Below, piece by piece: positions 1-52,844 of a stretch of 52,844 bases of DNA; position 1 is the stretch's first letter; each line of letters starts with the position of its first letter. This stretch comes from a virus. The stretch is taken from positions 1 to 52,844 of IMG/VR virus record IMGVR_UViG_3300010371_000010; one strand, 5' to 3'. The translations under genes and the position numbers were made by a program. Below the pieces are notes generated by a model. It made no database searches. It had not been told where the DNA came from and was given only the letters and a program-made list of their open reading frames with translations.

Positions 1-123
1 CGGCCCCGTAGACTTCGGGCGTTCCCGCGCCCCCTATGGTCGCGGCCCTGGCCTGAGCGTCGCGAGCGGCGGCTTGGGCGGCTTGATCCGTCTGCGCGTC
101 GAGCGCGTCGAGGCCATCCCGCA
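1..123. repeat. Terminal direct repeat (left copy), circular junction
   Basis: These 123 bases are identical to the last 123 bases of the window (52722-52844). The repeat falls inside one open reading frame that continues in the same frame across the join, so the simplest reading is a circular or circularly permuted genome of 52,721 bp cut at an arbitrary place by assembly. A real short terminal repeat inside a coding gene would be unusual but is not excluded. Confidence 0.95.
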
Positions 124-1693
124 GAGAGGCGGACAATTGAGCCGGATCGGCCCCCGATTGGAGCGCCTGGAGCACGCCAACCCTCGCCGTGTTCTGATCG
201 CCCCGGCGCGCGGCGAACAGTTCGGGGTTCTTGGTCGCGACGGATCGCTCGAGAGAGCCTAGCCCAACGTCTCCGGTCTGTTGGAACGTGGTTGGCGTCG
301 ATCCGGGGACGATCTCATCCGGCCCATTGGCGAGCGCGGCTTTCGCAGCGGGAAGATCGGAGGCCGCGCCAGCGATCTTTTGCCCGGCCTGCTGTTCGGC
401 AGCGGCTTGGCTGAATCGGGCAGCGAACGGCGCGAGGGCATTGCCAACGGGGCCTGGAGGCTTGGGGGCCGCCGCCTTGGCCGCCGCGAGCGTCTGCGCC
501 GTCCGGTCGGTCGTAGCCGCCATGGTGCGGTAAGCTTGGGGACTCAAGCCAGCCCGGGCCGCGGCGGCATCGAGGGCGCGAGCCTCGTTCAGTTCCCCGA
601 CGCCAGGCGCAACGATGCTAGCAATATCGCCGCCCGTCTGGATCGGGATGCGACCACCAGAAAGCGCGTTGACCGGCTTACCGAAGAGGTAGTCGAAACC
701 CGCCATGACGGGGGCGCTGAGGTACGAGATGCCGTGAGCGATCGCCTGCCCGGGGCGGGAGAGTGCGTCATCCACCGGGGCGAGGAACTTCTCGCCAGCG
801 AGCGCCGCCTGTTCGATTGGGCCCCGAGCGGGAACATTCGAGCGGTACTGCTCAAGCGGCGCCGTGAAGTCGTGCGCCAAGGCGCCGATTGCCGGGTTTA
901 CCCGCGCCGCATAGATGCCGCCAAGGCTCGTGTCCTGGGGCGTCGCTTGGGCAGGCTGAGCCGATGCGGGCGCGAAGTTGCCGTTGACATCGACCTTCGC
1001 CGCCCCAACCGGAACCGGGATGCCCGGTTGCTCCACGAAGGGATTGAGGTCCGAGCCCTGCGGTTTGGTGAGGTCGAGTTGTCCGGCCTGCTTACGGGCC
1101 AGGATCGCCTTTTCCTGCGCGGCCAGCACAGGGCGGCCGGTCGGATAGACCACTTGGCCAGACCCGGCCGGAGCATAGTCCGCCATGATCTGTTCCGGCG
1201 TCGGCATCCCGGCCTCCGAGCCGGTATCCTTCGCCGCGCCCTGCCCTCCCGAAGCGCTGCCTGCCCCTTGGCCGTACCCGCCAAGCACCTGATCGGGGGG
1301 CGGAAGCTTGTCCTGCGCCTCGCCCATGCCAGCGGTGACGCGCTGGACGTACTGTTGCGTTTCAGGGAAGGGCGGAACGCCGCCGTGATGATCCACAGCC
1401 CCCGGCCCGGCATTGTAGGCCGCCGCCGTGAGGACGGGGTCGCCGCCATACTTCTTCCAGAGCTGGCTGGCGTACTTTGCTCCGCCATTGATGCTCTGCA
1501 CCGGGTCCGCGCGGTCGCTCACGCCCATGTCGGCGGCGGTGCCGGGCATGAGTTGCGCCGGGCCGAGCGCGCCCTTGGGCGATAGGCCGGGATTGCTGAA
1601 CCCGCCTTCCCCATTGCCGATCAGGCTCAGGAAGAAGTCGGGCGGAATCCCGTTCTGCCGCGCCGCGTCGATGGCGACGGACTGGAGATCCAT
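1..1693 (-). CDS. DNA-ejection protein with lytic transglycosylase domain (N-terminal part, continues through the junction)
   Basis: This is the 5' part of a gene that continues at 52721 and ends at 50881; the joined product is about 1,177 residues. It starts at an ATG directly after the stop of the upstream gene. The first about 110 residues are an SLT/GEWL lytic transglycosylase domain: a catalytic Glu near residue 29 in a GNGEGGF context, then GALGPAQLMPGTA and AAYNAGPGAV motifs. Proteins of this build (T7 gp16-like) are packaged in podovirus heads, are ejected first, cut peptidoglycan locally and help form the DNA channel. The rest is Ala-rich and predicted helical. It follows two other long virion proteins in the late operon, the usual place for ejection proteins. 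Confidence 0.85.
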   Translation of the reverse strand, partial: MDLQSVAIDAARQNGIPPDFFLSLIGNGEGGFSNPGLSPKGALGPAQLMPGTAADMGVSDRADPVQSINGGAKYASQLWKKYGGDPVLTAAAYNAGPGAVDHHGGVPPFPETQQYVQRVTAGMGEAQDKLPPPDQVLGGYGQGAGSASGGQGAAKDTGSEAGMPTPEQIMADYAPAGSGQVVYPTGRPVLAAQEKAILARKQAGQLDLTKPQGSDLNPFVEQPGIPVPVGAAKVDVNGNFAPASAQPAQATPQDTSLGGIYAARVNPAIGALAHDFTAPLEQYRSNVPARGPIEQAALAGEKFLAPVDDALSRPGQAIAHGISYLSAPVMAGFDYLFGKPVNALSGGRIPIQTGGDIASIVAPGVGELNEARALDAAAARAGLSPQAYRTMAATTDRTAQTLAAAKAAAPKPPGPVGNALAPFAARFSQAAAEQQAGQKIAGAASDLPAAKAALANGPDEIVPGSTPTTFQQTGDVGLGSLERSVATKNPELFAARRGDQNTARVGVLQALQSGADPAQLSASLRDGLDALDAQTDQAAQAAARDAQARAATIGGAGTPEVYGA

Positions 1694-3664
1694 CTACTGC
1701 ACCAGGAAGGTCTGAGCGTAAGGCGTACCGGGACGGAAGACGCCGTAGACATGGCCGTTCGGAGCGGGCTTCGGATTGATGAAGGTCGCGGGCTTGCCGT
1801 CGATCTGCAGGCCCTGGAACGTAGGATCGGCGAACAGGGACCGTTGGCCCAGCGCCGACGCCTGCCAAGCGCGATTCAATCCGGCCTCGGAGGTGTTGCC
1901 CGAGGCGGTGTATTGGTTGGCGAACTTGGCGAAGTCCAGGTTCCGCTGATTGGTCGCCGCGATGGTCGCGAAAGTCAGCGCCGCCGCATCCCGGGGCGTC
2001 TTCAGCGACGGGATCGCATCCTTGACGAGCTCGAATTCCTTTTCGAGCCGGGGGAAGGTCGAGAAGCTGCCCCGCGTGATCTGGGGGATGAGCGTCTGGT
2101 AATAGCTGAGGTCGTTGGCCTTGGACGTATCGAACTTGATCGGCGAACTGGCCGAGATCGCGTTCAACGTCTTCTGGATCTGAAGGTTGGCCGGCGTCCA
2201 TTCGTTCGGGTTGATCGCCATGGCCGACTTGACCGCCTGCTGAGCGCTGGCGATGGCGCCTTGAAGGGCAACCTGCCGCTCTGGGCTGGCTTCCTTTTGG
2301 ATCGTATCCATCAGGGCCGCAGCGTCATGCTCGGCGAACGTCTTGGCGCCAGGGGTCTGCGAAGTGCCGACGCTCGGCGCGGGCTGGCCGGGAGCGCCTT
2401 GGGGCGAGCCTACGGCCCGGATCGGCAAGAAGTACGTGTTCCCCTGTGCATCGACGTGGAGGACGCCCTTGCTGACGGAACCGTCACTGTTGGGGATTTC
2501 CACGACTTCATAGGGCGCGGCCCCGGCGCCGTGACCGGCCGCTTCCGCCCTGGCCCGAGGCCCGGCGAATTGCACGTCAACGCCCTGCTTGGCCGCCTCC
2601 CGCGCCCGCTCCTGTTCGGCCGTGGCTTCGGGATAGCCAGCGACGTTGTGCGCGCCAGTGATCCGGCCCGAGGACGGATCGATGTTGTATTCGATCCCCT
2701 GCTCGTTCGGCCCCGCGTTGACGAACTTGCCGGTGTGCTTGTCGAAGACCAGGCCCGAGCGGGTCACGTCCATGGTTGGGAGCACGGCAGACCCCAGACT
2801 GGTGATCGCGCTTGCCATCTGGGGATTGGCGACAGCCAACAATTCCAGCGCCTGTTGCGTGCGCGGGTCCATGAGGTTCAGGCCGCCACCTTGGGGCGCG
2901 GCTGGCGGCTGTTGCGGCTGAGGCGCATAGGAAGGGCCGCCAGGGGCCGCAGGAGTCGCCACAGGAGCCGCTTGGGCCTCTGGAGCCCCGGCAGGCGCAG
3001 GGGACGCCTGGGGGGCCTCCTGGGGCTTTGGCGCTTGATCCACGCCGCCTTGTTGGGCGACTTGCATCCGGAGCTGCTGCGACTGTTCCCCGATCTTGGC
3101 GAGGTTGTCGTCGGTCGGGTCGAACTGCGCCAGTTGGTCGGCTCCGAAGCCGATCTGCGCCAGGTCGGGCGCCACGGCTTGCAGGGCAGGCTTGCGCTGA
3201 TCGTAGGGCAGGCCCTGGAGCTGGGTGCGGATGCCGTCCAGCCGGTCCAGCTTCTGCAAAGCCGCATCGGCTTGGTCCGGCGTCGGTCCAGAGGTCGCTG
3301 GCGAGGCGGCGGCCACGGGCGGCGTGGCCGAGGCCGGGGCGGCGATAGATGGCGTCGGAGCCTGGGGGAATTGGGGCGCCTGCGGGGGAATGGCGTTCGG
3401 CGCAGGCGCGTTCTGGAGCAGCCCCAGCGCGTTCTGCATCAGTTGCCGCTGGCTGCCCACATAGCGCATGTTGGCCAGCTCGGTCGCGCCCTGGATGTCC
3501 CCGGCGGCGACAAGGCCACTCTGCGCCGCATCCGGGTCAGAGGCGGCGAGGCTGAGGGCGTTCAGCCGCTGCTTTTGCAGCCCGGCTTGCAGACCGGCCT
3601 GGCGAGCCTGGATCGCTTCGCCCGCGAAGTTCGGGACGGGATTGGCGAAGACCAGATCCACCAT
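1694..3664 (-). CDS. Large internal virion / ejection protein candidate
   Basis: A 656-residue protein. I chose the ATG that overlaps the preceding stop as TGATG; a longer start 60 bases upstream would overlap more. The N-terminal 70 residues are helical and Ala/Gln-rich. A long linker rich in Pro, Ala and Gln follows (about residues 85-270), then a more regular helical C-terminal part. I recognise no catalytic motif. Position between a Gly/Asn-rich virion protein and the transglycosylase ejection protein matches the middle member of the three ejection proteins of T7-like and P22-like phages. The assignment rests on context, size and composition, not on a recognised family. Confidence 0.6.
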   Translation of the reverse strand: MVDLVFANPVPNFAGEAIQARQAGLQAGLQKQRLNALSLAASDPDAAQSGLVAAGDIQGATELANMRYVGSQRQLMQNALGLLQNAPAPNAIPPQAPQFPQAPTPSIAAPASATPPVAAASPATSGPTPDQADAALQKLDRLDGIRTQLQGLPYDQRKPALQAVAPDLAQIGFGADQLAQFDPTDDNLAKIGEQSQQLRMQVAQQGGVDQAPKPQEAPQASPAPAGAPEAQAAPVATPAAPGGPSYAPQPQQPPAAPQGGGLNLMDPRTQQALELLAVANPQMASAITSLGSAVLPTMDVTRSGLVFDKHTGKFVNAGPNEQGIEYNIDPSSGRITGAHNVAGYPEATAEQERAREAAKQGVDVQFAGPRARAEAAGHGAGAAPYEVVEIPNSDGSVSKGVLHVDAQGNTYFLPIRAVGSPQGAPGQPAPSVGTSQTPGAKTFAEHDAAALMDTIQKEASPERQVALQGAIASAQQAVKSAMAINPNEWTPANLQIQKTLNAISASSPIKFDTSKANDLSYYQTLIPQITRGSFSTFPRLEKEFELVKDAIPSLKTPRDAAALTFATIAATNQRNLDFAKFANQYTASGNTSEAGLNRAWQASALGQRSLFADPTFQGLQIDGKPATFINPKPAPNGHVYGVFRPGTPYAQTFLVQ

Positions 3665-5589
3665 CAGACGAGCCCCGCATAACTGGAGGGAATGCCGAAG
3701 CCCTGATAGGCCGCCGCGCCCCAAGACGAGCTCGGCGCGAAGCCCTGGTTATAGCCATAGGCCGAGAGCGCATTGCCGAGCAGGCCGTTGATGTTGTTGC
3801 CGATCGAGGCGTTCGCGCCGGAGACTGCGCCGAGGGCGTTGTTGTTGTTTCCGGTCACTTGGTTGACGTAGTTGGTTCCGACGCCCGCCAAGGCGTTCGC
3901 CGCTGAAAGGCCCCGGTTCGCGAGATCGTTCTGTGAGCCGAAATAGGTGCCGAAGCCTGAACTGTTGAGCCCGTAGAGTCCGGTTTGGCCACTCAAATAG
4001 TTCTGCGCCTGTCCTGCCTTCAGGGACGCCAGGCTGGACTGGCCGGAGAGATAGTCCTGGTTCAGCCCCTGCTGCTGCGCCGCCCGGCCGGAGAGGTCGC
4101 TGAGATAGTTCTGCGCCAGGCCGTTCTGAGCGCTGTTCCGCTGATTGACCAGGTCGCTGTAGGCCGTTCCCTGGCCCTGGAGCTGCTGGCCGTAGGAGCC
4201 GAGGTTGGACAAGTAGGCTTGGCCGTAGGTCTGGCCGAGCTGCTGCCCATACTGATCGAGGGCCTTGAGCGTCGAGCCTGAATTCAGAAGGCCCCGGCTG
4301 GCGGCATTGCTCGCCGCGGCATCCGAGCCGGTCTGGAGATTGAACTTGTAGCCGGTGCTGCCGAGAAAATCCGCGAGGCCGTTGCCCCCTTGCCCCAACC
4401 CGAGGAAGTCGGACGTGGCCTGGTTGGTCTTGTCGAGGCCGGTGTTGGACAGGAAACCCTGATAACCCCCGTTCCCACGGAGCCCGAGGAGGTTGTCGTT
4501 GGCGTCCAGACCGGACTGGAGCCCGGTGTTGGCGAGGTACTTGCCGAAGCCGGAATCACCAGCGCCCTGCTGTTGCTGGGCCTGGGAGAGCACCTGCTGG
4601 ACGTTCTGGCCGCCGAGCCATTGCGCCTGTTGATCGGCGTTCGGCTGCGCCCACCGGCCCGAACTCTGATCCCAGACGTGAAGCGTGCCGCCTTGGTCGA
4701 TCCAGGGCGTGCCCGATGTGGGATTGGCCGGGGCCTGATCGCCGATGGTGATCTGCTTGCCGCCGACGTTGACGATGCCGTTCGAGATGGAGCGGGCGGC
4801 GCCTCCCGTCCCGAGGAGCGCATCTTCGGCCGAAAGGGTCGGCTGGACGCCGGAATTGCCGAGATATTCCCCGAAGGTGCTGCCGAGCTGTGAGGCGAGC
4901 GCATTGGTCGGCGCCGCCTGTCCGGTGTTGGTAAGGAACTGGCCCTCGTTGCTGCCGAGGGTGTTGGCGATGGCCTGCTGAGGGCCGCTGAGACCGGCCG
5001 CGCTTTCGAAGCTCTGGAGGCCAGGGTTGGTCGGCCCAGCCACAGGCGCGCTGATCTGCTGCTGAGCCTGTTGCAGGGCTTGCTGGGGCGTCGCGCCGCC
5101 GAGCCACTGCGATGCGGTCTGGGAATCGGCCCCGGACTGCGCCCACCGGGCCTCGCCGCCATCGTAGACGTTGAGTTGTCCGCTCGGAGTGAGCCAGGTT
5201 TGGCCCGGTGACGGGTTCGGCGGTGGTTGGTCGCCGATATAGACCTGCTTGCCGTTGACGTTCACGACGCCGGACAGCGGCTTGCCCTGTTGCGGGGCGC
5301 CAACCTCCTGCGTCAGGCCGCTGATCTGCGTCGGCATGGTGGTCAAGCCCGGCGCCTGGCCATTGCTGAAGAAGCTGGCTTGATTGGCGTTGGCGGCCTG
5401 CCCCGTCTGGATGAACGGGGATTCGATTTCCTTGTTCGACCCATAGATTTGGGCCGCCAAGGCGTTGTTCGCCGCCGCCGTGTTTTCAGCGGCGTTCTTG
5501 GTGGAGTTGGCGCTGATGACGCTCGCGCCGGCGCCGATGGCTCCAGCGCCCAAGACCGCGATTCCCGTAGGGATGGAGATGCTAGGCAA
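3664..5589 (-). CDS. Gly/Asn/Gln-rich internal virion protein with duplicated module
   Basis: A 641-residue protein starting at TTG, with a GGAG Shine-Dalgarno sequence about 8 bases upstream. The N-terminus has a hydrophobic Gly/Ala-rich stretch (about residues 8-26), as seen in small ejection proteins that insert into membranes. Two copies of a 70-residue module occur near residues 107-178 and 272-341. Each contains an IGDQ motif, a short Trp-containing strand, an RWAQ motif and a QWLGG motif before a Gln-rich helix. The remainder is repeats with Tyr, Leu and Gly. It lies just before two other ejection-type proteins. I infer a structural role in the head core or tail; no enzymatic motif is visible. 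Confidence 0.6.
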   Translation of the reverse strand: MPSISIPTGIAVLGAGAIGAGASVISANSTKNAAENTAAANNALAAQIYGSNKEIESPFIQTGQAANANQASFFSNGQAPGLTTMPTQISGLTQEVGAPQQGKPLSGVVNVNGKQVYIGDQPPPNPSPGQTWLTPSGQLNVYDGGEARWAQSGADSQTASQWLGGATPQQALQQAQQQISAPVAGPTNPGLQSFESAAGLSGPQQAIANTLGSNEGQFLTNTGQAAPTNALASQLGSTFGEYLGNSGVQPTLSAEDALLGTGGAARSISNGIVNVGGKQITIGDQAPANPTSGTPWIDQGGTLHVWDQSSGRWAQPNADQQAQWLGGQNVQQVLSQAQQQQGAGDSGFGKYLANTGLQSGLDANDNLLGLRGNGGYQGFLSNTGLDKTNQATSDFLGLGQGGNGLADFLGSTGYKFNLQTGSDAAASNAASRGLLNSGSTLKALDQYGQQLGQTYGQAYLSNLGSYGQQLQGQGTAYSDLVNQRNSAQNGLAQNYLSDLSGRAAQQQGLNQDYLSGQSSLASLKAGQAQNYLSGQTGLYGLNSSGFGTYFGSQNDLANRGLSAANALAGVGTNYVNQVTGNNNNALGAVSGANASIGNNINGLLGNALSAYGYNQGFAPSSSWGAAAYQGFGIPSSYAGLV

Positions 5590-5592
5590 TGA

Positions 5593-6063
5593 TCAGTCTC
5601 CGATCCAAAGCGAATAGGTCCGTTGGATTTCCCTGGCGCCGCGGCGTTGGAAGAACCTGCCGATGTTGGCCCCGCGGCCCTGAACCCTGTGGTGCGGGAA
5701 GATGCATTGGACGCCGCAAGCCTTGAGGGCCCTTACCGAGGCATCGAACATCTTGGCGGCTACGAGCCCGCATCCCGGGGCGACATACCATGCCCCCTGT
5801 TGCGCGATCATCAGGCCCTCGGACTCCACATCGGGCGTGATCTGCCAGGAGAAGTAGCCCACTAGCCGATCGCCTCGCCTGGCCGACACGATTTTCAGGG
5901 CGTCGGCATCGTGGAGCGCCTGCATCAGACGGCAATCCAGTTTGAACCGGCGCTTCGGCTCCACGCCGCCATCGACCTCGAGGAAATGCGCCTCGGCCAG
6001 CGGCTTTGCTTCCTGCCAAAAGGCGTCGCTCCAGGGCTCAACCGCAATCCGAAGCTCAGGCAC
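5593..6063 (-). CDS. GNAT-like acetyltransferase encoded in the structural module
   Basis: A 156-residue protein, GTG start, overlapping the upstream gene by 8 bases. The pattern (N-terminal EPWSDAFWQEAKPLAEAHF helix, a central VGYFSW strand, a long helix after WYVAP, and a final aromatic strand) fits the GNAT acetyltransferase fold, which transfers an acetyl group from acetyl-CoA. The usual Q/RxxGxG/A pyrophosphate loop is not crisp, so catalytic activity is uncertain. Genes of this kind occur beside tail genes in several podoviruses, where the target is unknown. It is adjacent to a sulfotransferase-like gene, which makes virion or surface modification a possible joint role. Confidence 0.6.
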   Translation of the reverse strand: MPELRIAVEPWSDAFWQEAKPLAEAHFLEVDGGVEPKRRFKLDCRLMQALHDADALKIVSARRGDRLVGYFSWQITPDVESEGLMIAQQGAWYVAPGCGLVAAKMFDASVRALKACGVQCIFPHHRVQGRGANIGRFFQRRGAREIQRTYSLWIGD

Positions 6064-6613
6064 GGGCCATTTCCTGGACTGCGGCCGCCTTCAGGGCTTC
6101 AATCTGGCTTCGGTTCTGCTGAAGCCGGGCCACCCATCGGGGAAGATCGACCTGGATGTTCAGCGGGTCGAGTTGAGTCCACCAACCGGCCGGAACGTCC
6201 TCCCCGGTGCAATGCCGGTAGAGCGCGCCGCACTCCGGTTCCGTCAGTTTATCGAATTGAACCGTCAAGACGCCCGGCTCGGCGGCGATCTCCTGGAGAT
6301 GACTCCAGCGCCGCCACATCTCGGCCCTATGATCGCCCAAGCCTTGGCGCTCCAGGCTATCGGCGACCTCTCGTGGATCCCGTAGCGCCACAGCAAAGCG
6401 GCACTCGGGCAGTCGTTCTCGGATAAGCCGCCATGCGAACGCCGCCCCCGTCTCGCAGGACCCTCCAAGCGCGCTGAGCTGGTGAATAAAGTCGTCCGGG
6501 TCGGAGCATTGGGCGCCGATGTCGTGACCGACTGGCTTGCCGGGACGCGCCAGGAACACCGACAGCCAGGCCGTCCGCGACCGCGGCAGCGCGAAGACGA
6601 TGAACGGGGCCAC
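6056..6613 (-). CDS. Sulfotransferase-like P-loop protein
   Basis: A 185-residue protein, GTG start. Residues 7-15 (FALPRSRTAWL region) match the 5'-phosphosulfate-binding loop of PAPS-dependent sulfotransferases (PRSGTTWL type). A second motif near residue 98 (ALRDPREVADS) matches the 3'-phosphate-binding segment with its Arg-Asp-Pro. Known members transfer sulfate from PAPS to carbohydrates or proteins in the cytoplasm. At 185 residues it is shorter than the typical 250-300. It sits between a fibre gene and a GNAT-like gene within the late operon, so fibre or surface-glycan modification is possible. The family call is fairly secure from the two motifs; the substrate is unknown. Confidence 0.7.
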   Translation of the reverse strand: MAPFIVFALPRSRTAWLSVFLARPGKPVGHDIGAQCSDPDDFIHQLSALGGSCETGAAFAWRLIRERLPECRFAVALRDPREVADSLERQGLGDHRAEMWRRWSHLQEIAAEPGVLTVQFDKLTEPECGALYRHCTGEDVPAGWWTQLDPLNIQVDLPRWVARLQQNRSQIEALKAAAVQEMARA

Positions 6614-6614
6614 C

Positions 6615-7157
6615 TCAGCCCCCGATCCTGACGACCTGAAAGAACGTGATCGGCCCGAAACCCAAGATCACTGTGGACCCCGTCGGCGCCCATCCATAGG
6701 CCGATAGCCCCTGGGTAGATCCGTCAAGGCTGACGAGCATGGATGCCTGCGAGGTGAACTCCGCCGCAGAGGATGCGCTGAGGTAATTGCCATAGGTCAT
6801 TGGGGACCCGCCCTCGTCGGCGATCACCGCTTGGGTTGTCTCTCCGCCCGTTCCCGTAGCGCCGAGCACTTGGAGGGTCGCGAGATAATAGCCAGCGACA
6901 GTGGGCAGGAAGATTCCCGTCGAAGTGTCGTACCAGCCGTTGGGATCGATCGGCTTATGGCCGAACTTCAAGAGGTTGTTGGCGCTGGACGTGAGCCCGG
7001 TGAAGTTGGTCCCGTTGTTGTCGACCCTGAGGACATCGCCGACACCGGCGACGCCATTCAGAGCGTCTTTGACCTGAGCATCCAGGCCCAGCATGTAGGG
7101 CGTCGGCCGCCCGTCCTTGTCCACTATCTGGCGGGACGGTTGGAGCTTTTCGAACAT
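6615..7157 (-). CDS. Tail protein with C1q-like / TNF-like domain
   Basis: A 180-residue protein whose ATG overlaps the previous stop as TGATG. The N-terminal 55 residues look like a trimerising attachment segment. From about residue 70 the protein has the C1q/TNF-like jelly-roll pattern: a GWYDTSTGIFLPTVAGYY segment, then alternating beta strands ending in a hydrophobic FFQVVRIGG tail. Such domains form trimeric knobs at the ends of phage fibres and bind receptors. It follows the P22 gp10-like tail hub gene directly, which fits a short tail-tip or fibre protein. Confidence 0.7.
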   Translation of the reverse strand: MFEKLQPSRQIVDKDGRPTPYMLGLDAQVKDALNGVAGVGDVLRVDNNGTNFTGLTSSANNLLKFGHKPIDPNGWYDTSTGIFLPTVAGYYLATLQVLGATGTGGETTQAVIADEGGSPMTYGNYLSASSAAEFTSQASMLVSLDGSTQGLSAYGWAPTGSTVILGFGPITFFQVVRIGG

Positions 7158-8500
7158 CAGGCGCGGCGGGGGTTAAGCTTCACGCCGACGAAGTTGACCC
7201 ATTGGGAGTCCGAGCACTCGAACTCGAACCTACGCCCCGGAGGTTGGATCAGACCCTGCCTGCGCCATGCCGCGGTTCGGTTGACCGAGGCGACCGTCGC
7301 CCAAGTGCTCCAGCCGTCGTTGGGATTATCCCAATACCGCATGCTGACATTGGCTTCGGCAGGGGCCTTGACCAGAAGCGTGACTTGATCGCAGCGGATC
7401 GGTTCGTCATCGACCTGGACGAAGGCGGAGCCGATGCGGTTATAGGCCCCGGTGTTGGAGTCGTGGCCGCCCATCGTGGGTTCGGGCTTGTAGATGATGC
7501 CGCTCGGCCCCCCGAGGTGGGGATCGCCCTGGTTGGCGCAGTGGGTGGTTTCGATATCCCACTCCGACCATGAGCCGGTGGTGATATCGAGGACGTAGTT
7601 CGTGCCGCCGATGTTGATCGCGTAGTAGACGTGGGCATCGTAGGTCATGCCCCAGCAATGAATAGCGGTTCCCGAGAAGGCGGCGTTCTTGATCAGCTCC
7701 ACGATGCCATAACCGGCCCCGGTCTCTGGATTGACCAGCGGGACCGGCACGCTCTCAGCGCGATAGGGGATCATGTCGTCCCCGATCCACATCAGCGTGT
7801 TGTCGCAATGGACGACGGTATCGGCGCTGAGGCAGCCCCTGGAAAAGGTCCGGTTGGTGTAGCGCTGGACCGGCTGGTTCGCGTCGCCGCTGGAGTACCA
7901 GAATTCCACCGAGTTGGCGCCGAAGAAGACCAGATCGTCGCCCAAGACCGCTATCCGAACGATCTTGTCCGGCGAGGCTTCTGTATCGGAGAAGGCCAGG
8001 CCGTCTATCGTGCTGATGTCATCCAGGGCGGACCAATAGAAGGTCCCGGTCCCGTTCTTTGCGAAGTACCAGCGCCCCGCGTAGAAAGCGAAGCTGCTGG
8101 TGACCGGAAGATCGGCATCCGTGACCTGGTGGAATCCGGAGCCATCATGCCACCAGACGGCGCCCGCCGTGGCGTCCATCACGCCGACTTGCGAACTCGA
8201 AGCGTCGATTTCGCAGCGGCCCGAAGAAGTGCCCAGAGTGCCGATGGGGGTGCCCTGATCGTAAAGGGCGTTTCCGCAGACGCTCAGCGTGTCCCCATTG
8301 AGGACGCCATTGACCTTGTACATGGCGCGGATGGCGGCGGCGGCAATGGCCGCATCTTGGACCAGCGGAGGACGTGGGATCAGGGCGCTTGGAAATGGCC
8401 CCTGCGGCGTCTTCTCGTAGATCATGTTGACCAGGCGAGCGGCGTCCAGCCCTTCCTGGGTCCGCAGGTAGTACGCCGGGGAAAGCGGGATATCGACCAC
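7157..8500 (-). CDS. P22 gp10-like tail accessory / DNA-stabilisation protein
   Basis: A 447-residue protein. I chose the GTG start just after the stop of the upstream gene rather than an in-frame start 27 bases further upstream that would lie inside it. The body has repeated beta blades, with VLGDDLVFFGANSVEFWY and a GCLSADTVVH...WIGDD segment, characteristic of the P22 gp10 family of packaged-DNA stabilisation (tail hub) proteins. These proteins close the portal channel after packaging and connect the gp4 ring to the needle. The gp4-like gene lies two genes upstream, which supports the assignment. Confidence 0.8.
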   Translation of the reverse strand: MVDIPLSPAYYLRTQEGLDAARLVNMIYEKTPQGPFPSALIPRPPLVQDAAIAAAAIRAMYKVNGVLNGDTLSVCGNALYDQGTPIGTLGTSSGRCEIDASSSQVGVMDATAGAVWWHDGSGFHQVTDADLPVTSSFAFYAGRWYFAKNGTGTFYWSALDDISTIDGLAFSDTEASPDKIVRIAVLGDDLVFFGANSVEFWYSSGDANQPVQRYTNRTFSRGCLSADTVVHCDNTLMWIGDDMIPYRAESVPVPLVNPETGAGYGIVELIKNAAFSGTAIHCWGMTYDAHVYYAINIGGTNYVLDITTGSWSEWDIETTHCANQGDPHLGGPSGIIYKPEPTMGGHDSNTGAYNRIGSAFVQVDDEPIRCDQVTLLVKAPAEANVSMRYWDNPNDGWSTWATVASVNRTAAWRRQGLIQPPGRRFEFECSDSQWVNFVGVKLNPRRA

Positions 8501-8502
8501 GG

Positions 8503-9855
8503 CTAGATCTCGGCGTCGGCCGACCAATGGACCATGATGGCGTCACCCGGAGCCGAGCCCGCAGCAGTCGTGACCGTGAGCGCGAAACCCTCAGCCGAGA
8601 CGTTGGTCGCCTGTGTCGCGCCGCAGTCAGCATTGGCCGTGGCATCCCGCGCCAGGCCATTGGCCGCGCTCGGGTTATAGAGGGAGACGCTGGGGGGCTT
8701 GCGCTTGGAACGCCGGAAGCGGGGGCCACCGAGGCTGGTGGATGCGGAAGCCCCGACAACCTGGACGCCAGAATGGGCCCCGGCGCTCCCTGCGTCCTGC
8801 GCCGGCAGGGCACCCTGAACGAAGCTGTGCTCGTAATAGCGCAGACAGCGGCCCAGTTCATCCGAAAGGGGACGGGGGCGGAAGGGCGTTGCGGTCGAGC
8901 CCTCCTCGAGTTTGAAGTTCTCAAGATCGAGCGTCGCGCCCTGAGCCTGCGCGTCCTGCGACCAGACCAGCACGATCAGGTTGTTCATCGCATCGCTCGG
9001 AGAGGCCGAGCGGGAGAATCCGTCAACGGTCCCGGCCGTCAGGGACACCAGCCCGACAGCCAGGACGTTCAGATTATCGGCGGCGAAGAAGTTGCCGGTC
9101 TCGTAGGTGCTGGCGCCCCAGTTGGCGACGACGTCGCGCGTCACGGCGTCGGCCGCGCCGGTCCATTCCAGAATGGCGAAGCGGAGGACGCCCCCGGCGG
9201 ACAAAGCCGCCCGGCCCGAGAGCGTGACATGGCCCGAACGAAGATGGCGGCAATCCGCAGATTCGATGATCTGCGCCCGGCCGAGCCGTTGGGCGGAGGC
9301 TTGCGATTGTGTGAGGCGAGACGCGAAGGCCGCGCCAACTTCCGGGTCGGTGAGTTGCCCAGAACCGACCTGGCCGGATTCGGTGAGCACGTACCAGCGA
9401 TCGAAGTCGTAATCCCCGTCCCCGACCGTGGAGCGGCCCCGCTGGTTAATCGCAAACCCGCCATTGCCGAGGAGATTATCGGCCAGAGGCGCAGGCGTGT
9501 CAGGAGAGACGAGGGCTGTTCCGTCCGCCCGCTGGTAAGCAACCACCGACCAAGCCCCATCATCATCGGAAACGACGATGCAGGTATCTTCGGCGGAAGC
9601 GGTTATGCTTCCCCCGCCGGGGAGCGTCAGGTCGGCCGAGGCGATCAGCGTCGGGGAGTCCAGGAACTCCACGATCTTGAGCTTGTTCGGCTGGTTGCCG
9701 AGCGACGTGATCCGGGCCGTGCCCGCGATCTGCACATAGTTGGAGTTGGCCGACCCGATGTCGCAGGTGGTCGCCGCTTGGAGAACGACCACGGGCGCCA
9801 AGCCCACGTCATTGGTGTTGGACCCGCCCGCGCGGACAGAGACGGTGACTGCCAT
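8503..9855 (-). CDS. Tail fibre with carbohydrate-binding-like domain
   Basis: A 450-residue protein. The first about 115 residues are a beta-rich domain resembling phage fibre N-terminal attachment modules. From NLLGNGGFAINQRG (about residue 127) onward it shows the arrangement of carbohydrate-binding tail-fibre modules, with a DFDRWY motif and a LENFKLEEGSTATPF motif that commonly ends such jelly-roll domains. A C-terminal domain follows a basic RRSKRKPPSVSLYNP segment. It lies between gp4-like and gp10-like genes. I infer that it attaches to the tail and binds host surface sugars; the exact receptor cannot be read from sequence. Confidence 0.75.
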   Translation of the reverse strand: MAVTVSVRAGGSNTNDVGLAPVVVLQAATTCDIGSANSNYVQIAGTARITSLGNQPNKLKIVEFLDSPTLIASADLTLPGGGSITASAEDTCIVVSDDDGAWSVVAYQRADGTALVSPDTPAPLADNLLGNGGFAINQRGRSTVGDGDYDFDRWYVLTESGQVGSGQLTDPEVGAAFASRLTQSQASAQRLGRAQIIESADCRHLRSGHVTLSGRAALSAGGVLRFAILEWTGAADAVTRDVVANWGASTYETGNFFAADNLNVLAVGLVSLTAGTVDGFSRSASPSDAMNNLIVLVWSQDAQAQGATLDLENFKLEEGSTATPFRPRPLSDELGRCLRYYEHSFVQGALPAQDAGSAGAHSGVQVVGASASTSLGGPRFRRSKRKPPSVSLYNPSAANGLARDATANADCGATQATNVSAEGFALTVTTAAGSAPGDAIMVHWSADAEI

Positions 9856-10475
9856 CAGAAGAAGTCCAGGTGAACGCCCTTGCGGGGCGAGGCTGTCTTG
9901 TGGGTCAGATTGGTGAGGAACCGAGCCGCGCCCAGCGCGGTCCTCGGGTTCACATCGCGGTCGGAGTACTCATCCGCAAGAAGCGTCGCGAGATAGCAGG
10001 CCATGCCGTCGAAATCGCGATCCGACAGGGGGGCCGTGCTGCTCGTGGTCAAGCCGTCGATCCGGACCCAAATCCCCTGATAGCCGTCGCGGATCCACGT
10101 CGCCGGAGCGGTGGCGTCGTTCAGGGTCGTGACCAGGATCGCCGCCAGGTCCCGGGCCGGGCGGATGTCGCTGTTGACCCCGCTGGTGGACACGTCTTCC
10201 AACTCGTAGGGGAAGGGCGTCGTCGTGCGGTCAAAGGTGTCGGGGATGGTGATCGTGACCGCGCTCGCCGTGTTGACGAAGATGCGGTCCTGCTCGAATG
10301 CCGTGTAATTGGCCGTGACGACCACGTCGCGGAAGCGGCCGAAGGCTCCGCCGTTCACCAGGGCGTTATACAGGGCCTGCAGATGAGGCAGGGCATCGCT
10401 GATTTCTGCGGTGGAGGCAGAGGCAATGCCCAGCTTCTTCAGAGCCGAGGTGATGACGGCGGAGCATAGGGCCAT
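9855..10475 (-). CDS. P22 gp4-like tail accessory factor (head completion)
   Basis: A 206-residue protein whose ATG overlaps the upstream stop as TGATG. Features of the P22 gp4 family are visible: an N-terminal helical ALKKLGI...ALPHLQALYNALV region, a central beta segment with TITIPDTF and PFPYELEDVSTSG, then an RDFDGMACYLATLLADEY helix near the C-terminus. gp4 forms a ring under the portal and provides the binding site for gp10. The neighbourhood (portal, scaffold, capsid upstream; gp10-like downstream) agrees. Confidence 0.75.
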   Translation of the reverse strand: MALCSAVITSALKKLGIASASTAEISDALPHLQALYNALVNGGAFGRFRDVVVTANYTAFEQDRIFVNTASAVTITIPDTFDRTTTPFPYELEDVSTSGVNSDIRPARDLAAILVTTLNDATAPATWIRDGYQGIWVRIDGLTTSSTAPLSDRDFDGMACYLATLLADEYSDRDVNPRTALGAARFLTNLTHKTASPRKGVHLDFF

Positions 10476-10828
10476 CAGGAAGCGCGCAGAGAGATTTGCG
10501 CCTGAATGGCGGCGTTGACCTCTTCCTTGCCCGCCGTCTTCGGCAGGCCGGGATCGAGACGCCGGGCCAGGGCGCGCTGCGTCATGAACGGCAGCGTTTC
10601 CCAGTCGGCCGGGATTTCGACCTGAGCGGCGCCGGAAGCGTCGCCATCGGCCTTCGGTTCTTCGGCCTTGGACGCGGCTTTCACCGCGCCCTTGGCTTCG
10701 AACATCGGGTTTTCGGACAGCTTTTCCGCGGCGACGCCCTCGACCTCGACCCATTCCCCTTGAGGAAAGGTCTGGCCGAAGGCGGTCGTCTCGGTATGGT
10801 GCCCGTCGCCTTTGAAGGAGACCTTCAT
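10475..10828 (-). CDS. Small head protein of unknown function
   Basis: A 117-residue protein. The ATG at 10828 follows the preceding stop by a few bases and has a GGAG-type ribosome site. The first 45 residues form a small beta domain; the middle is an acidic and Ala-rich linker (KAASKAEEPKADGDASG), and the C-terminus has an Arg-containing helix. I do not recognise a family. Position between the putative decoration protein and the gp4-like gene suggests a head-completion or head-surface role. Confidence 0.6.
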   Translation of the reverse strand: MKVSFKGDGHHTETTAFGQTFPQGEWVEVEGVAAEKLSENPMFEAKGAVKAASKAEEPKADGDASGAAQVEIPADWETLPFMTQRALARRLDPGLPKTAGKEEVNAAIQAQISLRAS

Positions 10829-10833
10829 CGGGC

Positions 10834-11283
10834 TTAGTCCGCCAGGCCGTCGACGGTGTAGTGGCAGACCAACCGCACCGTGCCCGCCGCCTTGGTGGCG
10901 CCGGCCGTGTGGACGGTGCCAATGATCGGCGTGTCGGCCGTGCACTGATAGTCCCAACCGGTCGACGCCATGTTGGAGTCGGAGGTTCCGGCCTGGCCCA
11001 CCACGGACTGCGAGAAGAACCGGGTCGCCGAACCAGCGTCGCCCACATCGAAGGTGATGGTGGGGGAAGCGTTGGTGTCGATGTCGGTGCTCTGCAGTTG
11101 CATGTGGCGTACGGTGGCGCCCTTGGGCAGGGTGAAGAACGCGAGGGTGTCGTTCGCGGCCAGAGACGTGGTGACGGCCACTTGGGCGGTCAGCAGCTTG
11201 GCGTTGGCGGCGAAGCCGTGCGAGGGCACGGTCGCCTTACCGTTGGCCAGCTTGGTGGCCAGGGTTGAAGAAAGCGCAGCCAT
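10834..11283 (-). CDS. Putative head decoration or minor structural protein
   Basis: A 149-residue protein with a GGAAAC ribosome site upstream of its ATG. It is beta-rich, with a hydrophobic core (TLPKGATVRHMQL, TITFDVGDAGSATRFF, GTVRLVCHYTVDG) similar in style to phage head-decoration and head-fibre proteins that follow the major capsid gene. In this genome the two are separated by an oppositely oriented HNH nuclease gene. Assignment is by composition and position; no diagnostic motif is visible. Confidence 0.6.
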   Translation of the reverse strand: MAALSSTLATKLANGKATVPSHGFAANAKLLTAQVAVTTSLAANDTLAFFTLPKGATVRHMQLQSTDIDTNASPTITFDVGDAGSATRFFSQSVVGQAGTSDSNMASTGWDYQCTADTPIIGTVHTAGATKAAGTVRLVCHYTVDGLAD

Positions 11284-11352
11284 ATCGAAGGTTTCCTTAG
11301 AGAAGGATTGGGGGTGTGGTAAACTTCGCGGCTCACTGACCTAAGGCGGACA

Positions 11353-11865
11353 ATGATGGAGCGATGGGCAGAACTCAACGGTTGGCCGGGATACTGGATT
11401 TCCAACGGCGGCACTTTGAGGGGGCCGCGCGGCTTTCCACTCGCGACTGTCGGGGACAAGAACGGCTATAGAACCGTCTATATCGGCAACAAGAAGCGTG
11501 GCGCGTTGATCAAATTACACCGCGCCGTAGTGGCCGCTTTCATCGGACCCGTTCCCCCCGGAATGCACGTCAACCATAAGAACGGCGTGAAGGACGACAA
11601 CCGGGTCGAAAACCTGGAGATCGTCACTCCCCGGGAGAACGTGCTTCACGGCTTCCGGGTGTTGGGCCGAAAGGGCTGCAACACTAAGCCAAACCGAGGC
11701 TCTGCTCATCACAACGCTAGGCTTACCGAGGATGATGTTCGCGAGCTAAAACGGCTGAGGGGCCAAGGATTCACCCAAGTCAGACTGGCTGCGAGGTTCG
11801 GGATTAGCCAAACCAACGTAAGCAGAATTCTGCGAGGAGAAGCTTGGCCCCACGTAACCGCTTAG
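11353..11865 (+). CDS. HNH homing endonuclease (NUMOD4-HNH-HTH), inserted in the capsid region
   Basis: A 170-residue plus-strand gene in an otherwise leftward late operon; its stop lies 1 base before the end of the major capsid gene. The N-terminus has the NUMOD4 motif (GYWISNGGTLR). The HNH motif is at LHRAVVAAFIGPVPPG, HVNHKNGVKDDN and NLEIVTPREN. The C-terminus has a helix-turn-helix with an ARFGISQTNVSRILRG signature that would bind DNA. The same architecture occurs at 36831-37400, so the two are probably paralogues. Free-standing HNH genes of this sort spread by cutting phages that lack them. The opposite orientation and tight fit between two structural genes support insertion. Confidence 0.88.
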   Translation: MMERWAELNGWPGYWISNGGTLRGPRGFPLATVGDKNGYRTVYIGNKKRGALIKLHRAVVAAFIGPVPPGMHVNHKNGVKDDNRVENLEIVTPRENVLHGFRVLGRKGCNTKPNRGSAHHNARLTEDDVRELKRLRGQGFTQVRLAARFGISQTNVSRILRGEAWPHVTA

Positions 11866-11866
11866 C

Positions 11867-12991
11867 TCACGAATCGGCGGCGGCGGCGAAGTAGCCCGTC
11901 AAAATTCCGTTCGGCTTGCCGTTGAAGGTGATCTTCTTCACCCCCACCAGCTCCTCGATGGCGACGCCGGGCCGGAACTGGTAGTCCCGATCCATGTCGG
12001 TGCGAGGGGTCGGCTCCTGGCCCCAGGCGACCCCGACTGCGCCGACGCCGCACATGAACACCGGGCGCACGTCGCAGCTCGATCCGCCTTGGCCATCCAG
12101 CGAGTAGGTGCCCCCGGAGATCACGTCATCGATCTCGGGAACCTCGCGGTGGATCACGCCGTCATAGACGATGTCCCCGTCCTGGAAGAGCGGGTTCTTG
12201 TCCACGCCGTTGGCCTCGCGGGCGCGGGACGACTGGTTGGCGGTCACGATGGTCGAGTCCGCCTTCAGGTCACGGAAGGTCCGGGCGCCGTGGAAGCAGA
12301 CGTAGTACTCGCGGCCGTCCTCGTCGTTGACCTGGAACGGACGGATGCGCGGATCGGCCGACTTCGCCATCCGCTTCATCAGGCCGATGGCCGCCGCCGT
12401 GCACTTGTCGGAGCCGGTGGTGATGTTGCCCAGCGCCGTGGCGTAGGTGGCCGAATAGTTCGACTTCTGGTGGCCGAACAGCAGCCGGTCGGCATTGGCC
12501 GCAGCATAGGCGTTCCGGTCGGTGGACGAGGAGTCGCCGAGGTTGACGGTCGTGTCGCCGCCAGTCGCCACCGAGGCCATGCCCTTGATGATGTCGTCGC
12601 GGAGCTTCTCGGTCTCCCAGACGCGGAGACCCTGGCGGGCGGCGTTCAGGAGGTTGATCTCGGTCTTATACTGGGTGGACTTCGGCACCTCGACCGCGTT
12701 ACGCCGCCAGTCGACGGTGATGCCGCAGTTGTAGTTGGTGAGGGCTTCTTCCTGGCCGGCGAGCACGCCCGAGCCGGTCACGCCGTCCGACTTCAGGCGG
12801 GCGATGAACGGGATGTTGATGATCTTGCCGGCTTCGTTCTGAAGCTCGTACTTGGTCAGGATGATCCCGCCGTTGTTGCTGGCGGAATTGGTCATGTACG
12901 GCTTGAAGCGGGTGTTCCGCACGTACTCCTGGAAGAACTGGGTGATCCAGACCTGCTTCTCGGAAGCAGAGGCGAGTTGGGTCTCAGCCAT
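11867..12991 (-). CDS. Major capsid protein (N4 gp56-like / DUF4043 type)
   Basis: A 374-residue protein, following the scaffold gene as in most tailed phages. The sequence resembles N4-gp56-like major capsid proteins (HK97 fold): an N-terminal WITQFFQEYVRNTRF segment, a FIARLKSDGVTGSG loop, DWRRNAVEVPKS, then REYYVCFHGARTFRDLK and a PLFQDGDIVYDGVIHREVPE segment before a C-terminal domain with GVGAVGVAWG. No strong Shine-Dalgarno sequence lies directly before the ATG; instead a stem-loop occurs just upstream at 13003-13020. A high-copy protein without an evident ribosome site is odd and may mean translational coupling to the scaffold gene. Confidence 0.88.
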   Translation of the reverse strand: MAETQLASASEKQVWITQFFQEYVRNTRFKPYMTNSASNNGGIILTKYELQNEAGKIINIPFIARLKSDGVTGSGVLAGQEEALTNYNCGITVDWRRNAVEVPKSTQYKTEINLLNAARQGLRVWETEKLRDDIIKGMASVATGGDTTVNLGDSSSTDRNAYAAANADRLLFGHQKSNYSATYATALGNITTGSDKCTAAAIGLMKRMAKSADPRIRPFQVNDEDGREYYVCFHGARTFRDLKADSTIVTANQSSRAREANGVDKNPLFQDGDIVYDGVIHREVPEIDDVISGGTYSLDGQGGSSCDVRPVFMCGVGAVGVAWGQEPTPRTDMDRDYQFRPGVAIEELVGVKKITFNGKPNGILTGYFAAAADS

Positions 12992-13002
12992 TTAAGGCAA
13001 CG

Positions 13003-13020
13003 CAGGGCGTTTCGGCCCTG
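13003..13020 (-). promoter_or_regulatory. Stem-loop between scaffold and major capsid genes
   Basis: A perfect 6-bp stem (CAGGGC / GCCCTG) with a 6-base loop lies in the 33-base gap between the scaffold stop and the capsid ATG. There is no U-run after it, so it is unlikely to be a simple terminator. It could protect the 5' end of a processed capsid mRNA or modulate coupling. Function is inferred from position only. Confidence 0.45.
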
Positions 13021-13024
13021 TCCT

Positions 13025-13867
13025 CTATCGGAAGGCGGTGTCGAATGCCTGTCCAGGACCAACCGGCACGACCTCAGCCGAGGCAGCCGCAGCAGCGGAT
13101 GCGATCGACCTCGGGGGAGGTGTCGGAGCGGTTCGGACGGGCGCGACAGACGCCGGTTGTGGGGGAATCGCCGGAGCGGCTTGGGCCGGGTCCTGCGGGG
13201 TTTGCGCGGCGGTGGCCGCATCGTCGGAGAGCAGCGCGAGCAGTCGGTCGCGCTTGGCCGGGTCCTGAAGGGTCTGCATCAGCTTGAACTGCTGATGCTC
13301 CTGCATGACCAGGGCGTAGGGATCTTGGCTGGCGTGGATCTTCGCGTTGAAGCCCGGGTCCTGGTCGCAGCGCGCGAACGCCCACTCGTGGGCCTCCCGC
13401 ACCGTCTCAGGGCCGTGGACAGTCTCGGCGAGCTTCCTCGACCAGTTGACCTCGGTCTGGCGCTTGAGGGCCTGTGCTTCTTCCCAGGCTCCGCGCGGGT
13501 CCTCGTCGGGATTGACGGTGGGGCCCAGGCGGGGCTGGGGCTTCTGGGCGCGGAGCTGCTGGAGCTCGGCTTCGGCGGCCCTGAGCTTGTCGCGGGTGTC
13601 GAGCACGACGGCCAGCGGGACGAATCCCGAGTTGGGCGCAGTCTCGGCAGAAGCGGCAGGCGCGGCTTCCGAAGTCGGAGCGGGTTCCGGCGGGGCTTCG
13701 GCGACAGGAGGCGCTTCGGCCGGAGCCTCTGCTTGCTTGCCGACGAACTTGCCGTCCGGACCCCTGGCCGGGCCTTCCGATGCCGGAGGGGTCTCCGACA
13801 CGGGGGCTTCGGCCACAGGTTCGCGTTCGCCCGTTTCGGGGGCGTCCAGAAAAGATAGCGGTTCCAA
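13025..13867 (-). CDS. Scaffold protein
   Basis: A 280-residue, acidic, low-complexity protein directly upstream of the major capsid gene. About residues 10-80 are Pro/Ala/Glu-rich repeats (EAPP-type), residues 85-205 are helical and coiled-coil-like with many charged residues, and the C-terminus is again Pro/Ala-rich, ending in a short basic tail (AFDTAFR). This composition and position are typical of capsid assembly scaffolds, which fill the procapsid and exit or are cleaved before packaging. No protease gene is evident nearby. Confidence 0.8.
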   Translation of the reverse strand: MEPLSFLDAPETGEREPVAEAPVSETPPASEGPARGPDGKFVGKQAEAPAEAPPVAEAPPEPAPTSEAAPAASAETAPNSGFVPLAVVLDTRDKLRAAEAELQQLRAQKPQPRLGPTVNPDEDPRGAWEEAQALKRQTEVNWSRKLAETVHGPETVREAHEWAFARCDQDPGFNAKIHASQDPYALVMQEHQQFKLMQTLQDPAKRDRLLALLSDDAATAAQTPQDPAQAAPAIPPQPASVAPVRTAPTPPPRSIASAAAAASAEVVPVGPGQAFDTAFR

Positions 13868-13878
13868 GAGGTTGATCC

Positions 13879-13989
13879 CTAGCGCCCGATATCGAGGGGC
13901 GCGGCTCGGCTCGTGAAGATCACGACGCCCGCATCAGCGGCGGCCTGGCTGCGTTTGACGGGTCGCAGCATCCCGAGACGCCCGTTCAC
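13879..13989 (-). CDS. Possible small protein upstream of the scaffold gene
   Basis: A 36-codon open frame with a GTG start in the gap between the scaffold gene and a plus-strand gene. The product is basic at the N-terminus (MLRPVKRSQ) and ends in a hydrophobic VVIFTSRAAPLDIGR stretch. There is no clear ribosome site, and I do not recognise the protein. It is listed because its frame and orientation match the late operon; it could equally be untranslated leader for the scaffold gene. Confidence 0.3.
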   Translation of the reverse strand: MNGRLGMLRPVKRSQAAADAGVVIFTSRAAPLDIGR

Positions 13990-14020
13990 CCCGGCGGCGG
14001 GTTTGTGGTAGGCTCAGCAC

Positions 14021-14209
14021 ATGGCTGAACCGGCCGAAATCATGAAGCGCCCCAAGGACATGACGGACGCCGAACTGCGTGCCATTCCCTTCAAGAGCCC
14101 TCTCGAAGACCGACGCCTCAGCCCCTATGGCTTAGGCGGCGATGACCTCATGGGTTTTTGGCAGGATGCGGACGGCAGGTGGTGGCGCGAGGACTGGCCG
14201 CCCCTTTAG
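14021..14209 (+). CDS. Small plus-strand gene between scaffold and portal (moron candidate)
   Basis: A 62-residue protein read against the direction of the late operon and ending one base before the portal stop codon. It is charged in the first half and ends with an aromatic FWQDADGRWWREDW segment. It fits exactly into the space between two essential head genes, as autonomous accessory genes (morons) often do. A separate promoter would be needed; upstream bases show only weak -35/-10-like elements. No family is recognised. Confidence 0.55.
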   Translation: MAEPAEIMKRPKDMTDAELRAIPFKSPLEDRRLSPYGLGGDDLMGFWQDADGRWWREDWPPL

Positions 14210-16291
14210 TCAGCCGGGCGCGAAGTCTGGCGGCCGAGGAGGCGGCCCGAGCGAGTTTGGCTGTCCACCAGCAGGCGGAGGCAGTGCGGGCAGCCCTGGG
14301 GCTCCTGCCACGCCCTGAGGCGGCATCTGAGGCCCGTCGCTCCAACCCGGCTCCGGCGAAGGCGGGTTCAAGGTCTGACCAGCCTCGACATAGGCTTGGA
14401 TCGCCTGAGCGTGGGCCAGTTGCCCCTGCGCTTGGATCTTCCCGACCTCGGCCTCGCCCTTCTTCAGCGCCAGCACGGCTTGAGGCGGCGGAGGCGCGCT
14501 CGCGGACTGCTGCTGCATCTGCTCCAGCTTGGCGATGATCTCCCGCTTGTTCGGGATGGTCGACGCCTCGATCAGGACTTGCGGCGGAATCGGAACGCCA
14601 GACCTCGCAAGGTCGACCAGGGCCTGGAATTGCTCTTGCTGGACGTTGGAGACATCGGGCGTGACATCCAGGTCGATATCGACGTCCATCTCGGCGATGG
14701 AATTGCGATAACCCAAGATCGGCGTGACCATGGCCGGAACCATGGCGCCGGTCTGCGGATGCTGCTGCAATCCCTGCATCGGCGGCCCATAGATCGGCTG
14801 GTTCAGCGGCAGGAAGGCGTGCTTGCCATTGCGGACCATGCCGATCCGCTGCTCATAGTCCTGTTGTTCGGGGCTGACCCCAAGCGTCCCCGGAGCGGCT
14901 TGATCGTCGGTGACACGGATCCAGTCCGGAGCCTGCCAGTATTGCTTCATCCGGGCCCACATCTGCCGGTAGCAGCGCAGTTCCCACTCCTCGATCCCGC
15001 CCAGAACAACAGCCTGTTCGGTCAGTCCGGCCTGTTGACGCAGGAGGGTCTGACGGCCCGATGCATCCGCCCCTTGCCGTCCGAGGATCGCGGGGTTCGG
15101 CCCCATGCGCTCGATCTCGGCGGTAGCGTACTGCAGCATCTGGACCTGACCTTGGGCCATGTCCGTGGTCTGGATGACCTGGACGCCCGAAGGCAGCACA
15201 CCGTCAGGCCGGGCCGCTTCCTTGCGGACCTCGTCGGCGTCCATGCCCATGAGCGAGCCGGGCTGGTTCTCCTGGACCTGGCGGGAGTTGATTAGGTGCA
15301 GGAGCTTGGACCTGCGCTTGTTGATCTCGTCCTGGGGCCCGATCATGTCGCGGATCAGGCCGTAGCGGTTGTTGTCCCGGTCGACGTAGCAGGTCTGGGC
15401 TTCGATGGGGCAGTCCGGCTTGCCCTCGGTGTCATTGTAGGGACTGACGCCCTGTTCGAGCACGGCCCCGCCATGGAACACGGCCCAATACCAGATGCCG
15501 CCTTCGGTGTAGTAGACTTCGCAGAGCAGGAGCCTGCGCCGGCGGCTATCGACCCATGCCGTCGACCCGGCAAGCGGCCGGTCCTGGAGGCTCTGGTCGA
15601 TCATCGTCGGAGCGCCGCCGGACAGGACAGACTCGACATCGGACTTCGGATATCGGGCCTGAACGTCGTCGGCGTACATCCACTTCGCGATGCCCTTGTA
15701 ACGGGCGTCGGAGAAGTCGCGCTCCCTGGACCTGGGATCGTAGAAGAACTCTTCCCAGCGGATGCGGCGGGGCGAGATGTTGTGGTTCTGGTCGACCTCG
15801 ATGATGACGGCGCCGGTGCCGTTCACGAAGTAGTTCTCCGAGACCTCGACCTTCAGGTTGGCGAAGCGGGATTTCTTGGCGGCGAAGACCAGGGCCTTGT
15901 TGGCGACATCGGCCGAATCCTGATCGTCGGGCTCGCTCGGCTTGCAGATCGGCAGGGTTGTCGCCTGCTTGATGATCCCGAGCGTGCCCAAGATCGCGGG
16001 CCGAACTCGGTTGAAGACGTTGTCGGGCTGCTTGCGGGCGCGGAGGACTCGGCGCTCCTCAGCGGTCCACTGCACGCAGTTGAAATAGTCCTCGTGGACC
16101 AGGGCCTGCGAACGGTTGTCCTGCGTCAGCCACTGCCAATCGTCAAACATCCGCTTGAGGGACGCCAGCGACTTGGCCGGTTGCTGGGCTTCCTCGAGAG
16201 AGCCACGCGCGGCGGTCTGAGCCGGGATCACCGCGGGCAGTTGCGGAGCCTGCGGAACAGCGGCCAGCGGGGTTTGATCGGCGGGGATCAA
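14210..16291 (-). CDS. Portal protein, P22 gp1-like
   Basis: A 693-residue protein starting at a TTG that overlaps the upstream stop as TTGA. The sequence matches P22-type portals: an N-terminal DWQWLTQDNRSQALVHEDYF helix, DNVFNRVRPAILGTLGI, a RWEEFFYDPRSRERDFSDARY segment (about residue 180), and INKRRSKLLHLINSRQV plus GRQTLLRQQAGLTEQ in the wing/stem. The length is near the P22 family size of about 700. The C-terminal 130 residues are Gln/Pro-rich and helical, resembling a barrel domain. It forms the dodecameric ring through which the terminase packages DNA and on which the tail assembles. Confidence 0.9.
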   Translation of the reverse strand: MIPADQTPLAAVPQAPQLPAVIPAQTAARGSLEEAQQPAKSLASLKRMFDDWQWLTQDNRSQALVHEDYFNCVQWTAEERRVLRARKQPDNVFNRVRPAILGTLGIIKQATTLPICKPSEPDDQDSADVANKALVFAAKKSRFANLKVEVSENYFVNGTGAVIIEVDQNHNISPRRIRWEEFFYDPRSRERDFSDARYKGIAKWMYADDVQARYPKSDVESVLSGGAPTMIDQSLQDRPLAGSTAWVDSRRRRLLLCEVYYTEGGIWYWAVFHGGAVLEQGVSPYNDTEGKPDCPIEAQTCYVDRDNNRYGLIRDMIGPQDEINKRRSKLLHLINSRQVQENQPGSLMGMDADEVRKEAARPDGVLPSGVQVIQTTDMAQGQVQMLQYATAEIERMGPNPAILGRQGADASGRQTLLRQQAGLTEQAVVLGGIEEWELRCYRQMWARMKQYWQAPDWIRVTDDQAAPGTLGVSPEQQDYEQRIGMVRNGKHAFLPLNQPIYGPPMQGLQQHPQTGAMVPAMVTPILGYRNSIAEMDVDIDLDVTPDVSNVQQEQFQALVDLARSGVPIPPQVLIEASTIPNKREIIAKLEQMQQQSASAPPPPQAVLALKKGEAEVGKIQAQGQLAHAQAIQAYVEAGQTLNPPSPEPGWSDGPQMPPQGVAGAPGLPALPPPAGGQPNSLGPPPRPPDFAPG

Positions 16292-16452
16292 GACGCCAAC
16301 GCCTCTCGCACCTTGGCGCGCAGTTCTTCGCTTTCGGCCGTGGTCAGGTGAAGACCGGCGGCCTCGAACCGGACGATCTCGCCCCTATCGCCAATTTCGA
16401 TGGCCACGGCTCGGTTCGTACCGGACGGCAGGTCGCCAAGGAGGAACTTCAC
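16288..16452 (-). CDS. Small protein between terminase and portal genes
   Basis: A 54-residue protein starting at GTG, overlapping the large terminase stop as GTGA and overlapping the portal TTG start by 4 bases. It contains a short beta segment (RAVAIEIGDRGEIVRFEAAG) and a C-terminal charged helix. No family is recognised. Its exact double overlap strongly suggests translational coupling and therefore a real gene. Confidence 0.6.
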   Translation of the reverse strand: MKFLLGDLPSGTNRAVAIEIGDRGEIVRFEAAGLHLTTAESEELRAKVREALAS

Positions 16453-17927
16453 GCCACCTTCCATCCGTCGCCCTCCCCTCGTCTTCCGCGCCAGCGGTCC
16501 AGGTCGCTCGGGTTTGTGGGCTTGACCTTCGCCGGAACAATCGCCGGGTGGGTCTCGTCCAAGGCCCGGCCGATCAGCGACGCGCAGTCGACATCGTCGT
16601 CATGCTTGCCGGCGGGGAACACCAGGAACTCGGAAACGTCCGCACCGGGTTCGAGCTGAACGCGCCCCATCGCGGCCCTGGCCTGGAATCCTCTGGCCCG
16701 GGTGGGCTTGTCCGCGATGCTAGGCAGCCATTCCAGGCGGCAGAACACCTTGCGTTCCCGCATCCGGCGCATCAGCATCGGCTCGATCGCCTTTTGGATC
16801 ACGCCGCTTTCACCGAACCAGGCGAAAGGCTTGTGCTTCGCCATCAGGTCGATCAGCCGCTCGATCCAGACATCCGAGCTCGTTTGATCTCGCCAGCCGT
16901 CAAGCCGGAAGAGCACGCCATCGGGATCGACGCCCCAGACGCGGTGAACGGTGAAGTCCCCGCCCCCATCCGTGACCGCGTAATCGCTCGTGCCGTAGAT
17001 CGACAGATGGTCGGGCTTCTTCTCCCAGGACGGCAGCCAATCCCGTTGGAAGAATGTGCCCTCGTCGGGTTGTGGTCGCTGCTGATAGAGCGCAGACCAC
17101 TCGCGGGGACCGATGGTGCTTTCGATCCGCTTCAGGGCCGGAACGTCATACCACTCAGGCCAAAGCGCCGAGCCGTCCGCCGCGATGGCTGGAAGCTCCA
17201 GGACCGTCCATTCGCCGCCATCTTCAACGCGGCCTTGAAGATCCAGCAACCGGCCCGCAAGGTCATCCTCGTGCCAGCGGGTTTGAACCAGGACGATGGC
17301 GCCGCCCGGCATCAGGCGGGTGAAGAACGTCGACCTGTACCAATCCCAGACCCGTTGCCGTTGCAGCTCGCTATCGGCATCAGCCCGGTCCTTGAACGGA
17401 TCGTCTATCAGGCCAAGATGCGCGCCGCGGCCGGTGGTCGCCGTGCCAACGCCAGCGGCGAAGTAGGCTCCGCCTTCCGAGGTGTTCATCCGATCCGCGG
17501 CCCGGCTGTCCTGCCTCAAGCCGACGCCTGGAAACACCTCTCCGAACTCGGGCGATCCGACGATGTTACGAACCTCCCGCCCAAAATCGGTGGCAAGGTC
17601 GCTGTTGTAGCTGGCCGCGATGATCTGGCGCGTCGGATTGCGCCCAAGATACCAGGCCGGGAACCGCTTGGACGCCTTCTCGCTCTTGCCGTGGCGGGGC
17701 GGCATGAAGACCATGAGCCGGTCGATCTCGCCTCGCTCCACCGCCTCCAAATGCTCATCTAGCCGACTCTGATGCTCGGCCTCAAAGTAGCTCGGCGAGG
17801 TGAAGCTAGTGAACGCTCCCAGTCGGCGACGGGCTTTCTCCGCCTTGATCTCCCGGAGCGTTGGAAGCCTTCGCGACAAGCTTCTCAAGCGCGTCGAGGT
17901 CGTCGGCGCTATAGCCGCTGAGGTCAT
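16449..17927 (-). CDS. terL: Terminase large subunit
   Basis: A 492-residue packaging ATPase/nuclease. Walker A is at about residues 75-84 (FMPPRHGKSE), Walker B with its catalytic acid at GLIDDPF (about residue 175), and the coupling motif at TRWHEDDLAG. The C-terminal nuclease domain begins with YGTSDYAVTDGGGDFTV, where the first conserved acidic residue lies. The chosen ATG overlaps the small terminase gene by 122 bases; a TTG at 17879 is an alternative. The motor docks on the portal and cuts concatemers. The P22-like head gene set suggests headful packaging, but this cannot be proven from the protein alone. Confidence 0.93.
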   Translation of the reverse strand: MTSAAIAPTTSTRLRSLSRRLPTLREIKAEKARRRLGAFTSFTSPSYFEAEHQSRLDEHLEAVERGEIDRLMVFMPPRHGKSEKASKRFPAWYLGRNPTRQIIAASYNSDLATDFGREVRNIVGSPEFGEVFPGVGLRQDSRAADRMNTSEGGAYFAAGVGTATTGRGAHLGLIDDPFKDRADADSELQRQRVWDWYRSTFFTRLMPGGAIVLVQTRWHEDDLAGRLLDLQGRVEDGGEWTVLELPAIAADGSALWPEWYDVPALKRIESTIGPREWSALYQQRPQPDEGTFFQRDWLPSWEKKPDHLSIYGTSDYAVTDGGGDFTVHRVWGVDPDGVLFRLDGWRDQTSSDVWIERLIDLMAKHKPFAWFGESGVIQKAIEPMLMRRMRERKVFCRLEWLPSIADKPTRARGFQARAAMGRVQLEPGADVSEFLVFPAGKHDDDVDCASLIGRALDETHPAIVPAKVKPTNPSDLDRWRGRRGEGDGWKVA

Positions 17928-18312
17928 GGGTATGCTGGACCTCGCCAGTGTGATTCACGTCCACCTTGTCGCCGTAGATCGCCGGTAGCCATTTGCCCGC
18001 CAGGCGAAGCCGCGTGTCGATCTTCACCCGCTTGTCGGCGACCGCGACTGCATCAGCTGCGGGCTCATCGGCGATCTTCAGGCATTCCTCGGCCAGCGCA
18101 TGAACGCCTCTGGCGCGCGCTGCGCGGAAGCGTCCGGCAAATTCCTTGTCCGCCTCAAGCCACTCATAGACCGTCGAGCGCTTCGGCATCTTCGGTTCGG
18201 CGCAGATGACAGTCAGCGGCTCGCCTCGTTCGGTGCGCTCCAGGAGTTGCGCGACAACGTCATCCTCGAAGGTTGAGGCGATCCTGTCTGCTTTGGGGCG
18301 ACCGGCCGGCAT
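17806..18312 (-). CDS. terS: Terminase small subunit
   Basis: A 168-residue protein directly upstream of the large terminase. I chose the ATG at 18312, which overlaps the previous small gene as TGATG. The N-terminal half is a helix-turn-helix-like region (MPKRSTVYEWLEADKEFAGRFRAARARG) typical of small terminases, and the middle is the oligomerising helical part. The C-terminus is Asp/Ser-rich. It recognises the phage packaging site and activates the large subunit. Confidence 0.85.
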   Translation of the reverse strand: MPAGRPKADRIASTFEDDVVAQLLERTERGEPLTVICAEPKMPKRSTVYEWLEADKEFAGRFRAARARGVHALAEECLKIADEPAADAVAVADKRVKIDTRLRLAGKWLPAIYGDKVDVNHTGEVQHTHDLSGYSADDLDALEKLVAKASNAPGDQGGESPSPTGSVH

Positions 18313-18470
18313 CAGGAGACCTTCTTCAGGATGCGGCGGCCGGACTGATCGGCGATGATCTGCCAGACCGTGTCCGTGCCTTCGAGGCCGGTCAGGCGCG
18401 TTCCGGGCGGGAAGTCCTTGGGCGTCTTGCCAGCGTTCGCAGGTTGGCGGAGGTCGAAGGGATCGGACAT
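18312..18470 (-). CDS. First small gene of the late operon
   Basis: A 52-residue protein with an ATG at 18470, ending with a TGATG overlap into the small terminase gene. It has an N-terminal polar part and a small beta domain with TRLTGLEGTDTVWQIIADQ. No family is recognised. The tight overlap makes it likely to be translated; it is the first gene after the divergent control region at 18496-18523. Confidence 0.65.
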   Translation of the reverse strand: MSDPFDLRQPANAGKTPKDFPPGTRLTGLEGTDTVWQIIADQSGRRILKKVS

Positions 18471-18495
18471 CGCTCACCTCTGCGAAATCGTGTGA

Positions 18496-18523
18496 GCTAA
18501 CAGGCCAAACGTGTTAGCCTAAC
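18496..18523. promoter_or_regulatory. Nested palindromes in the divergent control region before the late operon
   Basis: The 56-base gap between the leftward late operon and a plus-strand gene holds a perfect inverted repeat GCTAACA (18496-18502) / TGTTAGC (18512-18518). It overlaps a second palindrome GTTAG-C-CTAAC (18513-18523). The direct repeat TAACAGG also occurs twice. This looks like an operator for a dimeric DNA-binding protein controlling one or both divergent promoters. Candidate binders are the phage-encoded regulators at 22546-23426; none can be assigned from sequence. Confidence 0.6.
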
Positions 18524-18526
18524 AGG

Positions 18527-18802
18527 ATGGTTCAGGCGGCGAAGTGCAAGGTCTGCGGTGTCGCTCACTTCGGCATGGCGCATGTGTGGCCGAAGGGTGA
18601 CCCGCTGAACGTTCAGACGCCGAGGGCGCCCCCGAAGGCTGTCCCTGCGCCGAAGGATGACCGAGACGCCGTGATCGCTGCGCTTCAGGCGAAGGTGACA
18701 GCCCTGGAAGCTGAGGTGGCCACGCTTCGGCGCGACGCGGCGCAGGCTGTGGCTCGGCGCAAACGCCAGCGCGACCTTATGCGGAAGCGGAGAGCCAAGT
18801 AG
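18527..18802 (+). CDS. Small coiled-coil protein with CxxC motif
   Basis: A 91-residue plus-strand protein. An N-terminal CKVCGVAHFG segment could be half of a zinc-binding site. The middle is Pro-rich, followed by a clear coiled coil (AALQAKVTALEAEVATLRRD) and a very basic C-terminus (RRKRQRDLMRKRRAK). A nucleic-acid-binding role is plausible but not shown. It is divergent from the late operon and convergent with the NusG-like gene, with its own promoter presumably in the palindrome-containing gap. Confidence 0.65.
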   Translation: MVQAAKCKVCGVAHFGMAHVWPKGDPLNVQTPRAPPKAVPAPKDDRDAVIAALQAKVTALEAEVATLRRDAAQAVARRKRQRDLMRKRRAK

Positions 18803-19053
18803 TCGCGCCCAAACGACCTAGCTCCGCAGGGTTACAGCACAGTGTGAGGGTGACGGGCTGTTCGTGGGCGCTTGGGGATGCCGGAGGCAACGCTTCGCGG
18901 CGGCGCTCGGAACCCATGCGCCTTGCGCTGGTCCTGAACCGGATCGGCCTCGCCCTACGGCGACTTTCTCGTTAGCCGGTCGTCCGCCCCTGCCCCGACG
19001 GCAGTTGACCGAAGAAGCTGGGCTATTCGGCCTTTCTTGTCAATAGCCTGCGC
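18803..19053. other. Intergenic region between convergent genes
   Basis: About 250 bases separate the plus-strand coiled-coil gene and the minus-strand NusG-like gene. I see no convincing open frame with a ribosome site and no terminator with a U-run. If the NusG-like protein acts on late transcription, an initiation or loading site could lie here or just downstream at 18471-18526. Confidence 0.5.
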
Positions 19054-19608
19054 CTATGCGGCATCTTGTTTCGAGAGGGCCTGGGCCAGCTCGGTAAAGC
19101 TCTTGAGCGTCTTCTTGGCCCTGCGCTTGGCCGCCTCGGTCAGGGCCGTCTCTCGCGTCAGATCGAATGTCCCCGCGTCCTCCATAGCCCGAAGCTCGGC
19201 GATGCTGATGCTCTGGTCGCGCTGGCGGTTGGTGCGTTCGAACTCGGGATCGGGAGCGCCATAGGCGATCTGGACAGGGGCTCCAGAGACGCCGAGAATG
19301 CCCACAACGCCGTCAATGGCGTGGACGGCAGGGAATGGGTAGTCCCCATGCCTGTCGCGCTCCAGGCCCACGAACAGATAGCCGGGCAGGAGGGCAAGCT
19401 TGAAGCGGTCGCGGCGCAGGCGGCTGGTGCGCCAGCGGGTTTCGGCCGGGCAATAGGCCACGATCCGGTTCTCTGCCAGGCCGTCGACAATGGCGAACTC
19501 GGTCCTGTGCGTACACTGCACCACGAACCAGGCCAGGGTTTCTGGACTCGCCTCCGTCTTCCCGCCGTCGATCACTGTAAGCTCCTGGAATCGGGTGTGG
19601 ATGGTCAT
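19054..19608 (-). CDS. NusG/RfaH-like transcription elongation factor
   Basis: A 184-residue protein. Residues about 26-115 match the NusG N-terminal (NGN) domain: LAWFVVQCTHRTEFAIVDGL, CPAETRWR, then LLPGYLFVGLE and a FPAVHAIDGVVGILGV strand. NGN domains bind the RNA polymerase clamp and suppress pausing or termination. The C-terminal 60 residues are helical (AELRAMEDAG..LTEAAKRRAKKTLKSFTEL), not the usual KOW beta-barrel, which recalls the all-helical state of the RfaH C-terminal domain. It is the last gene of the leftward early block and immediately precedes the late operon, so an antitermination role for late genes is likely but inferred. Confidence 0.82.
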   Translation of the reverse strand: MTIHTRFQELTVIDGGKTEASPETLAWFVVQCTHRTEFAIVDGLAENRIVAYCPAETRWRTSRLRRDRFKLALLPGYLFVGLERDRHGDYPFPAVHAIDGVVGILGVSGAPVQIAYGAPDPEFERTNRQRDQSISIAELRAMEDAGTFDLTRETALTEAAKRRAKKTLKSFTELAQALSKQDAA

Positions 19609-19679
19609 TTGGATTCAAGAGGTTGAGGGCATCCCAGGGGCGTCATGGGCGTGGGTTCTGCACTGGAGGGGCAGGTCAT
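19605..19679 (-). CDS. Possible 24-residue peptide linking methyltransferase and NusG-like genes
   Basis: A short ATG-started frame that ends with an ATGA overlap onto the NusG-like start and begins just after the methyltransferase stop. The peptide is Pro/Ser-rich with two Cys. It may be a coupling leader rather than a functional protein. Support is the overlap pattern only. Confidence 0.35.
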   Translation of the reverse strand: MTCPSSAEPTPMTPLGCPQPLESK

Positions 19680-19682
19680 CGG

Positions 19683-20363
19683 CTACTCCGCAGCCAGCAG
19701 TGAGCCCTGGATGGGCTTGGGCGCGGGCTCTTCGAATAGGCGGGGCTGCTTGTAGGCCTCTTCGATCCGGCGGCAGGCGGTGTCGAAGTAGTCGGCCTCT
19801 CGTTCGATGCCGATAAACTGGCGATCTGTCAGGGCGCACGCCACGCCGGTCGTTCCGCTACCCATGAAGGGGTCGAGTATGCGGGACGCGCCCGGCAGGA
19901 AGCCAAGCGACCACATCATAACTTCGACCGGCTTCTGTGTCGGGTGAAGGCCGCCCTTGCCCTTCGGGCAGCACGTGAACTCCCGCAGTGCGCGGTCGAG
20001 GCTGGTCCAAGCAAGCTCGCCGTCGGCGAAATCGCCGCCCATTAGCTTTTGCCAATACAACCAGCCCTTGGATGGCGGAAGCAGGTCGGCGAAGTAGTTG
20101 CCGCCCCAAATGATCTGGTGATCACTGACGGCCAGCATCCACTCGAAAACGCGACGGTCTGGGCGTTCGCGATCCCAGCTCTTCTTCGCCTGAACCTTGA
20201 TCCTTTGCCCTAGTCGTCCGCGAAATTTCCCGCCATCTTCACCAATCCCATACGGCGGATCGGTCACAACGGCGTCTACCCTTCCGACCGTCTCCGCCAC
20301 GGCGCGGCAGTCGGCGAGGATTAGCCTGCAGTCGCCGATGATCTCAGTACGGAACCTGCTCAT
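19683..20363 (-). CDS. DNA methyltransferase, beta-class DPPY type (N6-adenine), CcrM-like core
   Basis: A 226-residue AdoMet-dependent methyltransferase. The catalytic motif IV TDPPYGIG is at about residues 35-42. The AdoMet-binding motif I DPFMGSGTTG is near residue 175, followed by FIGIEREADYF. This order (IV before I) is the beta class, shared with CcrM, and a HPTQKP motif precedes motif I as in that group. It lacks the extra C-terminal DNA-recognition domain of CcrM, so its target site is unknown. It acts on DNA in the cytoplasm, for protection from host restriction or for changing methylation-dependent gene control. It overlaps the preceding nuclease-like gene by 20 bases. Confidence 0.9.
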   Translation of the reverse strand: MSRFRTEIIGDCRLILADCRAVAETVGRVDAVVTDPPYGIGEDGGKFRGRLGQRIKVQAKKSWDRERPDRRVFEWMLAVSDHQIIWGGNYFADLLPPSKGWLYWQKLMGGDFADGELAWTSLDRALREFTCCPKGKGGLHPTQKPVEVMMWSLGFLPGASRILDPFMGSGTTGVACALTDRQFIGIEREADYFDTACRRIEEAYKQPRLFEEPAPKPIQGSLLAAE

Positions 20364-20652
20364 CTTCGTCTCGATACGTGCTGCCCCAGGATCGGCGGTC
20401 CAGCATCTCCGCCAGCCAAGCGACGGCTGCCGCTCCCTGAACTGCGATCACATTCGGCGCTCTCGCCATCTGGCCGGCGATCCTCTCGGAGTGCATCTGC
20501 TTGACCTCGATGTGGAGGTCGGCGGCGGGGAGGTAGAAGTCGAGGCCAGTCGGGTTGCCTCCGCCTTCCCCGGTGACGAAGCGGATGCCGGCGAGGTCCA
20601 GTGCTTGGGCGACCTGTTCCTCGAGTGGATCGTGAAGGGGTTTGCGGGTCAT
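20344..20652 (-). CDS. Small PD-(D/E)XK nuclease-like protein
   Basis: A 102-residue protein; I chose the ATG at 20652, which gives a 4-bp ATGA overlap with the upstream gene. The core GLDFYLPAADLHIEVKQMHSERI has the D...ExK spacing of PD-(D/E)XK nucleases, with the acidic residue in the first strand and the EVK in the second. Similar short phage proteins are Holliday-junction or VRR-like nucleases. It overlaps the methyltransferase, so a restriction-modification-like or repair partnership is conceivable. Activity is inferred from the motif only. Confidence 0.6.
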   Translation of the reverse strand: MTRKPLHDPLEEQVAQALDLAGIRFVTGEGGGNPTGLDFYLPAADLHIEVKQMHSERIAGQMARAPNVIAVQGAAAVAWLAEMLDRRSWGSTYRDEDEQVPY

Positions 20653-20864
20653 GCTTGCTTCCCCGCCGATCTCCACGCGCCTGGCGGGATCTGATTGACC
20701 TCGCGCCAAAGCGGCCGGCGGCTTTCGTAGAGGTCGCGCTTCGCCTGCGCCTCAAGCGGGTTCAGCATCTCCACCATCGGAACAGGCTGGCGGCAGACCG
20801 TGCATTGCGGGCCACAAGGCAGGCCGGGGACATACGCAGCAGCCGGAGGGGAAACGGCGATCAT
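20649..20864 (-). CDS. Small protein with Cys pairs, unknown function
   Basis: A 71-residue protein with the motif CGPQCTVCRQP (three Cys within nine residues), a possible metal-binding knuckle, followed by a charged helix (EAQAKRDLYESRRPLWREV). It overlaps the downstream nuclease-like gene by ATGA. No family is recognised. Confidence 0.6.
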   Translation of the reverse strand: MIAVSPPAAAYVPGLPCGPQCTVCRQPVPMVEMLNPLEAQAKRDLYESRRPLWREVNQIPPGAWRSAGKQA

Positions 20865-21379
20865 CGGACCCCTCCCCGGCTCGCGCGAAATTTTTTGGGA
20901 TAGGCCGCCGCCGCAGAAAATAAGCGGTCGAAATCGGCCCGCTTGGGTTTTGAGGGTGCCTGGAGGGCTACTCCAAGGTCAGCGCCTCTGCCCCTTCTAC
21001 CCATCCTGCTCTTTGGTGAGACCTTTCGCGAGAGGGCATAGGACCACTCCCCGACTGAGCCTGAACGGCTCGCATCGAGGGCGGTCCCGCACCTTCGGCG
21101 ATGTTGATCTGCTCTCCGGAGCCGACCCCCCGCTTCAGGGCGCCCGCCACCCGACACGGGGCGAGCTTGGCAGCTGCTTTCGACGCTGTGTCGCGCCGGC
21201 GGCGGGGCCTCTGCCGTTCGGACTGCCCCTGGCTCTGCCGCTTCCCACGGTTGCCAATCCACCTGAGCCGCCGCCGTTTTCCGACCGGTCGCAGGGCCTC
21301 GCAGACTCACGGCGAGGACGCAGCCGAATCCTATCGCGCTTCGTGCGCTGGGCAAGCTGAAAGTTCCTGTCCTGTTCAC
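20861..21379 (-). CDS. Uncertain open frame downstream of the DUF1376 gene
   Basis: A 172-codon frame with a GTG start 3 bases after the DUF1376 stop and an ATGA overlap into the next gene, which is the operon's usual pattern. However, the translation looks unlike a natural protein: Arg/Pro/Ser-rich and without secondary-structure regularity. A second frame over 20968-21150 reads more like protein in its middle part. Either a frameshift has broken an older gene here or the true coding frame is shorter. Treat the product as unknown. Confidence 0.35.
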   Translation of the reverse strand: MNRTGTFSLPSARSAIGFGCVLAVSLRGPATGRKTAAAQVDWQPWEAAEPGAVRTAEAPPPARHSVESSCQARPVSGGGRPEAGGRLRRADQHRRRCGTALDASRSGSVGEWSYALSRKVSPKSRMGRRGRGADLGVALQAPSKPKRADFDRLFSAAAAYPKKFRASRGGVR

Positions 21380-21381
21380 GT

Positions 21382-21990
21382 TTAGTTGGCCCTTCGTGAC
21401 ACGCCGAGGCCAGCGGCGAGGTCTTTCATCGCCGCCGCCATTTCCGCCCGTCGTTCTGGTGAAATCGCCGCTGGTGGCGTCGCGCCCTCAAGGCAAGCGA
21501 CGCCGACCGCGGCGGGAATAAGAACTCTCTGCTCTGTAGGAGCAGAGTTCTTATTCCTTCTGGTTCTGGTTCTGGTTATGTCGGCAATTGCTTCGTTTTT
21601 CGATAGCAAAATTGAAGCATTTGCTTCGTCGGATTTTCCCTTCTTTTTCCGACGGTTGACACCACTTTTGACCCCTCCGGCCTTTCCGGCTTGGCGTCTT
21701 TTTGCTACAGTTTCTTCGTACTTTTTGACCTCGTTTCGCAAACGCTTGTGCGAAAGGTAAGCGCCCCTCTTGATGAACAGCGCAACCACGTCCGGGCCGA
21801 TCTCCGACCAACGCCGTTCCGAAAGGCCGACGATGCGTGCGAGCTTGGTGGCGTCGTTGGGGAGCGTGCCGCCAGCTCGCCACATGGCGCGCACAAGCCG
21901 TCCGTATGCGCCGTCCTGCTCACAGGTCAGCGCCTGCGTGTCAGCCGTCCACTCGGCGACGTACAGCTTCATGTACGGGGGGGCGCTCAC
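21382..21990 (-). CDS. DUF1376 replication-associated protein
   Basis: A 202-residue protein; the GTG start at 21990 overlaps the stop of the DnaA-like gene as GTGA. Residues 5-70 are the DUF1376 domain (MKLYVAEWTADTQALTCEQDG, AYGRLVRAMWRAGGTLPNDATKLARIVGLSERRW), a winged-helix-like domain found at the N-terminus of phage and prophage replication-initiation proteins. A Lys-rich linker follows (NRRKKKGK), then a low-complexity tail. Its position right after a DnaA-domain-IV-like protein supports a role at the phage origin, possibly recruiting the host helicase. Biochemical function of the family is not settled. Confidence 0.75.
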   Translation of the reverse strand: MSAPPYMKLYVAEWTADTQALTCEQDGAYGRLVRAMWRAGGTLPNDATKLARIVGLSERRWSEIGPDVVALFIKRGAYLSHKRLRNEVKKYEETVAKRRQAGKAGGVKSGVNRRKKKGKSDEANASILLSKNEAIADITRTRTRRNKNSAPTEQRVLIPAAVGVACLEGATPPAAISPERRAEMAAAMKDLAAGLGVSRRAN

Positions 21991-22325
21991 TTCAGGCCGT
22001 CCTTGGTCTTCGGCAAGCCGAACTCGCGCCACGCCTTCAAATCGGCCTCAGCAGCGTTGTGGGTCCGCACGCCATGCATGACGGTCGTATGATCGCGGCC
22101 GAAGTAGCGGCCGATGGCGGTAAGGGACTGAGACGTTTCAGCCCGCATCCTGGCCATCGCCTCCTGCCGCGGATGCGCGACCTTGAAGCCCCTCGCAGGG
22201 CCTCTAAGCTCCTCGACCGTCAGGCCGTGCTTGGCGGCGACTTCGGCGGCGATTTGGGCCATCGTCGGCCCACGCCGGATGGCAAGTTCGCCGCGCCAGA
22301 GGGAGACGGCATACTCCACCGTCAT
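21987..22325 (-). CDS. DnaA domain IV-like DNA-binding protein
   Basis: A 112-residue protein; the ATG at 22325 overlaps the upstream stop as ATGA. Residues about 21-90 match the C-terminal domain IV of DnaA: TMAQIAAEVAAKHGLTVEEL, then a basic connector with RQEAMARMRAETSQSL, and the signature IGRYFGRDHTTVMHGVRTH at residues 71-89. In DnaA this helix-turn-helix reads the DnaA box. The phage protein lacks the AAA+ ATPase domain and domain I, so it should bind DnaA-box-like sites without unwinding them. It could mark the phage origin or compete with host DnaA; both ideas are inference. It lies between the 75-residue gene and DUF1376, all coupled by 4-bp overlaps. Confidence 0.88.
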   Translation of the reverse strand: MTVEYAVSLWRGELAIRRGPTMAQIAAEVAAKHGLTVEELRGPARGFKVAHPRQEAMARMRAETSQSLTAIGRYFGRDHTTVMHGVRTHNAAEADLKAWREFGLPKTKDGLK

Positions 22326-22549
22326 CGCGCCGCCCCCAACGCCGTGAGACAAACCCCGCCCGTAGCCTTCAGCCCATGCCTGGCGACGTTCAGTTGAACA
22401 GCCCAATGCAGGATGGAGATGGTCGAGCCGTCCCGATCCTCTGGGCTTCGGCTGAAGTCTCGCATGGCCCGGCAAAGGGCTTGAAACGCATCGCCTTCGG
22501 GATCGAGGGCCTTTGGCTCTACATCACAGGGGAGGTCTGAGGCGGTCAC
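22322..22549 (-). CDS. Small protein within the regulator operon
   Basis: A 75-residue protein starting at GTG with a GTGA overlap on the CtrA-like stop and ending with an ATGA overlap on the DnaA-like start. It is acidic at the N-terminus and continues with a helix (AFQALCRAMRDFSR) and a more hydrophobic second half (TISILHWAVQLNVARHGL). No family is recognised. The two overlaps argue strongly that it is translated in this four-gene relay. Confidence 0.65.
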   Translation of the reverse strand: MTASDLPCDVEPKALDPEGDAFQALCRAMRDFSRSPEDRDGSTISILHWAVQLNVARHGLKATGGVCLTALGAAR

Positions 22550-22923
22550 TGGGCCAGCCCCGAAAGGAACTCGGGAGAGACACGGTAGCCGCGACCCCAA
22601 ACGTTCTTGATGCTTTCGAAGCCAATCGCCTTGCGAATATGGCAGACGAGGACTCCGATCATCTCGAAGTCGGTGATCTTGGACCCGCGCTCTTCCAGCA
22701 GCATGACCAGGGCGGCCTTTTCGACCGTGCGCCCGTGGGCGGCCACAAGGGCGCTCAAGACAATGGCCTGCGTGTTCGTGAGGCCGAATTTGTCCCTCAG
22801 AGCGATGAGCTGGTTCTGATCTACTTCCATCGCCAACTGGCGCTTGAGGTAGGTGTTTTCTTCTTCCAGCTCGGCGATGCGCTGAACGTCGTCGGGAGCG
22901 CGGGATTGGTGGGCGGCGCTCAT
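22546..22923 (-). CDS. CtrA/OmpR-type winged-helix DNA-binding protein without receiver domain
   Basis: A 125-residue protein. Residues 12-40 are a coiled coil (IAELEEENTYLKRQL). Residues 45-117 form an OmpR/PhoB-type winged helix: FGLTNTQAIVLSALVAAHGR, a recognition-helix region with FEMIGVLVCHIRKAIG, and the wing motif VWGRGYRVS at 108-116. CtrA of Caulobacter has the closely similar elements VFICKLRKKL and ETVWGRGYVL. The phosphorylatable receiver domain is absent, so binding would not depend on the host phosphorelay. The coiled coil may replace it for dimerisation. I infer that it binds promoters, possibly CtrA-like sites. Confidence 0.82.
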   Translation of the reverse strand: MSAAHQSRAPDDVQRIAELEEENTYLKRQLAMEVDQNQLIALRDKFGLTNTQAIVLSALVAAHGRTVEKAALVMLLEERGSKITDFEMIGVLVCHIRKAIGFESIKNVWGRGYRVSPEFLSGLAQ

Positions 22924-23426
22924 GCGGCGTACCTCCGAACCGACCGGGCAAGATCGCTTGCGGACGAAGTCGGGACAAAAGCCCTCTTGGCATGCGCCTG
23001 GCAGTAGGGGCCGGGTTCGATCTTGCGGGCGCCGCAGAAGTGGAAATCAGGGTCGTTTGTGTCGCCGATGGGCCAGCGGCAGTGGTGGGCCTTGAGATCC
23101 ACCATGACGACTGGAGTCGGAGACGTGGGCTCGGGGGCGAAGGTGGTCGGCGGCCGGACGATGCCCGGCGGCGGCGGTTCGATAGCGAAAGTGACCTTGC
23201 GGGTTCGCCGAGCGCTGTTCGGGTTGCCCTTATCTCGCGGCGCCTTGGGCCGCGGATGAGAGCCTTTCGCTCCTGCAACGCCTAGGCGGGTCAATTTGCC
23301 GATGACGCCGCTGCGGGTCGCGCCGTTTTTGAGTTGGTCCGCGATCTGCCCGGCACTCTTGCCCTCGATCCAAAGGCGCTTGGCCGTTTGGGTCCGCTCA
23401 TCGCTCCATATGTCGTCTCTGATCAT
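22920..23426 (-). CDS. gcrA-like: GcrA-family cell-cycle regulator
   Basis: A 168-residue protein; I chose the ATG at 23426 because it makes the same 4-bp overlap as the other genes of the block. The N-terminus IWSDERTQTAKRLWIEGKSAGQIADQL plus VIGKLTRLGV (residues 41-50) is the GcrA helix-turn-helix DNA-binding domain. The C-terminus HHCRWPIGDTNDPDFHFCG...YCQAH (C116, C131, C142, H145) is the conserved GcrA C-terminal segment that in Caulobacter contacts the sigma-70 domain of RNA polymerase. Host GcrA activates promoters carrying methylated GANTC sites. The middle is a Pro-rich linker. A phage copy could redirect sigma-70 polymerase to phage or host promoters. Confidence 0.93.
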   Translation of the reverse strand: MIRDDIWSDERTQTAKRLWIEGKSAGQIADQLKNGATRSGVIGKLTRLGVAGAKGSHPRPKAPRDKGNPNSARRTRKVTFAIEPPPPGIVRPPTTFAPEPTSPTPVVMVDLKAHHCRWPIGDTNDPDFHFCGARKIEPGPYCQAHAKRAFVPTSSASDLARSVRRYAA

Positions 23427-23638
23427 GCCTGCGCCCCCCAAAGGCGCTTCCGGTTCTGGCGGAGTTGAAGGATCGTTAGTTGACGAAGGCGGGCGTCCAT
23501 TTCGGAGATCGGCCGGTATAGGGCGCGGGCCTCGGCGATCTTCTTGATGAGGGCTTCACGCTCCTCGGCGATCTCGGCCGGCGTCGGCGGGAAAAGGAGA
23601 TCGAGGAGGCGGAGGAAGAAGGCTCTCAAACCGCTCAT
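23423..23638 (-). CDS. Small helical protein upstream of gcrA-like gene
   Basis: A 71-residue protein with an ATGA overlap on both sides. The first 17 residues are hydrophobic (LRAFFLRLLDLLFPP), possibly a membrane-associated helix. The rest is a charged helix with LTILQLRQNRKRLW near the end. No family is recognised. Confidence 0.65.
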   Translation of the reverse strand: MSGLRAFFLRLLDLLFPPTPAEIAEEREALIKKIAEARALYRPISEMDARLRQLTILQLRQNRKRLWGAQA

Positions 23639-24003
23639 GACAGCTTGATCTCCTTGCCGGTCAGGGCCAGGAACAGCTTTGCCTTCAGCGCCCACTCGGG
23701 CGTCATGTGGCCCTTGAAGTCCTCGTAGACGGGCTCGCCGGCGCGGTTGCGGTAGACGAAGTCGAGGACCATCGTCGTCACCAACCGGCCATTGACCTTC
23801 AGCGGATACGGCTGCTGGCGACGCAGTTCGGATATCTCGCCCGCGCGCTCCAGGAGCTTCAGTTCGCCCCAGCGCCGAGCCTCGCCAGCACTGGCGAATG
23901 ACACGCCGTCGACCTTCGTCCGGCGATTGCCGTACTTGTTCCGCTTCGTCTCGCGCTGCAGCAAAGCTCGGAAGTCAGATGCGGTGATCGACGCCCCCGA
24001 CAT
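23635..24003 (-). CDS. DUF1064 nuclease-like protein
   Basis: A 122-residue protein. I selected the ATG at 24003 because a GGAGAG ribosome site lies 9 bases before it; a GTG at 24027 is an alternative. The sequence NKYGNRRTKVDGVSFASAGEARRWGEL, then LRRQQPYPLKVNG and a DFVYRN..EPVYEDFKGH segment is the DUF1064 signature. This phage family has a PD-(D/E)XK-like core (here D...E-D-x-K), suggested to be a Holliday-junction-type nuclease. It is coupled to the next gene by ATGA. Confidence 0.8.
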   Translation of the reverse strand: MSGASITASDFRALLQRETKRNKYGNRRTKVDGVSFASAGEARRWGELKLLERAGEISELRRQQPYPLKVNGRLVTTMVLDFVYRNRAGEPVYEDFKGHMTPEWALKAKLFLALTGKEIKLS

Positions 24004-24097
24004 TGCGCGCTCTCTCCGGCTACTCACTGAGCAGATGCCGTCTGCCCTCGGTCTCGATTGTGGATGCGCGATGTTGTCTCGCGCTGTCCGGTAGGAT

Positions 24098-24163
24098 TCA
24101 GGGCGTCCCGGTGCTTCGGACTTCGTCCTTCGCTCCCGATTGCATTCGTTGAACGCGGCTCAT
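24098..24163 (-). CDS. Possible 21-residue peptide after the methyltransferase gene
   Basis: An ATG-started frame overlapping the methyltransferase stop as ATGA, encoding a short basic peptide. It may be a remnant or a coupling peptide; evidence is limited to the overlap. Confidence 0.3.
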   Translation of the reverse strand: MSRVQRMQSGAKDEVRSTGTP

Positions 24164-25236
24164 GCGGCCACCTCGGCGAACATGCCCGCGTCCTTCTCGA
24201 TCCGCCGGCGAGCCATCGCCGCGTATTCGGGATTGAGCTCGATCAGCGTCGCGTCGCGGCCCAGGCGGTCGGCTACGAGGCCAGTCGTGCCAGCGCCCCC
24301 AAAGGGGTCCAGCACGGCGCCGCCCTTGGGGCAGCCAGCCAGGATGCACGGCTCGATCAGTTCAGGCGGATAGGTGGCGAAATGGGCTTCGCTGAACGGC
24401 TGTGTGGCGACAGTCCAAACGGAACGGCGGTTGCGCGTGCCTAGGTCGGTCGGGTCCGCCGCGCGCTCGCGTTCGGAATAGGCCACGAGTCCGACTTTCG
24501 TCCGATGCTCTGCGGCCCCGGCCTCATATGCGGAAGCGCCCTTGTGGCTCTTGTTGCCGGGCGTGCGGCGCTTGCCCAGTCGGGCGTTGTCGGTGTCTCC
24601 GCCAACGTAGCAGCCGCCCCGGAAACCGTTCGCGTCCTCGTGCTGTGCGCGGGCTTCCGCAATGGCTTCCGCATCGAAGTGGTAGCGTGCCGACTTGGAA
24701 AGCAGGAACAGATACTCGTGCGCCTTGGTGCAGCGGTCGCGCACGCTCTCGGGCATGGGATTGGGCTTGGCCCAGATGATGTCCTGGCGCAGAAACCAAC
24801 CATCAGCCTGCAGCGCAAAGGCCACCCGCCAGGGAATGCCGATCAAGTCCTTGGGTTTAAGCCCCGGCGTGTTCTTCAGGCTGCCGGTCTGCGTGCGCTT
24901 CGGATGCGCTTCGATCTGCCGAGCGGAGAGCATGGAGCCGCCCTCCAGGTTGCCGGGCGTATCACTTCCGCGGCTTTGGGCACCCCATGATCCGGCGTAG
25001 CTGTCTCCCAAGTTCAGCCAGAGCGTGCCGTCAAACCGCAGCACGCGACGAACCTCGCGGAACACGCTAACCATTTGAGCGACAAAGGCTTCCGGTGTAT
25101 CCTCGAGCCCAATCTGGCCGTTCGTTCCATAGTCGCGGAGGCCGAAATAGGGAGGGCTCGTCACACAGGTGTTGAAGGCCCCATCGGGCAGTTCACGCAG
25201 GACGTTCCGGCAGTCGCCTTCGATGACTCGGATCAC
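24160..25236 (-). CDS. DNA methyltransferase, TSPPY type (N4-cytosine or N6-adenine)
   Basis: A 358-residue beta-class methyltransferase; the GTG start overlaps the upstream stop as GTGA. Motif IV is VTSPPYFGLRDYG at about residues 26-38. Motif I near the C-terminus is DPFGGAGTTGLVADRLGRDATLIELNP. The region between includes WLNLGDSYAG and DIIWAKPNPMPESVRDR, common to phage and type III-like enzymes. TSPPY favours N4-cytosine methylation but does not exclude N6-adenine. The target sequence is unknown. No matching restriction endonuclease is adjacent, so it is probably an orphan enzyme protecting phage DNA or altering methylation-dependent control. Confidence 0.9.
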   Translation of the reverse strand: MIRVIEGDCRNVLRELPDGAFNTCVTSPPYFGLRDYGTNGQIGLEDTPEAFVAQMVSVFREVRRVLRFDGTLWLNLGDSYAGSWGAQSRGSDTPGNLEGGSMLSARQIEAHPKRTQTGSLKNTPGLKPKDLIGIPWRVAFALQADGWFLRQDIIWAKPNPMPESVRDRCTKAHEYLFLLSKSARYHFDAEAIAEARAQHEDANGFRGGCYVGGDTDNARLGKRRTPGNKSHKGASAYEAGAAEHRTKVGLVAYSERERAADPTDLGTRNRRSVWTVATQPFSEAHFATYPPELIEPCILAGCPKGGAVLDPFGGAGTTGLVADRLGRDATLIELNPEYAAMARRRIEKDAGMFAEVAA

Positions 25237-25757
25237 GGCCGAGCCCTCCGGCCCGGCGCCGCAGTCAGTGGGCCTTCAGAGCCTCCAGGTTCTTGGCCGC
25301 CCAGAGCTTCGCCCGAAGTGCTGGCAAAGCCGCCCAAGCGATGGGGGTCGCGATCAGCCAAACGAGGATCGAAAGACCTAAGAGCCACCAGTTCGGCTTG
25401 GCGGCAGGCGCGTTCATATTCGGCGGCCTGTTCGATTTCATTTCGAGCCCTCGCGGCCTCTTGGGAGAAGAAGTCTCCTACACCATGGCCAACAACGGCC
25501 CCCAGCACCGGGAGGATCACGTTCCAGCCGCCTGCCCGCCAGACATCGTCCAGCGTCCGGGTTGAGGGATTTCCCTCAATGACGCTTCGCGCCTGTTCCG
25601 GCGTCAGGCCAAATTCCGCCTCTACAGCCTTGCGCCTGCCGGTCGGCCAGCGTCTGGCGCAGTAGATGGCCAGCGCCTCTTTCGTGGGGCGATTTAGGCC
25701 AAGAATGGGGCGATCTCCGCGCCCCCGACCAATGATGTCCATCGTTGTCACGCTCAT
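25233..25757 (-). CDS. Unknown protein with N-terminal helix-turn-helix-like segment, between two methyltransferases
   Basis: A 174-residue protein. Residues 20-60 contain a segment like a DNA-binding helix-turn-helix (ALAIYCARRWPTGRRKAVEAEFGLTPEQARSV, read in two parts). Residues 78-95 are hydrophobic (WNVILPVLGAVVGHGVG), perhaps one membrane span or a buried helix. A charged helix follows, and the tail is Gly/Pro-rich. It overlaps its neighbours on both sides (ATGA and GTGA), so it is likely translated with the methyltransferases. I do not recognise the family. Confidence 0.6.
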   Translation of the reverse strand: MSVTTMDIIGRGRGDRPILGLNRPTKEALAIYCARRWPTGRRKAVEAEFGLTPEQARSVIEGNPSTRTLDDVWRAGGWNVILPVLGAVVGHGVGDFFSQEAARARNEIEQAAEYERACRQAELVALRSFDPRLADRDPHRLGGFASTSGEALGGQEPGGSEGPLTAAPGRRARP

Positions 25758-26035
25758 ATTGCTGACCGTGACGATGGAGATGGACGGCCGTGCAGACCGG
25801 AGAGAAACTGATCCTCGTTGCCATTCAGCGGGCGGCCCTTGCCGGGGCTTACCGTGAAGTCGGAGCCATGGACCCGGCTTGCCGGCCGGGCATGGAAAAG
25901 CTCGCAGACAGGGCGCACGCGGAATCCGCCGCCGCCCTGAACGAATGGTGCAACACCCCGAGGATGGGCCTGGCAGTAGATGGTTGCCAGGGCATCCGGG
26001 GGGGAGATGGAAGGTGAGTTCTGGGCTTGGCTCAT
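25754..26035 (-). CDS. Unknown 93-residue protein downstream of the cytosine methyltransferase
   Basis: The ATG at 26035 overlaps the methyltransferase stop as ATGA, and the stop overlaps the next start as ATGA. The protein has a segment with two Cys and several His (IYCQAHPRG, VCELFHARPA) that might bind metal. No family is recognised. Confidence 0.55.
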   Translation of the reverse strand: MSQAQNSPSISPPDALATIYCQAHPRGVAPFVQGGGGFRVRPVCELFHARPASRVHGSDFTVSPGKGRPLNGNEDQFLSGLHGRPSPSSRSAI

Positions 26036-26946
26036 GCGGCCTGCTCCAGAGGGAGCCACGCCTTGCCGATCCAGTGGGCGAGCGTGAAAGGTATCTTGGC
26101 GATCTTGGCGGAGGCGGCCTTGCGCTTGAGGCTTCCCGAAGAGGTTCCCGGCTTCTTCCAACCGAAAGCGGCAGGGTGATCGCGCTCGTAGCCCTCAGAC
26201 CCTTTCACACCTTCCGGGGCCTTCTGAGCCTCGGGCAAACGGCCGTCCGGGTTCCGACCCTTTCCGCTCGTGGTGTTGTGGGCGATATTGAACCACGAGC
26301 CGCCGGTATTTTTGATGTGCTCGTTGACCGCGGCGGTTTGGAAGCTGCGCCCAGAGCCATCGAACCTGAAGCCGGATACCTTGCGAGCCGGAGCTCTCGG
26401 CATCAGCGCGGGCAGATCGCCCCAGAGATAGTAGGAGCCGAAGTTGGCCTTGGCGCGGCCGACCCAGGGCTGGGCGCCGCGCACGTTCTCGACCACGAGC
26501 GGGATATATCGGCCAGCGGCCTCGCTGGCTTCGCGCTGGATGCGGAACTGAGCCCAGAACAGGGCCATGCCCAGCTCCGGCGGCCCGAGAGCCTTCGCCC
26601 GCTTCCAGGGCATCGCCCGGTAGCTGAACTCCTGGCAGGGCGAGGAGCCGACGATCAGTTCGGCGTCCTTGAACTGCGAGCCGTGGAGCGTGAGCACGTC
26701 CTGGAGCACCAGGCTGAAATGCTCGGGCGGCAGGGGCTCGCCGAGCTTGGCGCTCATGTCCTCGATGTCGAAGCCGATCACGCGCCAGCCTGCCGCGATC
26801 AGGCCCTCAGTCCAGCCGTGAAGGCCGGTATAGAGGTCGATGGCAAGTGGTCGCTCCAATGATTGTTGCGCGCCTTCCCGTGGTCCTCCGGCGCGCTGGA
26901 GGTTTGGAGCCGGGGGGGCTTCCACGGGAATGGGGAGGGAGGTCAT
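26032..26946 (-). CDS. C5-cytosine DNA methyltransferase
   Basis: A 304-residue protein overlapping the upstream gene by ATGA. Motif I is AIDLYTGLHGWTEGL (about residues 36-50). Motif IV with the nucleophilic cysteine is GSSPCQEFS (about residue 98), and motif VI is VVENVRG (about residue 151). These identify a C5-cytosine methyltransferase of the Dcm/HhaI fold. The C-terminal target-recognition part is short, and motifs IX and X are hard to see, so the enzyme may be divergent. Role: methylating phage DNA, probably against host restriction; the site is unknown. Confidence 0.85.
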   Translation of the reverse strand: MTSLPIPVEAPPAPNLQRAGGPREGAQQSLERPLAIDLYTGLHGWTEGLIAAGWRVIGFDIEDMSAKLGEPLPPEHFSLVLQDVLTLHGSQFKDAELIVGSSPCQEFSYRAMPWKRAKALGPPELGMALFWAQFRIQREASEAAGRYIPLVVENVRGAQPWVGRAKANFGSYYLWGDLPALMPRAPARKVSGFRFDGSGRSFQTAAVNEHIKNTGGSWFNIAHNTTSGKGRNPDGRLPEAQKAPEGVKGSEGYERDHPAAFGWKKPGTSSGSLKRKAASAKIAKIPFTLAHWIGKAWLPLEQAA

Positions 26947-27230
26947 GCGGCCTCGCGGTCCCAGGCCGCTTTGATGGCCACAAACGTGCTCGGCACGTCG
27001 CGGAACTGCCGACGCAGGCTGTCAAAGAACTCCTCGGTAGCGGCGCCAAACGAGTCGAAAAACGCAACGCCGACGGCCACAAGTCCGAGAGACGCGCAGA
27101 GCAGGAGATAGCCCAGCGCGACGACGATCAGCGCGGGGCGCCGAAGCCATTTCGGATGAATGTCCCGGATCGTGAAGCGGGGCCGCTTTCCCCCCCTCCC
27201 CGTCCTAGGTGTGATGGAGCCCCGATCCAT
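26943..27230 (-). CDS. Single-span membrane protein, first gene of the leftward early block
   Basis: A 95-residue protein with a basic N-terminus (about residues 1-31) and one strong membrane segment (about residues 33-58, ALIVVALGYLLLCASLGLV). The positive-inside rule places the N-terminus in the cytoplasm. The C-terminus is a charged helix. It is coupled to the cytosine methyltransferase by ATGA. No family is recognised; early membrane proteins of temperate phages sometimes act in superinfection exclusion. Confidence 0.65.
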   Translation of the reverse strand: MDRGSITPRTGRGGKRPRFTIRDIHPKWLRRPALIVVALGYLLLCASLGLVAVGVAFFDSFGAATEEFFDSLRRQFRDVPSTFVAIKAAWDREAA

Positions 27231-27310
27231 GGCTAAACCGGATTCAGGGTGAACGGGTGGATACCAAGGGGGGCGGAATAAGCTTGGCCGTGGACGCGGC
27301 TGTTAATCTC

Positions 27311-27329
27311 CGGTTCAGAACTGTAACCG
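27311..27329. promoter_or_regulatory. Operator-like palindrome in a divergent gap
   Basis: The 111-base gap between the leftward block (starting at 27230) and a plus-strand gene (27342) contains CGGTT and AACCG half sites flanking a central CAGAACTG, which is itself an inverted repeat. This is a plausible dimer-binding site for the divergent promoters. It does not match the TGTGCA-type operators at 28433, 28502 and 28949, so a different regulator would be involved. Confidence 0.4.
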
Positions 27330-27341
27330 TCGATTGTCGGC

Positions 27342-27635
27342 ATGGTTGCAGACGACAACAAACACCCGGACGGCCTGCCTGCACCCGATCCCGCGCTGCA
27401 GTTGTTCTGCGCGTTCCTGGTGGCCTGGGGACCGGAATTGAAGCCCAAGGCCCGAGAGCGGGTGTTCCGGCGGCTCACGCTGCTCCTGGACCCCACCAAG
27501 CCCCAGGTGGTGCATATCCGGCCCCGATCCCAGCAAGAGGCGGTGAACGCCATGCGACGGCTCACAGCCGCATACTGGAGGGCCGTAGAACCGGAGATCA
27601 GGAGGCTGGTGGAGTTGGGGGACCGGGCCATTTAG
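27342..27635 (+). CDS. Unknown plus-strand protein
   Basis: A 97-residue protein, helical, with two well-formed segments (LQLFCAFLVAWGPELKPKA and QEAVNAMRRLTAAYWRAVE). Its stop overlaps, tail to tail, the stop of the leftward GIY-YIG gene by a few bases. The start lacks a strong ribosome site. A frame on the opposite strand covers the same bases but looks less protein-like. No family is recognised. Confidence 0.5.
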   Translation: MVADDNKHPDGLPAPDPALQLFCAFLVAWGPELKPKARERVFRRLTLLLDPTKPQVVHIRPRSQQEAVNAMRRLTAAYWRAVEPEIRRLVELGDRAI

Positions 27636-28174
27636 GCTGCGTCCGCGCTGACTTCGGCGGAAGCCGGAAGCCTCAGATACGAGGGAACCTCCCCGCGATA
27701 GACGCGCTTCGCCATTTCGAAGCGGCCATAGAAGCTACGCGGCAAGCGGTAGTCGGCATGGACGGTCCCGAGGGACGCGACCTTGTAGCCGAGCGCGGAC
27801 GCAACTCCCTCGCGCGATCCGAAGAACGCGATGGCTTCTCTCACGAGGCCGGGCGCCACGCCGCGAGACGAGTCCGCCATCCACTCCCGTTCTTCCGGAA
27901 GCCAAGCGAGATCGCCACGGTCAGTCGCTTCGGCAATCACGCGCCAAATCCGCACGTCCGGCGCGAACCATTCACTGGCGTTCCAAAGACGCTCGCGGAA
28001 CAGCCACTTGAGCGCAGACTCCCGGACCATGCTGCCGGGGATCGACGTGAGCATTTCGATGCCAGACGGCGACCAGCCATCCAGGCCCTGGATACGCGCT
28101 ACCGGATTGGCGCTCGTACCGACCTTGATCGGGCCACCACCTTTGGGCTGCGCAAAGTAGACGACAGGGCTCAT
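27632..28174 (-). CDS. T5orf172-like GIY-YIG family protein
   Basis: A 180-residue protein coupled to the Cro-like gene by ATGA. The N-terminal 75 residues (VVYFAQPKGGGPIKVGTS, NPVARIQGLDGW, then ESALKWLFRERL with WFAP) match the T5orf172/Mug113 branch of the GIY-YIG superfamily: YF in place of the first tyrosine motif, IKVG for YIG, and a later Arg/Glu. The C-terminal 90 residues hold a further helical region with a helix-turn-helix-like stretch (VREAIAFFGSREGVASALGY). A T5orf172 domain beside a repressor gene is common in phages. It could be a nuclease or a DNA-binding regulator. Confidence 0.7.
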   Translation of the reverse strand: MSPVVYFAQPKGGGPIKVGTSANPVARIQGLDGWSPSGIEMLTSIPGSMVRESALKWLFRERLWNASEWFAPDVRIWRVIAEATDRGDLAWLPEEREWMADSSRGVAPGLVREAIAFFGSREGVASALGYKVASLGTVHADYRLPRSFYGRFEMAKRVYRGEVPSYLRLPASAEVSADAA

Positions 28175-28422
28175 GCCGCTGCTCTGCCCGGCTCTCCACG
28201 CTTCTCGCGGGGGCTGGCGGCGGCGCCCATCACAAAGGCGGCGGCTGGAATCTTGGTGACGACCTCAAGCGCGCGGGCCGTCTTCGGCCGAGGCGTGCTG
28301 TCGCCATACTTGATCCGGTTGACCTGGGAACGCGAAATGGCCTCGCCAGTCTCAGCGACCACGCGGGCCGCGAGCTGGGCATCCGTCAGGCCGGTCAGAT
28401 CCATCCATTCCTTGAGCGTCAT
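28171..28422 (-). CDS. Cro-like helix-turn-helix repressor
   Basis: An 83-residue protein with an XRE-type helix-turn-helix at about residues 2-45 (LKEWMDLTGLTDAQLAARV, then ISRSQVNRIKYG). It is divergent from the CI-like gene with operators in between. Its predicted promoter -10 ends only about 8 bases before the ATG, so the mRNA would be nearly leaderless. The arrangement with a shared operator region points to the Cro partner of the lysogeny switch. Which of the two proteins maintains lysogeny cannot be proved from sequence; the larger rightward one is the better CI candidate. Confidence 0.75.
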   Translation of the reverse strand: MTLKEWMDLTGLTDAQLAARVVAETGEAISRSQVNRIKYGDSTPRPKTARALEVVTKIPAAAFVMGAAASPREKRGEPGRAAA

Positions 28423-28430
28423 GGTCAGGC

Positions 28431-28459
28431 AATGTGCACTGAGTGCGCAAAGCCGTCAA
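28431..28459 (-). promoter_or_regulatory. Leftward promoter of the switch with operator O1
   Basis: Read leftward: TTGACG (28459-28454), 17-base spacer, CACATT (28436-28431). The 17-bp operator TGTGCA-N5-TGCGCA lies at 28433-28449, across the spacer and the -10. The rightward promoter at 28939-28967 has the same geometry and the same CACATT hexamer, which supports both. A repressor bound here would exclude RNA polymerase. Confidence 0.7.
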
Positions 28460-28501
28460 GCCCGCGCGCGCTTTCGGTGATCTGGCAGTGCTACGTCTTG
28501 T

Positions 28502-28518
28502 CGCGCACCCTGTGCACA
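28502..28518. promoter_or_regulatory. Operator O2
   Basis: A 17-bp site, CGCGCA-N5-TGCACA on the plus strand, matching the consensus TGTGCA-N5-TGCGCA with one change. It ends on the first base of the CI-like ATG, so binding would affect repressor transcription or early elongation (autoregulation). Confidence 0.65.
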
Positions 28519-28838
28519 TGGCTCGGCGGGCGCCCCAAACTCGGCATTTCATTCGCGCTTGGCGGAAGGCGCGGGGGCTCACCCTTGAGCAGCTGTCCGA
28601 GCGCATCGGCATGAGCCACCAGAACCTAGGCAAGGTCGAGCGCGGCAAGGTTCCCTACACCCAGACGCTTCTTGAGCTTCTCGCAGAGGAGTTGCGCTGC
28701 GATCCAAAGGACCTGATTATGCGCGACCCGACCGACCCGGACGGCCTCTGGTCTATCTATGACCAGCTTGGGCCCGTTCAGCGGCGCCAGGTGGTCGAGA
28801 TCGCCAAGACGCTCAAGCGCACCGGCACCGACGACTAA
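28518..28838 (+). CDS. CI-like helix-turn-helix repressor
   Basis: A 106-residue protein from the ATG at 28518; an in-frame GTG at 28443 lies inside operator O1 and is less likely. The XRE helix-turn-helix is at about residues 20-45 (LTLEQLSERIGMSHQNLGKVERG). The C-terminal 50 residues are a short helical domain (DGLWSIYDQLGPVQRRQVVEIAKTL), probably for dimerisation. There is no LexA/S24 self-cleaving peptidase domain, so induction would not be by simple RecA-driven autocleavage. This short two-part build is common in alphaproteobacterial prophages. Confidence 0.78.
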   Translation: MARRAPQTRHFIRAWRKARGLTLEQLSERIGMSHQNLGKVERGKVPYTQTLLELLAEELRCDPKDLIMRDPTDPDGLWSIYDQLGPVQRRQVVEIAKTLKRTGTDD

Positions 28839-28938
28839 CCCTCTCAAGTCGCTCTAAAAACTCGCGCCCTATGCACGGCCGATTCCGCGGTCGCGCCTTG
28901 CCACGAGAAAAAATGCTCACCTAAAGCGCATTTTCCGC

Positions 28939-28967
28939 TTGCAGTGTTTGCGCATCGGATGCACATT
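28939..28967 (+). promoter_or_regulatory. Rightward early promoter with operator O3
   Basis: TTGCAG (28939-28944), 17-base spacer, CACATT (28962-28967). The operator TGCGCA-N5-TGCACA (28949-28965) covers the spacer and -10 and matches O1 in reverse orientation. The first downstream gene starts at 29005 after a GGCGGGAGAGA ribosome site. This is the likely promoter for the long plus-strand early operon. Confidence 0.68.
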
Positions 28968-29004
28968 CCTCCCCATAGCCGAATGAGCGGCGGGAGAGAG
29001 AGCG

Positions 29005-29388
29005 ATGGCCGGTGACGTGACGCAGGCGCTTCAGTTGGCGTTCGACAAGCTGGGCGAGATTGCCCAGCACTACGGCCCTTCCGCGCTCGATCTCGCCACG
29101 CGGGCGGAGCGGATGCAGGGCATCGCCTCGATTGTCGAGGGTGCCTTTGCGTTCGGCATTTCGGCCCTTTCCATCGCTGCCCTTCGTCATGCGCTGAAGA
29201 AGCTCCGCGAAGACGATGACGACGCGCCATGGGTCGTCGTGCTCGTCATCGGCGCCGTCATTGGGATGATTAGTTTCTTCGTCGGCTGCGCTGGCCTGTT
29301 CGATGTCTGGGCCTGGACCGCACTGTTCGATCCGAAGCTTGCGCTCGCCCATGACGTGCTGAGCGCGCTCACGGCGAAAGCCTCCTGA
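29005..29388 (+). CDS. Membrane protein, first gene of the rightward early operon
   Basis: A 127-residue protein with a strong ribosome site. Two or three membrane segments are visible: a moderate one near residues 37-58 (IVEGAFAFGISALSIAAL) and strong ones near 75-98 (WVVVLVIGAVIGMISFFVG) and just after. A charged loop (KKLREDDDDAP) separates them. It is under the O3-controlled promoter, so it is expressed very early and repressed in lysogens. No family is recognised; superinfection exclusion or host takeover at the membrane are possibilities. Confidence 0.7.
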   Translation: MAGDVTQALQLAFDKLGEIAQHYGPSALDLATRAERMQGIASIVEGAFAFGISALSIAALRHALKKLREDDDDAPWVVVLVIGAVIGMISFFVGCAGLFDVWAWTALFDPKLALAHDVLSALTAKAS

Positions 29389-29424
29389 CCCCTGAACGCC
29401 AAGCCTCCCAGAGGACAGCCTGAA

Positions 29425-29706
29425 ATGACCATCCTGCACGCCCGCGAAAGCGCTCCCTGGTCCGGCCCGAACCCCGAACAGTTCCCCGACACCTGGGGCA
29501 CGCTGTTCGCCAAGAACCTGGGCCCCTCCCCTCACCTGAGCAACCGGGGCTCGATCACCTTCGCCCTCTACTACGACCGTGAGTGTGAGCGGGAGTTCGC
29601 AAGGCACGCTGGCGCTGACGAAGTCGCGTCGGGGGAAGTCATCCAATCGGGCAGGCGGTTCGATGTGGTCGACACGTCGGCTTCGGCCCAATCGAGGGCG
29701 GCTTGA
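29425..29706 (+). CDS. Early protein of unknown function
   Basis: A 93-residue soluble protein with a GAGGA ribosome site. It has several aromatic residues in the first half (PWSGPNPEQFPDTWGTLF) and an acidic YDRECEREF segment. No family is recognised. The stop overlaps the next ATG as TGATG. Confidence 0.65.
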   Translation: MTILHARESAPWSGPNPEQFPDTWGTLFAKNLGPSPHLSNRGSITFALYYDRECEREFARHAGADEVASGEVIQSGRRFDVVDTSASAQSRAA

Positions 29707-29855
29707 TGCGCTGGCCCGAAGCCATTCTCTGGATGGTGGTCATCCTCGGCGTGACGAGCTGCACGGCTGTCGGCACGTGGTCTGACGCTCAGGTGCGGCT
29801 CGCCAAAGCCAAGGCCACCGACTGCGCGTCTGCCACTCCGCACAAGGGTTCCTGA
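29706..29855 (+). CDS. Small lipoprotein-like or membrane-anchored peptide
   Basis: A 49-residue product with a hydrophobic N-terminal segment (AILWMVVILGVTSC), ending in a lipobox-like VTSC. The mature part is short and charged. The start overlaps the upstream stop by one base. Its signal is consistent with lipid anchoring after export; function unknown. Confidence 0.55.
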   Translation: MRWPEAILWMVVILGVTSCTAVGTWSDAQVRLAKAKATDCASATPHKGS

Positions 29856-29856
29856 T

Positions 29857-30081
29857 ATGCGCCCGACCCCCTCCCAAGTCCAAGCGGCGGACGAACTGAT
29901 CGAACTCCGCCTCTTACGCGACATGACCCGCGAAGCCCTCGGCCTGCCCGAGTGGACGCCGGTTTCCCGGATCACGTCGGCGGCCACCACGATCATCCGG
30001 CTTTCCGATGCGAGGCCGAGTTTCGATGACGACGACCTCGAAACCATCCTTTGGGAAAGACAGCATGGAGAGGGGAGATGA
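29857..30081 (+). CDS. Early protein of unknown function
   Basis: A 74-residue helical, charged protein (ADELIELRLLRDMTREALGLP, then DDDDLETILWERQ). It is coupled to the next gene by an ATGA overlap. No family is recognised. Confidence 0.6.
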   Translation: MRPTPSQVQAADELIELRLLRDMTREALGLPEWTPVSRITSAATTIIRLSDARPSFDDDDLETILWERQHGEGR

Positions 30082-30434
30082 GTTCATCTGGTGACGACAT
30101 TGCGGCTCGCCCAAGCGCTCGCCCCGAAACGCCGCTCTCCGCTGGACAGGTGCGCGAGAAGATCCTCGCCGGCGACGTTCAGCCGGGCGATCTGCTCGAA
30201 ACCGACGATGGCGCCCCGGTTCGAGTGGCGGCCATCCGCGAAGCCAAGTGGATCAAGGATGCCAATCACAAGCCGCTGCTGGAGTTCTTCGAGCGCCGCA
30301 ACGATCGCAGCGGCTTCCTGATCGGCCGCTCGGACGAAGTCTTCCGCGTGCGCCCCAAGGGCCAAGGCCGCACCCCCGACCAGTCCGGCGATCCTCCACA
30401 GGTGGATGAAGACGGTCCTGGGAGGGAAGGATGA
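30078..30434 (+). CDS. Early protein of unknown function
   Basis: A 118-residue protein from the ATG at 30078 (ATGA overlap). After a disordered N-terminus a compact domain with VREKILAGDVQPGDLLETDDG and AKWIKDANHKPLLEFFERR is visible; the C-terminus is again low complexity. It is coupled to the winged-helix gene downstream. No family is recognised. Confidence 0.6.
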   Translation: MSSSGDDIAARPSARPETPLSAGQVREKILAGDVQPGDLLETDDGAPVRVAAIREAKWIKDANHKPLLEFFERRNDRSGFLIGRSDEVFRVRPKGQGRTPDQSGDPPQVDEDGPGREG

Positions 30435-30733
30435 GCCAGGAAGTTGTCCGCCGAATGGCCTTTCGCGAATGGTTCGGCCTGACCCCCGCGGGCGCCGAGA
30501 TCCTGGCCGTGCTCTACGGCGCCAACGGCTCGGCCTTGGAGCCCGAAGCCCTTGCCAAGGCGGCGGGCGTCTCCCCTAGGGCCATCGGCTATCACCTGTT
30601 CGCCGTGCGCCAAGCCCTGGAACAGGACGGTCTGGAGCATGTGCCTAGCCAGGGCTATCGGCTGTCCGAACCGGCCTTGGACGAATGCCGCGCCGCCCTC
30701 CGCACCATCGCAGAGGAGCTGCGAGCCCAATGA
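30431..30733 (+). CDS. Second OmpR-type winged-helix DNA-binding protein
   Basis: A 100-residue protein consisting of one DNA-binding domain: FGLTPAGAEILAVLYGANG, SPRAIGYHLFAVRQALEQ and the wing motif SQGYRLSEP. The layout parallels the CtrA-like protein at 22546-22923 (FGLT..., then HIRKAI..., then GRGYRVS), so this is a second phage regulator with no receiver domain. It belongs to the early rightward operon and is therefore expressed before or alongside the leftward regulators. Targets are unknown. Confidence 0.72.
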   Translation: MSQEVVRRMAFREWFGLTPAGAEILAVLYGANGSALEPEALAKAAGVSPRAIGYHLFAVRQALEQDGLEHVPSQGYRLSEPALDECRAALRTIAEELRAQ

Positions 30734-31020
30734 CCACCATAACCCAAACCCGCCGTTCCTCCAGGCTCTACATCTGCCCCGACTGCCAGAAGCCGATCAC
30801 GGCGACGGACATGCATTTCCCTGTTCGCAGGGATGGCAAGTTCACCGGCGAGCGGCGTCACATCGTCTGCCCGATCCCCGATGTGCCAAGGCCGCTGCAG
30901 TACCTCGGAGCCGCGCGCCGCGCCAAGTCCAACGGCTGGCTCATCCCCACCATCTCCATCCTCCTCGGCCTTCTCCTCGCCGCCTATGTGGTTGCGACCT
31001 ACTGGGGAGGGGGACAGTGA
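30730..31020 (+). CDS. Zinc-ribbon membrane protein
   Basis: A 96-residue protein (ATGA overlap at the start). An N-terminal CPDCQKP pair and a later HIVCP could form an incomplete zinc ribbon. A membrane segment is near residues 69-91 (WLIPTISILLGLLLAAYVV). The short periplasmic tail ends in GGGQ. Function unknown. Confidence 0.6.
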   Translation: MTTITQTRRSSRLYICPDCQKPITATDMHFPVRRDGKFTGERRHIVCPIPDVPRPLQYLGAARRAKSNGWLIPTISILLGLLLAAYVVATYWGGGQ

Positions 31021-31190
31021 AGCGCTCGCACTTCGATCACGAGGTTGGGGCGTACTTCCCCTCAGACTTCCACCTTCCAGATCCAGAGCCCCTGTCCCTC
31101 AGTATCGCAAGGGCTGTTTGGGATGGAGTTGCAGTTGTCGGGATCGGCTGCGTGCTGTGGCTGGTTCTGCATGTGGTGGGGGCGGTTTGA
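31017..31190 (+). CDS. Small single-span membrane protein
   Basis: A 57-residue protein with a GTG start overlapping the previous stop as GTGA. The C-terminal half is one membrane segment (VAVVGIGCVLWLVLHVVGAV). The N-terminal half is polar and Pro/His-containing. The stop overlaps the next ATG as TGATG. No family is recognised. Confidence 0.55.
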   Translation: MKRSHFDHEVGAYFPSDFHLPDPEPLSLSIARAVWDGVAVVGIGCVLWLVLHVVGAV

Positions 31191-31405
31191 TGGCCGCCGA
31201 TTACGAAGTCCGTAACGCCGCTGGGGTCGTCCTTCGCACCTCGCCTGACCGCGGCCTAGCCGAGTCCATGGCGCGTGAGCTGGCCGAGCAATTCGACCAT
31301 GTCAGCGTCCAGCGGGTCATTCGCTACGAATGCCGGGAGATCATCTCCGAGTTCCTGTCTGAAAGGGAACGTGAGCGCAAGCAGGCGAGCGGGAGGGCGG
31401 CGTGA
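31190..31405 (+). CDS. Small early protein
   Basis: A 71-residue protein with a beta-hairpin-like start (YEVRNAAGVVLRTSP) and a long charged C-terminal helix (EFLSERERERKQAS). TGATG overlaps occur at both ends. No family is recognised. Confidence 0.6.
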   Translation: MAADYEVRNAAGVVLRTSPDRGLAESMARELAEQFDHVSVQRVIRYECREIISEFLSERERERKQASGRAA

Positions 31406-31632
31406 TGGCGCGCCCCAAGCCAGCCCGAGGCAAAGGCTTCGGCATCCTGAACCCGTTCGGCGACCTCTGGACCTATCACTGGTTCGACACGGAAGCCGAC
31501 GCTCGCCGCTTCATCGCGGACTTCTGGCGCGGCAACCAGTCGGCGCCCGACCTGGACAAGTTCAAGGTCATCCCCGTCCGCGTGACCGTGTCGGCCCTCC
31601 TTCCGCGGGTGAAGCTCAGGAGCGTGGTCTGA
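31405..31632 (+). CDS. Small early protein
   Basis: A 75-residue protein with a basic N-terminus and a small mixed domain (DLWTYHWFDTEADARRFIADFW). A GTG one codon upstream is an alternative start. The stop overlaps the next ATG as TGATG. No family is recognised. Confidence 0.6.
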   Translation: MARPKPARGKGFGILNPFGDLWTYHWFDTEADARRFIADFWRGNQSAPDLDKFKVIPVRVTVSALLPRVKLRSVV

Positions 31633-31826
31633 TGGCTGGCGATTGGGCCGACGAGCCACAGGCTGACGAGTTCGATGAGGCCGACGATCTCGATGTCTTC
31701 GAGGAGGCGGAGATAAACTGCGGCTCGCGCCGTAAGTGGCAATGTGACCTAGCCGGAACTGAATACTGCGACTGGTCATGCCCACTGCGTGATGAAGTCC
31801 TTCCGCCAAGGAAGGCGCGTCGATGA
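31632..31826 (+). CDS. Small acidic Cys-containing protein
   Basis: A 64-residue protein with a strongly acidic first half (DEFDEADDLDVFEEAE) and a C-terminal segment with four Cys (NCGSRRKWQCDL, then EYCDWSC). The Cys arrangement could hold a zinc ion. Acidic early phage proteins sometimes mimic DNA; this is speculation. It overlaps the HNH gene as ATGA. Confidence 0.6.
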   Translation: MAGDWADEPQADEFDEADDLDVFEEAEINCGSRRKWQCDLAGTEYCDWSCPLRDEVLPPRKARR

Positions 31827-32242
31827 CCCGCCAACCCCAGGAAGCCACGCCTAGGAAGGCGATGACAGATGCTCGCCGGGCGAAAATCTTCCTCGCTCAC
31901 AAGGGTCGGTGCGCCGACTGCGGCGTCAAGATCACGCGCGGCCAGGACGCCTATCAGATCGATCACCCCACACAACTCTGGATGGGCGGCCCAGATGAGG
32001 ACGATGTCTGCCGTCTCCTTTGTCAGCCTTGCTACAAGGCCAAGAACGCCAAGGACGCGACCGACCGCGCCAAGGTGAAGCGGCTGATACGCGACGCCGA
32101 TCCGGAACAACGCAAGTCCAGGCGTCCCCTTAAATCACGCGGGTTCGACAAAACCAAGTCGAAGCGCATGGATGGGACAGTTGTTGCCAGACGACAAAGA
32201 CCGAAACCCGAAGAACTTGCTTCGCATAATAGCGAGTTCTGA
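31823..32242 (+). CDS. HNH endonuclease-like protein
   Basis: A 139-residue protein. The core GRCADCGVKI, YQIDHPTQLWMGGPDEDDVCRLLC and QPCYKAKNAKD is an HNH domain framed by two CxxC zinc pairs; the catalytic His is in the IDHP motif. The C-terminus is basic. It resembles the small HNH proteins that phages use in packaging or recombination. It sits directly before RecT rather than next to the terminase, so a recombination or repair role is more likely here. Confidence 0.75.
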   Translation: MTRQPQEATPRKAMTDARRAKIFLAHKGRCADCGVKITRGQDAYQIDHPTQLWMGGPDEDDVCRLLCQPCYKAKNAKDATDRAKVKRLIRDADPEQRKSRRPLKSRGFDKTKSKRMDGTVVARRQRPKPEELASHNSEF

Positions 32243-32277
32243 TAGAATAACAAAGCTTTGGTGAGGAGCCGAACACC

Positions 32278-33144
32278 ATGACCCAGCTAGTTGTTGCTTC
32301 GCCGTCCTATGGCGTCGGCGATATGGAGCGGATGGCGCGCGCTATCGCGGTGTCCAAGCTTTTCGGGGTGCAGAACGCCGAGCAAGCGTTGGCGCTGTGC
32401 TTGGTCGCCCAGGCCGAGGGCCGCCATCCGGCGACCGCGGCCCAGGACTACCACATCTTGCAGGGGCGCCCGGCGAAGAAGGCCGACGCCATGCTCCGAG
32501 ATTTCCTCGGCGCTGGCGGCAAGGTCCAGTGGCACGAGCTGAGCGACAAGATCGCCGACGCCAGCTTCACCCATCCGGCGGGCGGTTCGGCGCGCATCGA
32601 CTGGACAATCGACCGGGCCAAGCGCGCGGGCCTGACCACGCCCATGTGGTCGAAGTATCCCCGCCAGATGCTGCGCGCCCGCTGCGTCTCCGAAGGCGTC
32701 CGCACCGTGTTCCCGATGGCGACCAGCGGCATGTACGTGCCCGAGGAGGTCGCGGACTTCGAACCCACCACGGCCGCCGCCCCGGCCCCTGAGCCGCCCG
32801 TCGCCGTCGAGACGGTGGCGATCACCGATCAGCGGGACGCCGCACCGGCTGGGATCAAGCGCCTGACCTCCGCCAGGGCCAAGGAGATCGGCCTGCACGA
32901 TGACATCAAGGCCAAGGTGGACGCGCTGGACACGCTGGCGGCCTGCGACGCCTTCGATGAGCGGTTCGACACGATCACCGCGCAATGCCCGATGTCGTGG
33001 CTGGACAGCATCCGCAACATGGTCCTGCTCAAGCGGGAGGAACTGCAGAGCGCGCCCGAGGCAGACGAAGCCAACGAATACGCCGCCGAATTCGACCGGG
33101 CCTTCCGCGGCGCGGTCGGCGAGCCTGAGAGGGCGCCAGCATGA
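32278..33144 (+). CDS. recT-like: RecT-family single-strand annealing protein
   Basis: A 288-residue protein with a good ribosome site (GGTGAGGAG). The N-terminal half contains the RecT-like pattern MARAIAVSKLFG, LCLVAQAEGRHPATAAQDYHI, GRPAKKADAMLRDFL and SKYPRQMLRARCVSEGVR. RecT proteins anneal complementary single strands and promote phage recombination. No RecE-like exonuclease is obvious next to it; the NinB-like gene follows with an ATGA overlap. The C-terminal 100 residues are an Ala/Glu-rich linker and a helical domain. Confidence 0.82.
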   Translation: MTQLVVASPSYGVGDMERMARAIAVSKLFGVQNAEQALALCLVAQAEGRHPATAAQDYHILQGRPAKKADAMLRDFLGAGGKVQWHELSDKIADASFTHPAGGSARIDWTIDRAKRAGLTTPMWSKYPRQMLRARCVSEGVRTVFPMATSGMYVPEEVADFEPTTAAAPAPEPPVAVETVAITDQRDAAPAGIKRLTSARAKEIGLHDDIKAKVDALDTLAACDAFDERFDTITAQCPMSWLDSIRNMVLLKREELQSAPEADEANEYAAEFDRAFRGAVGEPERAPA

Positions 33145-33569
33145 GCGGGGAAGTCACCGTCATCATCGGCGACGCCGAAAGCCGTCGCATGGCCAAGGGG
33201 TTCGTGGACCGGGCGCCCGAAGGCGTGGCCATTGTCTTCCGCGAACCCTCGGATCGGACGCTTGAGCAGAACGACAAGCTCCATGCGCTCCTGACCGACA
33301 TCAGTCGCCAGGTCCGATGGCATGGCCGCTATCTGAGCGTGGAGGCGTGGAAGGACGTTTTCACGGCTGCGCTCCGGTCGCAGCGGCACAAGCTGGAGAC
33401 GGTTCCCGGCATCGACGGCGGCTTCGTGATGCTGGGCATGCACACCTCGAAGATGAGCAAGCGCGAGTGCGCCGAGCTGATCGAGCTGGTGCAGGCGTTC
33501 GGCGCGGAGCACGAGGTCCGCTTCAAGGCCTCCGCTCGCGATGAAGCTGCTGCGGAGAGAGCAGCATGA
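33141..33569 (+). CDS. ninB: NinB-like recombination protein
   Basis: A 142-residue protein matching lambda NinB (Orf): TLEQNDKLHALLTDISRQV, YLSVEAWKDVFTAALR, ETVPGIDGGFVMLGMHTSKM and SKRECAELIELVQAFGAEH. Lambda Orf substitutes for RecFOR in loading onto SSB-coated DNA. It is coupled to RecT, forming a two-gene recombination unit. Confidence 0.88.
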   Translation: MSGEVTVIIGDAESRRMAKGFVDRAPEGVAIVFREPSDRTLEQNDKLHALLTDISRQVRWHGRYLSVEAWKDVFTAALRSQRHKLETVPGIDGGFVMLGMHTSKMSKRECAELIELVQAFGAEHEVRFKASARDEAAAERAA

Positions 33570-33724
33570 CCCCCTCCCATCCCCCCTTAGTGGGGGGGAG
33601 TTCAGATTCCGCCCGGAGCTTGCCGTGCGGCGCGTTCGAACACGCTGCCCCCTCGCTCAGCACTCCGATGGACAACATGGCCCCGAGGCTTCGGCCGTCT
33701 CGGGCGCATCCTCACGGCCGATGA
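33566..33724 (+). CDS. Small protein linking ninB and the next gene
   Basis: A 52-residue frame that starts with an ATGA overlap on ninB and ends with an ATGA overlap on the next gene. The product is Ser/Pro/Arg-rich and probably disordered. No family is recognised; translation is suggested only by the overlaps. Confidence 0.45.
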   Translation: MTPSHPPLVGGSSDSARSLPCGAFEHAAPSLSTPMDNMAPRLRPSRAHPHGR

Positions 33725-34005
33725 CGGAGAACTGCATGTTCGGATTGAAGCGACCGCTTTCGATCACCCATCCGGAGCGGGGCGTCTACACGCACCGCGA
33801 GGACGACACCTATCGCCACGAAGACGATGACGACGATGTGCTCGACACGGCGCTGATGACCAGCGTCCTGATGGGCGAGGCCACTTCCTGTTTCGCCAGC
33901 GACGCCCTGTCCAGCTTCGCGGGCTCCTCGGATTTCTCGTCTGGCTCCGACTTCTCGGGCGGCGGCGGGGACTTCGGCGGCGGCGGCTCCTCCAGTTCTT
34001 GGTGA
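33721..34005 (+). CDS. Early protein with His/Asp-rich centre and Gly/Ser-rich tail
   Basis: A 94-residue protein (or 89 from the second Met at 33736). It has a short basic start (FGLKRPLSITHPERG), a His/Asp-rich stretch (HREDDTYRHEDDDDDV), a helix, and a C-terminal Ser/Gly/Phe repeat tail ending in SSSSW. The tail resembles the C-termini of vesicle- or membrane-trafficking-like bacterial proteins of low complexity. Function unknown. Confidence 0.55.
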   Translation: MTENCMFGLKRPLSITHPERGVYTHREDDTYRHEDDDDDVLDTALMTSVLMGEATSCFASDALSSFAGSSDFSSGSDFSGGGGDFGGGGSSSSW

Positions 34006-34012
34006 GCGCGCC

Positions 34013-34264
34013 ATGATCCCCGCTTGGCTGATCCTCGCCGCCCTTGTCGTGATGGCCCTCGTCCTGATCACCGCCTTCGGAAAGCTCTACGAGGAGCGAT
34101 GCTGGACGTGGGGACCCATTGTTCTGGCGTGGCTGGCGGTCATCGGCCTTGCGCCGCTCTGGATACCCATTGGGCTGGCCGTTGGAGTCGTGGTCGGCCC
34201 AGTGATCCTGATCGGCATGGCGGGCACCCGGCTGGGGCTTCTCCTAGATCGGGTGCTTCCATGA
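34013..34264 (+). CDS. Membrane protein with two or three spans
   Basis: An 83-residue protein, very hydrophobic: spans near residues 3-24, 35-52 and 53-75. Only short loops with KLYEERCW lie between. It is coupled by ATGA to the next gene. No family is recognised. Confidence 0.6.
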   Translation: MIPAWLILAALVVMALVLITAFGKLYEERCWTWGPIVLAWLAVIGLAPLWIPIGLAVGVVVGPVILIGMAGTRLGLLLDRVLP

Positions 34265-34725
34265 CTCCTGACCAATCAGGCTCGGAACGAGCCGATGCCG
34301 CACAGGTCCATCAACCGATCCGGGAGGAACCCCACATGACCCCAGATGGACAGTGGCGGCCAGATCGGGAGGCCGTGGCGCGCATCATCGATCCGCGGCC
34401 CTTCGACATGATCTCTGCGCGAATGGATGCGGTGCGCCGATTCCAACGGCGTCAGGCCGCACGCGCCAAGGCCGACGCCATCCTGAATCTCGCCCCCACC
34501 ACCAACCAGTGGCGAGACATAGCCAGCGCGCCGAAGGATGGGACGCAGTTTCTCGCCTACGAGGACGGTGCTTACTACGCCCTGGCGTGGAACCCTGAGG
34601 AGGGCTTCTGGTGCAGCGACTGCGGCCAGCCGGTCGTGCGAACGCCTGAGCCCACCCATTGGATGCCTCGGCCGAAAGCTCCCCTCCCCCCTACTAGCAG
34701 TACCGGAGGGAAGGGAAATGAATAG
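34261..34725 (+). CDS. DUF551-like protein
   Basis: A 154-residue protein (a later ATG at 34336 is an alternative start). The C-terminal domain WRDIASAPKDGTQFLAYEDG, with WNPEEGFWCSDCG and PTHWMPRP, is the DUF551-type module common in temperate phages. The N-terminal part is a basic helical region. The biochemical role of the family is unknown. Confidence 0.68.
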   Translation: MTPDQSGSERADAAQVHQPIREEPHMTPDGQWRPDREAVARIIDPRPFDMISARMDAVRRFQRRQAARAKADAILNLAPTTNQWRDIASAPKDGTQFLAYEDGAYYALAWNPEEGFWCSDCGQPVVRTPEPTHWMPRPKAPLPPTSSTGGKGNE

Positions 34726-35212
34726 GACCTCCGGTGCTGACAGTGCGGCGACGCCCGAACGCGCTGCCCCTGAACTCAGAGCCCTACTGGAAAGGGTCGA
34801 GGCGGCGACGGGGCCGGGTCGTGAACTTGAAATTGATCTCTGCGCCGCGCTCTTCGGCGGTTCTGCCGAGGGGATCGAGGAGGCAAAGAGGTCTCATCGA
34901 TTCCGGAGCACGCCCCTAGGTGGGCTACAAGAGCCCTTTCACTCGGAGCTTCGAAACTACACGGCCTCCGTAGACGCCGCCCTGGCGCTGGTAGAGCGGA
35001 AGCTCGCGGGATGGGAATGGGAAGCATCGTTCCTCGTGGGCCTCTACCGCTTTGAGCTTGGTGACCCGCTTCTCGGCTTTGTCGGGGAGAGCGCGGCTGC
35101 GCCCCTCGCCATCCTTGCCGCCCTCCTGAAGGCGCTCATCGCCTCCGACCCACCCCCTTCCCCCGCCCCGCAAAGCGCTCCTGACGCCCCTGGGAGGGTG
35201 AGAGATGAATAG
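34718..35212 (+). CDS. Phage ABA-sandwich-domain-like protein
   Basis: A 164-residue protein overlapping the previous gene by 8 bases. Segments NYTASVDAALALVERKLAGWEW and DLCAALFGG follow the pattern of the phage ABA sandwich domain seen in small early phage proteins, and a Leu/Ala-rich helix (APLAILAALLKALIAS) lies near the end. The function of the domain is not known. Confidence 0.62.
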   Translation: MNRTSGADSAATPERAAPELRALLERVEAATGPGRELEIDLCAALFGGSAEGIEEAKRSHRFRSTPLGGLQEPFHSELRNYTASVDAALALVERKLAGWEWEASFLVGLYRFELGDPLLGFVGESAAAPLAILAALLKALIASDPPPSPAPQSAPDAPGRVRDE

Positions 35213-35504
35213 TGTCGCGCCGTCCTTGCGTGAGTCCGAGAGCGGTCGGATGTTCGATCCGTCTCTGTTCGGCAGCGTTCTTCGCGCGCGCCTGATAAGG
35301 CTCGGCCTCACCTATCGAACCGCCGCCAAGGAAATCGGCACATCCTGCGCCACGCTCAACCGCGTCGCTCGCGGACATGAGCCGGATGTCGAGAACTATC
35401 TGCGGATTGCTCACTGGCTTACCGATGACGGACTTGACCCAGTCTGGCTGAGCAATCGCAAGGACGGCGCGTCACCTCAAATCCAAGGCCCATCCAATGA
35501 CTAG
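35205..35504 (+). CDS. XRE-type helix-turn-helix protein
   Basis: A 99-residue protein. Residues about 30-75 (LRLGL-type start, TYRTAAKEIGTSCATLNRVARG, then NYLRIAHWLTDDG) form an XRE-like helix-turn-helix as in phage activators and Cro-like proteins. It overlaps the QueD-like gene by 8 bases. Possible role: control of the early operon or of the DNA modification genes; unproven. Confidence 0.7.
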   Translation: MNSVAPSLRESESGRMFDPSLFGSVLRARLIRLGLTYRTAAKEIGTSCATLNRVARGHEPDVENYLRIAHWLTDDGLDPVWLSNRKDGASPQIQGPSND

Positions 35505-35868
35505 CCCCCCATCCATGTCGGGAGGGACCACAGCCTCCCGATCAGAACCGCCGCGCCAAGCTGGAGGGGGCGTAACCTCCGATGTCAGCGTGGTGTTCTC
35601 CGCCGCCCATCGCGATCCGCAGACCGGCGCGCTGCACGGCCACGACTATCAGGTCACGGCGACGTTTCCGGGCGAGCCGCTGCGTCGGTTCGAGGTGCTG
35701 CAGGTCAAGCTTCGAGAGACGCTGCACGGTCTGGAACACTCGGAACTGCCGCCCGAGCTTTGGTCCGCCGAGGCTCTGGCGCCTGCGATAGGGCGGCTTC
35801 TCGGCGATGCCATCAAGGTCGTGGTGGCGCGGCCCTGGCTCGGCCATTCGGTGACGTGGACGCCATGA
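35497..35868 (+). CDS. queD-like: QueD-like protein (6-carboxytetrahydropterin synthase fold), degenerate active site
   Basis: A 123-residue protein. After a disordered N-terminus the QueD/PTPS zinc site is visible: H38 in VVFSAAHRD and H47/H49 in ALHGHDY. The later LEHSEL (E80, H81) corresponds to the Asp-His pair of QueD. The catalytic Cys that normally precedes LHGH is missing (TGALHGH here), and the pterin-binding Glu near the C-terminus is not evident. QueD makes a preQ0 precursor from a pterin. This copy may be an altered enzyme or a partner subunit. Its ATGA overlap with the DpdA-like gene ties it to 7-deazaguanine DNA modification. Confidence 0.75.
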   Translation: MTSPPSMSGGTTASRSEPPRQAGGGVTSDVSVVFSAAHRDPQTGALHGHDYQVTATFPGEPLRRFEVLQVKLRETLHGLEHSELPPELWSAEALAPAIGRLLGDAIKVVVARPWLGHSVTWTP

Positions 35869-36560
35869 TGCTCCATTTCCACGGGACTCCAATCACGCCC
35901 ATGTCGGCCCTCTACAGCCTCGCCGGCAAGTGCTTCTGCGTCTCGCACGTCCGGCCCGATCAGGTGGCCCGCGTGCATGAGATCGGGCAGTCCGTGATGC
36001 TCGATAACGGGGCCTTCTCTCGCTTCACCAAGGGCAAGTCTACCGACTGGCCGGGCTACTACGCTTGGTGCGACCGCTGGCTCGATTACCCCACCACATG
36101 CGCGGTGATCCCGGACGTGATCGACGCCGGATCGCAGGAACAAGACGCCCTAATCCGCGAATGGCCGCACGGCCCTAAGGGTGCGCCCGTCTGGCATATG
36201 GACGAACCCGTTGACCGGCTTGTCCGGCTTTCCGAAGCGTGGCCGCGCGTGTGCATTGGATCGACGGGCGAGTTCTGGCGCGTGCTGTCCGATCCGTGGC
36301 GGGCCCGCATGGATCAGGCCTGGAACGCGCTTTCCGCCGTCCACGCCAGGACCCCGAACGTCCACATGCTGCGCGGGATGCAGCTCAGCGGCCTGGAGTG
36401 GCCCTTCGCCTCCGTCGATAGCACCGACGTAGCCCAGAACCACAACCGCCCCCAGAACACGCCTCGCTCGCTCGCCGACCGCTGGGACGCCTCTCAGGCC
36501 GCTCCGCGCTGGCAAGCCCGCGCACAGCAGCCGGACCTTTACGACGGAGCCGCCGCGTGA
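35865..36560 (+). CDS. dpdA-like: DpdA-like DNA 7-deazaguanine transglycosylase
   Basis: A 231-residue protein related to tRNA-guanine transglycosylases. D47 in SVMLDNGAFSRF lies in the position of the TGT Asp of the DSGGF motif, and D185 in FASVDSTDVAQNHN sits where the TGT nucleophile Asp occurs. VIPDVIDAG, GAPVWHMDEP and RVCIGSTGE fit the beta-alpha barrel between them. DpdA enzymes of phages exchange guanine in DNA for preQ0 or related bases and thereby block restriction. The neighbour is a QueD-like gene, but no FolE, QueE or QueC is seen, so the base would come from the host pathway. Family is well supported; the final base is unknown. Confidence 0.72.
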   Translation: MMLHFHGTPITPMSALYSLAGKCFCVSHVRPDQVARVHEIGQSVMLDNGAFSRFTKGKSTDWPGYYAWCDRWLDYPTTCAVIPDVIDAGSQEQDALIREWPHGPKGAPVWHMDEPVDRLVRLSEAWPRVCIGSTGEFWRVLSDPWRARMDQAWNALSAVHARTPNVHMLRGMQLSGLEWPFASVDSTDVAQNHNRPQNTPRSLADRWDASQAAPRWQARAQQPDLYDGAAA

Positions 36561-36646
36561 ACCCTCCAGTGCAACACAGCGCCGATGACGGCCCTGGGAC
36601 GAACCCAAACCTCCCCAATCCCGCTCCTGGGAGAGACCAGGGATGA
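36557..36646 (+). CDS. Possible 29-residue peptide after the DpdA-like gene
   Basis: A GTG-started frame with a GTGA overlap on the DpdA-like stop and an ATGA overlap on the next gene. The product is Pro/Asn/Gly-rich and probably disordered. Listed because it completes the overlap chain. Confidence 0.35.
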   Translation: MNPPVQHSADDGPGTNPNLPNPAPGRDQG

Positions 36647-36834
36647 GACCTTTTGGAACCTCGGGCCCGGACACGCCGAAGGCGCAGGCACACCGGCGCG
36701 CGGCTGGAGCCGTCAACACCCCTAAGCACAAGCTCATAGACATCGTCGCCCAACTGCGCACCGCAGGAGCGAACGGCAAGGCGAACAGCCTCGAAAACAT
36801 CATCCGCAGGCTGGAAGAATGGCAGCGCCCATGA
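36643..36834 (+). CDS. Small basic protein
   Basis: A 63-residue protein with a disordered first half and a C-terminal helix (HKLIDIVAQLRTAGANGK, then NIIRRLEEW). It is coupled by ATGA to the HNH gene. No family is recognised. Confidence 0.55.
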   Translation: MRPFGTSGPDTPKAQAHRRAAGAVNTPKHKLIDIVAQLRTAGANGKANSLENIIRRLEEWQRP

Positions 36835-37400
36835 CCGATCCCACCACCTTAAACACCCTCCGGGAAGGCGAAGGGGTCGAATGGCGCCGACACCCGCATT
36901 GGCCTTACGAAGTGTCGCGTACAGGGCTCATCCGTAACGGCCGGGGCCAAGTGCTCCGCCCATGGCTCAATCACCGCGGCTATGAGCGCGTGCGCATCGG
37001 CCTGCGCGGCGGCACTCAGCATGACCGGGCGGTTCATCGTCTCGTCTATGAAACGTGGGTCGGGCCCGTCCCCGGGGGGCTGACCATCAATCACAAGGAC
37101 GGGCGGAAGCGAAACAATCACGTCAACAACTTGGAAGTTCTGACGTCCGCCGAAAACAGTAGGCATGCCGCCGCCCTTGGCCTCCTCGCGACGGGTGATC
37201 GCAATGGGGCTCGCTTGCATCCTGACCGGGTCCCTCGCGGATCCGCCGCCGGACCCGCAAAGCTAACTGAGGAGCAGGTCGTCGCCATTCGGACAGCTCG
37301 CGCGGCCGGTGAGCGCCTGTCAGCGCTTAGCGCCAGATACGGCGTTAGCGGCGCGCAGATTTCGAGGATCGTTCACCGGGCTTGTTGGACCCATGTTTAG
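36831..37400 (+). CDS. HNH homing endonuclease (NUMOD4-HNH-HTH), early operon copy
   Basis: A 189-residue protein. NUMOD4 segment: EWRRHPHWPYEVSRTGLIRN. HNH: RAVHRLVYETWVGPVPGG, INHKDGRKRNNHVNNLEVLT. C-terminal helix-turn-helix: LSARYGVSGAQISRIV ending in WTHV. The order of domains and the C-terminal end are the same as in the nuclease at 11353-11865, suggesting duplication or a common source. It lies between a small gene and the integrase region in the operon's own direction. Confidence 0.88.
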   Translation: MTDPTTLNTLREGEGVEWRRHPHWPYEVSRTGLIRNGRGQVLRPWLNHRGYERVRIGLRGGTQHDRAVHRLVYETWVGPVPGGLTINHKDGRKRNNHVNNLEVLTSAENSRHAAALGLLATGDRNGARLHPDRVPRGSAAGPAKLTEEQVVAIRTARAAGERLSALSARYGVSGAQISRIVHRACWTHV

Positions 37401-37457
37401 CGCCTCCGCCCTTTCCGCTCTTGAATCCCCCAATCCACCCAACAGTGAGGGGGCGAC

Positions 37458-37670
37458 GTGAGCGCGAAGGGATTCCGCAAAGGCGTCGTCGCCCAGCTCA
37501 TCCGCGAGGCCATCGCCGGCGGACTGAAGCCCGGCGAGTTCGCTGTGGATATCAAGCCTGAGGGCGGCTATCGCATCTTGCCAGCGGTCCCGCTCGCTGC
37601 GGACGCTGACCCGCTCGATTCTGAGCTAGATGCATGGCGGGCATCCCATGGCGGTACGAATGGACATTAG
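37458..37670 (+). CDS. Small protein upstream of integrase (excisionase candidate)
   Basis: A 70-residue protein with a GTG start and a GAGGGGG ribosome site, overlapping the integrase start. It is helical at the N-terminus (GFRKGVVAQLIREAIAGGLK) and has a short beta segment. A small basic protein directly before a tyrosine integrase suggests a recombination directionality factor, but the usual winged-helix Xis motif is not clear. A 22-codon frame at 37393-37461 lies just upstream with GTGA overlap. Confidence 0.5.
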   Translation: MSAKGFRKGVVAQLIREAIAGGLKPGEFAVDIKPEGGYRILPAVPLAADADPLDSELDAWRASHGGTNGH

Positions 37671-38709
37671 CTCCGTCTACCGTGTCCGGGCCAAGGGCCG
37701 AACCTACTACTACGCATGGAAGGGCAAGGGCGCGCCGCGGCTCTACGCCGAGCCCGGATCGCCCGAGTTCATCCGCGAGCTTGCCGAGGCGCTGGCATCC
37801 AAGAACATGCCGGACCCGAGGCGCTTCGCCTATCTCTGCGTCCTTTGGCGCCAGTCCGATCAGTGGGCCAAGCCTCCCGAGGAAGGCGGCCTAGCCTGGT
37901 CAACCCGGAAGGACTGGAGCCGCTGGCTTGACGAGATCCAGCGCCATTTCGGCGGCCTCAGCATCGCACAGTTCGAGCGCCCAGCCATCGTCAAGGAGAT
38001 CAACGCCTGGCGCAGCCAATGGGCCGACAAGCCCCGCACGGCCGACATGGCGAAGCAAGTGCTCTCCGCCCTGCTCTCCTTCGCCAAGCGCCGAGGCGAA
38101 CTGGCCCAGAACCTTTGCGAGGGCCTTGACAACTTCTATCGCTCCGACCGCTCGGAGATCATCTGGACCGACGCCGATCTCGAAAGAGCCGAACGCGTCG
38201 CTTCACCGGAGGTCATGCAGGCGTTGCGCCTGGCCTGCCTCACCGGCTTACGCCAGCGCGATCTCCTGCGGCTGAGCTGGTCACACATCTCCGCCCTGGC
38301 GATCGACCTGCCGACCGGCAAGAGTGGGGGCAAGCGCACGGCCACTGTCCCGATGTACGAGGAGCTGGCCGACTTCCTCGCCACCATCCCCAAGCGCGCC
38401 ACGACAGTCCTGACCAACACCCGCGGGCGGCCCTGGCAGTCCGGCTTTGGCGCGACCTGGACGAAGACGATGGAGGCCATGGGCGAGACGGTCCTGCACT
38501 TCCACGACGCCAGAGGCACGGCGGCGACCCGGTTCTATCTCGCCGGCTTCGCCCCGCGTGAGGTCGCCGAAATCCTCGGCTGGAAGGAAGACAAGGTCGA
38601 GCGGATCATCAACCGCTACGTCCGCCGAGATGCGCTGCTCAGAGACCGGATCAGGCGCCTGGACGAAGCCCGCGCCGAACGGTCCAAGAACCCGGCCGGA
38701 AAAACTTGA
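37648..38709 (+). CDS. int: Tyrosine-family integrase
   Basis: A 353-residue site-specific recombinase (an ATG at 37630 is an alternative start). The N-terminus has an arm-type or AP2-like basic beta segment (VRAKGRTYYYAWKGKG), followed by the core-binding domain (about residues 80-165). Catalytic residues by motif: Arg in CLTGLRQRDLLRLSW (R202), Lys in the TGKSGGKRT hairpin, H286-x-x-R289 in LHFHDARGTAATR, W312 in ILGWKEDK, and the tyrosine nucleophile in NRYV (Y324). It recombines attP with a host tRNA-Arg gene; attP lies just downstream (38768-38815). Confidence 0.92.
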   Translation: MAVRMDISSVYRVRAKGRTYYYAWKGKGAPRLYAEPGSPEFIRELAEALASKNMPDPRRFAYLCVLWRQSDQWAKPPEEGGLAWSTRKDWSRWLDEIQRHFGGLSIAQFERPAIVKEINAWRSQWADKPRTADMAKQVLSALLSFAKRRGELAQNLCEGLDNFYRSDRSEIIWTDADLERAERVASPEVMQALRLACLTGLRQRDLLRLSWSHISALAIDLPTGKSGGKRTATVPMYEELADFLATIPKRATTVLTNTRGRPWQSGFGATWTKTMEAMGETVLHFHDARGTAATRFYLAGFAPREVAEILGWKEDKVERIINRYVRRDALLRDRIRRLDEARAERSKNPAGKT

Positions 38710-38767
38710 GAAAAACCGGCCGAAAATGAGCACTCTCGAAAGCACCGGAATCCCTTGTGTGGTAAGG

Positions 38768-38815
38768 TGGCGCGCCCTGCAGGACTCGAACCTGCGACCC
38801 TCTGCTTAGAAGGCA
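38768..38815 (-). other. attP: attP core: 3' half of tRNA-Arg(TCT)
   Basis: On the minus strand these bases read as the 3' half of a bacterial tRNA-Arg gene: anticodon arm with TCT, then AGAGGGTCGCAGGTTCGAGT (T-arm) and an acceptor 3' strand ending in CCA. Only the 3' half is present; the 5' half is missing, so this is not a functional tRNA gene. It lies about 60 bases after the integrase stop. Integration into the host tRNA gene would regenerate a complete tRNA with the phage-borne 3' end. Confidence 0.88.
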
Positions 38816-38827
38816 GGCGACAATTCA

Positions 38828-39409
38828 ATGAATACAGTTGCGGTCCAGAAAAACGGCTCCGGGTTCGGCCAAATGGATTCAACGGCTTACGACGGCGGAG
38901 AAAAACCCGGCGTCTACTTCCTGTTCTGGAAACGACGGCTCGTCTACGTCGGCCGCAGCCGCGATCCGGCCAAGCGCATCCAGAAACACCGGATGAATGG
39001 TCGGGCCTTCGACTACGCCCTCACGGTGCCGTGCGAGGCAGGTGACGTGGACTGGATTGAGCGCGCATTGATCAGCGCTCTCAACCCGCCGCAGAACACG
39101 CTGGGTGTCACGTCCCCACGAGAGCTGCCGCCAGAGCCGCCGCAGGTCATGAACGTGATCTATCGAGCGCCGCCCGAGCCGCCGCCGCCAGATCCGCACG
39201 AGATCATCGGCCTTGAGGCGGCAAGGCGGCTGGCGCGGGATCGTGCGCTGCTGCCTGACTTCATGGCCGCGCGGGAAAGCGGAGAGCTTCAGTTCTTCCC
39301 CAAGAACCCCGCCTTCACAGGCCCCGGATCGCGCCAGGTCATGCTCCTCGCCGATCTGCGCGAGTGGATGGAACGGCGACTTCGTGCCCGCATCGGACAC
39401 CGGAAATGA
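38828..39409 (+). CDS. GIY-YIG nuclease-domain protein
   Basis: A 193-residue protein starting just beyond attP. The N-terminus GVYFLFWKRRLVYVGRSRDPAKRI is a GIY-YIG domain (VYF and YVG motifs, conserved Arg), continued by WIERALISALNPPQN with the Glu. A Pro-rich linker (about residues 100-125) leads to a C-terminal domain with a DLREWMERRLRARI helix. After integration this gene would lie at the opposite prophage end from the integrase. It may act in DNA exchange or exclusion. Confidence 0.8.
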   Translation: MNTVAVQKNGSGFGQMDSTAYDGGEKPGVYFLFWKRRLVYVGRSRDPAKRIQKHRMNGRAFDYALTVPCEAGDVDWIERALISALNPPQNTLGVTSPRELPPEPPQVMNVIYRAPPEPPPPDPHEIIGLEAARRLARDRALLPDFMAARESGELQFFPKNPAFTGPGSRQVMLLADLREWMERRLRARIGHRK

Positions 39410-39483
39410 GCGCCAAGGAACGGAAGGCTTCGGAAACGGGCGACGGCACACCTACGGCACAATTCGTTCGGGAGGGGTTCTAG
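39406..39483 (+). CDS. Possible 25-residue peptide
   Basis: A short ATG-started frame that overlaps the GIY-YIG stop as ATGA and ends directly before the next ATG. The product is polar and charged. It includes the ribosome site of the next gene and could be a coupling leader. Confidence 0.35.
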   Translation: MSAKERKASETGDGTPTAQFVREGF

Positions 39484-39900
39484 ATGACCGACTGGTTTGA
39501 AACCAAGTGCTGGAAATGCGGTGAGCCCTACTGCATGACCAAGGAGACGGAGCGTGTGCTTCGTCGGTCGCGCGGGACCTTCTACTGCCCCTTCGGCCAT
39601 GGCGCGGTGTTCGCCGAGGGTCCGTCCGAGGCCGACAAGCTGCGCCAGGAGCGCGACCGGCTCATGCAGAACGCCGCCTACATGGAAGACCTCATCCGGC
39701 GTGAGCGCGACCTTCGGAAAGCCACGGAGCGCCAGGCGAGCGCGTTCAAAGGCGTCGCCACGCGGATCAAGAACCGGGTCCAGCGCGGCGTCTGTCCCTG
39801 CTGCAACCGGACCTTCGCCGACCTTCAGCGGCACATGGCCACGAAGCACGCGGGCTATATCGCCGAGCCCGTTGTTCCAGAGGGCGCGACGGTTCAATGA
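39484..39900 (+). CDS. Zinc-finger protein
   Basis: A 138-residue protein with two metal sites: an N-terminal CWKCGEPYC segment with a later YCPFGHG, and a C-terminal C2H2 finger (CPCCNRTFADLQRHMATKH). The middle is a charged coiled coil (EADKLRQERDRLMQNAAYMEDL). It likely binds DNA or RNA. It is coupled by ATGA to the next gene. Family not recognised. Confidence 0.7.
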   Translation: MTDWFETKCWKCGEPYCMTKETERVLRRSRGTFYCPFGHGAVFAEGPSEADKLRQERDRLMQNAAYMEDLIRRERDLRKATERQASAFKGVATRIKNRVQRGVCPCCNRTFADLQRHMATKHAGYIAEPVVPEGATVQ

Positions 39901-40163
39901 TCGACTTCGAAAACCTTCAGCCCCTTCCCCTGCGGCCCCAGAAGGATGCGCGGGACCGCGAACGGCTGGCCGAGGCCGCACACCGGAAGAAGTGCGCCAA
40001 GCACAAGGGCCGGAACCACTGGCGCAATTGGGAGCGGCGGCAGATGGCGCTTGCCAAGATCGCCGAGGGGAAGGCCAAGACCGCTAAGTGGCTGGCGGAT
40101 CGGCGTCGCCATGTCGATCAGGTCCGGGCGTTTTGGGAGGGGCTTCGCGCCGATCACCCATGA
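39897..40163 (+). CDS. Basic helical protein
   Basis: An 88-residue, very basic, helical protein (RERLAEAAHRKKCAKHKGR, then KTAKWLADRRRHVDQVRAFW). DNA binding is plausible. ATGA overlaps at both ends. No family is recognised. Confidence 0.6.
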   Translation: MIDFENLQPLPLRPQKDARDRERLAEAAHRKKCAKHKGRNHWRNWERRQMALAKIAEGKAKTAKWLADRRRHVDQVRAFWEGLRADHP

Positions 40164-40396
40164 GCGCGCTCCGCGTCGTGAGAGCATTGGGCTACATCAT
40201 CGATCCGCCGATGCTTGAGCCTGTCCGACGGCTCCGAAAGCACCTAGACCACTGCGCCGTCTATGAGATCGTAGACCGTGGCCTCATGCCCTGGCTCCCG
40301 CGGTTGACGTGGCGGCATGTGTTCGGGCTGCGACGCCTGCCGGATGTAGAAGCAGCGTACCGTTCAAGGGACTTAGCCGCCCGAGGCATCACATGA
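40160..40396 (+). CDS. Small basic protein
   Basis: A 78-residue protein from the ATG at 40160 (ATGA overlap). It is Leu/Arg-rich with HLDHCAVYEIVDRGL in the middle. It is coupled by ATGA to the next gene. No family is recognised. Confidence 0.55.
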   Translation: MSALRVVRALGYIIDPPMLEPVRRLRKHLDHCAVYEIVDRGLMPWLPRLTWRHVFGLRRLPDVEAAYRSRDLAARGIT

Positions 40397-40626
40397 CCAC
40401 GGTAGAATCGGGGTGGCGCAAACTGGACGAGTTGCCTGCCGAGGGCGAAACCGTCGATGGCTTGCTGTCCACGGGCCGGATCGCAGATGCCGAATATTGG
40501 GAGGGGCCTCCGGGTAAGGAGCTGGAGTGGGGCGGCTGGGCCTGGGAAGGAGACCTAGCGACTCTAGGCGACCATTCCGAACTTGTCGCGTGGCGTCCTA
40601 AGCCTACAAACCCTCCCGAGGTATAG
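40393..40626 (+). CDS. DUF551-like small protein
   Basis: A 77-residue protein: GWRKLDELPAEGETVDGLL, WEGDLATL and a terminal VAWRPKP give the same outline (WRxID...PxxG...W.P.P) as the DUF551-like module at 34261-34725. A second copy of such a module in one genome is common in temperate phages. Function unknown. Confidence 0.6.
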   Translation: MTTVESGWRKLDELPAEGETVDGLLSTGRIADAEYWEGPPGKELEWGGWAWEGDLATLGDHSELVAWRPKPTNPPEV

Positions 40627-40627
40627 G

Positions 40628-40819
40628 ATGAGCGAGCGAGAAGACGTGTATGACAGGCTGGAAGCGATGGGGGCGAGCGCCGATCCTGCCGAACGCACAG
40701 TCGCCACCCTATGGAAGGACGTGACCGGCCGCCGCGGCTGGCGGCAAGAGGCCGATACCTTCGCTGACGAGATCAAGCACGAGATTCTAGACACTTGGCT
40801 CAGCATCATCAGGCAATGA
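40628..40819 (+). CDS. Small acidic helical protein
   Basis: A 63-residue protein with a GAGG ribosome site. Charged and helical (DVYDRLEAMGASADPAE, then ADTFADEIKHEILDTWLSII). Its stop overlaps the next ATG as ATGA. No family is recognised. Confidence 0.58.
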   Translation: MSEREDVYDRLEAMGASADPAERTVATLWKDVTGRRGWRQEADTFADEIKHEILDTWLSIIRQ

Positions 40820-40983
40820 CCCGTCCCCCCAACGAACTCCCCATGGGGGTAACCCCAGGCCATGGACAGAGGTATAGTGCTGGGCTGGGTGGGTATGCTT
40901 GGGACAACCGGGAGGGTGAAATGCAGAAGCCGGGAGCGAACCCCCGGCTCTGCGTCCGCAAGCCTAAGCCGGCGGAGGGGTGA
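40816..40983 (+). CDS. Doubtful 55-codon frame overlapping a structured region
   Basis: It starts with the ATGA overlap typical of this operon, but the second half is read through strong inverted repeats at 40897-40963, and the product is Gly/Pro-rich with little regularity. A 35-codon frame (40983-41090) follows with a TGATG join. Either both are short real genes or the region is an RNA element entered by chance starts. Confidence 0.35.
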   Translation: MTRPPNELPMGVTPGHGQRYSAGLGGYAWDNREGEMQKPGANPRLCVRKPKPAEG

Positions 40984-41016
40984 TGCTGCGGGCCGGAGTC
41001 CCGATTCTCCACCGGC
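40897..41016 (+). ncRNA. Structured region with two long hairpins at the end of the early operon
   Basis: Hairpin 1: GCTTG...CAAGC closing stem (40897-40901 with 40959-40963), then GCAG/CTGC and GCCGGG/CCCGGC (40923-40934 with 40943-40953). Hairpin 2: GCCGGCGGAG (40968-40977) pairs with CTCCACCGGC (41007-41016) with one mismatch, plus an inner CGGG/CCCG stem. The segment does not fold into a tRNA and matches no riboswitch I can recall. It may be an operon-end structure or a small RNA. Confidence 0.45.
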
Positions 41017-41183
41017 TCTTGTCGCGAGCCCGTCATTGCTTCGGGGCGCATCCGCGGGGGATTAGGTGCGCGACTGTGCGATTTTGTTGATCGTCTGATC
41101 TACACCACCGCAGCACCAAACACACTATCGGAATCCGCCCCCTGGGTCTATATTCAACACATGCCCCGAGAGGCTGCCTCCGG

Positions 41184-41633
41184 ATGACCATAGCTCTAAT
41201 ATTGGCGGCTGCATTAGCGACGCTCCCGCCACCATCGCCAGTTGCGAGAGCATTTGCGGATGGCCTTCGGCTTCATCCAGAGCGCTGGACGATGTCCGAT
41301 GATAATTCGAGCGACACGAACGTCTATCTCAAGAAGCCGTGGCCTGACACATGGATCAACGCCGATGGGAAGCCAGACTGCGCCCTTGGTCAAGTTGAGA
41401 GTCACAATGCATGGCCCATTGATTGCTCGACGGCGCAAGCCGTGGCGGACTCTCGCTATGTGACACCTTTCTATCGCACATGGGTCGCCACTCATCCTCG
41501 CGACATGGCGGCCGTACAGAGACGTGCGGCCGAGCGGGCGCGGCGCGACGCCATTGAGGATGCTGAACGGCTGAAAAAGGAGGCCGCCAGGCCGGACCTC
41601 GCCTCTCGACTTCGAGAGCAATTTGCGCCCTGA
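41184..41633 (+). CDS. Exported protein of unknown function
   Basis: A 149-residue protein with a Sec-type signal sequence (about residues 1-25: TIALILAAALATLPPPSPVARA). The mature part has a Trp/Asp-rich region (RWTMSDDNSSDTNVYLKKPW), two Cys (CALG, DCST) that may pair, and a long charged C-terminal helix (RRAAERARRDAIEDAERLKKE). It is the last rightward gene, convergent with the lysis module, after a gap with an AT-rich TATATT element that might be a promoter. As an exported late-positioned gene it may act on the envelope or serve lysogenic conversion. Confidence 0.62.
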   Translation: MTIALILAAALATLPPPSPVARAFADGLRLHPERWTMSDDNSSDTNVYLKKPWPDTWINADGKPDCALGQVESHNAWPIDCSTAQAVADSRYVTPFYRTWVATHPRDMAAVQRRAAERARRDAIEDAERLKKEAARPDLASRLREQFAP

Positions 41634-41637
41634 ACGC

Positions 41638-41669
41638 AAAAAAGCCCGACCGCATCTCTGCAGCCGGGC
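41638..41669 (-). terminator. Rho-independent terminator of the leftward lysis transcript
   Basis: On the minus strand a 7-bp stem (GCCCGGC / GTCGGGC, one G-T pair) with a 12-base loop is followed immediately by TTTTTT. It lies after the last leftward gene (41712) and just beyond the stop of the convergent rightward gene. Confidence 0.85.
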
Positions 41670-41711
41670 CCAAGTCTAGGGAGGAGCGCCATAACCCCGG
41701 CGCGGGGGGAG

Positions 41712-42170
41712 TCAGGGGATCTTGCACTCCAGCGGCCCGATCCGGTTCCGATAGACCGCCGTCCAGTCCGCCAGCATCTCGGCTTGGGCTTGGGCGAGGG
41801 TGATCGCGCCAGAGCAGACAAGACGCTTTTCGAGGGTTTCGGTTCGGTCCTTCGCGTGGGCACCGCACGGCCCCTTCCACGGCTGCGGCCAGAGGTTCTG
41901 AGGGCTTGTCGGATCGCCGCCCAACTCGAGCGGCAAAAAGTGGTCCTCTTCCCAGGCACGCGGACTGCCTGATAGCCCTCGCTCCGCCATCTGATGGCTC
42001 TTGAGCTTTCGGGTGTAGGACACTGGAGGCCGGACGGTAGAGGTCCAACCATCCTTGCATATCGTGTCGGCGATGTTGTCCTGGGTGACGGCGGGATTGC
42101 GGACGCCCGGCGTCAAGGATGGATCGGGGAGCGGCGAGGCCAGCGCGGCGGCGATGAGGAGCGCGATCAC
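41712..42170 (-). CDS. Exported HNH-like protein in the lysis module
   Basis: A 152-residue protein; the GTG at 42170 overlaps the outer spanin stop as GTGA. A short signal sequence is at residues 1-13 (IALLIAAALASPLP). The motif WEEDHFLPLELGGDPTSPQNLWP (read as EEDHFLPLELGG and PQNLWPQPW) is HNH-like: His in EEDH, Asn in the NLWP segment. The end is VCSGAITLAQAQAEMLADW with a Cys. It would act in the periplasm. Such exported HNH-like genes occur among lysis or accessory genes of phages; the substrate is unknown. Confidence 0.65.
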   Translation of the reverse strand: MIALLIAAALASPLPDPSLTPGVRNPAVTQDNIADTICKDGWTSTVRPPVSYTRKLKSHQMAERGLSGSPRAWEEDHFLPLELGGDPTSPQNLWPQPWKGPCGAHAKDRTETLEKRLVCSGAITLAQAQAEMLADWTAVYRNRIGPLECKIP

Positions 42171-42478
42171 TTCGGAGCCCCGGCGCACCCTGACAGCGCC
42201 GCCTTCTGCTCATCGATGACGTTCATCCTCTGGAGCCTTCCGATGAGGAGGAGCTTCACGGCGGCGAGGATATCAGGAGCGGCGTGGAGGGTTTCGGGAT
42301 TGTCGGCATAGACCGGCTCGGGAGGGATCGCGACGGTGCAGTTGACGGGCACGGGCAGGGTTACTGTCTTGACCACCACCTTGGGCTCGGGCGTCGGAGT
42401 CGTGGCGCAGGCTGCTAGTGTAAAGCAGATCGCGATTCCGCTTACACATCGACCGATCGTGTTAAGTCGAGCTTTCAT
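42167..42478 (-). CDS. Rz1-like: Outer-membrane spanin (Rz1-like lipoprotein)
   Basis: A 103-residue lipoprotein: lipobox LAAC with C24, then a Pro/Val-rich linker (TPTPEPKVVVKTVTLPVPV) and a helical C-terminus (APDILAAVKLLLIGRLQRM). Together with an inner spanin it bridges the envelope and fuses the membranes in the last step of lysis. The inner spanin candidate is at 43629-44060; the TnpB gene lies between the two. The short mature domain and Pro-rich region are typical of two-component o-spanins. Confidence 0.72.
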   Translation of the reverse strand: MKARLNTIGRCVSGIAICFTLAACATTPTPEPKVVVKTVTLPVPVNCTVAIPPEPVYADNPETLHAAPDILAAVKLLLIGRLQRMNVIDEQKAALSGCAGAPK

Positions 42479-42537
42479 TTTGCCCTCATTGGCTCGGCGC
42501 GATTGAGTTCAGTGAGTCGGCACGTTAGTATTCCCCG

Positions 42538-43614
42538 GTGTCGGTAATCACCTTCAAGTACCGTCTCAAGGACGCCAGAACCGCCGCTAAGCTCGCGGAA
42601 TATGCGGTGCGATGTAACCAAGTTTGGAACTTCTGCGTTGAGACCCAACGGCGCGCAGAGGCGCGATATCGCGCCGGACTTGCGTCTAGGTGGCCGTCTG
42701 CTTTTGACTTGGCGAAGCTCACTACCGGGAGTTCGGTGCTGCTTGGGCTGCACTCGGACACGGTGAACGCCATTTGCCGACAATTTGTCAGGGCGCGAGA
42801 TCAGCGCAGTCGCTGTCCTAGGTTCCGTGTGAGCTTTGGAGCGCGCCGGTCGCTCGGGTGGCTGCCCTTCATCCCCAGGGCCGTGCAGATCAGTGGCGAT
42901 GAGATCACATATCTCAAGCGCCGCTTCCGTTTCTGGAAGTCCCGCGAAATCGAAGGCGATTTTAGGTGTGGAGTGTTCGTAGAGGACGCGCGCGGACGCT
43001 GGTATGTCGCGTTTCAATGCGAAGTCGCTGACGACTTGCCCCTCGGTAATGGGGCGGTTGGAATCGACCTTGGTTTGAAAAATTTCGCGGCATTGAGCAG
43101 TGGGGAAAAGATTCCCGCGTTCAGGCTCTTTCACCGGCACCATGCGGCGCTCCGCATCGCTCAGCGAGCTAATAAGAAGCGCCGAGTCCGCGCGATCCAC
43201 GCGAAGATCGCTAATGCTCGGCGCCATCACCTCCACGAGCGATCTGCGAAGATCGCCCGCGAAAATCAGCTTATCGTCATCGGTGACGTAAGTTCGTCCA
43301 AACTCGCAAAGACCCGGATGGCAAAGTCCGTCCAAGATGCCGGTTGGGCGACCTTCCGAACTCAGCTCCAATATAAGGCCAGAAGGCGCGGAGCTATATT
43401 CGTGATCGCCGACGAACGATGGACTTCCCGAACGTGTTCGGCTTGCGGGGCCGTTCCCGCAAGCGCCCCTAAAGGTATGGATGCGCTCGGAATGAGATTC
43501 TGGGTCTGCGAGGACTGTGGTGCGTCTCATGATCGGGACGTGAATGCAGCTCGCAACATCCTCAGGATCGGGCTGGAGTGCCAGCCTCCCGCAGGGGGAA
43601 TTTCCGTCCACTGA
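42538..43614 (+). CDS. tnpB: TnpB-family RNA-guided nuclease (rearranged RuvC site)
   Basis: A 358-residue protein of the TnpB/OrfB family on the plus strand. First RuvC Asp D177 in VGIDLGLKNF. The zinc ribbon is C300/C303 and C324/C327 (TCSACG, CEDCG), and the third Asp is D334 in HDRDVNAARNIL. The usual Glu in the IVIEDL motif is replaced (LIVIGDVSS, G249), while a Glu (E293) appears in ADERWTSRTC. This pattern corresponds to TnpB groups in which the catalytic Glu has moved to that second position, known from IS607-type TnpB and Fanzor. No TnpA is present. TnpB proteins use an RNA encoded at their 3' end to cut DNA. Confidence 0.88.
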   Translation: MSVITFKYRLKDARTAAKLAEYAVRCNQVWNFCVETQRRAEARYRAGLASRWPSAFDLAKLTTGSSVLLGLHSDTVNAICRQFVRARDQRSRCPRFRVSFGARRSLGWLPFIPRAVQISGDEITYLKRRFRFWKSREIEGDFRCGVFVEDARGRWYVAFQCEVADDLPLGNGAVGIDLGLKNFAALSSGEKIPAFRLFHRHHAALRIAQRANKKRRVRAIHAKIANARRHHLHERSAKIARENQLIVIGDVSSSKLAKTRMAKSVQDAGWATFRTQLQYKARRRGAIFVIADERWTSRTCSACGAVPASAPKGMDALGMRFWVCEDCGASHDRDVNAARNILRIGLECQPPAGGISVH

Positions 43615-43628
43615 GGGCGGAGAAGGCA

Positions 43629-44060
43629 TTAATGCGGCACCGCATGGATCACCGCCAGGGCATCCGAACACAGGTCCGGCCCCATCGGCTTGATGTTCTG
43701 GATGGCGGTGATCTCCTGGTTACGGCCCTGAGCCCGTTTTTCCGCCGCCAGGACGGCCGCTGAGGCTGCTTGGCTCCTGCGCTGGCCCTCGGCTGCCAAA
43801 GCCTGCACAGCGGCCTCCTGAGCGGCCATGGCGCGGCTCTGGGCGGCTTCGTTGGCCCGGCACTGCTTCAGCGATGCGGCGGCGATCTGCCCCCTCGCAT
43901 AGAGGCTGTCGCCCGGCCAGTTCATGGACCAAAGCAGCACATGCCAGTGAAGCAGCGGCGGCGCCCCGAGGGGCCGGCGATCCAGCCACCAGACGGCAGG
44001 CCCGGCGAGGATGATCGCGGCGGCCACCAACGTTCCGAGAAGTCCGAGAAGGGCTTTCAT
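43629..44060 (-). CDS. Rz-like: Inner-membrane spanin (Rz-like)
   Basis: A 143-residue protein; the ATG at 44060 overlaps the upstream stop as TGATG. An N-terminal membrane segment (ALLGLLGTLVAAAIILAGPAV) anchors it in the inner membrane. A long periplasmic Ala/Gln/Glu-rich coiled coil (about residues 65-115) follows, ending in a short Cys-containing tail (GPDLCSDAL). This is the typical i-spanin layout. Its usual o-spanin partner is separated from it by the TnpB gene. Confidence 0.7.
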   Translation of the reverse strand: MKALLGLLGTLVAAAIILAGPAVWWLDRRPLGAPPLLHWHVLLWSMNWPGDSLYARGQIAAASLKQCRANEAAQSRAMAAQEAAVQALAAEGQRRSQAASAAVLAAEKRAQGRNQEITAIQNIKPMGPDLCSDALAVIHAVPH

Positions 44061-44188
44061 CAGTCTCGCTCCCCGGTCATCCGGCGCGTCTGCTTGAGCT
44101 GGTAGTTCATCACAGCCTTGCCGATGAAAAGAACAGCGAAGGCCAGGACGACCAAGGCGACGACGACGACAAAGCCCGTGGGGCTCAT
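44060..44188 (-). CDS. Small membrane protein in the lysis module
   Basis: A 42-residue protein with one membrane segment (GFVVVVALVVLAFAVLFIG) and a basic tail (LKQTRRMTGERD), N-out orientation. A GGAAAA ribosome site precedes the ATG. It is coupled to the inner spanin by TGATG. A holin accessory or antiholin role is conceivable. Confidence 0.6.
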   Translation of the reverse strand: MSPTGFVVVVALVVLAFAVLFIGKAVMNYQLKQTRRMTGERD

Positions 44189-44212
44189 GGCGGTTTTCCT
44201 TCGATGAGGGCT

Positions 44213-44250
44213 GCGGCCCCGCGCCGGGGGGAGGAACAGCGCGGGGCCGC
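44213..44250 (-). terminator. Strong 12-bp stem-loop within the lysis operon
   Basis: GCGGCCCCGCGC (44213-44224) pairs perfectly with GCGCGGGGCCGC (44239-44250) around a 14-base loop, in the 71-base gap between two leftward genes. There is no U-run on the minus-strand side, so it may be an attenuator, an RNA-stability element or a factor-assisted terminator. Confidence 0.5.
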
Positions 44251-44259
44251 TCGGCCGGG

Positions 44260-44598
44260 CTAACCGCCGTTGCCGGCCGGAGGGGGAGCCACAGGCGCGG
44301 GCTGGGCTTCCAGGGCGCGCGTAGCAGCTTCAAGGGTGGTCGCCACGGCCTGGACGGCATGATCCGCCACGTTGGACGCCAGAGGGCCGCCCAGCGGGCC
44401 GAGCGTGGCCGTCAGGTAGGCGTTCGCCGCCATCTCCACGGTGGCCTTGAAGCCTTCGATGCTGGTCTCGACGGCTTCAGCGGCTTGCGGGGTGAGCGGC
44501 TGGCCGATCCGGCGCTTCACGTAAGCGATGGTGTAGCGCGCCCAGTCGCTGATCTGGCCGTGCTCGATCATGTTGAGGGATTGGGATAGGAAAGACAT
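44260..44598 (-). CDS. Unknown helical protein of the lysis module
   Basis: A 112-residue protein with a GGAG ribosome site. The Ala-rich helical middle (AAEAVETSIEGFKATVEMAANAYL) includes a moderately hydrophobic segment (LTATLGPLGGPLASNV). The C-terminus is Pro/Ala-rich. It is not an evident membrane protein. Position suggests lysis timing or a virion-associated small protein; no family is recognised. Confidence 0.55.
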   Translation of the reverse strand: MSFLSQSLNMIEHGQISDWARYTIAYVKRRIGQPLTPQAAEAVETSIEGFKATVEMAANAYLTATLGPLGGPLASNVADHAVQAVATTLEAATRALEAQPAPVAPPPAGNGG

Positions 44599-44655
44599 TG
44601 GCGGTCTCCGGTGGTTTGCCCTGTGCGGGCGGGATTTGCCGCAGGACGCGGCGGA

Positions 44656-44793
44656 CTAGCGGCGGCGCGGCCATTCCCGGCTGGTGGCCTTGACGATCAG
44701 CAGGCCAGCGCCAGCGCCAAGGGCGATGAGAAAGGCCAGCGCGCCGAACGTGGCGAACACCGGCTGCGCGATCTCCAGGATGCGTTCGAGCAC
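44656..44793 (-). CDS. Small membrane protein, holin-accessory candidate
   Basis: A 45-residue protein with a GTG start. One long membrane segment (VFATFGALAFLIALGAGAGLLIV) and a basic C-terminus (SREWPRRR). It lies directly after the two-span holin candidate. Its membrane-plus-basic-tail layout suits a holin partner or antiholin. Confidence 0.55.
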   Translation of the reverse strand: MLERILEIAQPVFATFGALAFLIALGAGAGLLIVKATSREWPRRR

Positions 44794-44797
44794 GGCG

Positions 44798-45025
44798 CTA
44801 CTGCGGAGGATCGGCCGCGGGCGGCTTGGTGGTGGTGTTGGTGAAGCGATGGACCCCGCCGACCGTCAGAGCGCCCGAGAGCGCACCAAGGGCGAAGGTC
44901 ACCAGCTCCTTGTTTTCCGCCGGCACGGCATGGAACACGAGCAAGCCCGCCAGCGTGCCGATGATGAGCATCGCCAGCGTCGCCATGACGGTCTGCGAGC
45001 TCGGGATCAGGGGGGCGAGGTTCAA
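44798..45025 (-). CDS. Holin candidate (two membrane spans)
   Basis: A 75-residue protein with a TTG start overlapping the previous stop as TTGA. Two membrane segments (about residues 12-32, VMATLAMLIIGTLAGLLVF, and 41-58, LVTFALGALSGALTVGG) are joined by a short charged turn (AENKE), with a polar C-terminus. This is the class II holin layout, and the gene is two positions downstream of the endolysin. Holins set the time at which endolysin gains access to the wall. Confidence 0.65.
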   Translation of the reverse strand: MNLAPLIPSSQTVMATLAMLIIGTLAGLLVFHAVPAENKELVTFALGALSGALTVGGVHRFTNTTTKPPAADPPQ

Positions 45026-45120
45026 TGTAGCGTTTCCCTTCGCTTGGGCATGTTCTGATCGAGCCAGAACAGGGCCTGGACGGTGAGCAGGAGGAGGAGC
45101 AGGGCGAGGGCGCGGATCAT
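45022..45120 (-). CDS. Small membrane peptide after the endolysin
   Basis: A 32-residue peptide with one membrane segment (RALALLLLLLTVQALFW) and a basic tail (PKRRETLH). It overlaps the endolysin stop as ATGA and the holin candidate start as TTGA, so it is likely translated. Confidence 0.55.
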   Translation of the reverse strand: MIRALALLLLLLTVQALFWLDQNMPKRRETLH

Positions 45121-45575
45121 GGCCGCTCGCCGGTCAGGATCATGTGGGCGATGCGTTGGGCGCGCTGGCCGACTTCCTTGGCCCATGCGCTGGCGAGAAG
45201 GCCGTCGTGCGCTTCCTGCCACTGGTGCAATTGGATCGCTGCCAGGGTATGATGGAAGGTCCCCAGGCCGTGCTTTCCGTCTCGGGAGAGCCAGCCCATG
45301 TTGAAGCAGAGGTTCGCCATCGCGTCCTGACGGACAGGGTCCAGGAACCGCCACCAGTGGGCGTATCTGTCGAGCAAGTCGCAGGCGTGGGCGGCGTCTT
45401 GTTCCAGCGAGGTTTCCGCCTCCTCTGGCGTCCAGACGGTCGAGGGGTGAACGTCCGAACCTGTGTGACCATAGCCGATAGTCCAGGGCTCCCCACCCGA
45501 CAGCGGATCGGGATAGGCGCGCAGCCGCAAACCCTCGTCGCGGCGCAGGTCCGCGAGCAGCAAATCGCTGGTCAT
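45117..45575 (-). CDS. Endolysin, T4-lysozyme-type muramidase
   Basis: A 152-residue glycosidase. The catalytic set of phage lysozymes is visible: E14 in RRDEGLRLRAYPD, D23, and the T32 in WTIGYGHTGSD. The C-terminal half shows MANLCFNMGWLS and a final helical domain. It cleaves the glycan strands of peptidoglycan. No signal sequence is present, so release depends on a holin. The holin candidates follow directly. Confidence 0.9.
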   Translation of the reverse strand: MTSDLLLADLRRDEGLRLRAYPDPLSGGEPWTIGYGHTGSDVHPSTVWTPEEAETSLEQDAAHACDLLDRYAHWWRFLDPVRQDAMANLCFNMGWLSRDGKHGLGTFHHTLAAIQLHQWQEAHDGLLASAWAKEVGQRAQRIAHMILTGERP

Positions 45576-45624
45576 TTAGAAGTCCCGACTTGAGGATACC
45601 GGCTCGCCCCCGAGCCGAAGGGGG

Positions 45625-46047
45625 TCAGCTCAAGCTAGTGAGCGCGTGAACGAAGGCGACAAGGGGAGGCCCGAACAGCTTGACGATGATCGGAAGGCCC
45701 TGAGCGCCACCGACGATGGCCGCGACGCCGACTGCAGCTTGCCAGGGACGGATCGAGGCCAGGGATCGGTGAGGCTGCGGGTCTGTTCCCGAGGCGACCT
45801 GATCGGTCGTTGGAACCCCTGCCCGCTTGGCCAGGCCGTCCAGAACCCGCTTCATCAGCGCCTGGTCGGCCTTGATGACTTGCACATCGGTCTGCGTCGC
45901 GTCCAGACAGCGATGGTGATCGTTGGCCGCGCGGGCCAAGCTCTGAAGACTCGCGCCCTTGATCGAGACCGGCCGCGTCTTCACGGGCGGGTCCTTCTCG
46001 ATAGGCTCGAAGCTGCGCTGCTCTTGCGGCGCGTGTTGCATCGCCAT
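45625..46047 (-). CDS. Coiled-coil protein with C-terminal membrane segment (XhlA-like layout)
   Basis: A 140-residue protein. The N-terminus is polar; a helical segment (TDVQVIKADQALMKRVLDGLAKRAG) is followed by a hydrophobic region near residues 104-128 (WQAAVGVAAIVGGAQGLPIIV). A cytoplasmic helix plus one C-terminal span resembles hemolysin XhlA-type holin-associated proteins. It is the first gene of the lysis transcript. Confidence 0.55.
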   Translation of the reverse strand: MAMQHAPQEQRSFEPIEKDPPVKTRPVSIKGASLQSLARAANDHHRCLDATQTDVQVIKADQALMKRVLDGLAKRAGVPTTDQVASGTDPQPHRSLASIRPWQAAVGVAAIVGGAQGLPIIVKLFGPPLVAFVHALTSLS

Positions 46048-46149
46048 GGCTCCGCTGGGGCCTCCATGCGCCCTCCTATGAAACGCTCAAGCTTAGTGAT
46101 CTGATGCACAGTGATCGCCGCCGATCCATGTCGGGGGCGGTTGGGTCGG

Positions 46150-46180
46150 CCGGGGCGTCTCTGCCAAGAACGCGCCCCGG
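46150..46180. other. Stem-loop in the gap between fibre and lysis genes
   Basis: The 291-base gap at 46048-46339 has no convincing gene. It contains a perfect 8-bp stem CCGGGGCG / CGCCCCGG (46150-46157 and 46173-46180). No U-run follows on either side. It may separate the fibre transcript from the lysis transcript; promoter elements for the lysis module presumably also lie in this gap. Confidence 0.45.
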
Positions 46181-46339
46181 TCGGCTCGGATTGCGGTGTT
46201 ATGGTTTGACTCACCGGCGGTTGTGTGGCCGGAATTTTGGGGTCAGTGGAGGTGCTTAAGCGCCTGCTTTACGTTCCGAACGCCGTGGCAACACAATAGC
46301 ACATCGCGCGAGATAACCTGCTACGCGATGGCTCCGCGA

Positions 46340-47185
46340 TCAACATGCCCCCACGCCGAGAAGACTGAGGGTGCATAAGACGGTTCCGGCACTCGGCGTG
46401 TAGGTGATGACGATCACGCCCTGGCTTCCTGAGCCTGCAGTGCCTCCGAAGAAGGCCCCGCCGCCCCCAGCGCCATAGGCGCCCCCGTTGCAACCATTCA
46501 GGTTCACGGTTGGAGCCCCGCCGCCGCCGCCACCACCATTGCCGGCCCCGGCTCCTGACGTGGTTATGTCCGTTCCGCTGCCGCCTGCCGCACAGGCCGT
46601 GGCCGAGGTAGCGCCCGCCCCACCGGAGCCGCCCGAAGTGCCGCCATTTCCACCAGCGCCGCCTGCCGACCCGGTGCCATTCCCCCCGACGTTGTTGGGG
46701 GCGCCTCCGCCCCCAGCGCCAACGCCAGAACCGCCCGTGCCGCCGTTGCTGCCGTTGAAAACAACGGTGCCAGAGCCACTTGTCGAGGCCGTTCCGGGAG
46801 AACCGTCAGTCTTGCCGACACCCGTAGAAGATTTTGTGGCTCCACATGAAGCCGCTGTAGAGTTGGTTCCGTTAAACCATGTGGAGCCAGCGGCCGAAAC
46901 GCCACCACCACCGGCGGCTGTTCCTACATGGATTGAGACGGAACCCGCCAAGGCCAGATTGCTTGAGGTGCGCTCAGCAGATCCAGAGCCCCCCCCACCA
47001 CCTATGCCGGACGTGCCGACGCCACCCGGTTGGCCGCCCGCTACGCAATATTCGTTGTTTGACCCGGCGTTGAAGTCACCCGGCGTTGACCAACTGGTTC
47101 CAGAGGTCAGGATGATCGTCGTGAGGGCCAGCGCCTTCACGACAGAAAACCCCCATGCCGCCGCCCCGATCAGGCAGGCCAGCAC
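46340..47185 (-). CDS. Glycine-rich fibre-type protein with signal sequence
   Basis: A 281-residue protein; the GTG at 47185 has a GGGAG element before it (a TTG at 47206 is an alternative). The N-terminus is a hydrophobic signal-like segment (LACLIGAAAWGFSVVKALA). Then comes ILTSGTSWSTPGDFNAGSNN, the start typical of glycine-rich phage fibre domains, followed by about 180 residues of poly-Gly stretches with Asn/Ser/Thr and a closing QGVIVITYTP strand. In phages such domains form receptor-binding tips. The signal sequence is unusual for a virion protein. Confidence 0.7.
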   Translation of the reverse strand: MLACLIGAAAWGFSVVKALALTTIILTSGTSWSTPGDFNAGSNNEYCVAGGQPGGVGTSGIGGGGGSGSAERTSSNLALAGSVSIHVGTAAGGGGVSAAGSTWFNGTNSTAASCGATKSSTGVGKTDGSPGTASTSGSGTVVFNGSNGGTGGSGVGAGGGGAPNNVGGNGTGSAGGAGGNGGTSGGSGGAGATSATACAAGGSGTDITTSGAGAGNGGGGGGGAPTVNLNGCNGGAYGAGGGGAFFGGTAGSGSQGVIVITYTPSAGTVLCTLSLLGVGAC

Positions 47186-47192
47186 CCCTCGC

Positions 47193-47567
47193 CTACTCCC
47201 GCGCAAGGGCCGCCCTCACCTTGTTCTCGGCGAGCATGGTATCGACCTGATCCCCGAGCATTCGGACGTTCGCCCCGCCGTCTTGGGCCAGCGTCATGAT
47301 TCCCGGCGCCACTTCCTCAAGGGCTCGGGCGAAGCCGACCGCGTTCATCCGGCCTCGGGTGATTTCCACCCTCACGGCCGGACGCGAGACGCCTTGCACC
47401 GGATGAGCGCGGGCTGAAAACACCTTCGCCCCCTGCTCGTCGTTGTCCGGGATCACCGTTTCGATCACCGTCATAGTATCCCGGTCATACCAGACGATGA
47501 TCTTCGTTGGCGGTTGGGCCAGGGCCAGCGCAGGGACGAACAGAAGAAGGAGGACCAGAGACTTCAT
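47193..47567 (-). CDS. Exported protein of unknown function between two fibre-like genes
   Basis: A 124-residue protein with a clear signal peptide (MKSLVLLLLFVPALALA, cleavage near AQ). The mature part has a beta segment (TKIIVWYDRDTMTVIETV) and a helical C-terminus with GIMTLAQDGGANVRMLG. No family is recognised. It ends 8 bases before the glycine-rich fibre gene and begins just after the 1,001-residue gene. Confidence 0.6.
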   Translation of the reverse strand: MKSLVLLLLFVPALALAQPPTKIIVWYDRDTMTVIETVIPDNDEQGAKVFSARAHPVQGVSRPAVRVEITRGRMNAVGFARALEEVAPGIMTLAQDGGANVRMLGDQVDTMLAENKVRAALARE

Positions 47568-47570
47568 GGC

Positions 47571-50500
47571 TCAGAACTGGGTATAGGCAACCGAGCCAGA
47601 TGCCTGGACGGCGGCGGACGTGACCATGCAGACATCCTTGGACGCCGGAACCACAATCACCGGCCCGAGTCCACCACCCGACGAAATGCCCCCGTTGGCG
47701 GCGAAGTTGAACGCTCCGGTTAGGACCGTCGTGCCGGTGTCGCATTCGGTGGTGGTCTTGGTCCCATACTCGAGCGTGATGTTGTCGGCTCCGGCGACCA
47801 CCAAATCCCAATGCGTGATGTAGGTCTTCTTGCTCGATACGTTGGAGATGATCTTGGTGGTGGTCGCCGTCGCGACGCTGATCGAAGCGGAGCTGTCCGC
47901 CTGGATGATGCCAGTCAGGTTCCCCGAGGAGTTGGCCCCGACATAGGCGGCGTTCGCAGGAACCGCCGAACCCGTCGCGCCGGAGGAGTTCGGAGCCACG
48001 TTCAGGACGCCCGCCGTGGTCGTAGACAGGTTTCGGGCGTTGGTCCCGTCACTTCCCCCCATCAGGACCGGATTGCCCGTCACGGCCGATCCTGAGGCCG
48101 CTGCGCCTACGACGGTCGCATTGAGGTTCGCGGCCGTCGATTGCTTCACCGCCACGGCGACTTGATCCGAAGCGATCACAACCGGGATCGAGGACGAAGA
48201 GACCGCCGAGCCGAAGCCGAGCGAAACGCCGCCGATCTGGGTCAGGTTCGAACTCCAGGGCCCGGACGCCTGGGTCACGGCCCCGATGGTGTTGGAGCCG
48301 GTCGGTAGGGGTTGGCTGAGCGCCACCAAGCCCTCCGCCACGCTGGCCCGGAAGTTCACCGCTGCGGAGCCCGACGTATAGGAGGTCATCTTGACCTGCA
48401 CCGTCGATCCCGCCGCCGCGTCGACCAGGAACTGGCCGTTAGAGGTCGTGGTGGTGGCAAGCGCACCGCCCCCCAAAGGCAGGGCGTTGACGGCAGTGTA
48501 AGTCGTCCCGCCATCCGTGGATTCCTGGAAGGTGAGGGTCCCAACCCACGTTCCGGTGACGGAGATACCAACCGTTCCGGCCCCGGCTAGGGTTCCAGTC
48601 GTCACCGTGGCATTGAGCGAGCCAGCCGAGTTGTTGTTCTGCGCGTCCGGCAGGGTGACACCGCCAACGGTATTGGTCCCCGCGTTCAGGTTGGCGTTGA
48701 CCGTGGGCGTGCCGGTGATCGAGACCGCACCCGAAACCGGCTGCGTCACCGCGGATCCATCCACCTTGATCGCGGTCGCGTTCGCCCCGGTGTTGGCGAC
48801 ACTGACCTGGATCGGAGTCGTGGAGGTGCCGATTTCCGTGCCAGAGGCGTTCCGCAGGTTGGTGAACAGCGCCCGGTTGGCCGTGACCTGGAACATGCCA
48901 TATTGGCCGGTGGTCAGGGCGTTGGACGTAGCCGTGGTCTGGAAGAAGCCGCCGGAGCTGCTGAACACCGAAGTTCCGGCCGTGAATGAGCCCTCGTCGG
49001 TCTCGCTGACCCCGGAGCCCGAGCAGTTGGCGCACTGGACGTTCAGGTTGTTGGTGGTCGAGCCGATGACATTGCCGGACCCGTCCACGATCTGCGTCTT
49101 CTGGGCGCCGCCGGTCTGGTTCGACGCGGTCGCCGCTCCCGAAGGCAGGGGCAGTGACGCGGCCGAAACCGGCTGGGTGACAGCCGAGCCATCCACCGTC
49201 AAGGCGTTGGAGGCCGTGACGTTCGCACCCCTGGCGTTGCCCGCCGCGTCCATGATGACCTGGCGGGCGTTGCCCTTGGCGTCACACTGCCTGGCGAGCC
49301 CCTGGCCAGTGGTCGGGCCGGGAAGGGTTGAGTTGTAGACGCACCCGGCGAGCTGACTGTTCGAGGCCGCGGTTCCGGGCGAGACGGTGCCCTGCACGTT
49401 GGTCTGGTTGCCCGCCGTGGCCGCGCCGGACGGAAGCGGCAGGGAGGCGGCGGAGATCGGCTGCGTGGTGGTCCCGGTCGGGTCGATCTTGACCGGATTG
49501 CCGGAGGTGCCGAACGCAGTCCCCGTGGCGTCCTGAAGCTTGGCCCCGAAGACGGTATTGCCGATCGATCCCCCGGCTTGGAACGGCGAGCCGAGGGTGG
49601 TGTTGATCGTGGTCTCAAGGGCGGAGGTCGCGGCGCCAGAAGGCAGAGGCAGAGAGGCCGCCGAGACAGGCTGCGTTACCGCCGAGCCGTCCACCTTCAG
49701 GGCCGTCATCGAGGCGATGCCCTGGACCGTGATGACATCGGCCGACGCCGTGCCAGCGGTTCCCAGCGCCGGTTGCTTGGCGGAGGTCGCCGCGCCCGTT
49801 GGCAGCGGTAGGGACGCCGCCGAGACTGGCAGGGCCGTTCCGCTGGCGACGCCTTGCACCGACACGACACCGCCCGAGGGCGTGCCCGCCGTACCAGCGC
49901 CGACAACGGTCGCGTTCAGGTTCGAGGCCGTGGTCTGCTTGACCGCAACCGCGGCTTGGTCGGAGGCAATGACCACCGGCATGGAGGCCGAAGACGTGGT
50001 CGATCCTAAGGCGTAGGACGTGCCGCCGACTTGGTTCAGGTTGACGTTGCCGCCGCCACCCCCACTGCCCGAACTGCCCAGCGCTGGAAGGCCCGTCCCG
50101 GTCGTGATCGAGAGAGCCGCCGTCCCAGAGGCCGTAATGCCAGCGATGTAGGTGTTGGCTCCGACATTGAAGGCGATGGATTGGCCCGAGCCGATGGGAT
50201 AGCTGGAGGTCGTCGCCGTGACGCCGCTGCCCCCGAAGTTCACATAGGCCGTGACCGAACCATTGTTCGTGACCAGGGCCGTGGGGTCCGAAGATCCCAA
50301 GGCCACGTTGCTGGTGGTCACGCCGGCGGACAACGCCGCCTGGCCCGAAGGTGCAAAGGCGTTGATCGATGCTGAAGCCGAGACGGTCGCGTTCACGCAC
50401 GCCTTGCCGCTCGGATCGACGGTCAGGTGGTTGGTGTGCCCCGCCGCATAGGTCGAGCTGCCACAGGTCGCGACAACGTCGGCCTGGATGGCCTGCGCCT

Positions 50501-50576
50501 TCACGCTCTCCGGAACAGCGAATGCCAGTAAGGACGCAGCCAAAGACGCCGCGAGCCAGCGGAGGTGCATGTTCAA
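47571..50576 (-). CDS. Large repeat-rich fibre-like protein with signal peptide
   Basis: A 1,001-residue protein. Residues 1-28 are a Sec-type signal peptide (RWLAASLAASLLAFAVP, cleavage near KAQA). The body is Ser/Thr/Ala/Gly/Val-rich with repeated modules. The recurring unit reads VDGSAVTQPVSAASLPLPSG, seen at least three times, with partial copies; another pair is SMPVVIASDQAAVAVKQTT and SIPVVIASDQVAVAVKQST. The C-terminal 90 residues form a beta domain (YITHWDLVVAGADNITLEYG) with two Cys. This matches long phage fibre or adhesin proteins of beta-repeat type. A signal peptide suggests export in lysogens or surface display; a virion role is also possible. Confidence 0.72.
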   Translation of the reverse strand: MNMHLRWLAASLAASLLAFAVPESVKAQAIQADVVATCGSSTYAAGHTNHLTVDPSGKACVNATVSASASINAFAPSGQAALSAGVTTSNVALGSSDPTALVTNNGSVTAYVNFGGSGVTATTSSYPIGSGQSIAFNVGANTYIAGITASGTAALSITTGTGLPALGSSGSGGGGGNVNLNQVGGTSYALGSTTSSASMPVVIASDQAAVAVKQTTASNLNATVVGAGTAGTPSGGVVSVQGVASGTALPVSAASLPLPTGAATSAKQPALGTAGTASADVITVQGIASMTALKVDGSAVTQPVSAASLPLPSGAATSALETTINTTLGSPFQAGGSIGNTVFGAKLQDATGTAFGTSGNPVKIDPTGTTTQPISAASLPLPSGAATAGNQTNVQGTVSPGTAASNSQLAGCVYNSTLPGPTTGQGLARQCDAKGNARQVIMDAAGNARGANVTASNALTVDGSAVTQPVSAASLPLPSGAATASNQTGGAQKTQIVDGSGNVIGSTTNNLNVQCANCSGSGVSETDEGSFTAGTSVFSSSGGFFQTTATSNALTTGQYGMFQVTANRALFTNLRNASGTEIGTSTTPIQVSVANTGANATAIKVDGSAVTQPVSGAVSITGTPTVNANLNAGTNTVGGVTLPDAQNNNSAGSLNATVTTGTLAGAGTVGISVTGTWVGTLTFQESTDGGTTYTAVNALPLGGGALATTTTSNGQFLVDAAAGSTVQVKMTSYTSGSAAVNFRASVAEGLVALSQPLPTGSNTIGAVTQASGPWSSNLTQIGGVSLGFGSAVSSSSIPVVIASDQVAVAVKQSTAANLNATVVGAAASGSAVTGNPVLMGGSDGTNARNLSTTTAGVLNVAPNSSGATGSAVPANAAYVGANSSGNLTGIIQADSSASISVATATTTKIISNVSSKKTYITHWDLVVAGADNITLEYGTKTTTECDTGTTVLTGAFNFAANGGISSGGGLGPVIVVPASKDVCMVTSAAVQASGSVAYTQF

Positions 50577-50637
50577 ACCTTCTGGAATTGCGAGCGCCGT
50601 GCTAACCCGCCAGGATTGCGAGAACCGGGAGGGTCAG

Positions 50638-50877
50638 ATGCAGCGTCTAGTGCGGTTATTGCCGTTGGCGGCCGTTGCGCTCTGCCTGAGCGCGTGCGCC
50701 GCCGAACTGACTTCAGGGAACGAGCGCGGGGGCCTTATCGCCCACGTCAACGGTCTCAATCAGGACAAGGCGTTCAAGCTGGCCGAGGCGCACTGCCACA
50801 AGTTCGGGCGGGTCGCCCAGATCACCAGCACGGATGCGATCTACAACCGCGCGCGGTTCGTCTGCGTGAACCTCTGA
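50638..50877 (+). CDS. Small lipoprotein, moron / lysogenic-conversion candidate
   Basis: A 79-residue plus-strand protein with a strong ribosome site (GGGAGGG). Lipobox LSAC near residue 20 (LLPLAAVALCLSAC). The mature part is a small domain with LAEAHCHKFGRVAQI and RFVCVNL, whose two Cys may pair. It lies alone between two leftward genes, as morons do, and could be expressed from the prophage. A superinfection-exclusion role is typical of such lipoproteins but unproven here. Confidence 0.72.
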   Translation: MQRLVRLLPLAAVALCLSACAAELTSGNERGGLIAHVNGLNQDKAFKLAEAHCHKFGRVAQITSTDAIYNRARFVCVNL

Positions 50878-50880
50878 GCC

Positions 50881-52844
50881 CTATTGGGCGAGAGCATTCC
50901 TCTGCGGCGCCGGTTGAGCCGGAGTCGCAACTCCCCCGATCCCGACCAGCGCAGCGTAAAGGCCCCGCATCCGGGCGTTCAGGATCGGCTCCGACACCTT
51001 GCCGTTCTTGACCGGGACCTTCGCCAGTAACTCACGGGCGACGTTCGGATCCAGCATGGCGCGGGTGATGACGTCTTCCACACGCTGAACGCCGGCGGAA
51101 CGCAGGCTCTGGAGATAGTGGGCGGTCGCCCCTCCCAACGCCTCTCCCACCAAGCTCGGAGCACCATGCGTATGGCCGATGCTGCCGCCGATCATGGCGC
51201 CCAAGATGTCGATGAAGCCCTGGACGCCCTTGCCGCCATGCTTGGCGATCAGGTTTTGATCCTGAGCCGTGTTGGAGTTGCCCGGAAGCCGGATCGCGTT
51301 CTCCGACCGCTTGGCCCGCTGGATATCCCGCGCAATGGCCTCGATCCGGTCCACTTCCTCTCGGGCGAAGACCTGCAATAGTGCGGCGCGGCTCTGGCGG
51401 CTGAAGTTCTGGAAGGCGTCCGCCTTGATCGCGCCCTGGCCGGAGGTTCCCGCTTCGGTGTTGCCGATCAGCTTGCCCGTGATGTGGTCGGCGATGGCCT
51501 GGCGAAGGCCAGCTCTGGCATCCGCATTGCCCTGCGTCACCCGGGCCAGGGCCTTCATATCCTGGACCGAGGTCTTGCCGTTGAGGATTTGGCCCACGAT
51601 GCGGGTCACGTCCTCCGGCTCCGAGGCGTTCAGCACGCGGCCGATGGCGCCTTGCTGATAAGCCTTAAGGGCCGCGGTTCGGCTCGCTAGAGCTTCGTTG
51701 ACAGCCTCTGCCGCCTTGGCTGCATCGGCGAAGCGGGCCTGCGTTTCGGCCGGAAGGGCGCGCAAGGCGTCCTGATGGCGAGAGACCCAAGAGGCATACT
51801 TGCCCGGATCGAGCGTGCCGTCATCCTTCAAGGCCGCGCGCTTCAGGGAATTGGCGGCGAAGTCCTCGATCACCGGCATAGCCTCGGGACCGGCGGCCTT
51901 CAGAAGCGCCTGCATGTGCTGATAAGCGGCGGGGCCAGGATGGAAGAACTTGCCGGGCACTTCCCCGTTCGGAAGCGTGAACTGCCCCTTATATCCATTG
52001 GTCCGCGTGATATCGGTCACGGGACGGATGCCGAAGGTCTGATCGTGCTGCGCGTAGGCCGTGTCGGCGGCTAGCTGGCGCTGTCTGGCGGCGTCATCGA
52101 AGCTTGGCGCGTTCGGTAGGCCCGGATTTCCCGGAGCAGGTCCAGGTTGCCCTCTCGCCTGTTCTCCTGTTCCAGCCACGCCAACAGCGCGGGGCGCTCC
52201 GAGTCCGGGACCGCCTCCTGTTCCAAGATCACCGCTAACTGCTCGCCCGGCTGCACGGTCCTGATAGAACTTCTGCACCTGAGCCGCGAGCTTTACGCCA
52301 GCGGCTTGTTCGGGTGCCATTGTACCCGCTTTCACCGCCGCGTCATCCACCGCGACTTTGTTCGCTATCGTGTTGGCGAGATTGTCCTGCAATGCGCTCC
52401 GCAGTTTTGAAAGCCGCGCGTATCCAGCGCTATCGCCCTCACGCAGGGCTTGACCGGCCGCATCATTTACGCGGACCTTCAGCGCCATTAGGTCGCGAGC
52501 GGGAGCGATGTCGGGCATCTGCGCCGCCGCTTGGTAGATTCCGGCCTCCTCGCCCGTGATCGGTGCAGCCGTCGCGGGCTGGGACGCGGGAATGTCCTTT
52601 GCAGCGGCCTTCGTCTGCACCACGTTCGCGGTCAGGTCGCCGTTTGGATCGACAGCATCGTAAAGCGCCTTGTAAGCCGCCTTCGACGTGTCCTGAGCCG
52701 CCGTGACGGCCCCTCGGATGTCGGCCCCGTAGACTTCGGGCGTTCCCGCGCCCCCTATGGTCGCGGCCCTGGCCTGAGCGTCGCGAGCGGCGGCTTGGGC
52801 GGCTTGATCCGTCTGCGCGTCGAGCGCGTCGAGGCCATCCCGCA
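50881..52844 (-). CDS. DNA-ejection protein with transglycosylase domain (C-terminal part)
   Basis: This is the C-terminal part of the gene whose N-terminal part lies at 1-1693; the frame is open through the window end and matches across the 123-base repeat. The region is helical, with Ala/Gln/Lys-rich segments, a DNA- or membrane-interacting-like basic part (ARDIQRAKRSENAIRLPG), and a Gly-rich hydrophobic stretch (GFIDILGAMIGGSIGHTHG) that could insert into a membrane. The C-terminus is Pro/Ala/Gln-rich. It is the last gene of the late operon and ends a few bases from the convergent lipoprotein gene. Confidence 0.82.
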   Translation of the reverse strand, partial: RDGLDALDAQTDQAAQAAARDAQARAATIGGAGTPEVYGADIRGAVTAAQDTSKAAYKALYDAVDPNGDLTANVVQTKAAAKDIPASQPATAAPITGEEAGIYQAAAQMPDIAPARDLMALKVRVNDAAGQALREGDSAGYARLSKLRSALQDNLANTIANKVAVDDAAVKAGTMAPEQAAGVKLAAQVQKFYQDRAAGRAVSGDLGTGGGPGLGAPRAVGVAGTGEQARGQPGPAPGNPGLPNAPSFDDAARQRQLAADTAYAQHDQTFGIRPVTDITRTNGYKGQFTLPNGEVPGKFFHPGPAAYQHMQALLKAAGPEAMPVIEDFAANSLKRAALKDDGTLDPGKYASWVSRHQDALRALPAETQARFADAAKAAEAVNEALASRTAALKAYQQGAIGRVLNASEPEDVTRIVGQILNGKTSVQDMKALARVTQGNADARAGLRQAIADHITGKLIGNTEAGTSGQGAIKADAFQNFSRQSRAALLQVFAREEVDRIEAIARDIQRAKRSENAIRLPGNSNTAQDQNLIAKHGGKGVQGFIDILGAMIGGSIGHTHGAPSLVGEALGGATAHYLQSLRSAGVQRVEDVITRAMLDPNVARELLAKVPVKNGKVSEPILNARMRGLYAALVGIGGVATPAQPAPQRNALAQ
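52722..52844. repeat. Terminal direct repeat (right copy)
   Basis: Identical to bases 1-123. See the left copy. Confidence 0.95.

Follow-up and report, generated by a model that had tools for sequence, protein, structure and literature searches.

This study concerned a viral contig of 52,844 nt (IMG/VR record IMGVR_UViG_3300010371_000010, referred to below, over its whole length, as the window), in which an overlapping chain of seven minus-strand genes carries a complete homologue of GcrA together with an OmpR-type winged helix, a stand-alone DnaA domain IV (DnaA-IV) and a DUF1376 protein. We consider it rather probable that the chain serves as the early lytic operon in a temperate phage of Caulobacteraceae-like bacteria, and that it joins a replication module to a sigma70-cofactor module. 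The replication module would comprise DnaA-IV, the DUF1376 protein, with a likely phage origin inside its gene, and the junction resolvase of the DUF1064 family; the transcription module would comprise the complete GcrA and the receiver-less winged helix. The recurrence of this grouping in other phages suggests that the virus ties its own transcription and DNA replication to the methylation-based cell-cycle controls of its host. The genes of the chain, in their order of transcription, and the features that flank it or lie within it are as follows:

24160-25236, minus strand: N6/N4 DNA methyltransferase A, upstream of the chain and in the same direction (PF01555, 1.7e-42)
24095-24099: GANTC (CcrM-type) site 92 bp upstream of the chain, within the one gap (156 bp) that precedes it
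23635-24003, minus strand: DUF1064/phage Holliday-junction resolvase family protein, first in the chain (PF06356, 3.4e-11; phrog_190, 2.1e-26)
23423-23638, minus strand: 71-aa protein, an ORF with a 4-bp overlap at either side
22920-23426, minus strand: full-length GcrA homologue with DNA-binding domain, linker and sigma-interacting domain (PF07750, E = 1.7e-34)
22546-22923, minus strand: OmpR/PhoB-type winged helix of 125 aa with a predicted N-terminal helical stretch (PF00486, 4.5e-7)
22322-22549, minus strand: 75-aa protein, with 4-bp overlaps, probably helical
21987-22325, minus strand: stand-alone DnaA domain IV (Bac_DnaA_C) of 112 aa (PF08299, 1.3e-18)
21382-21990, minus strand: DUF1376/phage primosomal, replisome-organiser-like protein (PF07120, 5.8e-16; phrog_3992 primosomal, 2.5e-22)
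21515-21629, no strand assigned: candidate phage replication origin, within the DUF1376 gene (DNA features)
19683-20363, minus strand: DNA methyltransferase B, downstream of the chain and in the same direction (PF01555, 1.5e-18)

The initial annotation had described five genes, from GcrA to DUF1376, joined by 4-bp ATGA/GTGA overlaps, and the ORF coordinates agree with this and place all five on the minus strand; the overlaps continue further upstream through the 71-aa gene and then DUF1064, giving a chain of seven (DUF1064, 71 aa, GcrA, winged helix, 75 aa, DnaA-IV, DUF1376) with 4-bp overlaps throughout. The matches of GcrA, the winged helix, DnaA-IV and DUF1376 all exceed the Pfam cut-offs. 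Neither of the two small proteins had a family match in Pfam and PHROG searches, and a low-confidence helical single-sequence model of the 75-aa protein (pLDDT 59.5) was too poor for a fold search. Methyltransferase B lies downstream of the chain, as do a NusG-like gene and the terminase, and no sigma70-like promoter was recognised in the operon leader, the 156-bp gap ahead of the chain.

The first 123 bases of the window are found again at 52722-52844, a terminal repeat that makes a complete genome the best reading of the 52.8-kb contig. Family searches showed that it also encodes RecT, NinB, TerL, a portal and a major head protein, and its TerL shares 71% identity with the TerL of Pseudanabaena phage Pam1. 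Its regulatory and integration genes include:

37630-38709: integrase
28443-28838, plus strand: CI-like repressor, divergent (HTH_3, 1.4e-12; phage repressor families)
28171-28422, minus strand: cro-like HTH protein, which opens the early minus-strand run (HTH_3, 1.8e-5)
30431-30733, plus strand: second, more diverged winged helix of 100 aa, on the early right side (PF00486, E = 0.02; winged-helix profile)

Since it combines an integrase, a CI-like repressor with a divergent cro-like gene, and a head and packaging gene set with a Pam1-like TerL, the phage is taken to be temperate and podovirus-like. The operon is on the cro side of the repressor, within the early run opened by the cro-like gene. 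A collinear prophage is present in a Caulobacteraceae genome (G346, contig L263), where TerL is 41% identical, several early genes follow in the same order, and the second winged helix has a 34% identical relative (11250-11855). Judged from this prophage and from the Caulobacterales proteins closest to the GcrA of the window, the host most likely belongs to the Caulobacteraceae. GcrA matches in genome contigs were counted as largely the hosts' own gcrA rather than prophage copies, and served for host assignment only. Elsewhere in the window, a queuine tRNA-ribosyltransferase-like protein (35901-36560, plus strand; phrog_887, 1.5e-41) is possibly a DNA-modification or tRNA gene.

GcrA is a cofactor of sigma70 at m6A promoters, and of its two domains one recognises methylated promoter DNA and the other sigma region 2 (PMC7403470). 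The three regulators encoded in the operon had initially been described as trimmed, that is, as DNA-binding parts lacking their regulated domains; this holds for DnaA, which is represented by domain IV, and for the winged helix, which has no receiver, but GcrA is complete. Over residues 7-166 it aligns with positions 3-172 of the 173-aa GcrA of C. crescentus (7ye1, E = 3.5e-28), and both solved domains are matched, the N-terminal DNA-binding domain over residues 4-50 (5yiu, E = 1.9e-10) and the C-terminal sigma-interacting domain over residues 94-166 (5yix, E = 6.8e-14). The C.WP..C..YC..H motif of the sigma-interacting domain, with its C-W-C-YC-H core, is intact. Most phage GcrAs are full length, and this motif is kept in 34 of 52 GcrA-like phage ORFs. 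The nearest relatives of the window protein belong to the Caulobacterales (42-47% identity). In a weakly supported tree, in which long branches meet, phage GcrAs lie on long branches apart from the host group or at its base, and for this reason a recent capture of the window copy from a host is unlikely. Pattern searches of viral contigs found no close relatives of the GcrA or of the winged helix, and two mixed alignments contained no segment of sufficient conservation for such a search.

Two other arrangements of GcrA-like sequences were seen in the survey. Caulobacteraceae genomes (L255, L259, L260, L261 and L262) carry a diverged GcrA-like gene directly upstream of a related TerL, the usual position of the small terminase subunit. 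In L087 (8513-9991), a 492-aa protein encoded right behind a full-length GcrA matches the sigma-interacting half of GcrA in its C-terminal part (PF07750, 2.3e-8), while its N-terminal part is not the DNA-binding part of GcrA.

The winged helix scores 30.3 bits against PF00486 (curated cut-off 26.2), its sole Pfam match, and a profile of its relatives matches solved OmpR-family DNA-binding domains (2.5e-8). It had been labelled a CtrA-like winged helix without a receiver; the receiver is indeed absent from the 125 aa, but the CtrA label finds no support in the sequence, since the CtrA profile gave the lowest of three scores (18.6 bits, against 25.7 and 25.5 for other OmpR-type regulators). Profile searches thus placed GcrA and DnaA-IV in the families proposed for them, and the winged helix in the OmpR/PhoB type rather than with CtrA. 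In a single-sequence search, chromosomal QseB-like regulators ranked above CtrA, and across 390 Caulobacteraceae genomes there was one weak match (E = 3.7e-6). A single-sequence model (pLDDT 53) was too poor for a fold search. The phage genome holds no CtrA-box pair (TTAA-N7-TTAA), and its single one-mismatch site compares with 1.16 expected. The sole winged helix of the survey that is clearly closest to CtrA is part of a 266-aa protein of Paracoccus phage R3 (L005:4746-5546).

That the operon encodes DnaA reduced to domain IV was borne out by the Bac_DnaA_C match, by a match to the DnaA DNA-binding-domain structure 3pvp (5.2e-11), and by the lack of any Pfam match to an AAA+ ATPase domain in the 112 aa. 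The GRDHTTVMHG signature and the PRQ motif, through which DnaA proteins contact DnaA boxes, are both conserved. Phage proteins of this kind are already known (PHROG 27829). No DnaA-box cluster was found genome-wide (no TTWTNCACA, and two one-mismatch boxes against 2.45 expected), and DnaA-IV may therefore use diverged phage sites or act on host boxes. In the collinear prophage, the gene for DnaA-IV (48% identity) overlaps the next one, of 212 aa, which was read as a replication gene, and the 15.5 kb read showed neither a GcrA nor the first winged helix. Because the prophage keeps DnaA-IV and the replication gene without a GcrA in this stretch, DnaA-IV is best filed with the replication genes and less well seen as one of three parts of a cell-cycle cassette. 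DUF1376 is close by in 11 of 67 contigs with DnaA-IV, and adjacent in four. The DMCA gene behind gcrA (P0004) looked by eye like DnaA-IV and was discarded, as it had no Pfam match and scored just 8 bits with a tuned profile.

These results bear on the proposal that the three proteins form a cassette for overriding the host cell cycle. They would act on host GcrA, CtrA and DnaA sites and so seize or freeze the cycle, with DnaA-IV blocking the boxes of host oriC, GcrA forcing S-phase transcription, and the winged helix competing with CtrA-type regulators. The completeness of GcrA fits this, as does a DnaA-IV that retains its DnaA-box signature in a phage without a box cluster, the sites of which may then be on the host chromosome; there are also earlier proposals, for the GcrA of phiCbK (PMC3556154) and for host CtrA controlling genes of phages (PMC9437464). 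On the other hand, the winged helix shows no specific likeness to CtrA, the phage genome has no CtrA boxes, and DnaA-IV keeps company with replication genes and stays in the collinear prophage without the GcrA pair. What survives of the cassette first proposed is a real GcrA, a DnaA-IV and an OmpR-family winged helix in one early operon; the CtrA homologue does not, and we regard the override as doubtful.

As a replication gene, DUF1376 has the attributes of a replisome organiser, with a primosomal family match and with repeats and AT-rich DNA inside the gene. A perfect 14-bp inverted repeat at 21515-21557 forms the longest hairpin of the genome and is its sole inverted repeat of at least 13 bp (folding z = -7.1). 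It is accompanied by two 13-bp direct repeats 33 bp apart (21584-21596 and 21617-21629) and by short hexamer repeats of the CCAGAA type, and the lowest-GC 120-bp windows of the genome also fall inside the gene. Repeat clusters occur in other DUF1376 genes as well (e.g., L015, L099 and L069). From these DNA features, it is likely that the replication origin of the phage sits inside the DUF1376 gene.

GANTC is the site of the methylase CcrM, and the CcrM/GcrA epigenetic clock times the alphaproteobacterial cell cycle. The window has 92 GANTC sites against 251 expected from dinucleotides (O/E 0.37), a strong depletion which might point to host methylation but counts as weak support for it, since it largely follows codon usage; in three non-alphaproteobacterial phages O/E was 0.54-0.72. 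After a synonymous-codon shuffle the figures were 63 against 85.5 ± 7.2 (O/E 0.74), and of six palindromes tested GANTC alone was clearly below this shuffle. The depletion thus agrees weakly with a GANTC-methylating host. Codon structure likewise confounds the excess of sites between genes (23 of 92; p = 4.6e-5 relative to the composition split), and the one GANTC in the 156-bp gap is about what chance would give. Methyltransferase A was considered as a CcrM orthologue and rejected, since only its C-terminal motif regions match CcrM (6pbd); neither A nor B had a full-length CcrM match, and other methylases scored better. Pam1 (L235), though listed as a cyanophage, is strongly depleted in GANTC (7 sites where 59 were expected) in the manner of alphaproteobacterial phages, which raises a question of host or contaminant.

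A search for the same gene order in other phages yielded related groupings in three. In Synechococcus phage JY42 (L002), gcrA is followed by an overlapping winged helix (P0002), a 55-aa protein, a DnaB-type helicase (assigned by sequence), an HNH gene, DUF1376 and DnaA-IV, with all four parts inside 5 kb. An IMG/VR contig (L050; 3300042556_001594) has the reversed order, with DUF1376 (7.8e-15) and DnaA-IV (1e-18) and then a 222-aa protein (8835-9503) that combines an OmpR-type winged helix (6.1e-9) and the DNA-binding domain of GcrA (3.7e-7) in a single chain. There appears to be a further HTH at the C-terminus of this fusion. In Caulobacter phage GB2A, a winged helix overlaps a gene for a GcrA DNA-binding domain (PF07750, 5.7e-8). 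The three were reached from different query proteins (JY42 from GcrA, L050 from DnaA-IV and GB2A from the winged helix), and selection bias is therefore limited. In addition, gcrA runs straight into DnaA-IV in L101/L102, L106, L108, L035 and L012 (the GcrA match of the last being weak, E = 0.016), the two genes overlapping in several contigs, and is near or adjoining DUF1376 in about ten contigs. Across 49 phage records, picked for having at least one of the parts, an OmpR-type winged helix was found in 7 and DnaA-IV in 12 (E <= 0.01). The grouping of GcrA, winged helix and DnaA-IV recurs in unrelated phages, and the association is partial, most GcrA phages having neither DnaA-IV nor an OmpR-type winged helix.

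Such partial association might be expected of an ordinary mosaic, in which small DNA-binding genes common in alphaproteobacterial phages lie side by side in the early region and do not cooperate. By itself gcrA is common in these phages (32 records; 37 contigs) and its neighbours vary, with DnaA-IV or an OmpR-type winged helix in only a minority of GcrA contigs. Against this stands the arrival at the same combination by three independent routes, with 4-bp overlaps and one fusion protein, and the mosaic is accordingly the less likely account, one that we think improbable.

The preferred reading, of an early operon with joined replication and transcription modules, could operate as follows. After induction, transcription from the cro side would produce both modules together. 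Phage GcrA would use its intact C-terminal domain to bind the sigma70 of the host, bringing polymerase to GANTC-methylated (m6A) promoters; this may sustain the activity of host replication genes that depend on GcrA and of phage promoters, should any be methylated. The winged helix may work beside GcrA as a constitutive DNA-binding regulator, as suggested by the gene overlap and by the fusion in L050. DnaA-IV might mark DNA sites or compete for them, so routing replication to the phage origin, and together with DUF1376 would start phage replication. It is a more speculative step, and an unlikely one in our estimation, to see here a recurrent viral module that brings together a sigma70 cofactor of the GcrA type, or the DNA-binding domain of one, with a winged helix of the OmpR type (in one phage as a fusion) and a free DnaA-IV, and that would read the DNA-methylation cell-cycle clock of the host and hand replication from host oriC to the phage's own origin. 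Phage GcrA has been noted since 2012 and its use only speculated on, and its pairing with the winged helix now gives a concrete, testable set of partners which, with DnaA-IV and the origin-bearing gene, could show whether the virus exploits the CcrM/GcrA clock.

Compared with the GcrA of C. crescentus, the window protein is of the same length class and has the same DNA-binding domain, linker and sigma-interacting domain with a conserved C/H core, but it is phage-borne, diverged, and placed within a replication operon. Phages of the phiCbK type also encode GcrA, for which an altered host replication state was proposed in 2012 (Gill et al. 2012, PMC3556154), and the protein is likewise reported from Atu_ph08 (PMC6630229), Pam5 (PMC9382816), S. 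meliloti prophages (PMC12429752) and a coral-associated phage (PMC11309003). These are similarly phage-encoded proteins, with a suggested role in host transcription or lysogeny, but in the passages found gcrA is reported alone, without a joint module of GcrA, winged helix, DnaA-IV and DUF1376. The joint module and the fusion of winged helix and GcrA appear to be undescribed in the open-licence literature searched, whereas phage GcrA is already known. JY42 (PP438432) shares a gcrA overlapping a winged helix of the coiled-coil type, with DUF1376 and DnaA-IV downstream, but differs in having the DnaB-type helicase and HNH genes in between, and only GcrA, a DnaA C-terminal protein and hypotheticals were annotated. 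L050 shares DUF1376, DnaA-IV, the winged helix and the GcrA DNA-binding domain, and differs in their reversed order, in the fusion of the last two, and in having no match to the sigma-interacting domain. A further parallel is with the early right operon of the lambda/D3 type (cro, cII, O, DnaB/P), where a replication gene likewise lies behind cro and an origin-like element lies inside the initiator gene (lambda O); in the window, it is GcrA and the winged helix that occupy the position of the regulator, and DnaA-IV is added.
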